Source: Ustilago trichophora (lineage: Eukaryota; Basidiomycota; Ustilaginomycetes; Ustilaginales; Ustilaginaceae). Taken from it: a stretch of 64,000 nucleotides of DNA. Of the stretch, positions 1-64,000 are shown piece after piece (positions within the stretch are counted from its first letter, which is position 1; every line of letters begins with the position of its first letter). Below the pieces are notes generated by a model. It was given only the letters and a program-made list of their open reading frames with translations, was not told the DNA's origin and did no database searches. The translations under genes were made by a program, and so were the position numbers. The DNA lies in assembly GCA_900323505.1 (NCBI GenBank), contig OOIN01000018.1, forward strand, positions 434,001 to 498,000, written 5' to 3'.

Positions 1-3000
1 TGTCCCTTTTGTGTCTCGTGTTTGCTTCTAGACTTGGCACCGGCATTGCTGGCACCGTCTTCTATCCGTGCACCACCAACATACGCCAGGTCCTAAGGCT
101 GTCAGCTTGCCCGAGTTGACCACAGACTTTTATTTGTCAGAGCGACGAGAAGTCATACAGAAGAAGAGACTCGGCGGGCTGCATCGGAGCTAGGTGACCC
201 TATACTGAATTGCTTTCGCAGCACCCTTCTTTATTCATTTATTTTTCTGAAATAAACTCACACAACGCACTTGCCGAAGCACAACTGCCTTAATTTGGCT
301 CAAAGCTGCATCCATTTATGCATCCTCTCCACGGCAACCTGCCGCGGAGACCAACGACGAGAAACTCTGGGCGGATGGTGAGCCAATTCGGGCTTGACCG
401 GTGAGCGGTCTGTTGTGTTGTGCAGCAGGGTCGCCAGGCAGGGTCTTGTCCGAAACCCTTCCCTTAGCTCTCTGCTTCTGCAGCACAGCACCTCACTGAA
501 AAAGCAGTGAGCAGTGTAGAGTATCACGCTCAACTAGAATGTGGCCAAACCGTCGCTTGTTGCTAGTGTAACTTGGCTTCCTGCTGAACGGGGCAACGGA
601 ACACTTCGGCACGTACGCCTTCGCTTACACTTTTCTTGCGTCGGTCATCTTTGCATCGCTCTCTCACACATACACACTACACACTACTAAACAAGGGGAA
701 TGAAAGATACTTGAGCACAAAAGGTGTGCATCGGACGAGGTTAGGGGGATCCGCAGCAGATCGTGCCGACAAAATACAGTAGAGAGAGACGAGGACCCTC
801 GGGTGCAGCACACAACGCATGGATCAGCACAACCCTTTAGTCCCAAAACATTAAATTCCCCAATGCAGGGTCGAGAAAAGCAAGCTAGTGGCTTTCCTTT
901 GCTTCCCAAGGTTCTCTCTCTCTCTCTCTCTCTCTCTAAGCCCGTCCAGTGGAAGCAACCTAGCACAGCCAACACATTGACATGAATGCGTGCCTCGGTG
1001 ACACGAGTTTGCGGCTCTTCGATCTACATTCCATCAGCTGTTCCCTCTCGAGTCGTCCTGCTACAAGAGGCTTTGGTGTTGTCCAGCCAGGTGCCTGGTT
1101 TGTCCCCACCCGCAAATGCCGACCGCATCCGTGCGCACGCATTGTTGCTGCTGCCACGCTACACAACCACCAACCTCTACTAGTCTGTGCCAAGTGCGGG
1201 CCAAGCCAACTCCACGTTTCTGTTGCACCTTGTCCACTCTATAATGCAGTCCTAGTGCATGAAAAGCGTGCGGTCGGAGTACCACTCCCTCGTACTCAAA
1301 GTCAGCTGCCCGTCCTCGAAGCGATCCATAGCCCAACGAGCTACTTGTCTTTTTTCCAGTCGGCTCGATGGCCTGCAGCATGTCTCACTTAACATCGTCT
1401 CTCTCTTTCTCTCTGGGCTAGATCGCCGATCGGGTGCCTGATGTGAATCTAGCTTGCTACAGTATTCCAAATGCGAGAGAGAAAGTGGCGGAATTGTGCG
1501 AACGCCACCTCTCTTGCCTAATTCGAGAGGTTGGGATCACCCAAGCGAAGCCAACGCATGAAAATCAAGCAAGCCGTCGCCCAAAAGAGTGTATAGCGGT
1601 TGAACCTAAATTGTTCTCCCGTGTCGGGAACGTCCAAATCCCAGTGCAATAGTGGTTTCAGTGGTGAGCAGACTCCGCGCTCACCCTGCCCGCCATCAGT
1701 GGCAAAGGATTGCCACCATCTGCCGAGACACTCGTCAATGGCGCCGCGCATGCCTTTTGGCCGATACACGCTAGCTTTGTTCTTCGAGCCGTCAATATGG
1801 CGACAGATGCAGCACTCACGCCACGGCGATTGTGGCGCATTCTCCTAAGGGCCGACATGACCACGATACTGTACAGTAAACAAGGCTGGGACGATCGCGC
1901 GTGACTGAGCAGCATGCTAATCATGCGTTCATCCGACGGGCAAGGGCGTTGCTGGTCGGAAGTACGGCTTCTGAACAGTGCAGTCCACAAACACACACAC
2001 ACCCTCGGCCAAAAAAGTTGACCGTCTCGCCAACGGCAGAGGAGGCCAGTAGTGTGGGGCAAAAGCGAGGCAAGATGTTTTTTGCTTGAGCAGATACAGT
2101 CGTATCCTGACTGAGGCCGGGTGATCTACCTGGATACAGACATTTGACCTCGTCGACCAGCTGCTTATGCTCTTCCACGTTTGCAAACCTAAAAAAGAAA
2201 CTGACAGCAAGTCGAAGGTGGCCAAACCACACCAAACAAGTCGTTACGATGATGTAGTGTGGCTCAAGAAGGGCAGGCTCGTCTGCTGTGTCACACCTCG
2301 GCTGGAGAATGGATGAAATGAATTCACCGTTCTCTCTCTCTCGTGTTCTTGCTTCGCTTAAACCTGGCCTAGCTTTGGCTTTGTTGGATTTCACCGTGGT
2401 ACGCCCGAGTGCGCGTGCCGCTTCTGCAGCCAAGGTCGCTCATTCACCGATTCGCACATGCTGCTGCTGCCTGCTGCTGCCTCGAGCAGATTGACGGAGA
2501 GAGCCAACAAATGCGAAAGTGTCCACAACATGACTTTGCTTCTTGCTGTCAAGCTTGGCAATAGATTAGTGTCATCTCGCCACATCCACGCTTGACCGGT
2601 AGCGTCCACCGCAGCTCGTCTGTCCAAGACCATGCTAGTGGTAGCTCGACGTCCTGGTCCAGCATCCAGGATTCATGCGTGTGAAGAGGAGCAGATACCA
2701 GAAAGAGTTGTCAGAGATAGGATCGACCAGATGCCGCTACGTTATGAGGTCTTTTGCCGAGTGGAAGTGCGCCACTGTTTTGATGCCGGAGCGCCCTTCC
2801 ATATCTCTGTCCGCTCCGTCGGACTCCTCAGGCGCCTTATCTGGCACAACTCGTACCCTGAGCTACTGTGTAGCTGTAGCAGCACGCACGTTGCCAGCTT
2901 AGCGCTGATTGATCTGAGCTCCGCCGCCACTATTGTCAGAGTGATGAACGCATGTCTTGACCTGATAGTACTCGATGTGGTCTGTGCCAGTTACGGTAAG

Positions 3001-3951
3001 TCTGTTTTGCGGTGATCTCCCGTCGGGCTGGTTGAGTGGTAGCGAGTGACAGGATATCACTGTCATTTTGGTCAAATTGGGTTGACAGCCGAGTTGGCAT
3101 TGTCGTCGCGAGTGGTCATCTAACAACATCATTGTTATTGCAATGGTACCGTTCATTCGGGGTTCTCACGTCAACCACCCAGCAAGACAAGACAAACATG
3201 CCCTGTTCGGCAAAGCTGGCAGCACTGCCCACATCGTGGCTCTCTGGAGCGATTCGCATGGACCACGCAACCCTAGAGATTCTCTTGAGGCCGTGCACTG
3301 CTGCACATCGAAGTTGGACAAAGTGCCAAACGAGAGACAGAGGCAGGCACCGCAATTGGTCTCGTACTCTGTTCCATTGTTGTTGTCAGTATTTGCTCAT
3401 GGCAAGGGTTGGCATGACGAGTGCCATTCAGTTCCTCGCATGGCCATTGGAGCAGTCTTTGAAATCGAGGGTGCTAATTGAACAGTGCAGTTTGGCTGGT
3501 ACAGTACAGAAAATTCGGCGAAATCCTCCGTTCTGCGTCGCCAAAGTTTCCTAAAAACTAGCACTCAGCTCAGGGGAACAGAGAGAGACAGAGACAGAGT
3601 CTCTCCTCTTTGGTGTTCAAAACCCTGCATCTCACGCCGCGGCAGCATTTCGGAGTTCCAATGCACAAGCGAGAGAAAAACTGCGCATCAAACCAGCCTT
3701 GGACAAAGAGGGGAACAATGAGCAACTCATACAGCACTCTCTGACCGCCTGCCTGGCTCATTGTGGGTGATTCGGGAATGTGCTCCACTGTTTTTCGCCC
3801 TCCTCTCTATTGTCTTTGTAGAGATCGCATGATTGTTCGGTTCAACATATTGGTCAACTTGTGGATAACGGTGATGGGGGTGAAGCGCGGTCCTCTCCTC
3901 CCTCGATGCCATCCGAGTGCCTTGTTACTTGACGTGAGACGGAAGGAGCAA
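1..3951. other. Gene-poor region, left flank of the transposon
   Basis: About 4 kb in which I recognise no coding region. The open frames are short, lie on both strands and show no family motif or consistent codon bias. The stretch holds a CT dinucleotide tract (913-937) and several TACAGTA/TACTGTA heptamers (775-781, 1867-1878, 3500-3506). It could be intergenic DNA, decayed coding sequence or a non-coding transcript locus; nothing here decides between these. Confidence 0.5.
913..937. repeat. CT dinucleotide microsatellite
   Basis: An uninterrupted TC/CT run of about 25 nt in non-coding sequence. Confidence 0.9.
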
Positions 3952-3953
3952 TA

Positions 3954-3990
3954 GGGGGTTTCAAATTTTTCGAGTTTTTGAAAACTCGAG
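3954..3990 (+). repeat. Left terminal inverted repeat
   Basis: Begins GGGGGTTTCAAATTTTT and runs into CGAGTTTTTGAAAACTCGAG. It is the reverse complement of 9631-9668 except for one extra T in the right copy. Just inside it, 3971-3988 and 3998-4015 form an 18-bp inverted repeat around a 9-bp T-rich spacer, a probable hairpin or transposase-binding array. Confidence 0.93.
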
Positions 3991-4254
3991 TTTTTTTCGA
4001 GTTTTCAAAAACTCGAGTCTGCAATTGCTTATGTAAGCTCAGCCAAACTCAAAAAAAATCGGGTTTTCAAACATTCGCCTATTTCGAGTGTGGTGCGACC
4101 ATCGAGTCTGGGTCTGGGTCGGGTCTACAAAGCCACGTGACGTATCCCGACTTCCGCGCCTTCTAACTGCGCACTCCGCAAAGACCTGCTCAACTTGTAC
4201 CTTTTCGCTCTCTTCTGTCAACCATCGTCTCCAACATTTCCGTGCCTTGTCGGA

Positions 4255-5925
4255 ATGGAGAACTATCTTCATTCCCACGATGGCGAGAGCCAGAGCTTAT
4301 CTCTTGGCTGCGAAAACACTTCTTTGACAACAATCTCTGCCAGCAAAAACATGGACAATTCAGCGCTTCCTGCGCTCAGGCTTCCTCTGCCCAGCGCGGG
4401 AGGCGAGTCCACAGGCTCCTCATCCGATGTTTCTCGCCAGCCATCATCTTCTCATCCTACAACCGCCGCTTCCAATTCTCGCACGCAGCAACAAGCATCT
4501 TCGTATCGCCGTACACTTCCTGCCCGCGCTACTCGCTCAGTCTCATCGGTCCCAAGCGCCTCATCGTCCCGGTTTACCAGAGGTGGAACGTACTTCAACT
4601 GGACGGACGAGGAAACCGAGCGTCTCGTGGACGTTATATACAACTCACCAAGATTCCAGATCGCTTTACTACGAGGTCGAGTCAGCAACGCCCAAGAAAA
4701 GGGACATAAAACGAACAAAGTCGTCACTTGTCGAGAAGTATTCAAGCTGGTGTTCCCCAACGAAGACGTCGCAAACTGTGGCAATCGTATTAAAGCCAAG
4801 CTTCGCGGGTTAGAAGAAAAGTACAAGAAGATCAGAGCTTTGTTGTCGCAAACAGGATCTGGTCTTCTTTTTCGCAACATGCAATCCAACCACTCGGTGA
4901 GTACGCCGACACTTTGTCTTGGTATGGTATGATTACATTGGGTTACATGGAACTGACGGACTACCTTTCCTTCCTTGACCTCTCTGCTTTAGGACTTTAC
5001 CAACCGTGCCGCAATCACTAAGACCTACCCTTGGTTTGAGCGGTGGCACGAGATGGCAATCAATCGCCCCGAGACCGGTCCTGTGGTCTTGCTCACCAGC
5101 ACGCCTTACGACTCTACGCCTGCCCCCGCCACTACGCCTGCCCCCGCCACTACGCCTGCCCCCGCCACTACGCCTGCCCCCGCCACTACGCCTGCCCCCA
5201 GCACTTCTGAATCCAATGTACATGACATGGACGAGGACGATGACGACATCTTTCCTGGAGACCGTCGCATTCCTTCATTGGATGCAATTGCCGAATCTTC
5301 TTCCGAGGACCCATTCTCAGGTCGGGTCCTTGCTTCCTCTTTGTCGCACCCGAACACGCATGCATCCCCTCTTCGCAACAATGCCTTGTCCAGCCACGCT
5401 TCTACCACCTCCATCAGCACCCCTTTACCCGTCAACGACACCGTCCGCCGTAATGCCAGCTCTGCATTTGGTGCTGACGGTGAAGAAGATCTCAACAACA
5501 GATCAGCTCGTGACTCGGTAACCTCGGATGCGATTCCCAGGTTTCGATCGACTTCTCAAGCAAGGGGGGGGAAGCGCGACGATATCTCTGACCTCATGCG
5601 CATCTTCATCGAAGGCCAATCAGAGACACGAGTCAAGGTGGAGGAAGAGCGCACAAAGCGCGAGGAAGAGCTCACAAAGCGAGAGGAACAGCTCACAAAG
5701 CGAGAGGAAATGCGACTCAAGTACCAGGAAAAGGAGCATGAAAGGATGGAGCGGATGAGAGTTAGGGATCATCACTTCATGCTCAGTGTCCTTGGATACG
5801 CTCGTCCTTCTGCAGCCACCGATCACAACAACATGAACAACATGAGCCTCAACAGCATGATTGGTGGCTTGGATGAATCACTCCATGAACAGGGCGCCGA
5901 GACCTTCAACGAGCGCGTTCCTTAG
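4255..5925 (+). CDS. Transposon Myb/SANT-like DNA-binding protein with coiled coil
   Basis: Two exons, 4255-4896 and 4993-5925 (GTGAGT donor, TTTAG acceptor), give 524 aa. Residues about 115-240 form a Myb/SANT-like trihelix: YFNWTDEETERLVDVIYN opens the domain, LRGLEEKYKKIRA follows, and after the intron TYPWFERWHEM supplies the last conserved aromatic helix. Such proteins are encoded beside the transposase in PIF/Harbinger elements, bind the element ends and help bring the transposase to the nucleus. A Pro/Thr repeat (five TPAPAT units, 5116-5205) and an acidic Ser-rich linker follow. Near the C terminus a heptad-like repeat of LTKREE units (about 5640-5712) predicts a coiled coil for oligomerisation. 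The start is the first ATG that keeps a plausible N terminus; ATG at 4195 or 4351 is possible. Confidence 0.82.
5116..5205 (+). repeat. 18-bp tandem repeat, five units
   Basis: Unit ACGCCTGCCCCCGCCACT occurs four times exactly, with a fifth variant copy. It encodes TPAPAT repeats in the linker of the Myb/SANT-like protein. Being in frame (18 bp), copy-number change would not disrupt the reading frame. Confidence 0.93.
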
Positions 5926-6268
5926 TCTTGTGGCTTGGCCCAGCCACTCACAAACGAGCGACGTCTCTTCAATCGGTGTGGCTCGGTACTTCCTTCCTCG
6001 CTCTCCTGTACCATTGTAACTTGTAGTGATTGTCGCATCATCATTCAATTCAACCGTCTGTCATCGTCTGTACATGATTGCGATCAACCTTGTCTCCAAA
6101 TGGTTGGGTGTGTGCGCATATCCGAATTCCGAGAACGCGTGAGCTGCGCACTTTTGGTCTTTACTGCGCAGTTTTTGACTTGCTTTCTCACAACTCTTTC
6201 CTCCTTCCTTCCGTCAAACACCAACACCAACACCAACACCACCACCTTCGACGACATCACATACAGCC
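5926..6268. other. Intergenic spacer between transposon genes
   Basis: About 340 bp between the Myb-like gene stop and the transposase ATG. It must hold the 3' end of one transcript and the transposase promoter. A CAACAC-type tandem (about 6221-6243) lies just before the ATG. No other feature is seen. Confidence 0.5.
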
Positions 6269-7816
6269 ATGGTTCGGGTCTCCTCCAAGCAGGAACTCCT
6301 CAATCAACTACAAACAGCGATTCAGCATTCGATCCTTTTCGAAACCTTGTTGAATTCAGAATTGGCTATAGACAACAACTGCAGTGACAGCTACGACGAC
6401 GACTACGAGTATGCTTTCGCACGTGCACTTGCCGTTATGTACTTAGCTGTCTTAAGCGACCGATACTCTGTGGAACGTCACCTCTTGTCTCGCCGCAAGG
6501 ACACTATTCTGGATCGACTTGACCACTACTCCGAATACAACCATAAGCTCTACCGCGGCCTAGTTCGCATGACACCGCAGGCATTCGAGGACCTCACACT
6601 ACGACTCAGCTCAACGGATGTCTTCAAGAACACCAGGAATTACAGGAGGGTTCAAATGCAGATTGCGGTCGGGTTGTACTGCCTAGGTCGATCGGGAAAT
6701 GGCGGAGGCGTTCGTGATGCTGCCTTTGCTTGCGGGTGCTCATGGGGTTCCGTCCATCTTTGGACTGAGAAGACAATCAAGGCACTTTACGAGATCAACA
6801 CCGAGGTAGTCACCTTTGCTACCAAAGATGAACGCGCCAAGGCCTCCGCCTGGGTTAAGGAAAAATCTGGCGTGGAAGAATGGGGTCGCGGATGGCTTGT
6901 TGCAGACGGCACACACATCAACCTCGCGTGGAAACCTGCAATGAATGCTCGAGAGCACTACTCGTACAAAGGTGACTACACTTTCAACGTCGCTCTTGTC
7001 TTTCTTCCTCATTCTCTTCGCATTGTGGAGTCAGTCGTTGGCCATCCTGGTTCTTCTCATGACTCGCGTGTCTGGGCGTCTGGCCAGGGCATCGTAGCCA
7101 AACCTCGTCTGCATCTGGACGAAGGCGAGTTTGTCTGGGTGGATTCCGGATTCGGGTACTCAAGCTATTCTGTCAGTCCATATGGAAATACTTTCGCTAA
7201 CCAGAGCCGCGACATCAGGTTCTTCAACTTCAGCATGTCTCGCATCCGCGTTCGAGCAGAGCATGGAATCGCCTACCTCAAGAATCGCTTTCAGTGCCTA
7301 ATGGGTTATCGAGGAAACCTATATCGAGAGGAGGACCACCAAAAGGCGGCGTACGCCATTCAAGCATGCATCATTGCCCACACATTTGCCAGCCGTTACG
7401 ACAGACCCGACGATGTAGCCGAATATCTGTTGGAAACGTATTCCCCTGAAGTTGTCCAAGATGTCACAGCCGAACTCAGCTCTTACCAGCAAGCTACGGA
7501 AGGTGCAAGGGTACACCGTCGAGAGAACCAAGTTCGTTATGAACAGGAACTGGCACGTGCGACGGAAGGCATGTCTCAACGGCAGCTTGCCACCTTTAGG
7601 GCTGATGCCGCTCACGCTCTTCGAGAGGAAATGGTTACCGCTTTGTTCACATCTTATTCTCGCCGATTCGAAGATACAACCGCGGCCTCTAGGCGAAGAG
7701 GCAGGACAGAGGCTGGACTTGAATCGGAACAGGGACGTGTCGCTCGACGCAACGAGGCACGAAGAGCTCAAAGGTCACAGCAGGCTCAACAGTCACAGTC
7801 TCAGGACGCGCAATAG
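6269..7816 (+). CDS. PIF/Harbinger-type DDE transposase (DDE_Tnp_4 superfamily)
   Basis: Single exon, 515 aa. The protein has the HARBI1-like layout: an N-terminal helical domain (LVRMTPQAFEDLTLRL, like the YRMSxxxF region of the family), a helix-turn-helix-like segment (DAAFACGCSWGSVHLW, about residues 150-166) and the DDE catalytic core. The catalytic triad is visible as D213 (VADGTH), D292 (WVDSGFGY) and E331 (VRAEHGIAYLKNRF). The core is followed by a Gln/Arg-rich basic tail (residues about 440-515). The enzyme should cut at the terminal repeats and reinsert the element. It lies 343 bp downstream of its Myb-like partner on the same strand. The open frame and intact triad suggest recent activity. 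Confidence 0.92.
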   Translation: MVRVSSKQELLNQLQTAIQHSILFETLLNSELAIDNNCSDSYDDDYEYAFARALAVMYLAVLSDRYSVERHLLSRRKDTILDRLDHYSEYNHKLYRGLVRMTPQAFEDLTLRLSSTDVFKNTRNYRRVQMQIAVGLYCLGRSGNGGGVRDAAFACGCSWGSVHLWTEKTIKALYEINTEVVTFATKDERAKASAWVKEKSGVEEWGRGWLVADGTHINLAWKPAMNAREHYSYKGDYTFNVALVFLPHSLRIVESVVGHPGSSHDSRVWASGQGIVAKPRLHLDEGEFVWVDSGFGYSSYSVSPYGNTFANQSRDIRFFNFSMSRIRVRAEHGIAYLKNRFQCLMGYRGNLYREEDHQKAAYAIQACIIAHTFASRYDRPDDVAEYLLETYSPEVVQDVTAELSSYQQATEGARVHRRENQVRYEQELARATEGMSQRQLATFRADAAHALREEMVTALFTSYSRRFEDTTAASRRRGRTEAGLESEQGRVARRNEARRAQRSQQAQQSQSQDAQ

Positions 7817-8149
7817 GATGCAGTGGCGACGAGAAGCGCCTTGCCCAACAGCGCACTCCTCTCGCCCCAGCATCCCTTTCGAATCGAAACGCAGCAGGAG
7901 CCTCGTCGCCACTCGCCTAACCCTCAAGCAGTCCCCTCAAGAGCCAGGCCTCTAGCTCGAGGGAACCACACAGTTCACTTAAAGGTAAGTTTTATTCCGG
8001 CTCAAGAATGTTTTGCTACCTTCGAAGTTTCTGACAATTTCTATCTTTCATCCATCTCGCAGCTTCATCACCACTTCACTTTCCTACATCGTCACCGTCG
8101 GCACTCCTCGGTTGCCCTCTCCTCGCCATCATTGCTGAGGAGGACTCCC
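7817..8149 (+). pseudogene. Probable N-terminal MCM4-derived segment, broken
   Basis: Starting just after the transposase stop, one frame reads Ser/Pro-rich sequence such as QRTPLAPASLSNRNAAGASS and SSPLHFPTSSPSALLG. This resembles the low-complexity phospho-tail at the N terminus of fungal MCM4. The frame is interrupted by TAA at about 7918. It crosses a canonical intron (GTAAGT at 7985, CGCAG at about 8061) in phase, then runs out of frame before the next MCM4 block at 8150. The assignment to MCM4 is inference from composition and from the position next to the unmistakable MCM4 blocks. Confidence 0.4.
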
Positions 8150-9361
8150 ATGTCGCTCATCCACAACCGATGCGAGTTCTCGGATCGCCAGGTCGTTTGC
8201 ATTCAGGAGACTCCCGACGTCGTTCCTGATGGTCAGACCCCTCACACCGTAAGCATGTGCGCCTACGACGAATTGGTCGACGTCAGCAAGCCTGGTGACC
8301 GCGTCGAGATCACCGGTATCTTCCGAAGCACACCTGTCCGCGTCAACCCTCGACAGCGTAGTCTCAAGAGTCTCTACAAGACATTCGTTGACATCCTTCA
8401 CATCAAGCGCACCAACGCCAAGAGGCTCGGCGTTGATCTCTCTACTCGAGACGCTTCCGAGCAAGCTGCCGGCCCTGGCGCGCAAGCTGTCGGTGTCGGC
8501 GGTGAGGAGGACGACGAGGATGTCGATGTGCAGAGCGGCTTTGGTGGAGATGCAACTCACAGTGTCTTGCACGAAGTGAAGGAGCAGCAGACGCTCAGCA
8601 TCGCCAAGGCCGGTATCATTACCACCCTCAATGCACGTGCCTCGATCCTCACGGCTGCCAACCCAACAGGCTCGCGCTACAACGTCAACCTGCCCATCAC
8701 CAAGAACATCGATCTTCCTCCTACCCTCATCAGTCGATTCGATCTGGTCTACCTGGTGCTCGACAAGATTGACGAGGCCAACGATCGCCGTCTGGCTTGC
8801 CACCTGGTCAGCCTCTACTTGGAAGACAAGCCCAACACTAGTGGCAAAGACATTCTGCCCATCGAGACACTCACCGCCTATATCTCTTACGCACGCAACC
8901 GCATCTCGCCGGTCCTCACCAAGGAAGCCGGTGACGCTCTCGCTGCTCGCTACATCGAGCTGCGTAAAGTCGGTGAGGACCCACGCAGCGCCGAGGGCCG
9001 AATCACTGCTACGACAAGACAGCTCGAATCGATGATCCGTCTGTCCAAGGCACACGCTCGCATGCGTTTCGCCGACGAGGTTGTAGTGGACGATGTTGAG
9101 GAGGCAGCCCGTCTGATCCGCAAAGCAGCCAAGTCTTCAGCTACCGACCCGCGCACTGGCCTTGTTGACCTGGACCTCATCAACACAGGCCAATTGTACC
9201 ACCAGCGCAAACTTGCTGGCGATCTGCGACGCGAGCTCCTCCAACTGCTCGACGAGATGGGCAGCGGCTTTGGCAGGGCTACCTCTCCTTCGGGCCCTTC
9301 GTCGACTGCCCCGACCAAAGCTGTTCGATACGTCGATTTCGCCAAAACGCTCAATGACTAG
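8150..9361 (+). CDS. Internally deleted MCM4-like ORF carried by the transposon
   Basis: An open 403-aa frame made of two MCM4 blocks. Residues 1 to about 135 match the N-terminal OB-fold region (MSLIHNRCEFSDRQVV, DGQTPHTVSMCAYDELVD, EITGIFRSTPVRVNPRQR). Residues about 143-403 match the end of the AAA+ domain and the C terminus (SVLHEVKEQQTLSIAKAG, LPPTLISRFDLVYLVLD with the arginine-finger SRF, TATTRQLESMIRLSKAHARM). About 250 residues that normally lie between, including Walker A, sensor/hairpin elements and Walker B, are missing, and the junction keeps the frame. It cannot hydrolyse ATP on its own. It sits inside the terminal repeats, so it is captured host sequence and not the resident helicase gene. 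Whether it is translated from the ATG at 8150 is unknown. It may be a decaying capture or a product able to join MCM complexes. Confidence 0.8.
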   Translation: MSLIHNRCEFSDRQVVCIQETPDVVPDGQTPHTVSMCAYDELVDVSKPGDRVEITGIFRSTPVRVNPRQRSLKSLYKTFVDILHIKRTNAKRLGVDLSTRDASEQAAGPGAQAVGVGGEEDDEDVDVQSGFGGDATHSVLHEVKEQQTLSIAKAGIITTLNARASILTAANPTGSRYNVNLPITKNIDLPPTLISRFDLVYLVLDKIDEANDRRLACHLVSLYLEDKPNTSGKDILPIETLTAYISYARNRISPVLTKEAGDALAARYIELRKVGEDPRSAEGRITATTRQLESMIRLSKAHARMRFADEVVVDDVEEAARLIRKAAKSSATDPRTGLVDLDLINTGQLYHQRKLAGDLRRELLQLLDEMGSGFGRATSPSGPSSTAPTKAVRYVDFAKTLND

Positions 9362-9616
9362 TCGACGGTGACGGTTTCTGTGTCATTGTTCCTGATAACT
9401 CAAGCTACCTCAGCGTTGCCATCTTTGTATATACAGATGTTTGTGTTGTGGCCACCACCGTCTTCAATTGAGTCTTTGTGACATGCTTTCACGTCTGATA
9501 TGTGCGGGATTTCGGAATTCGGATCACGACTAGTCGGCCGTGTGAAGCCCAGACTCGAGTCTCCTAGACCCAAACTTGTTGCACAAAAATGGGGGCGTCA
9601 AAAGTTGAGTAAACGC

Positions 9617-9668
9617 GAGTTTTTGAAAACTCGAGTTTTCAAAAACTCGAAAAAATTTGAAACCCCCT
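9617..9668 (-). repeat. Right terminal inverted repeat with 34-bp palindrome
   Basis: The terminal repeat is 9631-9668. Positions 9617-9650 are a perfect 34-bp palindrome made of the unit CGAGTTTTTGAAAACTCG and its complement. The left end has the same two units separated by a 9-bp spacer, so both ends carry the same subterminal sites in the same order. Confidence 0.93.
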
Positions 9669-9670
9669 AA

Positions 9671-10696
9671 TGTTGACAAAGGCTTGTTGATAGACCGAGG
9701 GAAAAAAGCACACGGACGGCATATGAAACGCAAAGCGTTGAACCCTGCCTTTTTGAACGCCATGCTGAGCCAATTGCTTCATCTGGTTTTGTCGCACAGT
9801 ATGTACAGCATGGCGCAGACTAGACTACTGTGGGTTGGAATCTGGTTCGGCGACCCCACCAGCAACGGGCGCATACTGGATCTTGGCCAACGCTTTTTTT
9901 CAAGCGACCCTGCCTTGAATTCCGAGCTTGGCATGCATCTTCATATCCTCACCAAGTCAGAGTATCGTCGACGCTTGACCTTGGTAACTTCTCGATCCAT
10001 AGTTCAGCCGTGGCCGGAACCGACGGGATGGCTCGTTTCCACACACACATACGATATCTCGTTTACCGAAAACAGACGGTGCACGAGGCGCAACGCTCCC
10101 GGTCTTTGCGCCGATTGCAAAGCGCCAGAGCATGATTGACTGGGCGCCAGAGAAAAGGTGTCTGGTGAAAGAGAGAGCGAGGGAGAGAGAGAAGGCTGTG
10201 ATTGGTCCTGTTTGCATGCGCTCCAAAAAGAATGTGCAGAACCAGCAGCAGGTTGGATCCTCAGCCTCGTGTCGGCTTTGTTTAGAGTTTTCTGGTTCAA
10301 CAGGGCAGAGCAACCCTGCATCTGCCCTGCCGTTTTTATTTATTTTTTATTTGGTTCAATTTGGCCGCAGGTGCACACTCTTGTTACATTTCATAAGAGT
10401 TGAGCCGGTTTGCTTGTTCTTCCTGACAAGGGAAATATTTTGGCTGATTTTCTGCATGGCAAGTCTGAAACCGTGAAATTTCAGAATGTGAGCACTTTGG
10501 CACAGAGCGAAGATTGGACCCCTTTCCCATCTATCTGCCACGCTTGAATTTGGCGCGACCAGTCCACAGCGTCAGAGCAGTGTCGTACAGCTCAGACGCG
10601 TATGAGTGAGAGTACTTGTCAGCCAGGATTTGGCATTTTTCGGTCCTCAATTTCCCGAAACCTGATTTCGCTCGACTCTCTCTCCATTTTGGCAAC

Positions 10697-10741
<45 letters not shown>

Positions 10742-12745
10742 AGTGCTGTCGTTGCCGGTGAGGCAAGACAAGGCCGTTCCACCTTCTTGATCAAGGCTGG
10801 CTGAAGAGGTCGAGACTCTTGCGCTTTTGGTTGCTCGCCACTCGAGCAGAGTCAACGCTTAACGCCGGAAGAAGGGGTTGGTCGGTCTCCCAAGTGGGAG
10901 GATGATTACGAGCCAAGAAAGAGTCAACGCCCCAGTTTAGCTCATTTGTTGGCACACACATACACACACTTCCAAACAAAGGCACAATAGCACAATCATC
11001 ATCACGATGCTTGCAGTCGGGTAGGCGCAAATGCGTTGGTGGCGTCGGAGGGATCTGCGCGACAGCTTTGGTGAATTTGAGGCGGTCCGCCAGTCTCTGA
11101 TGGGATGCCAGCCTCAAAACAAGGGTCGAATGCGTGAGCCATGCACCGAACAAGGCTTTGCGTAGGTTGAACAAAGAGGCGACAAGAAGAGACGGAGCCG
11201 CATCACATTCTGCCGTTGGGCGAAGAGTTGACACCAACGAGACGACAATATGCTTTGCTCCTCAGAGTGACATGCTGCTTTGTGGGAAAGCTGAAAAGAA
11301 AAGGAGCAGAGCTTGCCGAGATTTCGCACACACTCTCACTTTGGGAACGACCTTAATTGCTCTACGAGCAGAGGGAGGAGAGCGCTTCTTTTCTCTGTCT
11401 GCTGAGCCTGAAGCCACTGCGCCGGCTGGCTGTGACGCGGGTTACAGAGTGTAGCAGACTGAGCATCTTGCCTCTCTCTGGTTGAAAGACCGGGACTAGC
11501 CCTGTCATTTCTCTGTGTAGGAAATATTGGCATCCTCGCGGAAGGGTTTTTCGGTTTTGGTATGCGCAGCTTCAACTCACTCACTGGTTTGGTGCCCAAA
11601 CTCCGGCGTGGTCTCTGATTTCTTCCAAATTCTCAAAAAAAAGTTGGCCTGTCATCTCAAGTCCGCTCGATTACTTTTTCTTTTTCTTTTTCTGGAGTCC
11701 GCACCCAGGATTTGACTCTCACACAATTACACACGCTCTGCTAGCGTGCCTCGCCTGGCTCAATGTCTGATTGCCATCCTGCTGGCTCTCCCGGTTTGCA
11801 GAGTTGTCCACTGTTCAAGTGCCTATACTTCGCTTTCAAGTCTTCCAAATTCTAGCTTGCCTCAACCTCTGCTCTGGAACCAAAAGGTGTCTTCCTCAGA
11901 CGAGCATTACAGCGTATTACACGCACACACACACACCCCTGCCATCCAAGCTGAGCGGAACTGCGCAGCAACCACAGCCCACTTGACCTCTCTCCTTACG
12001 CCCCTCGCCGCTCTCCTTTGCGCCTGTATGTGCGTGTCTTGCTCGAGGCAATTCCACCCAGGCGTAGCCAACCATCCCACCCAAGCAAGCTGCAATTGCG
12101 CAGCTGCTGCCCATTCTTCTCGTCAGTCAACTTTGTGGCTACAGTACCTCATCTCACTCACCGCCTTCTCCCTCCTACTTGCTCCTCCTACTCTACTCTA
12201 ACCCACTTGCTCACCTCCTCGCCGCACAGCACCACCCTTCCTACTGTATTCCATCAACCCTATCCAACCAAAAGCCATACGTGCATACATTGCCACCAAT
12301 CAGGCGTCTCATCACTCAATCAACCTGAAACCCAAAAAGCTCCCGTCCAGGAAGCATCATCTCTCTCTCTCCCAATCATCATCCATATTATCCTTTGGCA
12401 CCCTGTCATTGTCATCTCCCCCGTTCCCCCCCATCTTACAGCTTGCCACATCACCATCTATAATCACATCGCATCTCCATCTCCCTACATCACTCCCCTT
12501 CCGTCTAATCAATATCCCTACTTGCGTCTATCACCTCCGCAAAAACGTTCGGATCGCATCAACCTAATCTCAACCATCAGTATCCACAGCCACAACAACA
12601 ACAAAGCCACCACCATCAACGGACACCGATTGGCCTTTCCTTCTCACACTGCCAGCAGCCCAGAGCCCCTCTTCGACACCGTCACTTCTCCACCATCACC
12701 GTAACCTCGACGGACTTTCAACACACAACATACACATAGCCCAAC
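9671..12745. other. Gene-poor region, right flank of the transposon
   Basis: No coding region recognised over about 3 kb. It contains an AC microsatellite (10699-10737), scattered pyrimidine runs and a TACAGTA heptamer (12140-12146). From about 12100 on, the sequence becomes strongly C/T-rich, as expected for the promoter and long 5' leader of the zinc-finger gene that starts at 12746. Confidence 0.5.
10699..10737. repeat. AC dinucleotide microsatellite
   Basis: About 39 nt of uninterrupted AC repeats in non-coding DNA. Confidence 0.95.
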
Positions 12746-14601
12746 ATGCAGGCACCAATCCCAATTGCACAGGCGCCTAGCCGTCTCGACTCGTTCAGTT
12801 TCCAGCGCCCTGGCGGCCTTACACCACGCGCTTCCTCCAGCTTCGTTGGCAGCGCCAGCTATAAGGAGCCAATGGCTGTGTCCTTTGGCAAGGATGTCTC
12901 GGAGTAAGTGTCGTCTCGTCTCTACATCGTCATCATTGATCACAGCATTGACTAACCATGCTCGCATCTTTCATGCATCGCCTCCTCAACAGGATCATGG
13001 ATTACTCCATCTCAAGGTTTGGCACCTCTGCCGAGTCCGACGTCACTGTCGCCCCCTCTTCGGTACGACTCGAGTCCACCTTCTGCCGCAATTTCACATG
13101 TTGCGGTCAGAAGCTCGACGACTTGCACGATCTTCTCCAGCACTACGAGGAATGCCACGTTCGCTTCGAAGATGACGAGATGCCTGCCATGATTGCTGAT
13201 GACGAGGTCGAGTCCTCCGACTCGTCCACCGCTTCCACATCGCAGCCCTCTTCGCCGCGCTCATCCAACGCTGGCTCCACTGCTGCTGCCGCCGCCTCGG
13301 CCACTGCTGCGACTACCCCTGGCGCCACCACCGACTCGACCGTCACAACGCCAACCGGCCTCGATGACACCGACAAGGCTTCGGCTTTCGACACAGCAGT
13401 CATGCGCTCCCCCTCGCTCTCCAAGAGCAAGAAGCGCTCCTTCGGTCAGTACGCCAACGCATCTTCGGCGAATCCCAACGGCGCCATTCACCAGTCGTTG
13501 AGGAGAGCCCTGATCGACGGTGGTGTCGGTCGCAGAACACCTGGGTCGCCCAACATCTATGCACCCAACTCGCCCTTCTCGACACCAGGCAGCTCCATCC
13601 CCGGCACACCATCCATCGACAACGAGAACGACAGCTACTTCAGCAACGGTCTCAATCCTGCCGCCTTCTCGGCATTGTCGATCCGATCTAGCAATGCCGA
13701 CGAGCACCACCTCCCCTCGTGTGCTCCTCCCAACCTCTTCTTCCCCGCTTCCGGCACTGCCTCGTCATCGTCGCAGCCACCGGCAAAGCGTGAGAAGACC
13801 AGCGCGGTACCCAACGCTTCCACCATCGCTCTCGAGAATGCTCTCCGCGCCGGCGCCGCCAACATTGACAAGCCCTACAAGTGCCCCGCTCCTGGGTGCG
13901 ACAAGGCTTACAAGCAGATGAACGGTCTCAAGTACCATCGTCTTCACGGGCACTGCAACCAGAACAACCTCCCCATCACCGCACAGGCGGCTGCTCAGCC
14001 ACCCACCATCCACATCACCACCAACTCGACCAAGACCTCGCCACAGCCCGAGTCGGGCGACGGTATCAAGAGCGAGGATGGCGCAACTACACCTACACTT
14101 GGCTCGCCATCGTCGCCCACCGCCAGCTCCAATTCGTCGCCCGATCCAGCTAGCCCCGCCACCTACGCCCCCATTGCGCTGGGTGACCGCCTCTACATCT
14201 GCCAGGTCGGCGCATGTGGCAAGCGCTACAAGAACTTGAACGGTCTGCGATACCACTATCTCCACTCTGGCTCGCACGGCTTGCTCGGCCTGCAGCTCCT
14301 CCAGTCGGGTGGAGGTGCCAGCGCCAAGGTCGACGCCACCGGCCGTGCACCCGTCAGCACAAGCACGCTCAGCCAGGAGGAGATCGCCGCTGCCGCCCAG
14401 GCTGCACAGCTGGCGCAGGAGCAGATCCAGGCGCAGGCCGCCAAGAACGCTGCTGCCACTGCTGCTGCCGCTGCCGCTGCTTCGGCCGCCGCTGCTGCAC
14501 GCAAGGAAGAGAGCAAGCGTCTGACGCCCACTCTTTCCACTCCTCCTTCGCAGTTGACTCAAGCTTTGCAGCAGGCCTCGTCGCCCACTGCCGGCTTGTA
14601 A
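12746..14601 (+). CDS. SFP1: Sfp1-like C2H2 zinc-finger transcription factor
   Basis: Exons 12746-12903 and 12993-14601 (GTAAGT donor, CTAAC branch site at about 12951, CAACAG acceptor) give 588 aa. An N-terminal atypical zinc finger (CRNFTCCG...HYEECH, residues about 84-107) and two C-terminal C2H2 fingers (CPAPGCDKAYKQMNGLKYH at about 350 and CQVGACGKRYKNLNGLRYH at about 456) are arranged as in Sfp1/JAZF1 proteins. The KQMNGLKYH and KNLNGLRYH helices are characteristic. Sfp1 links nutrient and TOR signalling to ribosomal-protein and ribosome-biogenesis transcription. A long Ser/Thr/Pro-rich linker and a C-terminal poly-Ala stretch separate and follow the fingers. The leader is C/T-rich and long. 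The Sfp1 role is transferred from the yeast family; the zinc-finger architecture itself is clear. Confidence 0.85.
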
Positions 14602-15468
14602 TTTCTTGTTTTCTTGGACGATGTGGTCCGGTCTGTTGTTCTGTTCTCATCTGTATTGATACCCCCCCAACCCCCATTGCACTGTGTTTATAATTAGTTC
14701 GGCGAAAGTCGGACCGGCTCCCATTCCCCTCTCACATCGGTTCAAACCCTACACACCATCGATCGCTACCCCTTACGCTACGTTACCATACGGGTCGTAC
14801 CTCTCTACAACCCACCCGTCGTCGCCGTTTCCCATCCTTGGTCTCTACGTCTTTGCACCGTTCGCATTTGCAAGTTTTCCCGCGCTACATTACATTCGCC
14901 GTTAATATTGCATCCTTTCTCTTCACTTGGTTGCGCCCTTCGTCCGTGAGGATGGGGGATATTGCGCCGTATTCTTGTTCTCTTTGGTTTTCTTTTACAA
15001 GGTGAATATCAACGCCTTTGCATGTACAGATACTTTTCAGGTTTTGGTCCTCAATCCACTTCTCAGCTACTTATACTGGTCTGTGTGTTGTGTATGTGAG
15101 TTGGCGGAGAACTTCCGAGTCAGTTGATGTGGTGTTGGATGGAGTGGATAGTATGTAGGGAGTCAGAGGGGAGATGACTAGGAGCGTGAAGGCGAGAGAG
15201 TGTTGAGAAGGACGAGCTTGAGCGTTGATTATCCTGCGCTGCCTTTGATTGGAGAGGTGCTTGGAGAGTGTGATAGAGCGTATTCTGGCTGGCAAAAATG
15301 ACTCGAAAAGTTCATGACAAGAGATTGCGATTTTGGGGGAATAAATTTAGAGACGAGAGCTGTGACATTTCACCGCGGTGGGGCCATTCAAATGTCTTCG
15401 ACCCTTTTCTTCTGACCATCTACCACCATCGCTATCCTTCAACTTCAACGGTAACCACAGTTGCAAAC
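14602..15468. other. Intergenic region between the Sfp1-like gene and OTC
   Basis: About 870 bp holding the 3' end of the zinc-finger gene and the OTC promoter. Pyrimidine-rich sequence occurs between 14640 and 15060, and an A/T-rich patch with an in-frame upstream ATG (15298) precedes the OTC start. No gene recognised. Confidence 0.5.
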
Positions 15469-16709
15469 ATGACCGGACGTCAAGCAGCTACCAGCCTCCT
15501 CCGCAGCGCCGGCACCCCTGCGCTGCGTCGTCTCGCCTCCACCTCTTCCACTGCTACTGCCACGCGCATCCCACCTCACCTCCTGACCCTAGCCGACCTA
15601 TCGCCTGCCCAAATCGGCTCTGTCCTCGAGTCGGCAATCGAGTTCAAGTCTGCCTTTCGAAGCATTTCTCAGGCTCTGCCCGAATCGTCTCGCAAGCAGC
15701 TGGCTGCGGGAGAATCACCCATCAACCAGAGTCTGAAGAACAAGTCGATCGCCATCATGTTTAGCAAGCGTAGCACCAGGACTCGTGTTGCTTCGGAAAC
15801 CAGCGTCGCTTCGCTCGGTGGTACGGGACTGTTCTTGGCACCCTCGGATATCCAGCTTGGTGTAAACGAGAGCCTGTATGATACCGCAAAGGTGGTCAGC
15901 TCCATGGTGGACGGTATCATGGCTCGTGTTGGTGGACATGACGAAGTTGAGGTGAGTAGCCCGCGCCTGAATAACTCTTACGCTGCAAAAGAACCAAGAC
16001 TGACCTAAATGGTCTTCTAATCTCTTCCATCTATTGCATCCTACAGCTTCTGTCCAAGCACTCTACGGTACCAGTCATCAATGCTCTATCTGCTCGCTAC
16101 CACCCAACTCAAATCCTCGCCGATCTGCAAACAATGCTGGAGATCTACGCCCCCTCTTCTTCGCCTACCTCGCTGACGTCTCTCGCCGGTCTCAAAGTTG
16201 CCTGGGTGGGAGACAGCAACAACATCCTCAATGACATGCTTGTTGCCTACCCTCGCCTGGGTATCAACCTCTCGGTCGCCACCCCTTCCGGCGCCGCGTA
16301 TCAACGAGACGAACTTGTGTGGGGAACCATGCAAGATGGACTCTCGGCCCTCCGCGCCTCGGGCTCTTCGCCCGTCGCTCTTGGCCAAGTCACTTGGTCC
16401 AATGAACCAGCCGAAGCCGTCAAGGACGCCGACATTATCGTGACAGATACCTGGATCAGCATGGGTGACGAGGCTCAGAAGGAACAGCGACTGCGCGACT
16501 TTAAGGGCTTCCAGGTGACTGAAGCCATGGCTAAAAACGGCGGTGCCAAACCCGACTGGAAGTTTATGCACTGCCTGCCCCGAAAAGGCGACGAGGTGGA
16601 CGACGAGGTCTTTTACAGTGACCGAAGCGTTGTCTTCCCCGAAGCCGAGAACCGCAAGTGGACCATCATGAGTCTCTTCGATCGCATGTTTGGCCGTTGG
16701 GAGTTGTAA
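15469..16709 (+). CDS. ARG3: Ornithine carbamoyltransferase, mitochondrial
   Basis: Exons 15469-15951 and 16047-16709 (GTGAGT donor, CTACAG acceptor) give 381 aa. The enzyme condenses carbamoyl phosphate with ornithine to citrulline in arginine synthesis. The carbamoyl-phosphate motif STRTR lies at residues about 102-106 (SKRSTRTRV). The ornithine-binding DTWISMG and the HCLPR motif (H336, C337) are intact. The first 28 residues are rich in Arg, Ala and Ser with no acidic residue, a mitochondrial targeting sequence. ATG 15469 is preferred over the upstream in-frame ATG at 15298 because the presequence then begins at the N terminus. Length is normal for fungal OTC plus presequence. Confidence 0.96.
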
Positions 16710-17399
16710 GATCCAGCAGTGCCCATTGGACACCTTCTCTCATTCTTTGACATTGCAAAATGAACTTTGTTACCAATAGCGTACTGTACTGTACTGTACT
16801 GTACTGTGTTGTTTGAGGATCTTGCTGGTACAAGAGCCTGTGGAATGAATATGAACTTGAGCATCCGAAGAAAAAATTCTTGCCAAAGGTGTTGACAAAT
16901 GAGGAGACGTGCTGCCAAAAAAGGTTCTCGGATTTTTGCCGAACACGCTTTCGGTGAGATTGCGAAAAGCGTGGACCCTCTGATTCGATCAGCCAACCCA
17001 ACCCAAGCCATCAATACCAAGCAAGCAACATCATAGTATCCATCCTTCCAGATCGAGATCTCTGGCATCTGGCTTGTGGAGCATTCAGGAGGCCATTCCA
17101 TTGCTCCACGGCGTCAACAAGTGCGGGCGAGGCTGCAGTTTCTGACAGCCGTCCAAGGTGAATCTGCGCCGGGTTCTAGTCCGGCTATCTGGCCTACATT
17201 GGTCTGTGCACAGAAGCTTGGCCTGTACATAAGCTGCCACTTCCTTTCTCATTCGACAACCCCACACTCACACACACTACCTGTCTCTGTTCCACTCAGT
17301 CCTTGTTCCCTTCGGCTACCATTCGGCTACCTTGCAAAGCTATCCTATCTCATCTCTATACACACATACACGACACCATAGACCACCACGGTTGTTGAA
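16710..17399. other. Intergenic region with pentamer repeat
   Basis: About 690 bp between OTC and the aminotransferase. It holds a GTACT tandem (16781-16806), and from about 17240 on a C/T-rich leader that probably belongs to the downstream gene. No coding region recognised. Confidence 0.5.
16781..16806. repeat. GTACT pentanucleotide repeat
   Basis: Five copies of GTACT in a row, containing four overlapping TACTGTA heptamers at 16782, 16787, 16792 and 16797. It lies about 75 bp downstream of the OTC stop codon. Confidence 0.93.
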
Positions 17400-19033
17400 A
17401 TGACGCTGGACTACGCCGCCCTACTCTCCGACTCGGCGCGCAACCGGATGCCCTCGGCAATCCGCTCCCTGTTCCCCGCCGAACTCATCCCAGGCATGGT
17501 ATCTCTTCTTTCTGGAAAACCAAACTCGACCACATTCCCATTCCAACGCATCACTCTGGAGCTCAAACCCGAGATCAGTCCCAACGGCGACACGGTCGAA
17601 AAAGTCTCGATCGAAGGTTCGGATCTTGACATTGCACTGCAGTACTCTGCCACAAGTGGAATTCCAAAGTTGGTCAACTGGATCGAAGAGTTCCAGTCCA
17701 GAGTTCATAACAGGGGAAAAGTGACACAAGGTGGGAAGGGTGAGGTATGGAGATGCTCTTTTGGTAATGGAAGTCAGGATCTATTGACAAAGACTTTTGA
17801 AGCGTTGGTTGATGAGGGCGATTCGGTGGTGCTCGAGAGCCCGGCGTATTCGTGAGTCCCCCTCCCTCTTGACCCCCTTACACCCAACTCCTTCCGTTGA
17901 TTGTACTCTATATGACTGACCATCTCTTCACGATGTATCTCTGTACCACGCACGCAGCGGCATCTTGCCGAGCTTGGTATCGCACAAAGCGCAAATGTTC
18001 GAAGCATCCACAGATGACCAAGGCGTAGAACCATCCTCGCTCGACACCCTCCTCACCAACTGGACCACCAACCCCGCCACCTCGTCCCACCGCTTCCCCA
18101 AATTCCTCTACACCACTCCAACAGGAGCCAATCCATCCGGCACCTCCGCCTCCGACGCCCGCAAGCGCCAAATCCTATCCATCATTCGCAAACACAACAT
18201 GTTGCTTCTCGAAGACGATCCTTATTACTTTCTCTCCTTCTCCGGTCTCACCGCCGATGCTGATCCCGTGACGCGACAAAGAGGCAAGAGCTACTTCCAG
18301 CTCGAAGCCGAAAAGGAAACTGGTGGCGTGGGGAGGGTGGTACGTTTCGACAGCTTTAGCAAAATTCTAAGTGCAGGATTGCGGTTGGGATTCGTTACAG
18401 GTCCAAAGGAAGTCTTGGATGCCATCGATTTGGATACGAGCAGTAGGAATCTTCAGACTAGTGGAACTAGTCAGGCGATTGCCTACGCGCTGTTGAACAA
18501 GTGGGGTATCGATGGCTTCTTGAGGCATGCCGATGGCGTAGCGAGGTTCTATCAGGTATGTTGACGCCATCCTTGAAAGTGCTTTCCAGCATTTGCTCGC
18601 AAATTTCACCACCGACACACACCTATCTCGCTATCATTTTTTTCCGGGCTCTATGATAATACAGGATCGACTGGAAGCCTTCGAAAGCGCAGCAACCCGC
18701 ATTCTCACAGCCCAAAAACCAGCCATTGCCTCTTGGACCCGTCCCACAGCAGGCATGTTTTTGTGGATCAAACTTGTCCTACCCCCTACAGCCGAATCTG
18801 GCGAAGGGGACAGCTTTGATCTGATCAGTAACAAAGCCAAAGCGGCCGGTGTACTTGCACTTCCAGGTGTCGCGTTCAAACCTCCCTCGGGAGATGGGGT
18901 CAAAAAGACGAGCGCCTACGTGAGGACCAGTTTCAGCCAGGTACCCCTAGAGCAGGTCGATACCGCTTTCACCAGGCTCAGAGAGGTCGTCGAGGAGGCG
19001 TGGAGGGAGGCTGGTCTAGAGATCCCTCAGTGA
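17400..19033 (+). CDS. PLP-dependent aromatic/2-aminoadipate-type aminotransferase
   Basis: Exons 17400-17851, 17958-18555 and 18665-19033 (donors GTGAGT and GTATGT) give 472 aa. It is a fold-type I aminotransferase of the Aro8/kynurenine aminotransferase group, acting on aromatic amino acids, kynurenine or 2-aminoadipate. The PLP-binding lysine is K286 in FDSFSKILSAGLRLGF. Other class markers are SATSGIPKLVNW (cofactor glycine segment), PTGANPSGTSAS, LLEDDPYYFL (Asp/Tyr contacting PLP) and YVRTSFSQV near the end. No targeting sequence is evident, so a cytosolic enzyme is likely. Substrate choice within the group cannot be read from the sequence. Confidence 0.9.
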
Positions 19034-19223
19034 AGGAGTAAAAAAGAGAGAAAAAACCAACATCATGGAATCTGTAAAATTAGGCCTTTCCGTCAGCACT
19101 TTACACATGGACATGGTAGAAAAAAAGATTGGCAACGGATTCGAGTTTGATATACACAAAGCGTAGAGGCGTAGCAACAATAGATGTGTGAAGTGTTTGT
19201 CGGGCGTCACCAAAAGTGTATGT

Positions 19224-20308
19224 CTAGCCGCGCGAGAGACGGTAGTCGCTCTCGACCGAAGTTGCGAGCTGTGCCAATTCCTGCTGGACCGACGAGAGGA
19301 GTTGGGCTGCGGCGGCGTGGTATTCGGCCTGGGCCTTGACAAAGGCACTGAGGCTCTTGATGGGCTCTGGGTTTTCGAGGACCTGCTTCATCAAGCTGAT
19401 GGCTTCCTCTGTAGCGGCGACCAGCTTGTCCTCTGCCTGTTCTACCTCGGCTCGGTATTGCTCGAGCTTGGCGGCGGCACCTGCGTTTTCGGCTGACTTC
19501 AAGCTCTGTTTCCAGCTATCGAGATGGAGACGGGCATCGGTGACGTTCTGGCGCGCCTTCATGGCGAGCTGGATCTGGGCGCCAAACGAGTTAAAGGGAA
19601 CGTTGAAGCCCTGGGTGATCTGATCATCCTGTGTCAAGCGCGCGTTGCCGAGGCGGTCTTCGGCAATGGCAAACTTCTGGAGGGCTTCGCCGAGCTTGGA
19701 ATCGTCCTTGGGAGCGGGCTCGGAACCGGGAGCTGTGGCAGTGTCGAGGTTGGGCAGACCGGAGAGGTTGGAAGGGTCTGCGCCGAGTTGAAGGGCTCCA
19801 CTGGCAGCAGCGCGGGAGAGGGCGTGGTGAAGGGTCTTGTTGACCTTCTGAGGGCGGGCGGTGGGCGAGACCTTGGGAAGGTTGGTTCCGCGAGTTGCAC
19901 TGGCAGCCCACGAGGTGACACTGTGTCCAACGGTAGCTGAGAGCTGAGTGATGCTCTCCTGCAGCTGGGTCTACAAGATGGGATGAATTCAGAGACAGGA
20001 AGAGTCAGTGACGCTCGGTGGAAGACACAGTCTCGGGTGTGGATAAGCCAACTTACAGGGTAATCGTAGCTCTCGGTCTCGTAGACCTTTGCGACCTTGA
20101 TCAAGCCGGTATGGGCGTTCTTGAGGGCATAAACGCGGCGTTCCAAATCCTTGTACTCCTGAGGCAGCTCGGTGATGTCTTCCTGGTCAACGGCACCAAA
20201 ACGCTCGCGAGCTTGCTGGTTCAAGTTGCCAAAAGTCTTGCCAATGTTCTGGAACTGAGGTCCAACATTGCTGGTGACGTTGTTGGCGAATTTCTTCCAC
20301 TGGTCCAT
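19224..20308 (-). CDS. Gvp36-like BAR-domain protein
   Basis: Minus strand, exons 20308-20057 and 19970-19224 (GTAAGT donor, GTAG acceptor), 332 aa, close to the 326 aa of yeast Gvp36. The N terminus MDQWKKFANNV forms an amphipathic helix. DITELPQEYKDLERRVYALK and YETESYDYP are typical of the fungal BAR_2 family. The second exon is almost entirely alpha-helical with charged heptads, as needed for a banana-shaped dimer that binds curved Golgi, vesicle or vacuole membranes. ATG 20308 is chosen over an in-frame ATG 33 codons upstream because family members start at this helix. It is divergent from the gene at 20806. Confidence 0.8.
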
Positions 20309-20805
20309 TTTTTGAGTCTGTGTTTGTTGAGGAAAGAGTTGGTGGATGGGTTTCGGGGTAAAGGATGGATGATGGTGAATGAAACGAAAGATGAAGAGAG
20401 CATTCACGTCTAATGATGCAACAATATCGTGAATAGAAAAAAGCCTGTTGGAGTGTGAGTGTGTGTGTTGCTTTCAAGTCTTTGCCGCGTTTGGCAGGTG
20501 TGTGTGAATGACTGCTCCACTGCGCGACTCGGATGCTGTTGCTGCGCTTGACTTGATCTGTGCTGTGCTGTGCTGTGCTGTGGTATGATGCTGTGCTCAA
20601 ATTAACGCGTTGCTCATTCGAATGTTTTCTATTTCATCGATGCACAGGCCAAGCCCGATTTAGCCCAAAACTCCTTATGTTAGATCCCAGATTCATCAAT
20701 GAAAGGACATCCCAGCTCATTCAGGGTCTTGCTTGCTTCTCCACCATCGACCTCTTTTCCATCTTCAATACGACGACGACGCTCACTGGTCGTTCTAGTA
20801 CTGAC
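20309..20805. promoter_or_regulatory. Shared divergent promoter region
   Basis: About 500 bp between two divergent start codons. It holds a CTGTG pentamer repeat (about 20559-20582) and long C/T-rich leader sequence on the right side. No TATA box stands out. Confidence 0.45.
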
Positions 20806-22866
20806 ATGAGGACCTGCGAGGATTCGCAACTGTGGGCAAGCTCCGAAGGCGGCAGAGTCAGTTTCCCCGCCTTCGTCCATCTCCCTGCCTCTGCACTGCC
20901 GCACAGCAGACACTCGCTCTGCGACAACGACCAAGACTTTGTCAAGTGCATCACCATCAATGCTGTATACGACTCTTCCTTAGCCCGTGGCAGCAGAGAC
21001 AACTTCAAACAGCTCCTCGCCCAAAGATGGAGAATCTCGGAGGACCAAATTCGCGCCATCACCGTCAACATCGAAGGCACTCGCGTTCTCATCGAAAACG
21101 ACCAAGACTGGCAAGAATGGGTCTCCACCTTCTTTTTCAGAGCCCATCCTACCTCGTCTACAACCCGCGAATCAGACAGGGCTCGATGTGTCGATTTTAG
21201 CATCGAACCGGTTCATATTCATATCATCGTGGATGACGAACTGCTCTTCAGTGCAACACCAACTCGAGCAAGTGCAAGTGTCAGTGTTGGCACCGCAAAC
21301 GCTCCTCCGACCTACTCTGAAGTCACCGCTCGCAACGCTGCCTCAAATGCTCCTCTGACGGCTCAAGACCTCATTTCGCAGCTGACAAGGCTCAATGCCG
21401 ACGTTCTTGCTTACTACCAGGCTTCACGTTCGGCGGATGCTGCAGGTCCAGCAAGCGAACCTACTGCTCAGCAGCAGCAGCACCCGGCTCAGCCACAGCA
21501 ACCGACTCAGCAGCCACAGCAGCCGCAGCCGCAGGCCACTACCAGCCAGCCACGAACGCAAGTCCCGCAGCCCCAGTTGACCCACAATATCCCTTCAGCC
21601 ATCCCGCCGACAGCAGCACCGGCACAATCATCGCTCCCCGAATCTGTGACAGCTTCTACACTCGCTACCAACATCGTCGGCTCAGTCCTTCAAAGTCTTC
21701 AGCCACAGCTCATGCAAGGCCTTGCTCCCGCCATCACTTCCATCCTCTCCAACCTACCCGTCCACCTGGCCAATGCTTCGGCCCAATCTCGGGGTACTGC
21801 TCCTGCCACCGCAGCTTTCAGCTCGTATGTCGCTGAACCGCTGCCTACTCCAAGCGCTACATCTACCAGTGCCTCCGCAACGTCCCAGAGCTCAAATCAA
21901 AGGCAATCGCTAATGCAAGGCATGTTTGACGAGCTCTCCCGTCTTCGCAACCCGCAAGCGTCCACATCCACATTCACGTCCCAACGTCCTCAGTCCGCCA
22001 CCCCGCATGCTGCCGACCTTGGCATCACAAGCGAAGGAACTGACGAGGGAATGGCCAATGAGCTTGGCCAGGCATTTGCCGAGATGCTTGCTCGACAGCG
22101 AGCCACGTCTACCAACGCCAACACTGCCGCGTCGACAACCACGCATGTGGAGGAAAGCGAGGATGAAGAGTCGCCGATCGTCGTGTCAAACCCTTCTTCC
22201 ACCCAACCTTCACGCCGCTCCTCCAGCTCCAGCTCCAGCTCCAGCTCCAGCTCCAGCTCCCGCTCCCTCTCTCGCTCTCGATCTCGCTCACCGCGACGCA
22301 CCACCTTTCTCTCGACCACCACTCTCACCATCTTGACGCTATTCTCCTTTTCTCTCGCTCTCGTTACCCCTACATTCGCCACTCCTTCACCCTCCCCATC
22401 CTCATCTCTGTCCCTGACATCCCTCAATCCCACCCTCTACACCCGCGACACAGTCGCCCCGCGCCAAAACTCGCGCCATCTCCACCTCTGCAAGTGTACA
22501 TGCTTTCAGACCAACTCAACCCTCGTACCCCTCTACTCACCTTTGGACCCCTCGAAACCGTGCTCCACCTGCACTCGTCAGTTTTGCCTCGATCAGGGTC
22601 TAGAAATGTGCAAGGGCGCCAAACTCGAGCATACCGATCACGATGTGGGGACAGGGTTCGAAGGCGATGTTTGGGCAAAGTGTTTTGAGAGGGATAGCTA
22701 CAAGGATCAATCCATCATCACCTTGTATCTGTTGGTTGTGATAGGGTTGGTGGGGTTCGCCGCGATGAGGGGGAGGGTGGAAGGTTGGGTTCAGAGGTAT
22801 AATCAGATGGGACCACAGGGATTGTATAGTGCGGTTAGGCAGGCTCCTTGGAGAAGAGCGCGGTGA
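20806..22866 (+). CDS. PB1-like domain protein joined to a Cys-rich membrane module
   Basis: One open frame; from ATG 20806 it encodes 686 aa (in-frame ATG at 20677 is possible). Residues about 45-105 read like a PB1 domain (CITINAVYDSS..., ENDQDWQEWV), a fold for pairing with other signalling or autophagy proteins. A long Gln/Pro/Ser-rich region follows, then a poly-Ser/SR stretch. Next comes a hydrophobic segment (TILTLFSFSLALVTPTFA, about residues 504-521). The following Cys-rich segment has CKCTCF, CSTCTRQFCL and CFERDSYKD, and a second membrane span is ITLYLLVVIGLVGFAAM. The last ~150 residues resemble a short stand-alone fungal membrane protein that I recall but cannot name. The gene may be a fusion, or two transcripts may share one frame. 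Confidence 0.6.
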   Translation: MRTCEDSQLWASSEGGRVSFPAFVHLPASALPHSRHSLCDNDQDFVKCITINAVYDSSLARGSRDNFKQLLAQRWRISEDQIRAITVNIEGTRVLIENDQDWQEWVSTFFFRAHPTSSTTRESDRARCVDFSIEPVHIHIIVDDELLFSATPTRASASVSVGTANAPPTYSEVTARNAASNAPLTAQDLISQLTRLNADVLAYYQASRSADAAGPASEPTAQQQQHPAQPQQPTQQPQQPQPQATTSQPRTQVPQPQLTHNIPSAIPPTAAPAQSSLPESVTASTLATNIVGSVLQSLQPQLMQGLAPAITSILSNLPVHLANASAQSRGTAPATAAFSSYVAEPLPTPSATSTSASATSQSSNQRQSLMQGMFDELSRLRNPQASTSTFTSQRPQSATPHAADLGITSEGTDEGMANELGQAFAEMLARQRATSTNANTAASTTTHVEESEDEESPIVVSNPSSTQPSRRSSSSSSSSSSSSSSRSLSRSRSRSPRRTTFLSTTTLTILTLFSFSLALVTPTFATPSPSPSSSLSLTSLNPTLYTRDTVAPRQNSRHLHLCKCTCFQTNSTLVPLYSPLDPSKPCSTCTRQFCLDQGLEMCKGAKLEHTDHDVGTGFEGDVWAKCFERDSYKDQSIITLYLLVVIGLVGFAAMRGRVEGWVQRYNQMGPQGLYSAVRQAPWRRAR
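22221..22260 (+). repeat. AGCTCC hexamer repeat encoding poly-Ser
   Basis: Tandem AGCTCC units inside the coding region give a Ser tract leading into SRSLSRSRSRS. Slippage would change length in whole codons. Confidence 0.9.
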
Positions 22867-23310
22867 GCGCCGGGTGAGCGGCCGATGCAATTCCTTTTTT
22901 TTTTACGTTCGGGACAGACAAGTTCTGCTCCTTTCTCCCGCAAGGCAAGCCATCGTTAAATTAGGACACCCATGGAGAATGCCTCGTGTTCACCTTGCTC
23001 AGTGACATGATTTTTTTTCTTCCTTAATCGGCGCTATTGCATCTGCTTTCCTTCGTCCAACATTCTCTCTTGTCACCATTTGGGTCGTCACATAACGCAA
23101 CGCATCCTCACATCTTTCAATCCCCACCCGTTTTGCTTGTGAATTTCACACTTTCATATCAAAAGCACAAGACATCACACAACCTTGAGTTGAGACAAGA
23201 ACCCGAATCTGCATTCATGATTGAAACCCAACCGAGCCACGAAATCTTTCCGTTTGTACGCATTACCACCATCTCTCATCACCCGTCTACTCCCCCATCT
23301 CAGAGAGGCG
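22867..23310. other. Convergent intergenic region
   Basis: About 440 bp between two converging genes; homopolymer T runs (22896-22905, 23010-23017) may act in 3' end formation. No gene recognised. Confidence 0.5.
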
Positions 23311-25347
23311 CTACCTATTACCGGCGAGCAACTTCCGCAACTCCCCCTCCAACCCATCGATCAACTCCAACACACTGCAAACTCTCTCAAACCACACATT
23401 CTCTACAAAATACCCACCTACACCCTCAGGCACCCCCGCACCTCTGTGACACACCTGTGCGTGCTTCCACCAGTAAATCTCTGCCACTTTCACCTCTGTC
23501 TCCTTGGGCCCTTGAATATCGACGTACTTATTGCACGAGTGACAGAGGCCTTGGACGAGCTCCTTGCGCTCTTTTGGGTTGGCGTTCGGCCGTGCTTTGA
23601 TGCGAAACTTGGTGGGAGGGGTGAAGGGGAGACCTGTAAGTGCAGAGACGCCGTGGAAGTTCTGCATGTGATAGTTGTAGGCTGTTTCGGAGACAAGGTG
23701 ATCCCAAAGGGTCAACAGGATGCCGGCATAAGAGAAACTTGTTGGGCAAAAGCTTACCTGAAAACTTGGTTTTGAGAAATTTGACCCTGCCCTCTTCGTA
23801 GCTGCGGCATCCATGAAACCAGACTGGTTAGCACTTGCTCCATCGCCAGCAACAATAAAAGCCCGACTTACCAAAAAGGACACATGCCGACCTTCTGCGC
23901 ACCGACTCCCTTGACAAAGCGCGGCGTGTACAGATCCAAGATGGATCGAGGCTTATTAAAGGTGCCTTGAACGGTCTGAGCTCGGTCAACAATCTCGTGG
24001 AACTCTTCATCGACGCTGCATGGCCAAAGGATGAATGGACGTACTTGAGCTAAACAATTCCTAGCATGCTTCGACCAGATCAAGAACTTACTTTGCAAGG
24101 TTCAATCCCCGGAGCAGCATCTCGAGCACCTCTGGACTGACAGAGGATGGGACGCAGTATCGTTGGTAGAGCAAGGGAAAGTCTGGATGTGTCTCCCATT
24201 CGGCGGGAAAAGCGCGTCTGCCCTTATCCCTGACTGGCACCAGCCTGGTCGGATTCGGGTCGAGCTCGTCCCATTCCGCTGATGTGTCTTCGGCACCGTT
24301 CTCCTCGGCCATGTTTGGCTCCTTCACATCTTCCTCTTCTTTTTGAGGGAAGGGAGAAGGCTCCTGAACGGTTTCGGGTTCCGACTTGAGCTCCTGGTCA
24401 ATGTGGTCAAGCCACTTTGCAGAGCCATTTACAGCATCAAGGGAGGCTTGCGGCAGCTTGTCTCGAGGCGGTGTGAGCAGCGCTGCCAGGCTCCGCGTGG
24501 GTACGCTGTCCTTCTTCCTCAATTTGTACCTGCCTGTAGACGAAGCTGGCGAGGGCGCACTCCTGCCGCCAGAGACATTTCCACCCTCACTACTTGCAAG
24601 ACCATCGTCTCGATGATGATCAGATCCAATAGAGCTGCTGGAAGCTGCGCTTTTGGTCGATTTGGAACGCTTGGGCTGTCGTCTGCTAGCTCCCTTCGTA
24701 CGCGAAGAGCACTTGCTCGATCCAGAATGCTCTGGCTGGACATCGTCCTCTTCCTTTGTTCGCTTCTGACCTGCTGAGCCAGAAGTCTGTCCAACGGTGA
24801 TCGTGGAGATGGAGGAAGCTCGCTTCTGACGTGTCCTTTTTGAATGAGTGCTGTAAAGGAGAGTTGGCTCGGTGATTCTGCCTACATCGTTGAGAGGTCG
24901 GATCGGCTTTGAGTCGTCATCTGGATCGGGTTGTTTGTCTTGCTTGTCGTCGTGCGTCGCCGAGGATAGCGGCTGGACACCTTTCCACGTCCCATCTCTG
25001 CCGAGAAGAGGGATGGGTGGCTCGTCAACATCAAGAGTAGCGATGGTACTGGCACTCGTGTCGCCGGAATGCGTCATCCAGAATGAGTGCTCCGATTGAA
25101 AAGACTCGTCCGGCTCGCCTTCAGCGTCTTCGTCGCAAGAAGAGAAGTTGAAGTCAGCTTGTGGGATGACGGCGGTGGACAGTTCACTGACTCTTTCGCG
25201 CAGTTGGTCCTCTTCAGGCTGGCTGATCTGCGAAGACGACAGAACTGCACCTTGTCCGAGAGGATCACAAGGAGGTGGGCTAAGAGCGCTCTTAGGGTCG
25301 ATGTAACCTTGCGCCGAGCTGTCTTGTGAGTTGTTGTCGCGATTCAT
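23311..25347 (-). CDS. Transcription regulator with Rua1-type C-terminal zinc-finger domain
   Basis: Minus strand, four exons: 25347-24092, 24015-23872, 23801-23758 and 23681-23311, all GT-AG and phase-consistent, giving 604 aa. Residues 1-400 are Ser/acidic-rich with basic patches (RRQPKRSKSTK) and no fold I recognise. The C-terminal third matches the Rua1_C/DUF4451 domain: SILDLYTPRFVKGVGAQKVG, then a finger C464-x2-C467-x18-H486-x4-H491 (CPFC...HMQNFH), LTGLPFTPPTKFR, and a second finger C528-x2-C531-x23-H555-x4-H560 (CHSCNKYVDIQGPKE...HAQVCH). Rua1 itself activates the ustilagic-acid glycolipid cluster in Ustilago; no glycolipid gene is nearby, so this is probably a paralogue with other targets. 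Exon 3 is only 44 nt and completes the first finger. Confidence 0.86.
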
Positions 25348-26651
25348 CGCCTTGATTGCTTGCAGTCACGCAGAGCTGGTGCTTGCGGGGCTGGAAGGAA
25401 TGAAATGATGGAGCACTGAAGGAGCGCTGCTGAAGTCTACCGCCGCTTGCGAGGCAAGCATGCTCGAGGAACGAGGGACTCGGCTGAGGAAGCAAGCCAG
25501 TAGGTCGTCGGACGAAAAGATCTCGACGTAAGAGGGTCGTCCACGGCTCTAGCTGTAGCAAAAGGGATGAGTATCGAGAGGCAGTCGCTCGGATCTGTCG
25601 TGTGGAAGAAAGTTGAGGAGACGTGTGGGAATCGATGGCTCAATTTGTATCAAAAAGAGACGTCAGTAAGCCGTCTAGGATCTCTTCAGCAGGAGAAGAA
25701 GAAAGTCGGTAGGCAAGCAATCCTGGCCAGTGGAAATGTATTGTAGAGGTAGGCTGCTGCTGCGTTGGCTGCGAAACGAGGTCAGCCGGTCTTTGGGCTG
25801 CCATTTGCCATCTCTCAGGCTAGCATATAGCCACATGATGTTGTCCGAACTCGCTTGGTAGGCCATGCATTGCTGGCGGCGCCAGCCTCTATGTATCCGT
25901 CTCTGCAAAGAGGCCGTGTCAAAGGAGTCTGAGGGAAGCGGTCGAATGGCCCTTCCAACCCGCACATGTACCGCATACAGTCTCGACATCGGCGAGCTCT
26001 TTGAACTGCTTGTGGATGCAACTTTTTGATCGGCAAAGGCAATTATCCGGAAAGGCCTGAGGCTCGAGAAGATGCTGCAGCCACCGCCTTTGTCCCGTGG
26101 TCGATCGATCTTCCGTTTGATAGGGTCGTCAGGATGAGTGCAGGAAGCGTCTTTACTGCGAGCGTGCTCCTGCATGCTCAGACAAACCATACACACCGCC
26201 GACCGAAACTGCTTCGACTTGAAGGGAAGAGGGCATACAGCCACTCTCGATGGCAAAATGAGAAACCGTCGATTTGACTTGGGACGCTTGGCTGTATGCG
26301 CTGAAGAGGCTTCGAGTGGATCCTCACTGCGTCCGTTCTGGCTCCTTGTCAGTCTCGCTATCGAGTCAAGCTACACTGCTGAGCCTGTGAGCTGAACAAG
26401 GCTGCAACCGCATCAGAGACCCAAGAATGGGGCTTGGCTGTGCGGCCAGAGAAGAGCGTCATGCGCGCAGAGCCTTGAGTTGGTGCTTGAGGAAAGCCTT
26501 GACTCTGCTAGGCGGTCAGCTTGAGGGTTTGTTGTGATGCAGCAGAAGGCACGAGGACTCGGCGAGCGAAGAGTGCTGAACCGTTGTCATCGTTCGGGAA
26601 GGAGCTGGCTAAGGGATGATGTGCAGAGGAAGGAGAGAAGGGGAGAAGGCT

Positions 26652-26708
<57 letters not shown>

Positions 26709-27438
26709 AAAGAGAAAGAGGGTGTACGTGCTGTCGACAAAGCGACGTGCTTTTCGAAATTCACTGTGCCCAATTCTAGGAAATCACACATCCCGTTGCG
26801 CAATGTGCTCTGCGCGCAGAACCACTCGGCACTACAGCTACTATGAGTGTCGCTGTTGGCCACGCACAGCTCTTGCACTGTTCCTCTGTGAGCCTTGCAC
26901 ACGAGCAAATCATGCCTCACGTGCACTGCTTCCTTGGCCATCCGGGGCAATTGCCGCTCCAACGCTCGACGATTCCAACGCTCGACGTTTATCTCGACGT
27001 GGTGCGACCTTGAAGAAGCTCGACTGCCTTTAAGCAGCTGCAATCTAATCTTATTACGACGGCAGCCATCATCTGCAACAGCCGCCACACGGATCTCATA
27101 TCACCCCGTTCAACATCGACTCTCCCGCCTTAACAACGAGGATGATGCACCGCATACACGGCTTTGGAGGCTTCGTGGACCTTTGGAAAAGGACGTGACT
27201 CACAGCAGACAAACACGATCTGAAGGCCGCCTCCGAAGAGGTGATAGGATGCGAACAAGAGATGTTGATTCGGACTGCAAGGTGGAAAGATGAATTGCAA
27301 GAGGGAACAAGATTGTATGTTGCGAAGCCAGACACGTGGGAATCCTGCGATCCGATGATCTTCGGTGACTTTGCTACAGTACATGTATGCTATCGAAGGT
27401 CTGCGCGCGGACAGCATCTGCAAAATCGCTTATGTTGC
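25348..27438. other. Long non-coding interval
   Basis: About 2.1 kb with no recognised gene. It should hold the promoter of the Rua1-domain gene at its left end and the 3' end of CMS1 at its right end. It contains a GA microsatellite (26657-26705) and a TACAGTA heptamer (27375-27381). Confidence 0.45.
26657..26705. repeat. GA dinucleotide microsatellite
   Basis: About 49 nt of AG/GA repeats between the Rua1-domain gene and CMS1. Confidence 0.95.
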
Positions 27439-28633
27439 CTAGAAGAGAACAAGCTTTGATGGCGCCTTGGCTCGCTTGAAAGATGACACAACGGCGTCGA
27501 GCGCCAGTAGCTTCATGAGTTCGTCCCTGGTCTCGAAGCTGTCGAAGACGCTGCGCTGCTTGGCGTCAACCCATGTCTGGTCGATGACGATGGCCTGAAG
27601 CGAGTCGAGGCGCAAGCTCCCCGATGCAATGAGCGCCGCCACTCGCTGCGGTGTACCGGCTGCCAGCGGTGTGGTATGCTCTTGCAGCCACGCCTCATGC
27701 TCCTTGAGCTTAAAGTGGCGTGCAAAGAGCTTGGCTACGGAAAAGCCGCCCAAGAGCTCCCTATCGTCCTTGGAAGTGACGCTTGTCCCCTTCTTTGCAA
27801 CTGCCGCCTTGTCATTCTCTCCTTGCGCTTTACCGTTGCCGAGCTTGCGCTTCTTGGAGGATGGTGCCAATCGATCATCGCCGTTGGAACCTTGTGCAGA
27901 TGCCGGGAGCTTAGGACCGAGGGAGCGCAGACTGCGTGCGAGGTCGGCGGCGCGCTGTGCATTTCCAGTGAGCATGATGAGCGAAGGTCGGCCGGGCTGG
28001 CTGACGGTGGGGTGTTTGGCGTCGTTGACGCTCTCGGCTATTGATGGCAGGCACTTACGCACAAACTCGACTAGGGTATCAAGGGTGCGAGGCTGTTGGA
28101 ACGAAGTGGTATCGAGAAGCATGTTTTCACGAAGACGGAGCTCTTCCAGTTCAATTTCGCTCAGCTTGGCGAAGGAGGCGGTCTGTTTGGCTGCTAGATA
28201 GTCGGCTTGCATGTCAGGTGGCTGGGTGGCTACTGAGCCAACCCCTTGCGCGAACTCTGCGGATAGAGCAGCTCTCTATGCGATCAAGAATGAGAGAGGA
28301 GATGACGTGCCATGAAAAGCATGTTGAATCAGTCAGTGAGGCTGTCATGCGTGCTGCCAATGCTAGCGTGGTTAATGTGGAATGATGCCTAGGGCTTACC
28401 TTTTGCTTGCGCGCCTTCTCTTTCTCTTTGCGTTTGCGCTTCTTGTCCTCCTTGCGTGCTGCTTCATCTTTAGCCTCCTGCGTGCTGGATTGAGGTGCCG
28501 ATGGCTGGTCTTGGGAATCGTCATTCGAGTGTTGGGGCTCGTCTTGGATGCTGACAGCTCCGTCGTCGGATCCAATTACGGAGCCTGCCTCGTTCTCATC
28601 CAGGAGATAATTCTCCTCCAAGGTGTCGGCCAT
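27439..28633 (-). CDS. CMS1: Cms1-like protein of the 90S pre-ribosome
   Basis: Minus strand, exons 28633-28400 and 28275-27439 (GTAAGC donor, CATAG acceptor, both phase 0) give 356 aa. The acidic N terminus (MADTLEENYLLDENEAG) and Lys/Arg-rich KKRKRKEKEKARKQK segment are typical of nucleolar proteins. The second exon carries the helicase-like core fold of the CMS1 family: RPSLIMLTGNAQRAADLARS, LFARHFKLKEHEAWL, IASGSLRLDSLQAIVIDQTW, and the family-like ending SKLVLF. It resembles a DEAD-box RecA domain lacking Walker motifs. Known homologues associate with U3 snoRNP/90S particles. It is divergent from the ING gene. Confidence 0.83.
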
Positions 28634-29160
28634 GTTGAGTCAAAGCGATTCTACTTCTGGCTTGCTTGTTGTATGTTGCCAAAGTGAGTGTGGTTCAGGA
28701 TCGAGGGCTGGTTGTATGCTCGTACTTGAGTGTATGGTGAGAGCCGAAAAGTGTGGAGGAAATTGAGCTGCAGCAGGAAGAAAGCAAACAAACCCAAAAT
28801 TTTGGTCCAAATCTCGGAAATCGGCAAAAGAAAAAGGCTCGCCAAATGCGCAGCGACATGTCGCGTTTGCAGCGTGGACCCTTGGCATCTTACCACCACC
28901 ACCACCACCATCACCTCGGCTCCCAGCATCTGCCTGCTCAACGACGGCTAGCCATCGTTCAACATCAGCAGGGCAAGCGATCTCTCCACCTATCTCGAAC
29001 GAAGTGCCAGCTCTCATAGAGCAAAGGCGGCTCCCTTGAAACTTGTGCGATCGGAGCACCCATCAGACGATCAGCTTAGCGTGGTAGGGCACTACAAGCA
29101 ATCCTTGCCTGGCAGATCAGCATCTCATCAAAGCGTCCTACTGGTAGTCGAGCCACCAAG
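28634..29160. promoter_or_regulatory. Divergent promoter region of CMS1 and the ING gene
   Basis: About 530 bp between two divergent start codons. A CAC/ACC triplet run (28893-28913) is the only repeat seen. No gene recognised. Confidence 0.4.
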
Positions 29161-30257
29161 ATGATGCACATCGAGGACCCCGCAGAGATCGCCGCGATCG
29201 CAACCGAGTTCATCTCAAGTAAGTACGTTGTGCATGAATCGCACAGAGCCGTGCCGCAGAGATTGACCGTTCGTCCGATTCTTGATACCGTACAGACCTG
29301 GACAACTTGCCCCAAGAAGTCAGCCATATGGTCAAGGAGATTGAGCACAAGGATGCCAAGATCCAAGACCTGCTACCCAAGATCGCGGCACGAGAATCGC
29401 AGCTCAAGGAGCTCTTACAGAAAGGCGGAAGCGGCTTGTCGAATCCTGCAGGAAGTCTGTCGGAAGCCGATCGAGTCAAGGCGGATAAGCTGGCGGAGAA
29501 GATCAGAACAGATTATGGACGTGCGGATGAATGGAGCTCGCAGAAGGAAGCACTGAGCTTGCGTCTTTGGCGCTCGATTCACGCGCATCACAAGCATTTG
29601 AAGGAGGAGATGAACAAGATCAGCCCATCGGTGCTGAAGAATTACTCGGCGACCGCCTCGATTGGTACGCCGCAGGTGCCATCGCTGTCGGCATTGCCTG
29701 CAGCGTTGGCAGGGCTCAAGAGTCCTGCAGTAGAGATGGACTCGCCGCTGGCCGGACTGAAGCGCAAGGGTAGCTTGCTATCAGCGGGCGTTGGTACACT
29801 GACACCGGGTACACCGATGAGCGCCGCTGCGCGAGCGAGAGCGGGAGGACGTACGACGCCGATCGACTCTGGATCTCCAGCTCCACCGGAGCGAGGGCTC
29901 GGAGGCGCTGTACGAGGAGGAGGAGGTTCGCGCAAAGCACGAGGAGGATCACTGTCAGCGAGTGGACCTGGTCGATCTGGATTGTCGCAGAGCAGCGAGC
30001 TGGGATCGTTGGGACTGGAAGGGATGGAAGGCGAAGGAGGCGAGGGAGACGAGGGCGAGGAGAAGGACGACACGCCGTACTGCTTCTGTCAGCGTGTTTC
30101 GTTTGGTGAGATGATTGGATGTGACAATGCGGAAAACGATCCGGACTGCAAGGAATGGTTCCACATCGGATGTGTAGGGGTCACCAAGCCTCTACCGCAA
30201 AAGTGGTACTGCTCGGAATGTTTGGCCAAGCTCAAGAACAAGCGGAGGAGGCAGTGA
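29161..30257 (+). CDS. ING-family PHD-finger protein
   Basis: Exons 29161-29218 and 29296-30257 (GTAAGT donor, TACAG acceptor) give 339 aa. The first exon encodes just 19 residues and a split codon; the join reads EFISNLDNLPQEVSHM, the start of the ING N-terminal helical domain. A Gly/Ser/Arg-rich linker and an acidic stretch (GDEGEEKDD) precede the C-terminal PHD finger (YCFCQRVSFGEMIGCDN, EWFHIGCVGV, KWYCSEC). This finger type binds trimethylated H3K4. ING proteins (Yng1, Yng2, Pho23) are subunits of histone acetyltransferase or deacetylase complexes; which of the three this is cannot be decided here. Confidence 0.92.
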
Positions 30258-31815
30258 AGGACTGGCTTTGTTCGTGACATGCTATCGTGTATTACTAGTA
30301 TACCCCTGTTGAATCACTTTGCGTTCAAAGTGTCGTCGTGATTGATGTGAGACTCAAGAAGCTACATGAGGATGATGAAGACGATCGAGATGGAGGGGGG
30401 TATGTGCCCGATTTGGTTTGTTGATCCGATGATTCGGGAAGAGGGGTGTACTGTAACAACGGCATTTGAATCGACCGACAAGGTACCAGGAGGGAGCGGA
30501 CGTGGCGGGGCAAGGCAGGGGAGCATGGCACCATTCGCCGAAGAGGAGGCGCAGAGAGGGTGGGTCAGCCTATTGGATCTTTTGATGAGCCAAATCTTCT
30601 AATCGGAAGGCTAGAATTCATGGAAAAGTGCTCGGAAATGCAGCAACAGCGGGCTGGCCCAAAGCCAAAAGAGAAGCCCAACCGAAACGGTCTTCTCTCT
30701 TGTTCTATCTTTCTTTCTGTGTCAAAGAGTGGCAGCGTAATCTACGCGAAAAGCACCAACGAGCACCTCACTACTGTAGCACAAGAACGAAATTGTCGGC
30801 GGTTGGTTGGGCTTTGGCTTTGGACAAGCATACACCGAGCGGATGTAGTACTTTTTCGCGCGACAAGCTGATTCCCTGTGTGACTATCCTGGTCAATGCG
30901 CCAGAAGAGAAATGAAAAGTTTCAAACTTTGTTTTTTTTTTTCTTTTTTTTTCTTTTTTTTTCTCTCAGTCAAAGTGCTGTGAAAGGCCAAACATTCTCA
31001 AAAATTTTCTATCCGAGCTCGTCGTCGTTCTCTGTGCTCCCCACGCCAACTCCACTCTTTGCTTCTCTGACTCGGATGCCCCGTGCAGCATCACGATCCA
31101 GGCTGAAGATCAGGGTGTGCGATCCATTCAAGCTCCTCCTCCGCCTTTGCTGCTTGGCCGTGATTGGGCCGAATTCTAAGCGTGGGTTGGCTGACAGAGC
31201 TCAAAGCGGAGGTTTCCTCATTCTTTTTTTTTTTTTTTTTTTTTGTTGTCCTCTTTCCAAAAAAAAAATTCTTTCTGGCTGGTCCGACCGACCACGAAAA
31301 AAAAGCTTAGTCCGTTGGATGGCACTCCCACCATCTTCCTTCCCTTCTTCCTCCTTCTTCCTCCTCTCTTCCTCCTCCTTCCTTCCTCTCTCAGCGAGCA
31401 CAACACACGCAAGACAGGAAGGAGGTCGAACGAGGTTCAAGAACTCGATCTGATCTGCCAATCCAAAAGCTCTGACAACTAAAGTCTACCGACTTCCTAG
31501 ATTTGTGTTCATCGTCCACTTCTTCTTCATCAACATCATCCATCATCGCTTTGGCGATTCCTACCCAGGACACGTTCTATCTTGGTCAAGCAACCTTCTT
31601 CACAAAGGACTTGGCTTTCTAGACGCTTCCTACCCAAAAGTAACCTCACTCTGACCACTTTTGTATAGCACTTCTCCCTTTGCTGTATCATCTGCTGCTC
31701 GAGGTTCATCACCTTCCTTTTTTTTTTTTTTTTTTTTTTTATCGGTTTCCATCGTCACTTTTCTTCTTTTTATCAACCCACTCTTTCCCCCCTCTTTTAA
31801 CCTTAGACATTCATC
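30258..31815. other. Intergenic region and probable URA2 promoter
   Basis: About 1.56 kb. No gene recognised. It has long T runs (30932-30962, 31225-31243, 31718-31740), pyrimidine-rich tracts (31325-31390) and two TACTGTA heptamers (30449-30455, 30772-30778). The C/T-rich last 600 bp is typical of a promoter and leader for a highly expressed fungal gene. Confidence 0.5.
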
Positions 31816-34800
31816 ATGGCCACCCCTTCGCTGGGAGCAGGCCAACTCGCCGCCGCCGCCCTCAATGGCCAAGCCGCCCTTTACCCCCCCGCCACTAGCC
31901 CTCCTCTTGGTCAAGAGGACAGCGCCGAGATGGTACTCGAACTTGCCGATGGCACCGCTTACCGAGGTATTAGCTTTGGTGCCGAGGGCAAGTCCGTCTC
32001 TGGTGAATGTGTCTTCCAGACTGGTAAGTCTCGCCCCGCTCCAGCCTTCTTTGCACCAGACGCTCAGCTTGGCTGTCAAAACAGCGTCTGTCTGCTTTGC
32101 AATGGCTTTGTCGGCGAAAGGACGAATTCCATGGCTGATCTCACCCGCTCTTTTCATCCCTATCTTGTCATGCAACGCCGCCATCCACAACAGGTATGGT
32201 CGGCTACGTCGAGTCGATCACCGACCCTTCCTACGAGGGTCAGATCCTCGTTCTCACCTTCCCCCTTGCTGGAAACTACGGTGTTCCCAGTCGTGAGGAG
32301 GCCGCGCAGAGCATCCAGAAGCTCCTCGCCTCTCCCTTCGAGTCGAGCCGCATTCACGTGGCCGGTCTCGTCGTGTCGTACTACAGCCACGAGTTCAGCC
32401 ACTACCTCGCCCAGACCGGTCTCTCGGATTGGCTCAAGGAGAGCGGCGTCCCTGCCATCTACGGTATCGACACCCGCGCCTTGACCAAAAAAATCCGAAA
32501 CCAGGGTTCCATGCTCGGCAAGCTCCTCACCCCCCAGCCCGGTGCCTCGATTGTCGACGCCGCTGCCGCTGGTGACTGGCGCAAGGCTGTCGTCGACCTT
32601 CCATTCGCCGACCCCAACGCCGAGAACCTCGTCGCTCGTGTCTCGTGCAAGAAGCCCCAGCTCTACACCCCCGCCAACACTGCTTCGGGCGAGTCCCTTG
32701 GCAAGTACGACGCTCCTCTCCTCCACCCCTCGGGTCGTCCCATCCGCATCCTTGCTCTCGATGTCGGTATGAAGTACAACCAGATCCGATGCTTCACCTC
32801 CCGCGGTGTCGAGCTCAACGTCGTTCCTTGGGACTACGACTTCCTCGCCGAGGTCGAGGCCTTCGACGGTCTCTTCATCTCCAACGGTCCCGGTGACCCC
32901 GTCTCGTGCGGTCCTACCATTGCTCGTATCGCCAAGCTCCTCGAGCTCAAGGGTGCCAACATGATCCCCATCTTTGGTATCTGTCTCGGACACCAGCTCC
33001 TCGCTCTTGCCGCCGGAGCCCAGACCGAGAAGCTCAAGTTCGGTAACCGTGGCCACAACATTCCCTGTACCGACCAGATCAGCGGTCGCTGCTACATCAC
33101 CTCGCAGAACCACGGTTACGCCGTCAACGCCGACACCCTCCCCGCCGGCTGGAAGCCCCTCTTTGCCAACGCCAACGACGACACCAACGAGGGTATCTAC
33201 TGCACCGAGGGCCCCTTCTTCTCGGTCCAGTTCCACCCCGAGAGTACTCCTGGTCCCCGTGACACCGAGTTCCTCTTCGACGTCTTCATCCGCAGCGTCG
33301 TTGACTGTGCTGCCGTCAAGGCTGCTCCCGGCGTCACCCCTGCCACCATCCTTCCCCCCGTCGGCTTCACTGGCGGCCTCCTCGCCGACAACGCTGCTGC
33401 CACTCCCCGTGTCAACGTGCGCAAGGTGCTCGTCCTCGGTTCCGGTGGTCTCAGTATCGGTCAGGCCGGTGAATTCGACTACTCGGGTTCCCAGGCCATC
33501 AAGGCGCTCAAGGAGGAAGGCATCTACACGGTGCTCATCAACCCTAACATCGCCACCATTCAGACCTCGTCCGGTCTCGCCGATAAGGTCTACTTCCTCC
33601 CCGTCACCCCCGAGTTTGTGCTCAAGGTCATCGAGCACGAGCGCCCCGACGGTATCTACTGCACTTTCGGTGGTCAGACTGCCCTCAACGTCGGTATCAA
33701 GATCAAGGACGAGCTTCCCAAGATGGGCGTCAAGATCCTTGGTACCCCCATCGAGACCATCATCACCACCGAGGACCGTGATCTCTTCGCCAAGGCCATG
33801 GAGGAGATCGGCGAGAAGTGCGCTCCCTCGGCTGCTGCCAACAACTGGGACGAGGCCCTCGTTGCTGCCCAGAACATCGGCTTCCCCGTCATTGTCCGTG
33901 CCGCCTTTGCTCTCGGTGGTCTCGGCTCCGGTTTCGCCAACAACGTCGAGGAGCTCCGCAAGCTCTGCGCTGCCGCCTTCGCCAACTCCCCTCAGGTTCT
34001 CGTCGAGAAGTCGATGAAGGGCTGGAAGGAGGTCGAGTACGAAGTTGTTCGTGATTGCCGCAACAACTGTATCACCGTCTGCAACATGGAGAACTTTGAT
34101 CCCTTGGGTATCCACACAGGTGACTCGATCGTCATTGCTCCCTCCCAGACCCTCAGCGACGACGACTACAACATGCTCCGTACCACCGCCGTCAACGTCA
34201 TTCGTCACCTTGGTGTCGTTGGTGAGTGCAACATCCAGTATGCTCTCAACCCTCACAAGCGCGAGTACTGCATTATCGAGGTCAACGCTCGTCTCTCGCG
34301 ATCCTCGGCCCTGGCCTCCAAGGCTACCGGATACCCTCTCGCCTTCATCGCTGCCAAGCTCGGTCTCAACATTCCTCTCAACGAGATCCGCAACAGCGTC
34401 ACCCGCGAGACCAGCGCCTGCTTCGAGCCCTCGCTTGACTACGTCGTCACCAAGTTCCCTCGATGGGATCTGCGCAAGTTCGTCCGCGTCTCCAGCAAGC
34501 TCGGGTCTTCGATGAAGAGTGTCGGTGAAGTCATGAGCATTGGCCGAACCTTCGAGGAGTCGATCCAGAAGGCCATCCGCTCCATCGACTACCAGTACGA
34601 TGGTTTCAGCCAGAACGAGGTCGTTGCCGACGACGAGATCGACGAGGAGCTCACCAACCCCACCGACAAGCGCATGTTCGCCATTGCCAATGCCATGGCC
34701 AAGGGTTACTCGGTGGACAAGATCCACCAGATGAGCAACATCGACCGTTGGTTCCTCAGCAAGCTCTGGCGCATCATGAGCGCCAGCAAGGTCTTTGCCA

Positions 34801-37800
34801 CCCACAACGCTGCCAGCTTCCCTCCCGCCATGCTTCGCCAGGCCAAGCAGCTCGGTTTCTCGGACAAGCAGTTGGCCAAGGCTCTCAACTCGACCGAGCT
34901 TGCCGTCCGCAAGATGCGCCAGGAACACGCCATCATGCCCTTCGTCAAGCAGATCGATACGGTTGCTGCCGAATTCCCCGCCTACACCAACTACCTCTAC
35001 ACCACCTACAACGCTGTCGAGCACGACGTCAACTTCAGCGACAAGGGTGTCATGGTGCTCGGTTCGGGTGTCTACCGTATCGGTTCGTCGGTCGAGTTCG
35101 ATTGGTGTGCTGTGCGCGCTATCCGAACCCTCCGCCAGCGCGGCTTCAAGACCATCATGGTCAACTACAACCCCGAGACCGTATCCACCGACTACGACGA
35201 GGCCGACCGTCTCTACTTTGAGAACATCTCGCTCGAGACTGTTCTCGACATCTATGACACTGAGCAGTCGTCCGGTGTCATCATCTCGATGGGTGGTCAG
35301 ACTCCCAACAACATCGCCTTGCCCCTCCACCGTCAGAACGTCAAGATCCTCGGCACCTCGCCCGAGATGATCGACATGGCCGAGAACCGATACAAGTTCT
35401 CGCGCATGTTGGACAAGATCGGCGTCGACCAGCCCATGTGGAAGGAGCTCACCAGCTTCGAGGAGGCCCAGTCGGCCTGTGCCCGCTTCGGCTACCCCGT
35501 TTTGGTGCGCCCCTCGTACGTTCTCAGTGGTGCTGCCATGAACGTCGTCTACTCGCCCGAGGACCTCAACAGCTACTTGTCGCAGGCCGCCGCTATCAAC
35601 CGCGAGCACCCCGTCGTTATCACCAAGTACCTCGAGGGTGCCAAGGAGATCGAGATGGATGCCGTTGCCAAGGATGGTAAGATGGTGATGCACTACGTTT
35701 CCGAGCACGTCGAGAACGCCGGTGTCCACTCTGGTGACGCCACCCTCATCCTGCCTCCTCAGGATCTCGACCCCGAGACCGTTCGCCGCATCGAGGTCGC
35801 CACTGCCAAGATCGCTGCCTCGCTCCACGTCACTGGTCCCTTCAACATCCAGTTCATCGCCAAGAACAACGACATCAAGGTCATCGAGTGCAACGTCCGA
35901 GCTGCTCGTTCGTTCCCCTTCGTCAGCAAGGTCACCGGCATCGACGCCATCCAGATGGCTACCGACGTCATGCTCGACCTCCCCGTCGAGGCTTACCCCA
36001 AGGTGGATCTGCCCCGCGACTACGTCGGTGTCAAGGTTCCTCAGTTCTCCTTCAGCCGTCTCGCCGGCGCTGACCCCATCCTCGGTGTCGAGATGGCTTC
36101 CACTGGTGAGGTCGCCTGTTTCGGTCGCAACAAGTACGAGGCCTACCTCAAGGCCATGATCGCCTCGGGTATTCGCCTGCCTACCAAGAACGTTCTGCTC
36201 AGTATCGGTTCTTACAGCGAGAAGCAGGAGCTACTGCCCTCGGTGCGCACTCTTCACCAGCTCGGCTTCACCCTCTACGGTTCGTCTGGTTCGGCCGACT
36301 TCTACTCGGAGCAGGGCATCCCTGTCATCCACCTTGAGGCTCTCCCCGAGGACGACGAGTCCAAGTTCGAGGACACGGCCAAGGCATCCTACTCGTTGCT
36401 CACTCACTTGACCCAGGGTCTCTCGTCGCTCTTCATCTCGCTGCCAAGCAAGAACAAGTACCGCCGACCCGTGTCGTTCACCTCGATGGGTTACCGTGCT
36501 CGTCGATTGGCGATTGACCGATCCATCCCGCTGATCACCAACGTCAAGAACGCCAAGCTCTTTGTCGAGGCTCTCGCTCGTCACCGCAAGGCTGGCTCCA
36601 GCTTTGACATTTCGCCTGTCGACTTCAAGACCAGCCACACCGCTTTTACCTTGCCCGGTTTGATCAATGTCAACGCCTTTGTGCCCAGCATCGCCGACGG
36701 CAAGGTCAGCGCCGACGAGCTCGCTGCCATCACCCGTGCTTCGATCGCTGGTGGCTTCACCACTGTACAGGTGATGCCCGTCGGTGTGTCATCGAGCGTT
36801 GTGGATGCCGCCTCGCTCGCCACTGCTGAGGGTAAGATCGCTGGCGGTGCCCACTGCGACGTTTCGCTCGGTGTCTCTGCCACCGCCGACAACCACGAGT
36901 CGATCGACGAGCTTGCTGACAGCGCCCGCTCGCTGCTCATCTCGTTCAACGGCCTCGGCTCCAATGTCAGCAAGGCGGCTACCATCGCTTCGCACTTTGC
37001 TTCGTGGCCTGCGGACCGACCCATTGTGACCGACGCCCGCAACACCGACTTGGCTTCGGTTCTGCTGCTCGCCAGCTTGAACAACCGCTCGATCCACGTC
37101 ACCAACGTGCTCTCGCGCGACGACATTCAGCTGATCGCGCTCAGCAAGGCCAAGGGTCTTCAGGTTACTTGCGACGTTGCTGTCTACGCGCTCTTCTTCA
37201 CCACCGAGATGTACCCCCAGGCCACCTGCCTGCCATCGTTGGACGACCAGAAGGCGCTTTGGGAGAACCTCGAGGACATCGACATGTTCTCGATCGGCAG
37301 CACTCCCTACCAGCTCGCCAAGGAGATCGGTGAGGTCGCTGCTCCTCAGGCCGGTATCGAGGAGACGCTGCTCCTCCTCCTCGACGCCGTCAACGAGCAT
37401 CGCCTGACACTCGACGACATCCTCCTCAGGCTGTACACCAAGCCCAAGGAGATCTTCGGCGTTCAGGCTCAGCCCAACACCCAGGTTGAGATCGAGATTG
37501 ACCGACCTACTGCGTTTGTTCGCCGCGACTACTGGTCGCCGCTCGAGTCGCGCGCCACTGTGGGCTCGATCAACCGTGTCACGCTCAGGGGCAAGACCGT
37601 CTTTGTCGACGGTGAGGTTCTGTCGGACGCTACTCTTGGTAGCAATGTGAGCAACGTTGGCACGATTGCCAAGCAGGCCAAGTCGGCTGGTCGACGAGTT
37701 TCGTTCTCTGCTGCCACTGCTGGTGCCGCCACTGGCTCTGGTGTGATCTCTGCACAGGACGCTCCCACTTCGCCTCCTGCGCTCTCGCTCGGTCTCAAGT

Positions 37801-38858
37801 CGCCCGTTCTGGGTGCCAGCGAGCCCGCGCAGCCTCGCAGTGGCAGCTTGATGGCTGCGTTTGCCAACGAGTCGACCGCTCTCACTGTCGCGCCCGCTGC
37901 TACCTCGATCGGATCGGTTCTCTACCACCCCACCTTTGCTCGTCGCCACATTCTCTCGGTCAAGAGCTTCACGCGTGACGATCTGCACGCTCTCTTCTCG
38001 GTGGCTACCGAGATGCGCGTCATGGTGGAGCGTCAGGGCTCTGTAGACCTGCTCCGCGGCCGTGTGCTCGCGACGCTCTTCTATGAGGAGTCGACGCGAA
38101 CCTCTTGCTCGTTCGAGGCTGCCATGCTTCGACTTGGTGGACAGGTGGTCAAGGTTCAGCCCGAGAAGTCGTCGGTGCAGAAGGGTGAATCGATCCCCGA
38201 CACGATTCGCACCCTGGGCTGCTACGCCGATGCGGTTGTGATGCGCCATCCTACGGCTGGTAGCGTTCACCTTGCTGCCAAGCACTCGCCCGTACCTGTT
38301 ATCTCGGGTGGTGAGTCGTCGATCGAGCACCCTACCCAGGCTCTGTTGGATACTTTTGCCATCCGCGAGGAGATGGGTACTGTTGCGGGCCTCACCATTA
38401 CGATGGTGGGAGACCTCAAGTACGGCCGCACGGTGCACAGCTTGGTTCAGCTGCTCTGCCTGTACGGTGTCACTGTCAACTATGTCAGCCCCGAGTCGCT
38501 CAAGATGCCCGAGGACGTCAAGCAGGCGGTGGCACGAAAGGGTATCAAGCAGTACGAGTCGACGGTCCTCTCGGACGACATCCTCGCCCGCACCGATGTG
38601 CTCTACGTCACTCGGGTTCAGAAGGAACGCTTCCCCGACCAGGCTTCGTACGAGGCGGTCAAGGACAGCTACATTGTCGACAATGCCACCTTGGCCAAGT
38701 GCAAGCCCACCACCATCGTGCTTCACCCGCTGCCAAAGAACAACGAGCTGGCTGACGATCTGGAATACGATCCTCGTGCCGCTTGGTGGCGACAGGTCAA
38801 GTATGGCCTGTACCTGCGCATGGCTCTTCTCGCCATGGTTCTGCACCACCGTGCCTAA
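31816..38858 (+). CDS. URA2: Multifunctional carbamoyl-phosphate synthase / aspartate carbamoyltransferase
   Basis: Exons 31816-32023 and 32194-38858 give 2290 aa. It performs the first two steps of pyrimidine synthesis. Order: glutaminase (residues about 35-430, nucleophile C333 in [22 protein letters not shown]); the two ATP-grasp halves of the synthase (from about 470, [20 protein letters not shown], and about 1020, [19 protein letters not shown]); an allosteric MGS-like region; a dihydroorotase-like domain (about 1530-1880); a Ser/Ala-rich linker; and aspartate carbamoyltransferase (about 1970-2290, [28 protein letters not shown]). In the dihydroorotase-like domain the metal-binding HxH is replaced ([12 protein letters not shown]), so that step must come from a separate enzyme, as in other fungi. 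UTP feedback is expected from the family. Confidence 0.97.
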
Positions 38859-39871
38859 GTGAATCACTCTTTCCCTGCTCTTACGAAACTGTGCCATAAC
38901 CCAAAAACATCTATGTATAAATTTTGTCGAGATGGATGCGTCGAACAAGTGATCTCCCAGGTAGGCAGAATCGAGACTGTCCTCCTGTGAGATTTGCTTT
39001 GGAAACGTGCCTCTGGTTTTCTCTCTCCCCCCGTGTCTCTTTATCTCATGCAAACTGTTTTACACCTTTTAGAAGAAGATTTGTCAATGTCAATGTTTTG
39101 ATTTCCATGTGCCTTGATATGCAACGATGTCTGAAACCTTGATAATGAGACCCAGCGGTTGCAGCTGAAAGATGGCTGTGTAAGCGGGATCAAATCGCCG
39201 GTTGGAGGTGTGGAAGGGCACGATGATTGGGTCTTTCTGGCATTTAGTGATTTCCGGGAATTTTGACGAGCGACTGCTGACACTTTTGGCGGGAAAGGGC
39301 GCGCCGAATCTTTGAAAGTCCCGAGTGTACTGTAAGTTGACTGGTCGCGTGAGTTCTGGTGGGGTCTCGCTTGCTTGGGCCTCTCTTCTGTCTGTGCATG
39401 TCAAAGAGGAAAGAGTGAGTACTGTAGTGAGCACTCTCCATCCCCATTGCTCACGACCTCACCTTCTTCCTTTCAGCCATCACTTCTTCTCATACACCCC
39501 CTTTGCACGCACGAACACAGAGTTGCACTGGTCACGGATCCGAACTAACCCAAGTGGCTGCTGCTTCTTGTTGCTTTGTTAAACGTCGAAAAGGCAAAAG
39601 CTAGCTGTGATTCACCTCCACATCGTCACACATACACTCACTCTCCCCCCGCGTAAGCGCCTACTACTCTTGGATCGCCCAACAAGGAGCTGTGTTGCAA
39701 CTTACGATCCGATAAGATTCCCCTTTAGGTGTACCATTCTGCTAGCTCTTTCCCCAATCGGGCCACGTACAACCACTCATTCTGCCTGCCACGCATCGCC
39801 CTTTGGTTCCTACCGCGCCCGTCACACGCCAGCCATCGACCCGTGCCACAGTCCAAGCAAGTTAGCTATCC
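38859..39871. other. Intergenic region between URA2 and the Sec14-like gene
   Basis: About 1 kb. No gene recognised. TACTGTA heptamers lie at 39328-39334 and 39420-39426. A C/T-rich leader-like stretch begins around 39450. Confidence 0.5.
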
Positions 39872-41236
39872 ATGCCGCCCTCGATGGAGTCAACCTCTAC
39901 CTCTTCTGGTGCCTCCTCGGGCGAACCTGTAACCCCATCTTTTAACCGTAACGCAACCTGGACTGCCACACGCCCTGCAGCTACCCCTGACAAGGACTCC
40001 CTCACCCCCACCACTACCACAACTCCTCTATCTCTGCGGAAGCGACTTGCATCCTTCACCCGATCCGCTGGTAAATCCGCTGCTGCGTCCCTATCCGCTG
40101 GCTCTACTCCTCCTACATCCTCTACCCCTGTCCAAGAGTGCAGTCCGCCAATTGAGAAGCTAGACTTGCACAAGGGAGCAGGAGCCAGCACACCCAAGCA
40201 ATCCCGACCGTCATCGTTACACCCACCCTCGGCACCCGTCTCACGGCGCGCCAGTATGAGCAAGAGCGACGACGATGTATTCACCTCTTCTTTCTCTGCT
40301 CAACAACAACCACACAAAACCGCCGAAGAGATCAACGACACGGATTCGCCTCTACAAAAAGTTCTCCTCTCTCCCAACGCCAACCCCCTCCCCGGACATC
40401 CTGGCAACTTGACCGAAAGCCAAGCCAAGGCACTCCACGAACTCACACATCTTCTACGTGCCGATAAAGCCCTTGCCAACCCGGACGAAGCATCACCACC
40501 GAGCTACCAAGAAACCCAGCTGTTGCGCTTCTTACGTGCTCGAAGCTTCAACGTCGCCGCCGCGCGTACCATGTATCTCAAGGCCGAGGCGTGGAAGAGC
40601 GAGATCGGGCTGGATCGCTTGGTGAGAGAGTTTGAGTTCACCGAGCGAGACCAAGTGGCGGGTCATGGATGGTGCATGTATTTCCACAAGACGGATAAGT
40701 TGGGTCGGCCCATTTTCATTCAAGATTTGGGCAATATGGACTGCAACGCTGTCTTCAAGGTAACCACACCAGAGCGGGTAATTCACAACTTCGCCGTAAC
40801 GCTCGAATTGGCCGTACGTCATCGCTACGAAGCATGTTCCGTCTCAAGCGGTCGATGGGTAGATGACAATTTCATGGTTGTTAATCTTGCCGGATTGGGT
40901 CTGGGTACATTTTGGAGTATGAAGGGACAACTTCAACAACTGTTATCCATCCTGGACAACAATTTCCCCGAATTGAGCGGGAGAGTACAGATCATCAACG
41001 CACCCTACATGTTCAGTACGATCTGGAGCTGGGTCAAAGGATGGTTACCTACCGCGACGGTTGAGAAAATCGACATCGCAGGAAGCGATTACGAGGAGAG
41101 AATCTGGGAGTATGTCGATAAAAAAGATTGGCCAAAGAGTTTAGGCGGCACATGCGAGTGTGATGGTCAGAAGGGATGCAGGAAGAGTGATTTGGGTCCT
41201 TGGGATAAGAGGTTGGTTAGGACTGCTGACCTCTGA
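39872..41236 (+). CDS. Sec14-like CRAL-TRIO lipid-transfer protein
   Basis: Single exon, 454 aa. Residues 1-170 are Ser/Thr/Pro-rich and probably disordered. A CRAL-TRIO N-terminal helical domain follows (ETQLLRFLRARSFNVAAART, about 214-233), then the lipid-binding domain (DKLGRPIFIQDLGNMD, FMVVNLAGLG, IINAPYMFSTIWSWVKGW, KSLGGTCECDG). The order and the LGGTCEC end are those of yeast Sec14, which exchanges phosphatidylinositol and phosphatidylcholine and supports Golgi secretion. The long N-terminal extension is absent from yeast Sec14. ATG 39884 is an alternative start four codons downstream. Confidence 0.93.
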   Translation: MPPSMESTSTSSGASSGEPVTPSFNRNATWTATRPAATPDKDSLTPTTTTTPLSLRKRLASFTRSAGKSAAASLSAGSTPPTSSTPVQECSPPIEKLDLHKGAGASTPKQSRPSSLHPPSAPVSRRASMSKSDDDVFTSSFSAQQQPHKTAEEINDTDSPLQKVLLSPNANPLPGHPGNLTESQAKALHELTHLLRADKALANPDEASPPSYQETQLLRFLRARSFNVAAARTMYLKAEAWKSEIGLDRLVREFEFTERDQVAGHGWCMYFHKTDKLGRPIFIQDLGNMDCNAVFKVTTPERVIHNFAVTLELAVRHRYEACSVSSGRWVDDNFMVVNLAGLGLGTFWSMKGQLQQLLSILDNNFPELSGRVQIINAPYMFSTIWSWVKGWLPTATVEKIDIAGSDYEERIWEYVDKKDWPKSLGGTCECDGQKGCRKSDLGPWDKRLVRTADL

Positions 41237-41960
41237 AACGGCGGATCTGGTTAGTTTTGGCAGTGTGTAGATGGCGATTGCTTTTGTTATAGAGCCATGG
41301 ACTTTTTTTTCGCTCTTTCCGTCCTGGTGCCGTCTCTCAGCTTGGTTCGTGCTTTGTGTGCCTGTACGTGTGAGGTGGTGATGATGCGTGCGTGTGTAAG
41401 TTGGTCGGCGAGGATGAGGTGCCGTCTGAAGCGCAAGATCAGACTGGCATCATACCGATTTGCGATTCCTGAGTATCACGAAAAGTTCATCACGATCTTG
41501 AGCTCTTCAGAACCTTGAGCAACCCAATCTGGACTCGCATCAGCAGCAGTCGGCAGTCGACCCCTTTCAAAGCAACGGTGAAAGTTGGCAATCCCTGACT
41601 TTTTGTACCTCACAAGGCTATCATTCCATCTGAACGAAGAGCACTTGCTAGACCTTCAAGGTTTCGGAAGCCAACTACTGTATTACAGTAGAATCTTGGC
41701 CTTGCCCTTGCTCTTGTGCTTGCACTTGCACTCTCTTACGCCTCGCCTCACGTTGCCCAGATCTCCCTCCCTCTCGCCCTCGTCCTTGTATCCTTCATGC
41801 AACTCCCTCTCCTTCAATGGTGTTGAGAGACGCTCCTCAGAAGACAAGCTTGAAGTCAGACGCCCTCGGCAGGGAGACTCGTCGGGAAGAATATAGTGTT
41901 GCGATTGCCAAAAAAAAAAAAAGATGTGTATCTGTGCCTGTAAACAATGAAGAAAAGTTC
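41237..41960. other. Convergent intergenic region
   Basis: About 720 bp between the Sec14-like gene and the converging complex I gene. It has an A run (41912-41924) and a TACTGTA/TACAGTA inverted pair (41676-41690). No gene recognised. Confidence 0.45.
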
Positions 41961-42450
41961 TTACTCTTCGTCGTCGTACGCGGTGATCTCTTGACGTGCG
42001 CGAGCCGGAACTGCTCATTCGTACAGAACAAGCGAGTATGCTTGTCAGTCATCGATGCTCTTTTGGGCATGCTAGAGTGTGAGATGTGGGGCGAAGACTT
42101 ACGAGGGTAGGATGTGGGGACCTTCTCCGAGGGTTTCCAGCCATATGCCTTGCGAATGGGAGGTACTGTCACTACGGCAACGGGACCAACGGAACCAATG
42201 AGGATCGAATAGAAGACTACGGGATGTTCGTGTGCCGCATATTGCTATTTTCCACCACCACCAAATCGCCACGATCAAGGAGGTTGAAGTGTCAGTCAAT
42301 TTCTCATCTCTCTCTTGTTGTCGTTACAATGCTATCTCTGCTGCTCCAGCGAATCAAGAGTTGGAAGAGCAAGGTTGGTGGTTTTGCGGGGTTGAAGAAA
42401 CGTACGAGGTATCGGTATGTGCTGCGGAACGGAGAGAAGAGGGATGCCAT
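41961..42450 (-). CDS. Complex I 9.5-kDa subunit (NADH:ubiquinone oxidoreductase accessory subunit)
   Basis: A small gene in three exons on the minus strand: 42450-42406, 42244-42103 and 42010-41961 (donors GTACGT and GTAAGT; acceptors AAATAG and GAGCAG; all phases consistent), giving 78 aa. The first exon encodes only MASLFSPFRSTYRYL. The second reads QYAAHEHPVVFYSILIGSVG, then VPPIRKAYGWKPSEKVPTSY. The third ends PARARQEITAYDDEE. This pattern (P-x-RYL, HE-x-P, F-S-x-x-IG, GP, VPPIR, PTSYP, YDDE) matches the fungal 9.5-kDa/NDUFA3-like subunit, a one-span inner-membrane protein of the complex I membrane arm. Length is typical of the family. The match is from memory of the Neurospora protein. 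Confidence 0.85.
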
Positions 42451-43993
42451 TTTTGCCCTTGTGTTTGGTTGACCACTGTGATCGTCAAAAGCCGGTCGAT
42501 AGTATAGGTGTGAGAGGAAGGTAAAGGTGTACAGACGCTCGTCGTGATCAAGAAGAAGTGGTCGAAAGTGCGGAGACAGGTGTACCGTGGGAAATGTGTG
42601 AGAGAGTGACCTTGAAGCGTGATCGTCTCGAATTTGTTTCGGAGCCGAATCGCGCATCGTCCACATTCTTCATTTCCTTTCAATCCCGATATAGCCTCTT
42701 TCAATCTGACACTCCAAGTGAAACACTTTTGATAATCAACTCGATCTGAAAATCTCTTCCCCTCCCGATCGATTCACGTCTTGACCGGCCTACATTTTTG
42801 AACCGGCGACAAAGTTTGCCACGACAGGGGTCTTTTTCTGATGCCACTTTACGCACCATGACCGCACGCCTTCCCGCAGCCGCCCAATCTATCGAATTCG
42901 ATTCGTTTCACACATGTCTCCCCCATCTCTCTTCTTCGTCAAAACTTCATGCCTGCTGCGCGAATAAAGTTCACCTGAGCTCAAAGCTTATTCCATCAGC
43001 CTTGTCGGCTTCGATTCGAATCGATTCATGAAGAATGGTTTGTGGCAGGCGAGATCGAAAGTTTGGCGCAGGACAATTCGTGCGGTTCGCGTCGGTCATC
43101 TGAGCCAAAGCACAACATTGCTATGATTCGATGATTTGAAGTGCAGTAGGAGATCGTTATAGCCGCCACGGAAAGCAAGCTTCCATACATACAATCACCG
43201 GTGGAACCAGCGGCTATACCTACCCAAAACAGCCATAAAGAAAGAATTTCACGAATTCCCTGTGTTGACGATCCCGTGTTTGGATTTTGCCAAACATTTC
43301 AGCACGTTTCTTTGCTAGAGTCTTTGACAAGAGAGCTCGAGAGATAAGCTCTACAGCTTCTCGGAACGGACGTCGGTAAGGTCGAAAAGAGCTCCAAACG
43401 TCTAGAATGGAAAGAGAAGCAGAACAAAAACAAGGTTTGGACGCAAGCCTCTTCACACGGCGAATGGAGATCCATGTTGAAGATGGCTTGGAGATGCTCT
43501 AGAACTTTCAAGCCACCAAATTCAGTATGGCTGCCCTTCGGCGATGAATGATAGTGAATAGCTCTTGTAGAAGCAGGATTCAGCATTCGCTTCGAACAAA
43601 AGTGTTAGAGAGGAGGCGTACCCGACGGATCGCAGACATCGAAAGAAGCCACTTGGATCAGATGCCGGGTAAGGCCCACATCCACCTCTATCTGAAGAGA
43701 CAAAGGCTTCCTTCTCACGATACGTCAACTTTCGAGACAAGAAAGGGGCCTACCAGAGATAGAGCAAGAGAACGAGGAGAAAAAGGAAGGCTAGATGCGG
43801 AATCCAACAAAATGCCTCGAGTGAGTAAAAATGGAATTCCAAAATTGGAGCTGTCAAACTCGGCCTCGATTACAACTTGTTTTGTAGTAGCCAATACAAA
43901 ATCTTCTCTCCGAGGTGCATACGTTTGACTTCTACCTGACATGTCCTGTCCATTATGGTAACTTTTACCCACGACAGAGACACCTCCCCACAC

Positions 43994-43996
<3 letters not shown>

Positions 43997-44028
<32 letters not shown>
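43997..44028. repeat. CT dinucleotide microsatellite
   Basis: About 32 nt of CT repeats in non-coding DNA. Confidence 0.95.
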
Positions 44029-44030
<2 letters not shown>

Positions 44031-45445
44031 CAACGCGCGCGAGCTCCATCATGGCTGCAAGTCCACAAAAGGTGCACCGTAGATCATGTATTGACACTCC
44101 GCGCTTAGACCTTAACTTTGTGCTGCCCTGCCCTGCCCTGCTCTGTCCTGTCCTGTTCTGTCCTGTCCATTCAGACCGCGTAGCAAACTGCGAGCCAGAG
44201 TTGACGAAGGGTTGGAGCTCCGCTGCGGCTTTGCTTTGCAGCAACGGACGTGGCTTGAAAGAGAGGAGAGCTTGAAGATGTGTGCATTGCAACTCTGCAG
44301 CATGCAGTACAGTACACGCACTACAGTGCGGTAAAGCGAGACTTCTGCTGTTCTTGGTGTAAGTTTCGGTAGGAGTGGTGCCACCCCGTTCAACAGCATG
44401 TCGCTTGGACTACCTCACTCGACTCTGTCACCTGTGTCCGCGCCTTGTACACGATACACGGCTACATAGCCTCCATTGCGCTACTGCAGAAGCAAGCATA
44501 CGTCCGACGCACTCAAAGTTACAACCCGTTCCGTTCACAGTACCTGCGTCTGGTTCCCACCTTGACATCATCATCGAGTGAATCCTTCTCCCTCCGAGTC
44601 TATCTCAATGGTTGACTTGCCTCAAATCCACACTTAATGCCGTAAACTTTTCCTTCTGCTCGATCAGGAAGTCGGAAGGAGCGTCCGTACTTTTGGGTCC
44701 CATCCGAGACACAAGTGCCGATCATCACGAGGAGGGTTTGTGCAGTCTTGATTCGGGACATTGAAGAATATGTATTTTGCATTGTATCATCATCAAAATG
44801 AAATGGCTACAAGCCTTGCAAGTGAGCTTTACCACGCCTCTCTGCTTCCCCGACGATAAGCCGAAGCAACTGGGCTGAGCAGAGCAGAGAGGTAAGTGAA
44901 GCGGGGACCAAATCACCTTACCCTCGCTCTTGCTGGGCAAGCGAGATCTGAACTGAGCTGGGCTTCGGACTATCATGACGATCGAAAGCCGGCCAAGTTG
45001 CCACCTTCGTATCTGTATAGAAGGGCGTGTTTGGGCTTGCGCAATCGCCGACAAGAGAAAGAAGGGGGCGCTACCGTTTCAGGCAAGCCTCTCGCGAGTC
45101 CTGTGTCGGAGGAAGAAATCATCGCTACTAAGAACGCCACGGGACAATACGAGGCGATGAAAAGAGTAGCAATGCTGTTGTCGGTTCTGAGCTGCAATCG
45201 CAAGCGCTTCGCACCGCTTCCCGTTGGGAGATGGCGGCTATCACGAGCAAGTATGATCTCCCGCTCATATGAGTAGATGAAGGCGTTGAAAGTGATGAGT
45301 GGTCGGAGAAGGATTGAACGATCTTTATTCGTCTAGCTGAAAAGTGCTCTCCGTCTTAAAGCATTCCCTATTGCTGTGCTTACTGCACAGAAGCCGGTTG
45401 GCAATGAGGAGGAGAAGGAGATGGTTTACGAATTCTAAACCTGAT

Positions 45446-45556
45446 GTTTTTTTATTTTTTATTTTTTTTCTAGTTTGTTTGTTTGTTTTTTTGTTTTTTT
45501 TTGTTTTTTGTTTTTTGTTTTTTGTTTTTGTTTTTTTTTTTTTTTTCCTTTTTTTG
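45446..45556. repeat. T-rich low-complexity block
   Basis: About 110 nt dominated by T runs separated by single G, A or C (TTTG-type units). On the opposite strand it is an A-rich block with AAAAC/AAAAG units, which could be the remnant of a poly(A) tail, but no retroelement body was seen beside it. Confidence 0.85.
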
Positions 45557-46847
45557 TCCGCACAAAATTCGAGGGCCGATGCTCCGACAGGGTGTTGCAG
45601 GATCTGCATAGACAGCTAACAAGGATAGTGTGAGGGCAGCATTCCCTCAGGCGAGCCCAGGGATCCAAGCCTCCGGGTTGACAGACTGTCGATCCTGCCT
45701 CGCCTAAAGCTGTTTTCCATCTGTTGACGCAGCTCTGCTAGTGTCGGTTGGGTTAGAACGTAGCTCTGCGCGCTCAACTCTAGCATGCACGGCAAATCCG
45801 GGCTTGATCCAAGTCCGACCTCGTGTAACTACTGTAACTGTTCAGTATGTCATGCCCCTCCTGCCCCTACCTCTTGAGCTCCCATCTGACAGACCGAATT
45901 CGCAAAGACTCAAAAGACTGACTGACCTGCCTCCTCGTTGTCGATCCCTTTGTGATGAACAGTGCAGATCATCGTGGGTGCAAACCGATGCATCCTCCAC
46001 TGAGAGGCTACTTGCAACGCAGGTCCCCACTCGGGCGGGGTAGCGCTAGACCGTTGTTTCACCAAGCCCTGTCAATCTCAACTCGTATCAAGTTTGCCTC
46101 CTTCCTGCCAGTGCTGTGCAGCTTCATCTGTCGGGGCTCGCTATACCTGGTCCAACCGCCATCCGCTCCGTCTGAGCTTAGCAAAAGCCTGCCAAGTAGA
46201 CTCGAACCACGTCGGAAAACTCAGCCACCGCATACACTCAGAGGCGTTGTTCAACTGTAACTTCTCCCACCCATCCTCCCATCCTCCCTGGCAACTCCAC
46301 TCTGACCTCGTCAAAGTCCACTCCGCTTCTGCCTTCGGCTCAGTTTCCACTCACGCCCCCCTTCTTCCCTCCTTTGTCCTCAAGTGCAACCAAGTCTCAC
46401 TTCCCACACTTGTCTTTGTCTCATCCAAACCGACTTTTGACAGTTCCGCAACGCCCAACCAGCGACCCGCTCTTTGGCTGCGAGACATTCATCCCTCAAT
46501 CACACCTTCCTTTTCCACCTCAACCCTCTTGGCATCGCCGAACCCGCTTCATACCTTTCCATCTACACGCCGCGACACTACCTTCGCTACCACCACCACC
46601 AATTCCTTTCTCTGACCCTCCTCTCCCTAAACATATACCCTTTCGTTCACCGCAACATCATAAGCCCGACTTTCGATCTTCAACATCACATAGAGACAAT
46701 CAGCACAAAGCACCGCTCAAAAATTTGATCTCGAACAGTACACAACCTCGCTCTTGCGACAAAGAGGCAGATAAGCCGACACCTTCCTACCACACCCACG
46801 ACTCTTCACAGGGAAGCTGCGTTGGCTTCCCTCACTCCGCGATCACT

Positions 46848-49800
46848 ATGGCGAGCAGCGTGGTCGTGGCCACTGGAAAATCGCTCGGCAGCCGTCACAA
46901 CTCTCACAACAACCTCGTCTGCTCCGATAACGTCTCGGAATGGCTCAACAATTCACATGACAACACTCCCAAGGGACACGCTGGCTTGACTACGCACGGA
47001 GCCATCCCGCGACAGGATAGCTTTGCCAGCCTCACCGACGGCTTCGATATCGTTTCGCCGCCCGTGCTGACTTGGTCAGATACAGCAGAATCCAAGATCA
47101 CGGGTCTGAACAACGCAGATGATTACCTGTCGAACCTTGCTGAGCACTCGATTGGTAAGTATCGACATCGACTCGCTCAACTTAAAGCGCAGCTAACATT
47201 GACACTGACGAGCGACTACCTTCTTGATCAAATCACAGACCTGAAGACAACTTTCACGGAGACACTGCACGTGGACGACTTCTTCAACGATACCACTTCG
47301 GCTTCAAGCAGTCCATACACAGGAACCACAATCAACCTTCCCGGTTGGAACCATGGCCCCGAGGTCACAGGAGGTCTCGTCGACTCGGACGTTGACTCCC
47401 CTGAAGGAATTTGGTATGGACAGACGCAGAACATCACCTTGAAGTCGTCACGCAGAGGTCTCAACCTACCTAGCTTCGCCATCAACGTCGAACATTCCGA
47501 TCCCACTGGCTCCCCTGGCGCATCCAACAACATCGGCTTCGACACACTCAACCCAACCACATCATCTAACGGAAGCGAAGGATCCCAACTACTCCTTGGT
47601 GCTCCAACTCGCACATTGCGCTCATGCATCTCTGCGCCTCTCCTTCAGCGTGATGACCCCGTGCTGGAAGCTGCGGGAACACAGCACCTGATCAATGACT
47701 ACCTCATCGATGCCGGATACCCACAGGAACGCATCCCCGAACACAATGCTCTCGGACTCGAACTCGGACCTCAGTCCAGCGCAGTCAGCAGCCCTGCTCA
47801 CGACGTCACTGTGGCAGGCAACGAAGCAGCTCTTGGCAAAGACGGCCTTCCCATGTCCACAGAGCTTGCAGGTCATTCGACTGTCGCACAGTCATCGGCC
47901 CTCTTCCAGCGTCGTGCTGTGCAGCGAGATCTCTCGGCGCCGGCACCAGTCGCAGTCCCCACCAACATTGATAGCGCATCAGCGAACAATGATCAGACCA
48001 TCGAAGTGGCACCTGGCCGCACGGTCACGGTCAATAACCCAGCCGAGTCAACTGTCGACCCCGAAAAGATGACCGAGGAGCAGCGACGAAGGCTCGTACA
48101 GCTGCATCAAGTTCACGTTGCCCAGCAGGCGGCGAGGTTGGGTGTCTATCAGGACTTTGTGACTCCCTCGCAACAGTTCGCTGGTCAGGAGGCAAGCGAG
48201 CGCGCTGCCAAGGCTGTTCAGGCGGCTCTGATGTATGGCATGGAGGGCAACTCTCCGCGAAAACTCAGCGTTGGATCGACTGGACTGCCGACCCCGGTCA
48301 CGCCACAGCACCCGCTCCAGCCAGGCCCCAGCAGCATGGCCGGTGCTGCGTACCACCCTCACCTGCAAGGCTACCTCCCTGTCCAGATGCAGGGTTACGC
48401 CGGTGCTGGATTCGACCCAAGAGTACCCGGCATGCCACTCTCTGCTGACTCGGCCAGCTTTGCACCATCCATCCAGAACCAATTCTCCAATCTTCACCTT
48501 GCCCAGCAGCAGCAACAGGCCTCATCTCAGCAGCAGCAGCTCCAACAGCAGCAGCAACAGCAGCAAGGCGTCTTTACTCCCCAATTCCTCCACCAGCACG
48601 ACACCACCCTCTTTGCAGGCCAAGCCAATCTCGGCTCGCAAGATCTCTCGGGGTACACATCGGTCTACCCGCCACCCAGGCACAATAGCATCAGCGGTCC
48701 TTCTGTGGGCGACCGTGGAGGGAGCATGTACGGGCTGACTCTCAACGCAAGCGGGATGGTGACTGCAGGCCATATGGGCGCTGATCAGATGCTTTTACCG
48801 CCAAGACGAGCGAGCCATGCAGTGCTACGAACATCCGAGTCAAGCCCTTCGCTGGCCTCACAGATCGCTGCCAACCCGATGCAATTGCAGAATCCATTCG
48901 GCCAACAGCAGCCGCAACTCCACCAGCATCAGCAGGTACCGACCACTCTGGAACCATCCAAACTGGTGGGTGCAGGAGAGGCATTGATGCCTCCTGCCGC
49001 TAGCACGCCTCGATCTGCGCCTGCCGATGCGTCGAGAGAGCACCTGGCGATGCAGCAGACACGAATGCGACAGCTTCAGCAACAACAGCTGCAGTTCCTC
49101 CAGATGCAGAATCAGACGGTGAAACAGCAACAACTCGCAGCAGCCGCAGCAAAACAGGCTGGTCCCTCGGGTCAGATTACGACTCGAAAAGTGCCTAGCA
49201 CGCTATCTGCGCCTTTGAGCCCTCCTCGATCGCCAGCCAAGATGAAGTCGACCCCGCACCTGCGTAGTCCGCTCGGTGGTATGACTACCGGTCTGCCACC
49301 CTCGCCTGCAAAGCCCATGGCGCCGAGTCTGCGGAAGATCGCTTCGAATCGTCGTATTAACACTGCCTCGTCCTCACAGGTCGCCGGAGGCAGCAGCACG
49401 GGTTCCACCTCTTCCAGCTCCAGCTCCTCGGCATCGGGTAGCGGTCTTAAAGCCAAGTCCTCCACCATCAGCAGCACGGGTGGCTTCACCCTGGAGCTCA
49501 CCACCTCGGCCTCCCCCACGCGTGCCCGCACAATCTCGCACCAAAGCGCCTCTTCCTCGCGTTCCAACAGTTCACCTGGCAAATCCAAGTCTCCTACCCC
49601 CTCGGCGCTCGCCTCGGGCTCTAGTGGTGGAGGATTCTCCTTCAGTCAGCTGTCATTTGTCAACTACGGCATGGATGATGCAGATGAGATCTGTTCAGCC
49701 GTCGCACCATCCGGCAGCTACAAAGTGCCCCTCCGTGGCTTTGGTAACTCTTCCGGCGAAGATGACGACTTTGACGATGACAGCTCGGTGCGCACGAGGA

Positions 49801-50105
49801 CAGCTAGCAACGTCACGGGCATCACGGCCATGATGGGCTCGGACGATGATATGGACTCACCCGGTTCCACTGTAGGTGCGATACCAGGTAGCCCGACCAA
49901 GAAGGTGAAGAAGAACTCGAGTCGGCCCAATCTTCTTCTCAGCGCTGGCGTAGGTGGCAGTGGAGGAAGCCCGCTCAAGAGCAAACGCAGTATGGCCAAT
50001 TTGGGAGGTGCCAGTGGCAGCAGAGGATGGGATCTGACGAGATCGCCGAGAAAGACCAAGTCGACCATCTTGAGTCCCGTTTCCAGCGCCGGTAGCGGAG
50101 AGTGA
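46848..50105 (+). CDS. Large Gln/Ser-rich protein, probably nuclear, function unknown
   Basis: Exons 46848-47154 and 47239-50105 give 1057 aa. The proposed intron (GTAAGT donor, CTAAC branch, CACAG acceptor) is 84 nt and leaves the frame open if retained. No catalytic domain is recognised. A charged helical segment (KMTEEQRRRLVQLHQVHVAQ, about residues 376-395) stands out. Next come long Gln-rich tracts (about 515-555, 690-775) and a Ser/Pro-rich region with many SP sites and basic patches. A non-repetitive C-terminal block, FSQLSFVNYGMDDADEICSA followed by VAPSGSYKVPLRGFG, is the best candidate for a conserved functional motif. Composition suggests a transcriptional or RNA-associated regulator. 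ATG 46848 is chosen; the upstream open frame looks like C/T-rich leader. Confidence 0.72.
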   Translation: MASSVVVATGKSLGSRHNSHNNLVCSDNVSEWLNNSHDNTPKGHAGLTTHGAIPRQDSFASLTDGFDIVSPPVLTWSDTAESKITGLNNADDYLSNLAEHSIGKYRHRLAQLKAQLTLTLTSDYLLDQITDLKTTFTETLHVDDFFNDTTSASSSPYTGTTINLPGWNHGPEVTGGLVDSDVDSPEGIWYGQTQNITLKSSRRGLNLPSFAINVEHSDPTGSPGASNNIGFDTLNPTTSSNGSEGSQLLLGAPTRTLRSCISAPLLQRDDPVLEAAGTQHLINDYLIDAGYPQERIPEHNALGLELGPQSSAVSSPAHDVTVAGNEAALGKDGLPMSTELAGHSTVAQSSALFQRRAVQRDLSAPAPVAVPTNIDSASANNDQTIEVAPGRTVTVNNPAESTVDPEKMTEEQRRRLVQLHQVHVAQQAARLGVYQDFVTPSQQFAGQEASERAAKAVQAALMYGMEGNSPRKLSVGSTGLPTPVTPQHPLQPGPSSMAGAAYHPHLQGYLPVQMQGYAGAGFDPRVPGMPLSADSASFAPSIQNQFSNLHLAQQQQQASSQQQQLQQQQQQQQGVFTPQFLHQHDTTLFAGQANLGSQDLSGYTSVYPPPRHNSISGPSVGDRGGSMYGLTLNASGMVTAGHMGADQMLLPPRRASHAVLRTSESSPSLASQIAANPMQLQNPFGQQQPQLHQHQQVPTTLEPSKLVGAGEALMPPAASTPRSAPADASREHLAMQQTRMRQLQQQQLQFLQMQNQTVKQQQLAAAAAKQAGPSGQITTRKVPSTLSAPLSPPRSPAKMKSTPHLRSPLGGMTTGLPPSPAKPMAPSLRKIASNRRINTASSSQVAGGSSTGSTSSSSSSSASGSGLKAKSSTISSTGGFTLELTTSASPTRARTISHQSASSSRSNSSPGKSKSPTPSALASGSSGGGFSFSQLSFVNYGMDDADEICSAVAPSGSYKVPLRGFGNSSGEDDDFDDDSSVRTRTASNVTGITAMMGSDDDMDSPGSTVGAIPGSPTKKVKKNSSRPNLLLSAGVGGSGGSPLKSKRSMANLGGASGSRGWDLTRSPRKTKSTILSPVSSAGSGE

Positions 50106-50494
50106 CGAGTCGTTCATCGTACAGATCTATAGGCTTTTTTTCGTGGGGATTTTCAGGGCACTCTTTTTTTTTCCGCGATCCATTTTTATTTTTAACTGTC
50201 TTCGTATCGATTATATCCACTTTCCTTCGTTTCGGTTCGATTCACACTCTCTTACCCCATCATCGATGGTGGCCTTTTGTATCGTTCTTGCTTCTTTCTT
50301 ACAATACCACAGAACATGTTAATTACCATTCAAGAATCGCTTGTTGTGCATGTCGCAGCATTTCACAGGGTTTTTCATACGAAGCAACTCAACAATCAGT
50401 CAGGCGTGTATCTGTGCGTATCCAATGTGATTGATTGCCTTCCGGGCTAGTAGTACAATATTTGCGAATTCATTCTTCTTGACCAGCGCTTGAC
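50106..50494. other. Convergent intergenic region
   Basis: About 390 bp between two converging genes, with T runs at 50133-50139 and 50164-50173. No gene recognised. Confidence 0.5.
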
Positions 50495-51586
50495 TCAGGG
50501 AGCGACCTTGACGACCATCTTACCAACGTTCTTACCGGCAAAGAGATCGTTGAGTGCTTTAGGGCACTGCTCCAAACTCTGACCCTGCTCCCTAGCCTTG
50601 CCATCGAGGTCCTCACCGACGACGTGGAATTTGCGAGCCAGCTTGCCCTCGTTCATCCACTGGGACATGTTGTCCTCAGCCTCACCGTATCGCTTGGCGT
50701 AGTCAAAGACGATGAATCCCTGAAGCTTGATGCGCATGGCGATGATGGTCTGGTAGTTCTTGAGACCGTCGGGCTTGGGGTTATTGTAGTCCGAGATGGC
50801 ACCACAGAGGGCGATACGGGCGTGAGGCTTCATGCAGAGGAGCGACATGTCGAGGATCTCACCACCGACGTTCTCAAAGATGGCGTCAATGTAACCATAC
50901 TTCTTGGTGACGATTTCGCGGTAGGTCTTCTTAAAGTTGGGGTCCTTGTAGTTGAGGGCCTCGTCGGCACCGAGGGACTCCTTGAGCCACTGGCACTTGT
51001 CATCAGCACCGGCGACGGCGATGACCTTGCAGCCCTTGAGCTTGGCGAGCTGGACAGCGATGGAGCCGACGGAGCCGGCGGCACCGGTGACGACGACGAC
51101 ATCGCCCTCCTTGATGGCGGCAACGTCAAAGATACCCCAGTAGGCAGTCTGACCCGAGGAGCCGAGGGGTCCGAGGTAGTCGAGGAGCGAACCGCCCTCG
51201 CGAATCTGGCGCTTCTCGACGCTCTTACCGGGGACGCGAGCGTACTGCTGCCATCCGAGAGTACCGCTGACCTGGTCACCCTTGCTGAGACCGGGGAACT
51301 TGGAGGCGACGATAACACCGACACCACCGGCACGCATCACCTCGCCAATCTGAACGGGAGGGAGGTAGGATCGGGCATCGCGCAACCAGCCACGCATAGC
51401 AGGGTCGAGGGAGACGTACTCGACACGGACGAGAACCTCGCCATCGTTGAGCTCGGATTCCTTGGCCACGGGGACAGTGCGCTTCTCGTAGGTCGAGTCG
51501 TTGGCGCCGAGGGTGTCGTTGATGGCGGCAGTGGGGCGCTCGCGGAGGACGATCTGAGTCTGCTGGGATGGGATGGTGAACGACAT
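50495..51586 (-). CDS. NADP-dependent MDR-family oxidoreductase (prostaglandin/leukotriene reductase-like)
   Basis: Minus strand, single exon, 363 aa from ATG 51586 (A at -3); an in-frame ATG 16 codons upstream (51634) is less likely. It is a zinc-independent medium-chain reductase of the PTGR/CurA group, which reduce the C=C bond of alpha,beta-unsaturated aldehydes and ketones. Markers: VEYVSLDPAMRGWL and SYLPPVQIGEVMRAGGVG in the catalytic half; GPLGSSGQTAYWG; the dinucleotide-binding VVVTGAAGSVGSIAVQLAK; and IFENVGGEILD. The Cys ligands of zinc alcohol dehydrogenases are absent. A block of TACAGTA repeats lies about 150 bp upstream of the start. Substrate is unknown; detoxification of reactive carbonyls is the usual role. 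Confidence 0.9.
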   Translation of the reverse strand: MSFTIPSQQTQIVLRERPTAAINDTLGANDSTYEKRTVPVAKESELNDGEVLVRVEYVSLDPAMRGWLRDARSYLPPVQIGEVMRAGGVGVIVASKFPGLSKGDQVSGTLGWQQYARVPGKSVEKRQIREGGSLLDYLGPLGSSGQTAYWGIFDVAAIKEGDVVVVTGAAGSVGSIAVQLAKLKGCKVIAVAGADDKCQWLKESLGADEALNYKDPNFKKTYREIVTKKYGYIDAIFENVGGEILDMSLLCMKPHARIALCGAISDYNNPKPDGLKNYQTIIAMRIKLQGFIVFDYAKRYGEAEDNMSQWMNEGKLARKFHVVGEDLDGKAREQGQSLEQCPKALNDLFAGKNVGKMVVKVAP

Positions 51587-52562
51587 TTTGGAGGTAGACG
51601 GGAGGAAAGGCCAAGGATTGATGGATGTGGACAAGGAATAGGATGGTCAGACGGAGACGTGAGCTGTATATGTAGTCTCACTCGGAGTGCACAGACACAC
51701 AAGGGTCGGGCTCGGCTATGCTGCTGACACGGTACAGTACAGTACAGTACTGTACAGTACCTCCACGGATCGTCGGATTGCTTTGCCACTGACCTGTAAC
51801 AGGTACTCGATGCACGGAGATAGAGAGAAACATGCCCACACACAGTCCAGGGTGCATAGTCTTGGCAGACTGGTCACTGTCTCTCAAGTCTTCCGGTCAA
51901 CGACCATTGTTACCGGTGGGGGCAAGGCTTGACTTGTAGGTGGTTGTACGCTTTGCAAGCCGGCTAACTTTAGTCCGAGCGAGTTTTGGAGCGACAATTT
52001 GGAATTTTGTGCTCAATGACACACCGACTGCCGTCACGGATTGCTGCAGCTGCAGCTGCAACAGCTGCACCGAATCATGCCAGCCATGTGGCTCAAACTG
52101 CAATTTTTTCGGCTAAAACAGTCTTGGCCACTGATGAGTTTTGGTCAAGATGTTAGAGTGAATTTGAATTTTCAAAGTGTAAGGGATGTGAGATCGAGGG
52201 ATCTGCAAAGATGGACCCTGAACAAAAAAAAGTGTTCGGACTTCGGGAGACAGCCACGCTCAGCCAGATGTGTTGCCTTGGACAAGATTGGCCTTCTAAC
52301 ATGTTCACCTGCGCTTGGCACAGAAGAACCCAACCCACAACCATCTCGAAACGTCTTGATTCGCGGATCACTTGGTGGACTGCCTCACGATCGAGCCACT
52401 TCCTGCTTTCTAGATCAACAGCAGCTCAGCTCATTCGCATCTTCAACCGATAGCCGGCTCAATCGATCAACATCGTCGACCCTTTTGCTTCTCATCACAT
52501 CTGCACATGCCACGAACATAGAGACTACCAAATCGGACAGCCCTCCAGCTGTGTTAAACCAC
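51587..52562. promoter_or_regulatory. Divergent promoter region of the MDR reductase and UPF2
   Basis: About 980 bp between two divergent start codons. It has an overlapping TACAGTA/TACTGTA block (51733-51759) and a GCTGCA-rich stretch (52042-52071). No gene recognised. Confidence 0.5.
51731..51761. repeat. GTACA pentamer repeat with TACAGTA/TACTGTA core
   Basis: A near-palindromic run with TACAGTA at 51733, 51738, 51743 and 51753 and TACTGTA at 51748. It sits about 150 bp upstream of the MDR reductase start. Confidence 0.93.
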
Positions 52563-55500
52563 ATGGTGACCGCCACAACTCCGCTGGCTGGCTCAAGCGC
52601 AGACCCAGCGGCGGCCAAAGCTTTGCCCTCCACATCAGCAGCACCCGCCAAAGAAGAGTCTCAGGCAAAGGCACTCTACAAGGAACGCGACAAGAAGCGT
52701 CGTCAGCTTCGTGCCACCAACATTCAAGCTTGGCAAGTTGGCCCAGTAACCATCTCAAAGTCGCTCGACTCCAACCTCAAAAAGAACACGGCTTTTATCA
52801 AGCGAGTCAAGCAGGGCATCGGCCAAGATGCCCGCGATCAGTTGCTCAAAGATTTGCCGGGACTCAACCTTGAAAAGTATCTGCAGGAGCTCATTCAGGC
52901 TGCTCGCGAAGGACTGGCCAGATGCGTGACAGCCAAGGACTGCTTTGCTGCCGCCGAGATTCTATCTGCCTTCCATGTGCGATTCGGCGGTGATGCATTT
53001 AGCTCGCCGCTTACAAATGCGCTCGAGCAAGGTTTGGTTCCCCCAAACAAGGCTCTCTATCAAAGCTTGACTGCAGAGCAAAAGGAGAGGGAGGAAGCCG
53101 CCAGAGTGGCTCGCCAGAAACCTCTGCTCCGTGTCGCAGCAGAGCTTGCACTTGTAGAAGCCATCGGTCACTCGCAGCACGACACTGGAGCCACGTGGCT
53201 CTTTAATTTGCTCAAGAATCTTCTTGCCACCGATAAGGAGCACTCGAATGTCCCGCTTGCCATCACTATCCTCAAAGGTCTTGGTCCCTCCATGCTCGCT
53301 CCTCCATCCGCCAACGATGCAGACTCGCTGCTATCCGACAAAGCATCATCTGCACTCACACTCGCAGATGCCGTCGATGTCAACAGTCTCGAAGCGCTCG
53401 ATCCCTCCACCGCCCCTCTGGTGTCATCAGATATGCAGACCAAGTTCCGCAAACTCTTCGAGACTTACTTTTCAACATTCTCACGACGCATCGTCAAGGA
53501 GCACCAAAGGTTACAGGATCAAGACCGCAAGAACCACGAGGCCTACATTCGCTCTGGCGAGATCTTTGAAGATCGACAGCAAAACTACGAACGCATGACA
53601 AAGAGCTTCGAGCGCGTTTGCGATTGGGGTACCATTCTTTCCGAGCTTCTCGACGTTCCTATGCCTCAGCTTGAAGCATCAGCATCAGCGTCTAGTGCTG
53701 CAGGGCTGGGTGTCAACCTGAATTCCAAGTCCGCCTTTGAGCGAGCAGATGAAGAATTCGCGACAGATCAGAGTCCGTGGGAGGATCAAGACACGCAGAA
53801 ATTCTACGAAAGCATTCTTGATCTTGGCGACATTATCCCACCAGTGATTTTGGCGCAGACTACAGGCATCAGTCTCAACGCTTCGAGCAGTGCTGTCAAA
53901 GCCGACGCCAAAGATGCAGACGGACAGACGGAAGCAATCTCATCCGCAGATGCATCGACGTCAGGCTCGCCGCAACTCGATTCTGACGCCGTCGACGAAG
54001 CGATGAACGCCGGACCAGCAGCCCAGCTTGCAACGCTTATGGCCAAGTTGCCAGACATGACGAACCGCAGCATGATTGACAGTGCTGCTGTTGATTTTGC
54101 CTTCATTGCCACCAAGCCAGCACGCCGGAAATTGGTCAAACACCTTGCCTCGCTCCCACGCAACCGTATCGACTTGGCCCCTTACTACGCGCGCCTTGCA
54201 GCGACGCTCAACGGATACATGCCTGACGTCGGCGCAGGTCTCACCGCCTTGCTAGAAGACGAGTTCCGTTATCTGCAGCGCAAGAAGAACGTCGATCTTA
54301 CAGAGACACGCGCCAAAAATGCTCGCTTCCTTTCGGAGCTCACCAAGTTCAAGGTCACACCAACACACGCCATCTTCCACTGCCTCAAGACGTGCCTCGA
54401 GGACTTTTCCGGCCCCAACATCGATGTGTTGGCTTCGCTACTGGAGGGATGTGGTCGATTCCTGCTTCGCACCGAGGAAACCTCGGCGCGAATGCGAAGC
54501 ATGCTCGAGATGCTGCGTCGGAAGCGTGCAGCTGCCAATTTGGACTCGCGCCAACTGCTCATACTCAATAATGCCTACTACCAGTGCAATCCACCCAAAC
54601 GCAAGGCTATCGAGCAGAAGGAGCGCAAGCCGATGGAGCTCTACATCCGCCATCTGATCTACAATGTCTTGCAGAAGAGGACGGTCGACAGCGTTGTGGT
54701 TCAGCTCCGGAAGCTACCCTGGGACGATGCGGAAGTGTACGGCTGGCTCAAGGACGCCTTTACGCGTGCGTGGCGTATTCGCTACTCCAACATCCATCTG
54801 CTCGCCATCCTCGTCTACGAACTCGACCGATTCCACCCTGCTTTCACCGTCGAAGTCATCGATCAAGTCCTCGAAAACATCCGCGTCGGCATGGAAGAAA
54901 ACATTTTCAAGCACAATCAACGTCGCGTCGCCACCACTTGCTATCTCGGCGAGCTGTACAACTACCGCCTCATCAACAGCGGCATCGTCTTTGAACAGCT
55001 TTGGTCGCTTGCCACTTTTGGCCATCCCAATGGTCGACCTTGGCCCGGGCAGGTCGCCCCCTTGGATGCGCCAGACGACTACTTTAGGATCCGATTGATT
55101 TGCACGCTGCTCGACACGTGTGGTGTTTGCTTTGACAGAGGATCCTTGAAGAAGAAGTTGGACGACTTTTTGGTTTTCTTAAACGTGTACGTGCTGTGCA
55201 AAGAGCAGCCGCTGCCGATGGACGTCGACTTTATGCTGACTGAGACGTTGGAGATGTTGAGACCTGAAATGAACTTCAACAAGTCGTTCGCAATCGCAGC
55301 GGGGGCGTTGGAGGAAATGATGGCGGCCAACAGGCAGAACGATGCGCAGGCTGGGGCTGAGGAGGATGACGACGAATCGGACGAGGAGCGCAGTGGTGCA
55401 AGAGCGGACGGACGTGGTGCAGAGGGCGGCGAGAAACGGCGCAAGGCGAGAAATGGAGTCGATGATGCTTCAGATAGCGATGGATCCTCCGACTCTTCAG

Positions 55501-56282
55501 CTTCAACGTCATCATCATCTTCATCTGGTGACTCTTCGTCATCTGGCGAAGATTCGAATGCCTCTCAATCCGATCATGCCGACTCACAACTACCTTCGGA
55601 AGACAACGACTCGGATGGAGAGGATGAGATTAGCCGCCATCACTGGGACGAAGAGCTCGCAATCCGCAAAGAAGCAGACGACGAGTTCGACCGAGAGCTG
55701 GCCAAGATGATGGCCGAGTTCGGCTCATCTGGTCCTGCCGTCGCGCGCGCTTCGAATGCTAACAGCAATGCGACTGCCTCTCGAAGCACCCAACTCTTCT
55801 CGCGTGGCGGCCTCTCTTCGACCAACGCCGGCTACGGCCATTCGCATATTCACTCACACGCACACGGCCATTCGTCCACGTCTGGCGTATCCGAAATCGG
55901 CCTGCCGGTCAAGAAGAAGCCCTCAGAGCATCCTCAAGAGGACGATTCGCATATGACGTTCTCCCTCCTGTCCAAAAAAGGCTCCAAGCAGGTTACGCAC
56001 GAAGTGCACGTTCCGTCCACCGCGTCGATTGCGATCAACACGCGGACGAAGCAGCTCATGGAGGAGGCGGAGAGGAAAAGGCTCAAACAGCATGTACTTG
56101 CGTATGAGCGGTCCTCAGAGTCTCAGAACGACTCGGGGCTGCCTCCGCAGCATACCTTGCTGCGACGTCAGCACCAGCATCAACATCAGCAGCAGCCGCA
56201 GCAGAGGGAGGATTCGGCGAATGGCAGAGGTAAGGGAGCTGCAGGTGACGATTTCAAGATTTGGACCAGTCACGGGTTCTGA
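52563..56282 (+). CDS. UPF2: UPF2/NMD2 nonsense-mediated mRNA decay factor
   Basis: Single exon, 1239 aa from ATG 52563. It bridges UPF3 at the exon-junction complex and the helicase UPF1 to trigger decay of mRNAs with premature stops. Three MIF4G helical-repeat domains are present: the first opens with KERDKKRRQLRATNIQAW and LKKNTAFIKRVKQ, the second spans about residues 540-740 (KKNVDLTETRAKNARFLSEL, THAIFHCLKTCLEDF), and the third about 770-960 (VVQLRKLPWDD, RRVATTCYLGELYNYRL). A highly acidic, Ser-rich segment follows (about 960-1070, SDEERS, SSSSSSGDSSSS). The UPF1-binding C-terminal module is FSLLSKKGSKQVTHEVHVP and TKQLMEEAERKRLKQHVL. Length is in the range of fungal and animal UPF2. 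Confidence 0.94.
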   Translation: MVTATTPLAGSSADPAAAKALPSTSAAPAKEESQAKALYKERDKKRRQLRATNIQAWQVGPVTISKSLDSNLKKNTAFIKRVKQGIGQDARDQLLKDLPGLNLEKYLQELIQAAREGLARCVTAKDCFAAAEILSAFHVRFGGDAFSSPLTNALEQGLVPPNKALYQSLTAEQKEREEAARVARQKPLLRVAAELALVEAIGHSQHDTGATWLFNLLKNLLATDKEHSNVPLAITILKGLGPSMLAPPSANDADSLLSDKASSALTLADAVDVNSLEALDPSTAPLVSSDMQTKFRKLFETYFSTFSRRIVKEHQRLQDQDRKNHEAYIRSGEIFEDRQQNYERMTKSFERVCDWGTILSELLDVPMPQLEASASASSAAGLGVNLNSKSAFERADEEFATDQSPWEDQDTQKFYESILDLGDIIPPVILAQTTGISLNASSSAVKADAKDADGQTEAISSADASTSGSPQLDSDAVDEAMNAGPAAQLATLMAKLPDMTNRSMIDSAAVDFAFIATKPARRKLVKHLASLPRNRIDLAPYYARLAATLNGYMPDVGAGLTALLEDEFRYLQRKKNVDLTETRAKNARFLSELTKFKVTPTHAIFHCLKTCLEDFSGPNIDVLASLLEGCGRFLLRTEETSARMRSMLEMLRRKRAAANLDSRQLLILNNAYYQCNPPKRKAIEQKERKPMELYIRHLIYNVLQKRTVDSVVVQLRKLPWDDAEVYGWLKDAFTRAWRIRYSNIHLLAILVYELDRFHPAFTVEVIDQVLENIRVGMEENIFKHNQRRVATTCYLGELYNYRLINSGIVFEQLWSLATFGHPNGRPWPGQVAPLDAPDDYFRIRLICTLLDTCGVCFDRGSLKKKLDDFLVFLNVYVLCKEQPLPMDVDFMLTETLEMLRPEMNFNKSFAIAAGALEEMMAANRQNDAQAGAEEDDDESDEERSGARADGRGAEGGEKRRKARNGVDDASDSDGSSDSSASTSSSSSSGDSSSSGEDSNASQSDHADSQLPSEDNDSDGEDEISRHHWDEELAIRKEADDEFDRELAKMMAEFGSSGPAVARASNANSNATASRSTQLFSRGGLSSTNAGYGHSHIHSHAHGHSSTSGVSEIGLPVKKKPSEHPQEDDSHMTFSLLSKKGSKQVTHEVHVPSTASIAINTRTKQLMEEAERKRLKQHVLAYERSSESQNDSGLPPQHTLLRRQHQHQHQQQPQQREDSANGRGKGAAGDDFKIWTSHGF

Positions 56283-56786
56283 TCTGAAATGCAAAGCGCT
56301 TTCTCACGAGTGCGGACCAAGCTTGTGACTGTAATGACATCGATGCCAAGTGATGCGAATATGAGTATGCAGTCAAAGAGAAGACTGGGAAGGCTGGGAA
56401 AATTATCTCCCCAATGTTAGATCGAGAACATTGCGCAAACGACTCACGTGACGCGTCTTTCTCCACGAAGGGTCGCAAGCTTTGGAATATCTCTATCCTG
56501 CAGGCGACACTCTCCATCTTTGGTCCCATTCGTCATCTTTGTTCTTGGCCATCCACCCATCTTCTTCCACATATCTCGTATCACGACAGCGCGGACGCAG
56601 GCTCCAGCATACGTTCTGAAGCGCCATTCTCCAGTCGAACCTCGTCAAAGCACTGTTCGTGGTCACCAAGCCGCTCAAAAAGCCCATCAGCGATCTGCGC
56701 AGCATCTCAGCATCCTCCTTTCGCCATCCTGAATCGTCCTAACTCCAGCATAAAGTCAGAGAACACATACATCACATAAGCTCAGC
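56283..56786. other. Intergenic region between UPF2 and RPB3
   Basis: About 500 bp; no gene recognised. It contains the RPB3 promoter and leader, without a clear TATA box. Confidence 0.5.
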
Positions 56787-57980
56787 ATGAACGGGCGCTA
56801 CGATGCGGCCTCTTCGCGGCCCAAGATCACAGTTCGACAACTGAATCGCGACCATGCCAACTTCATTCTCGAGAACGTGGATCTCTCGTTTGCCAACTCG
56901 CTCAGAAGGATCATGATCGCAGACATTCCAACGGTAGCCATTGATATGGTGGAGATCAGAAACAACACAACCGTGCTGCCAGACGAGTTCTTGGCACATC
57001 GTTTGGGTATGATCCCTTTGCTCAGTATGGATTGTGCCAAGGCTTTGGTGGATCATAGGGTACGTACTCGCCGACTGGAAGTTTGCATTGAACGACGCTG
57101 ACTTTTCCGTTTATCTTTGCTTCTCTTGATCTTCTTGGGCTGTTGGTGTCGCTGGGCTGTTTCGATGTTTATTTGATGGCAACGCTCGCTTCGCTCGCTC
57201 TACCAGGACTGCGCCTGTGAGGACGGATGCGATCGTTGCTCTGTAGAGCTCACATTACGCGCCCGATGCACCACCCGCGGGAACCTCGAAGTGACTTCTC
57301 GCGACTTGATACGCTCCGACACGATCGAAAATGCCACGATTTACGACGACGATGCGATGGCCGAACCCGCTGTACCCAAGCATCCCGATTTCGGTCGTCC
57401 AGTTGGACACGATGGATCCATCCCTCCCATTATGCTTGTCAAGATGTCCAAGGGCCAAGAGCTCGACATTCGCTGCATTGCACGTAAAGGATTCGCTAAA
57501 GAGCATGCAAAATGGTCTCCCTGTTCCGCGGTCGGCTTCGAGTACGATCCGCACAACGCCCTCCGCCACACCACCTACTGGTACGAGTTTGACGCCAAGC
57601 AAGAATGGCCCGAAGGACCCAATGCCGAGCTGGAAGAACCACCACAGGAAGATGCTCCTTTTGACTACAACAAGAAGGCCAACAAGTTTTACTTTGATGT
57701 CGAGGCCAGTGGAAGTATGCACCCCGCCGAGATCGTAGAGACGGGGTTGGGTCTGTTGGAATACAGAGTGGCGCAGATTGTACAGGAGTTGAGTCTCTTG
57801 GACGAGCAACCTGGAGCGCCTGGAGCTGGGATGGGGATGGAGAATGGCATGATTGACCCGTACGGCGATGCGCAGAGAGTAAATGGTGGTGCGATGGATA
57901 TGAATGGTGGTGCCGGCATGGGGGATATGAACGGGTACCCAGGACAAGGGGCTAATCCTTATGCTGGTGGTTGGGAGTGA
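56787..57980 (+). CDS. RPB3: RNA polymerase II subunit RPB3
   Basis: Exons 56787-57059 and 57207-57980 (GTACGT donor, ACCAG acceptor) give 348 aa. RPB3 pairs with RPB11 as the eukaryotic counterpart of the bacterial alpha dimer. Residues 10-80 carry the alpha-like dimerisation motif ([47 protein letters not shown]). Directly after the intron comes the zinc loop [11 protein letters not shown] (residues 92-102). The second half has the insert domain ([36 protein letters not shown]). A Gly/Met/Asn-rich tail (about 300-348) is longer than in yeast and is probably disordered. Confidence 0.97.
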
Positions 57981-58474
57981 TCGCTGAAGCGCAGGAGGTG
58001 CTGATATGAAGCTACGACAGAAGCGTCTTGTAGCAGTCGCTCGCTTACTCCTTTCGAACGATTCTAGCACCCGCCACATCTGTACCTGACACATTCTTTG
58101 AAATATTAAAAAAACTGTACTACTAGACCATCCATCATTCACTCGGAGATTCCATTTGTCATGCATCGCTGGCTTTAGAATATCGAACTCTTGTGGATAA
58201 AAAAAAGTCCAAGGCGACTGTCTGAACGACGATCAAGAGATATGCTGCTAACCGACATGAAATGAATCCGACATCTGAGCAGCTGTCAAAGCTGTAGCTA
58301 CCGCTGGCACTTCGACAGGATACATGAGGACTGTCTGGTGTGCACACACCACGATGCCATAACTGTGGCACTGTCATTATAGAGGTGGTTGGCAAGCATA
58401 CAGGAGAAGCAAGGCATCCAGGTTTAACATCGCTCTGAAGTGCGAAATTAAAAAAAAAAAAAATGCAAAAGAAG
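57981..58474. other. Intergenic region between RPB3 and tRNA-Glu
   Basis: About 490 bp; no gene recognised. The A run at 58448-58463, read on the minus strand as a T run, follows the tRNA 3' end and is a likely RNA polymerase III terminator. Confidence 0.5.
58448..58470 (-). terminator. Probable RNA polymerase III terminator of tRNA-Glu
   Basis: On the minus strand, TTTT (58470-58467) begins 5 nt after the tRNA discriminator base and is followed by a longer T run (58463-58450). Four or more Ts is the Pol III stop signal. Confidence 0.75.
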
Positions 58475-58594
58475 TTCCCGGCCAGGGAATCGAACCCTGA
58501 TCTGAGCAGATCAATCACCAACCAACCAACTTATCGGTTGGTACAATGGTTAGTTTATGAGAGTGCCCTATACTGACCATTGTACTAACTGGGA
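58475..58594 (-). tRNA. tRNA-Glu(CTC) with a 48-nt intron
   Basis: Minus strand. The 5' half (58594-58558) gives acceptor TCCCAGT, D-stem GTAC/GTAT with loop AATGGTCA, and anticodon arm GGGCA-CTCTCA with anticodon CTC. An intron (58557-58510) follows position 37. The 3' half (58509-58475) gives CTGCTC (closing the anticodon stem with one G-T pair), variable AGAT, T-arm CAGGG-TTCGATT-CCCTG and acceptor GCCGGGA plus discriminator A. The intron position is canonical for eukaryotic nuclear tRNA introns. The acceptor stem has one A-C mismatch (pair 5-68) and one T-G pair, so the gene may be slightly degenerate. The intron folds as described in the findings. Confidence 0.85.
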
Positions 58595-60441
58595 CGCTGT
58601 TGAAACTACACATCACAGTGAAAGCTATATAGCAATTTTATCACTATCCCCAAACCCTGGCGGGTCAGGACATTGTTCCGCAACCATAACTTGTACGAAC
58701 TGGGATTTCATGTTCTCCTATCTTAAGGTTACAAATATATTGTGACGATTGAATGGCAGTTCACAGGCGACCACCGACGTTTTGAGTTCAGACGCCTCGC
58801 AATCTCACCTTTCGGCATAGCCAGTGCAGCAACTGGATACCGGGCAGCACGTTGCCCACAATCCATCTCAACGTCATGCCTATAGGTATGAGGATGGGCG
58901 CCATGATGCCTGGCAGAACCAAAGGTGGTACAGTAGTCGGTGGATGGGCTTCGAGTCGAGGCGTCGGCAATCTCGCCGTCGGATCCCACCAAAAGAAAGC
59001 GTTGAGCACAGCTTTGCTCTTTGCTCTTTGCCTCAGAGGCGGATGTCGGACAAGCTGCGGTCCGTCGAGTGGGAGACAGAAAGAACTTACAATAGAAAAA
59101 GCGAGCCAAGTACAATGATGCAACGCTGAAATTGTTTGTCCGCCATCCCGCGTCAGGTCTCGTCCGTTCAAGACCGATTTTACACACTTCCAAATTAGGC
59201 AAGGCACAGAGCACAGAGGTACAGTAGCGCAGGAACGCGAGCCCAACTTTAAACATTTCATTTTTCTCTCACTGAGTGCTTCATTGCCGTGGCTTTTGAA
59301 CACAAAAGCCTTGCCTTAACCCTTTCTTTTCGTCGGGTCAAAAATTTTCGTTGTGGCTAGGGTATGAACATGATGTCGAGGCTCGACTGCATGTAAAGAG
59401 AAAGAAAGAAGCAATCGGAAGTCGTCGGAGAGTGGATCATGTGGCACAAACCTGTTGTGGTGGGTAGGAGCGTGGGACAGACGAGAAGGAAGGAAAAAAA
59501 AAAAGGGAAGGTAGTGGCGCAGGGCTCGAGTGCAAGTACGCCGCTTCATGCTCTCATGCAACATCCCGCTCTTGAATGGCAAAAAGCAGGATGAGAGAAT
59601 TCCGTCGCAGGTCTGCTCTACCCGAACCGGTCAATTCCCTCCTTGATGTCGACGTACACGGAATTCCGTCTTCTCACTGTTTGGTTCTCGTATTCCGGTG
59701 CATCACTACATCATCCTTCTCAGACAAGATGTGAGACTCCCTTTCCCCAGAACGAGCAAAAGCTATTGTGTTCCAAAAAAGGATGGGGAATTCCGAAGAC
59801 CAGATTCTTCCCTTGGCGAAACCGGAAGCAGCCCTCCTGCTCGCTAAGCTTTCCCGCTGTCGACAAACAAAAAGCCTCATTCTCGAACGTGGTGAGAAAG
59901 GTCAGGGTTACGGTACTATGTATCAGATGCACAACCGTCAAAATTGTGATTTTTTCGATTTTTTTTTTCCTTCTTTTCTTTTTAGTGCGATACGCCAACA
60001 ACTACCGCCTCGTAACAATCCCACGGCCCACTTTGACTTTCATATATCGGAGGTTGGCGGGTCGCCTTGCTCGCATTTGCGGTCACAGCGGCAGGAACCA
60101 GCTTTTCTGGTGGAACACAATGTATGCGTGTGCGGTCTGTGTGCGAAACATGGCGAAACGAGATGAAGCGGTGCCCGGCAAACCCGCCCCCACCATGACA
60201 CTCCTGAGACTGTACTGTACTGTATGTATGCAGTACGCTTTGGTCATGCTTCAAAAAAAGGTATATAGATGAGCTGCTGTCGTCCATCATTCTCCTCGTT
60301 CAGGACCATCCAAGCTACGAACGAACGGTGTCTCTATTCGAACGATACCTGACCCTCGTCCCCAGCCTAATCGACCCTTGCCCCTGCGCCCCTATCACGA
60401 CTTCTCTATACCCCCGCCTCTGACTGGAAGGAGTTTTCAGG
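58595..60441. other. Interval with one possible small gene
   Basis: About 1.85 kb between tRNA-Glu and the GMC oxidoreductase. Apart from the candidate at 58788-59146 I recognise no gene. TACAGTA/TACTGTA sites occur at 58929, 59220, 60213 and 60218; the last two are about 220 bp upstream of the GMC start. Confidence 0.45.
58788..59146 (-). CDS. Candidate small membrane protein, function unknown
   Basis: Minus strand, proposed exons 59146-59091 and 59031-58788 (GTAAGT donor, CTGAG acceptor, 59-nt intron), 99 aa. The first exon gives MADKQFQRCIIVLGSLFL, a short N terminus running into a hydrophobic helix. The second has FFWWDPTARLPTPRLEA and then hydrophobic sequence PPLVLPGIMAPILIPIGMTL, RWIVGNVLPGIQLLHWL, ending RKVRLRGV. 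Two hydrophobic segments and a tidy splice join suggest a genuine small membrane protein. I recognise no family, the acceptor is not the usual CAG, and the stretch is short, so this could be chance. Confidence 0.33.
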
Positions 60442-62346
60442 ATGCAGCTCTCACGATCCTTCACAGCCCTAGCTGGGCTCGTTCTCATCTCGATCTCGTC
60501 CACTTCGGCCGCTGTCATCACCGATGCATCCCGCGTCTCCAACAAGGCCTACGACTACGTGATCGTTGGAGGTGGATTGGCCGGATTGACCGTTGCCAAC
60601 CGTCTCTCCTCCGATTCTTCCGTTTCAGTGCTCGTCATCGAAGCCGGTAACGACGACCGCAATAACGTCGACATCTACAACGTTGACAACTACGGAAAGG
60701 CTTTCGGCACTGATCTCACTTTCAAGTTCAATACTGTCCCACAAGTCGGTGGTCATGCCAAAGCTCCTTTGGGAGGACGAACTCTTGGAGGCTCGACCTC
60801 GATCAATGGTGCCGCGTGGAATCGTGCCTCCAAGGCACAGTATGATGCTTTGGGCCCTTTGATGTTCAACTCGACCGATGGTGGATGGAACTGGGACGGA
60901 TTGCTCGGCTACATGAAGAGGAGCGAAAAGTTTGTCGCCCCCAACGACCAGCAGAAGCAGCTCGGTGCCAGATGGGATCCCAGCGTTCACGGCACAAACG
61001 GTCCTCTCGAGATTGCTTTCTCCCAAATCCGAAACAACAACAACAGGAAGAGAAGCATCGGCGGACCAACCCAGATGTGGAAGCGAATGTTTACAGGTCC
61101 CCAACAGGCCGCATTCATCAAAGCTGTAGGCGAAACTCTGGGCGTCCAACAGGTCGATGATCAGTGCTCTGGAAACGCCAACAGCGTGGCCTACACTCCC
61201 AACTCGATCAGTGTCAATGGAAAGCGCGTTTCCTCCGCCTCGGCCTACTACACCCCGGTTCAGAATCGAAAGAACTTGGACGTCCTCACTGGTACCCGCG
61301 CCAAAAATCTGCTTTGGGACTTTAGCTCTGGCTCGACGAAGAAGAGCTCGGGCGTTGTCGTTCAGCAGAGCAAGGACGGCAATCAGATCCGAGTGCTCGC
61401 CAACAGAGAAGTCATCCTAGCCGCAGGTGCCCTCAACACTCCCACCTTGCTCCAGCGTTCCGGTATCGGTGCCAAGTCTGACCTCGACTCGATCGGCGTT
61501 GATCAGAAGGTGGACCTGCCAGGAGTTGGAAAGAACTTGCAAGATCAGACCATGACCACCATCGGCTCTCGCGGCAACATCAACTACTCTGGCGGTGGCC
61601 CTTCTGCAGCCATTGCCATGCCTAATGTCGAGCAGATCATGTCCAACGCTACCGATGTTCGCAACTGGATCAACTCGAACCTCGATTCGTGGGCTTCGCA
61701 GCTCGTATCCCAGGGTCACGTCGTCTCCAAGGACAGCGTAAAGGCCCAGTGGAAGAGCGCGATCAGCCTCATCTTTGATAAAAAGGCACCCGTGGTAGAG
61801 TTGTTCTTTGACACTGGCTTCCCGGCCAACTCGTACGGACTCGACGTGTGGACGCTGCTCCCCTTCTCGCGAGGTTCGATTCGAGCAACTAGCCAGAACC
61901 CGTTCGACTCGGCCCGCATCGACCCCAACTACTTTGGCCTTCCCATCGACATGGATATGCAGGTGGCCTCGCTTCGTGCCTCGCGAAAGGTGCTCAAGAA
62001 CCAGAACCTCAAGCAGTTGACTTACAACGGCGAAACCACCCCAGGATTTGATTTGATCCCCGATGGAACCTACTCTGGCCGTTACAGCAGGTGGGAGTCG
62101 TGGATTCTGGGAAACACCCCCAGCGGCGGTTCGGGCTACTCGGCGGTTAGCCACCAGCTCGGCACGGCAGCCATGGGGAAAAAGGAGATGGGCGGCGTAG
62201 TGGATGGACAGTTCAAAGTGTACGGCACTCAGAACGTCAGGGTGGTGGATGCAAGTGTCCTGCCTGTCCAGGTATCAGCACATTTGAGCTCGACGCTTTA
62301 CGGCATTGCCGAAAAAGCGGCCGAGACGATCATGAAGAAGAACTAA
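60442..62346 (+). CDS. Secreted GMC-family FAD oxidoreductase
   Basis: Single exon, 634 aa. Residues 1-23 are a signal peptide (FTALAGLVLISISSTSA). The FAD-binding dinucleotide motif follows (YDYVIVGGGLAGLTVANRL, about 38-56), then GMC signature 1 (GGRTLGGSTSINGAAWNR) and signature 2 (GALNTPTLLQRSGIG). The C-terminal active-site segment has H571 in SHQLGTAAMG and a second conserved histidine H614 in HLSSTLYG. The family includes aryl-alcohol, glucose and choline oxidases or dehydrogenases. Secretion suggests a role in the apoplast or cell wall, for example H2O2 production or oxidation of plant-derived alcohols. Substrate cannot be told from the sequence. Confidence 0.93.
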   Translation: MQLSRSFTALAGLVLISISSTSAAVITDASRVSNKAYDYVIVGGGLAGLTVANRLSSDSSVSVLVIEAGNDDRNNVDIYNVDNYGKAFGTDLTFKFNTVPQVGGHAKAPLGGRTLGGSTSINGAAWNRASKAQYDALGPLMFNSTDGGWNWDGLLGYMKRSEKFVAPNDQQKQLGARWDPSVHGTNGPLEIAFSQIRNNNNRKRSIGGPTQMWKRMFTGPQQAAFIKAVGETLGVQQVDDQCSGNANSVAYTPNSISVNGKRVSSASAYYTPVQNRKNLDVLTGTRAKNLLWDFSSGSTKKSSGVVVQQSKDGNQIRVLANREVILAAGALNTPTLLQRSGIGAKSDLDSIGVDQKVDLPGVGKNLQDQTMTTIGSRGNINYSGGGPSAAIAMPNVEQIMSNATDVRNWINSNLDSWASQLVSQGHVVSKDSVKAQWKSAISLIFDKKAPVVELFFDTGFPANSYGLDVWTLLPFSRGSIRATSQNPFDSARIDPNYFGLPIDMDMQVASLRASRKVLKNQNLKQLTYNGETTPGFDLIPDGTYSGRYSRWESWILGNTPSGGSGYSAVSHQLGTAAMGKKEMGGVVDGQFKVYGTQNVRVVDASVLPVQVSAHLSSTLYGIAEKAAETIMKKN

Positions 62347-62533
62347 TTTATGTTTCCCTTTGACACAATGTTAGATATACCCGAATCACTTTCATGACTT
62401 TGATCATTAATGCTTACGTTTACTTTCATGCCTTAAGCAAAAGATACTGCGCGCGGATGTGTCTGGTGGGCAAACAGGAGCATCGCACCAAAGAGATGCT
62501 GTAGCTGGAAATAAAGGGTCGCAAGAGATATAT

Positions 62534-63185
62534 TCACTTTGACCGCTTGCTAGCAGATGCAGACTGCGCAGTGCGCTTCCGCTTGGTGCTTGACGAGGCG
62601 GGTGTGCTATCTTCCTCGTCCGACTCTTGGATCTCTTTTGTGCCGCAATTTGAGTTCAGGTAGAGATCGATTGGGTCAATGAGAAAACGGGCAGAAAGGC
62701 TAGCGTGCAAATGGAAACCGAGGGGAGGGGTGAAGCGATGCTTACCGGGATCATCATCCTCATCATCGTCCTCTTCTTGCGATTCGTGAAAGTCTTCATC
62801 TTCGGATTCATCCTCATCGTGCTGTTATGCACACCCATTTACCAGTTAAAACTCAAGTCAACGTCGCTGTAACGTAATACAAGGAACAAGGATGAGAAGT
62901 ATGCTGACTTACATCTTCGAGCAGGTACGAGAGGCCTACGTTTCCCGCTCCTCCTCCTCCACCATCATCTGATAATTCATACGATTCATCATCATCATCA
63001 TCATCGTCTTCCTCTCCAACCTCTTCTTGCTGCGCCTGGCCATCATCAGCTTCGTGCTCGTCATCTTCGTCCTGCAACTCGGTCTTGTCCTTTCCTTCGA
63101 GTGTGGATCCGTTTATCTTTTCGTCGTCTTGAGGTGTGGTAGCTTGCAGCCCTTCGACGGGCTCTGGCAATGTTGCGTTCGTCAT
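62534..63185 (-). CDS. Small acidic nuclear-type protein
   Basis: Minus strand, proposed exons 63185-62913, 62821-62746 and 62634-62534, 149 aa. Nearly half of the residues are Asp or Glu, in runs such as EEDDDDDDDESYELSDD and SEDEDFHESQEEDDDEDDD, with a Gly-rich break. The C terminus is basic (STKRKRTAQSASASKRSK), a likely nuclear localisation signal. The last acceptor is AAAG rather than CAG, so the third exon is less certain than the first two, but the joined frame stays acidic and ends in the basic tail. Composition recalls histone chaperones or other acidic chromatin proteins; no family motif is recognised. Confidence 0.6.
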
Positions 63186-63429
63186 CTATACTTTTCTGTT
63201 TTCCACCGTGTACCGATACTTTGGGATGATATGAAGGCAGAAAGACAAGCTTTGTGGGAGAGACCGATTCAAAGGGGTCTTCCAGTCAAGTTGATCCGTG
63301 CTCAAGATTGTGCAGAGTCTGACAAGCGTCTCAAAAAGGACGCGTTCTTCATTTACACGACCCTTTTCCCATATATATATATTTTTCAGCTGTGTTACAT
63401 TCTCTATGACACTTGCTGAAGATATACGA

Positions 63430-64000
63430 TCACCACTTGCGAACGATCCTCTGGCTCTGCGGATGTTTTAGCAGCGCCTGTTGGACGTCTTTGCTTTGCG
63501 AAGTGAGAGACGGCTGTGATGTTGCCCAGTCTATATGATCCTCTCTCAGTTGTATGTAGCTCTGATTGGACCACACTTTGTCGTCCAGGAGACTCTTAAA
63601 GATTCGCGCAGCTTCAACTTTATCCGGATCTTGATCTTGTACTTTGAGCCTTTCGATTTCTCTCCTGCCCCTTGCGTTTCCCTTTGCTTTGACCTTGGTC
63701 TCGTCATCGTAGAGATACTTTTTGCCACCTTTATGATTCGCATATCGTCTAGCGCGAGTGTAGCCCATCTGAATAAACTTTCTCGCCATATCGGCGCCTA
63801 CAAGGTCGCCTTCTTCGACGTATTCCAGGAAGATCGAGTAGAGTTTGGAGCTGGATTCGGTGGCAACGGCCGGATTGCGGAAACGCCAGTGTGGAAGCAG
63901 CTCAGATTTGTACGGCTCGACCATTAGGACTCCCTGCTCGCCTATGCCTGTACGGTAGAGGTGAGGGTGGGTTCGGAGGCACAATTGCGCGTATGGAAGG
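63430..64000 (-). CDS. DUF4385-family protein, C-terminal part (runs off the window)
   Basis: Minus strand; the stop is at 63430 and the N-terminal part lies beyond position 64000. The visible 190 or so residues include RTHPHLYRTGIGEQGVLMVE, PYKSELLPHWRFRNP, GADMARKFIQMGYTRARRYA and NHKGGKKYLYDDE, which match the DUF4385 family found in bacteria, algae and fungi. The biochemical function of the family is unknown to me. A charged helical stretch and a basic end (SQRIVRKW) follow. No intron is needed within the visible part. Confidence 0.82.
   Translation of the reverse strand, partial: LPYAQLCLRTHPHLYRTGIGEQGVLMVEPYKSELLPHWRFRNPAVATESSSKLYSIFLEYVEEGDLVGADMARKFIQMGYTRARRYANHKGGKKYLYDDETKVKAKGNARGRREIERLKVQDQDPDKVEAARIFKSLLDDKVWSNQSYIQLREDHIDWATSQPSLTSQSKDVQQALLKHPQSQRIVRKW

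Follow-up and report, generated by a model that had tools for sequence, protein, structure and literature searches.

Capture of host genes by transposons is generally regarded as a rare accident, after which the captured sequence is frozen. Among the closest described systems, plant Pack-TYPE elements hold host gene fragments between their terminal inverted repeats (TIRs) and duplicate them by transposition; as outlined in PMC8903248, they are non-autonomous and lack a transposase. For animal Pack-TIRs, a gap-filling model outlined in PMC8277862 attributes the internal filler DNA to template switching during repair. The DNA transposons of fungi that bear TET/JBP genes, including the Harbinger lineage PHISTA, and the HarbingerS elements with a SET gene carry an extra gene from elsewhere, which in the summary of PMC12730594 encodes an enzyme that acts on methylation marks. 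The Pangu group of PIF/Harbinger-like (PHIS) transposons, known from three basidiomycetes among others, is outlined as having 5′-ANT-3′ target site duplications (TSDs) of 3 bp, TIRs of 11-40 bp starting with AG or GG, and two ORFs, of which the second has no known motif.

We analyzed a stretch of 64,000 nucleotides from Ustilago trichophora (the window), in which a 5.7 kb element holds DNA of the replicative helicase gene MCM4. It resembles Pangu transposons, as outlined, in its ANT TSDs and, less clearly, in its TIRs starting with AG and its two own ORFs, and differs in the captured MCM4 DNA and in TIR arms slightly longer than the reported range. Like Pack-TYPE elements it has a host gene fragment between TIRs, but it retains both of its own genes, the transposase included. 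In contrast to PHISTA and HarbingerS, it carries a broken replication gene that was taken repeatedly from the host's own copy; such repeated copying of one gene into one element line has no counterpart in the outline of the Pack-TIRs, whereas filler DNA acquired by template switching would be common to both. A search that lay mostly outside the subscription journals found no literature with Harbinger, MCM4, and transposon together, and no title or abstract opening found in it named an MCM4-bearing transposon.

The element, its ends, and its copies

The features of the element are collected in Table 1. Matched TIRs enclose three same-strand reading frames, as the sequence-only reading of this DNA had it. 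That reading placed the element at 3952..9670; an element is indeed there, and its bounds are corrected to 3953-9668, flanked by AAT TSDs. Both TIRs belong to one element rather than to two nested ones: every complete copy is bounded by this pair, with TSDs that match.

Table 1. Coordinates of the element and of the MCM4 tracts in the window
Feature	Position	Strand	Remarks
Transposon proper	3953-9668		5.7 kb DNA transposon with TSD AAT, MCM4 block inside
Left TSD AAT	3950..3952	.	Same 3-mer at both ends
Left TIR, 42 bp	3953..3994	+	42/43 aligned positions match right end, one gap
SANT-like gene, exon 1	4255..4896	+	GT-AG model
SANT-like gene, exon 2	4993..5925	+	GT-AG model; proline/alanine repeat inside
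DDE transposase, 515 aa	6269..7816	+	PF13359 (DDE_Tnp_4), E 7.5e-19
MCM4 tract A	7830..8147	+	Partial exon 1, intron 1, two segments of exon 2
MCM4 tract B	8148..8551	+	Second half of OB domain
MCM4 tract C	8552..9376	+	Sensor 1, arginine finger, AAA lid
Cargo open frame, 403 aa	8150..9361	+	Open in 7/8 copies
Element's own 3′ non-coding end, ~290 bp	9377..9668	+	Behind MCM4 block
Right TIR, 43 bp	9626..9668	-	Pairs with left TIR of 42 bp
Right TSD AAT	9669..9671	.	Same 3-mer at both ends

The TIRs start with AGGGGG, and with this parse matching 3-bp TSDs were found in all 14 elements examined. A duplication of TA or of 1 bp was considered and dropped: two copies broke that parse, and both fit the AGGGGG parse. 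Eleven of the 14 TSDs follow the ANT pattern, the exceptions being TGT, ACA, and TTT, and the TWA duplication of PIF/Harbinger proper occurs in 0/14; this pattern, mostly ANT and never TWA, points to Pangu and away from PIF/Harbinger proper. Judged from its sequence, the element belongs to the PIF/Harbinger-like superfamily of cut-and-paste DNA transposons and is of Pangu type by its TSDs. The earlier label, Harbinger-like, stands at the level of the superfamily, with a DDE_Tnp_4 transposase that has the D, D, E residues, and gives way below it to a probable Pangu membership, to which the TSDs point.

Residues D213, D292, and E331 of the transposase are as first read, and its frame is open in 8/9 aligned copies, the ninth being truncated. 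The two SANT-like exons encode 524 aa, with a weak match to Myb_DNA-bind_4 that falls under the Pfam cut-off (E 0.041). This frame is open in 6/8 copies and broken in C37a and C40; the length of the proline/alanine repeat varies among copies.

The genome examined comprises two diverged haplotypes. It holds seven near-full-length copies, the one in the window included, and every one of them is flanked by a matching 3-bp TSD of its own. The six others match the full 5.7 kb at 97-100% identity. Partner-haplotype loci without the element were also found; at one such empty site (C42) the target triplet is present once. Counting relics, there are 12 copies, 11 of which reach the cargo region, and MCM4 sequence is present in all 11. 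Identical MCM4 junctions lie between the TIRs of several copies; the element has therefore mobilised MCM4 DNA, as the sequence-only reading had surmised, and the block, far from being unique to the window, travels as part of the element. With two diverged haplotypes and numerous near-identical copies, this genome lends itself well to tests of the capture process.

Chance does not account for the element: besides the whole of it recurring in six other places, its 22-base TIR core (up to 3 mismatches allowed) is present once in the window and absent from all of 100 shuffles. All 14 TIR matches were known copies, so that no further family members or short non-autonomous copies appeared within this threshold, which more diverged ends would escape. 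Two related elements, L017 and L019 (3931 bp, TIRs included), have the same layout without MCM4 cargo.

A rearranged MCM4 fragment

The MCM4-derived block spans ~7830-9376 and begins ~13 bp after the transposase stop, upstream of the start at 8150 previously assigned to it. It starts inside exon 1, ends near codon 880 of the 920-aa host MCM4 ORF, and is a rearranged fragment rather than a third intact gene. An intact MCM4 is ruled out by what is missing: both Walker motifs (A and B), half of the OB domain, the zinc cysteines, and most of the winged-helix end. Both Walker motifs are present in the host ORF and are lost between tracts B and C, whose junction lies between 8551 and 8553. Of four cargo junctions examined, three keep the frame (831, 453, and 765 bp, with the 453-bp one being the Walker gap) and one does not (167 bp). 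The internal junctions have little microhomology (3, 0, 2, and 1 bp), which counts against the template switching proposed below.

Tract A retains intron 1 at 7985-8062 with its GT..AG splice sites, which rules out a retrocopy and shows that MCM4 was copied as DNA. The cargo frame is also stop-free from just after the transposase TAG in 6/8 copies, but the case for a transposase-MCM4 read-through protein across this single codon is weak because one of tract A's three frames is open anyway. In a protein search with the cargo, the highest identity was 72% among the best 120 of 1595 matches, with no near-identical protein among these.

Separate acquisitions of MCM4 DNA

The host has two MCM4 homeologs, C8 and C5. 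All three tracts of the window element family (el) are of C8 type, whereas a diverged sister element (C44/C16) carries its own MCM4 piece from the C5-type homeolog. Over 373 aligned sites in homologous blocks, 43 group el with C8 and C44 with C5, against 1 and 0 for the alternatives; with C16 in place of C44 the counts are 41, 3, and 0. Uniting el, C44, and C16 in a single clade gives a tree that is rejected (p-AU 0.00017), and a looser alignment gave 20, 1, and 0 of 278 sites for the el/C44 quartet (single-clade tree, p 0.00075). The dS is 0.50 between the el and C44 transposases, 0.30 between host C8 and C5, and 0.05 between the el cargo and C8, and the C44 piece is 96.7% identical to the C5 gene; both cargoes therefore seem to postdate the split between the element lineages.

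The C44/C16 piece runs from ~160 bp upstream of the exon-1 ATG to near codon 348, so that the sister holds the N-terminal part of MCM4, and el mostly the C-terminal half. The element-side slot is nevertheless the same, within ~20 bp of the transposase stop and on the same strand. The same gene, slot, and orientation in two lineages looks like more than blind chance and leaves room for selection.

Within the el lineage, sequence comparison indicates that tract C was acquired from C8-type MCM4 in an event common to el and the C38 relic. The two share 10 changes over 1170 sites, against 1 and 3 for the alternatives, and C38 has the same 3′ MCM4/element junction as the window element. Tract B was acquired later, again from C8-type MCM4. 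None of its 400 tested sites (8150-8549) has a fixed element-private change, versus 27/825 in tract C (3.3%; Fisher p 3e-5) and 25/317 in tract A, or 19/296 once the first 20 bp and the junction base are set aside (6-8%; p 6e-8 for the trimmed tract). Random placement of the changes, repeated 20,000 times, never produced a change-free gap like it; all 10 changes common to el and C38 fall outside it, and its CpG content is still that of the host gene. The C8 gene itself has 2 private changes in tract B and 3 in tract C, so the source was not exactly the present C8 allele, and the youth of tract B is seen from the element side rather than from the host side. Tract A could stem from the first event or predate it.

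The other homeolog source of the sister piece, and a tract B free of fixed change beside changed neighbors, thus show at least three MCM4 acquisitions: tract C, tract B, and the sister-element piece. As the current copies have no fixed change in tract B, they spread soon after its acquisition. Related elements have taken up the same essential host gene on at least three occasions, with one tract overwritten shortly before the spread.

We consider it likely that the element is a PIF/Harbinger-like transposon of Pangu type whose passenger MCM4 has been overwritten several times with host-gene sequence, template switching being the probable route. Host MCM4 DNA was taken up right behind the transposase stop; for each acquisition we infer that the element suffered an internal break and that template switching to host MCM4 during its repair left a patch. 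An MCM4 piece already aboard would ease further copying through its homology to the host gene, and the cargo would for this reason be rewritten again and again. If such repair-driven rewriting is general, transposon cargo genes can look young, and dates of "recent capture" can mislead.

Chance, selection, and the upkeep of the cargo

Each lineage may instead have captured MCM4 afresh, with no ancestral capture or homology-led rewriting between them, MCM4 lying near a hot spot of insertion or breakage. This account, which differs from the preferred one only in how the two lineages reached the same gene, is a real possibility that we nonetheless do not favor. The outer, MCM4-side junctions differ between el and C44/C16, which speaks for it, but the shared element-side slot and strand speak against it, and tract B is evidence that existing MCM4 cargo gets rewritten.

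The cargo could also be kept for a benefit, either because a truncated MCM4 disturbs replication licensing or because MCM4 acts as a shield, since small-RNA or methylation silencing directed against it would also strike an essential gene. Its presence in 11/11 copies or relics that reach the region, the separate acquisitions of this one gene, the lack of fixed change in tract B of current copies, and the three in-frame junctions would agree with this. Piwi-domain (Argonaute) genes are present in the genome and the copies decay by C>T at CpG (123/127 C>T/G>A departures), so silencing plausibly acts. However, copies bear this methylation-like decay anyway, so that a shield would not be very effective, and the two lineages retain different parts of MCM4.

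The cargo codons also show no constraint. Departures among copies comprise 26 missense, 17 synonymous, and 0 nonsense changes, with neutral shares of 0.60/0.37/0.03; the missing nonsense changes (~1.3 expected among 43) speak at most mildly for some constraint. The fixed changes in tract C are 16 missense, 8 synonymous, 1 nonsense, and 2 past the stop. The changes thus look neutral at the protein level and, as the cargo has neither ATPase motifs nor a sign of selection, its protein, if any, would be a passenger. Interference with replication licensing, or timing to it, which the sequence-only reading had proposed, is not supported for a fragment without Walker A/B and zinc cysteines. We regard a benefit as unlikely. 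Slightly more doubtful still is the fuller proposal that the element keeps MCM4 as a selected trait, renewed from the host gene upon decay, which shields it from RNA or methylation silencing or lowers MCM4 output, the present burst of copies having followed the latest renewal.

It is improbable that two element ends once flanked a whole MCM4 and moved it as a composite, later shrunk by deletions. The C38 relic does retain a long MCM4 stretch including the Walker region, but 0/14 TIR matches lie on C8 or C5 (ends with >3 mismatches would escape), and the element's own 3′ end still follows the MCM4 block. Least credible of all is that purifying selection on the protein, rather than youth, kept tract B free of change: it is the OB part of MCM4, well folded in intact MCM proteins, but it lacks fixed synonymous changes too, its copies depart from the majority more than in tract C today (57.5 versus 25.5 per kb), and in C38 the tract has changed freely, at 34/400 sites.

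Structure, copies and mobility of the element

The sequence-only reading had proposed a Harbinger-like transposon with matched terminal inverted repeats (TIRs), and this was borne out: the element is real, well bounded and mobile, with paired target site duplications (TSDs). The predicted catalytic residues of its DDE transposase were likewise confirmed.

Features of the element (window coordinates)
Feature	Position	Strand	Description
DNA transposon	3953-9668	+	5716 bp, TIRs included
TIR arms			42 and 43 bp; 42/43 aligned positions identical
TSD of the window copy			AAT
SANT-like protein gene			two exons, 524 aa; Pfam domain match weak
DDE transposase			515 aa; catalytic D213, D292, E331
MCM4-derived DNA	~7830-9376	same as transposase	directly 3' of transposase stop
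Tract A	7830-8147		part of exon 1, intron 1 (GT-AG) and two exon 2 pieces of MCM4
Tract B	8148-8551		OB domain, second half
Tract C	8552-9376		sensor 1, arginine finger, lid
3' terminus of element proper			downstream of MCM4-derived DNA

The assembly comprises 38.8 Mb in 45 contigs, whereas U. trichophora NBRC 100157 is put at 20.7 Mb in PMC8951962. It contains two haplotypes, with a single host MCM4 on contig C8 and a single one on C5, whose regions are 87% identical across 9.5 kb (dS 0.30). The haplotypes may reflect a hybrid, a diploid or a mixed culture.

Searching these contigs revealed seven near-full-length copies, including that of the window (97-100% identity), which are pairwise 99.3-99.6% identical over ungapped columns. 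An eighth copy, on C37, is interrupted within its MCM4 cargo by a 7367-bp LTR element (L026, C37:400410-407776) with 255-bp LTRs that are 99.2% identical. The ninth, on C17, adjoins the telomere: the contig begins with telomere repeat and subtelomere, followed by a copy cut at element base 2744 (L016 1-840, C17:1-840), which suggests a subtelomeric rearrangement within the element. Further members are a relic on C38 and a diverged sister element on C44 and C16. All 14 matches to the TIR core (≤3 mismatches) fell inside known copies. Several copies with MCM4 between TIRs, for which the sequence-only reading had called for a search, were found; MCM4 sequence is present in 11/11 copies or relics reaching the cargo region (12 in total; the cut C17 copy stops short).

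Matching paired 3-bp TSDs flank 14/14 elements examined, 10 with MCM4 cargo and 4 relatives without it; 11 are ANT. ANT duplications define Pangu (PMC4482050), to which Repbase Harbinger2 corresponds (PMC12730594). When seven insertion sites were compared with the partner haplotype, both flanks aligned at six of them, separated by no more than ~500 bp, showing that the 5- to 6-kb element is absent there; the seventh (C16) aligned only weakly. Five sites were compared at the base level: the TSD triplet is present once at the C42 partner site, the window partner site fits an empty site with one small difference, the C1a and C1b sites are ambiguous, and the C14 alignment gave no resolution.

Of 9 aligned copies, 8 have an open transposase frame; for the SANT frame the figure is 6 of 8, with disruptions in C37a and C40. 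A Pro/Ala-coding repeat in the SANT-like gene (5113-5210) varies in length among copies, the difference from the window copy running from -18 to +108 bp.

Coding capacity and decay of the MCM4 cargo

At the internal cargo junctions, 167, 831 and 453 bp of host MCM4 are absent, the latter two in frame. The cargo has no Walker A, Walker B or zinc cysteines, and Pfam coverage is confined to positions 136-224 of the 224-position MCM P-loop domain and 66-125 of the 126-position OB domain. Seven of the eight copies spanning the 403-aa cargo frame have it open, and the split C37 copy has it shifted.

The cargo shows no sign of selection. Along the element branch, the window copy carries 19 missense changes over 906 sites and 9 synonymous over 303. 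In tract C, the changes fixed in the majority sequence of the eight copies comprise 16 missense, 8 synonymous, 1 nonsense ending the frame and 2 past it, in line with the neutral share (binomial p 0.68). Counted copy by copy, departures of the eight from the cargo majority number 26 missense, 17 synonymous and 0 nonsense, against neutral shares of 0.60, 0.37 and 0.03; those of the transposase at the same depth are similar (20, 11 and 0). Transposase dN/dS is 0.15 over the longer comparison with C44, and that of host MCM4 is 0.02 (C8 versus C5). The suggestion that the element interferes with, or times itself to, replication licensing is thus unsupported, since the cargo lacks Walker A/B and its codon changes look neutral.

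Over the whole element, C>T and G>A account for 127/144 copy departures, and 123 of these lie at CpG. Such decay is expected if the copies are methylated, and points to CpG methylation in U. trichophora. Contigs C24 and C19 carry Piwi-domain genes.

Repeated copying of MCM4 from the host gene

MCM4 was copied from the host gene at the DNA level several times. The C44/C16 sister element, whose transposase differs from that of the element by a dS of 0.50, likewise carries MCM4 directly 3' of the transposase stop on the same strand. The piece in its C44 copy shares 96.7% identity with the C5 gene and 85.1% with that of C8, whereas the element's cargo matches C8 at 95.5-99.3% in its exon 2 blocks and at 86.6% across the part made up of exon 1, the intron and the beginning of exon 2. 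Over 373 sites of homologous blocks, 43 group the element with C8 and C44 with C5, versus 1 and 0 for the alternatives (41, 3 and 0 with C16 in place of C44). A tree uniting the element, C44 and C16 in a single clade was rejected (p-AU 0.00017).

The C38 relic has the 3' MCM4 junction in common with the element, as well as 10 derived changes among 1170 sites (other pairings, 1 and 3); its MCM4 stretch retains the Walker region and contains stop codons. The shared changes amount to 10/770 sites in tract C and 0/400 in tract B, where C38 has 34/400 of its own.

Polarized with C5 as the outgroup, fixed changes private to the element number 25/317 in tract A, 0/400 in B and 27/825 in C. A change-free run of 405 bases was reached in 0/20,000 random placements, and its edges are both tract B junctions (8148 and 8554). 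CpG content of tract B is as in the host gene (10.75 per 100 bp), and present-day copy departures are most frequent there among four stretches compared. The simplest reading is that tract B is a patch from a C8-type MCM4, copied shortly before the current copies spread. As today's C8 allele carries two private changes in tract B and three in tract C, it was not the exact donor. Tract A may be older still than C, being more changed (p 0.0014; p 0.026 at 19/296 after removal of the first 20 bp, of uncertain homology, and the junction base).

Proposed mechanism and precedents

Breaks within the element may have been repaired with template switching to host MCM4, a proposal resembling the gap-filling model put forward for animal Pack-TIRs in PMC8277862. 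Once an MCM4 piece is resident, its homology with the host gene would make renewed copying likely, and recurrence of the same gene, slot and strand would follow. Microhomology at four junctions examined was only 0-3 bp.

A third gene has precedents, described in PMC12730594: some fungal DNA transposons, among them a Harbinger-like line, have captured a TET/JBP gene, and HarbingerS carries SET. No MCM4-carrying transposon was found in the literature searched, in which subscription journals are thinly covered. The interesting part is that one essential gene was copied repeatedly.

The 765-bp MCM4 stretch that the sister element lacks (L012 8452) is in frame and resembles a removed intron, with GT at its start and AG at its end, although intron 1 is retained; the element's junction resumes within ~4 bp of the same MCM4 point, just before the same ATG. 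A ~946-bp insertion (98% identical) is common to the C44 sister element (L012 6840-7787) and an MCM4-free relative, L018.
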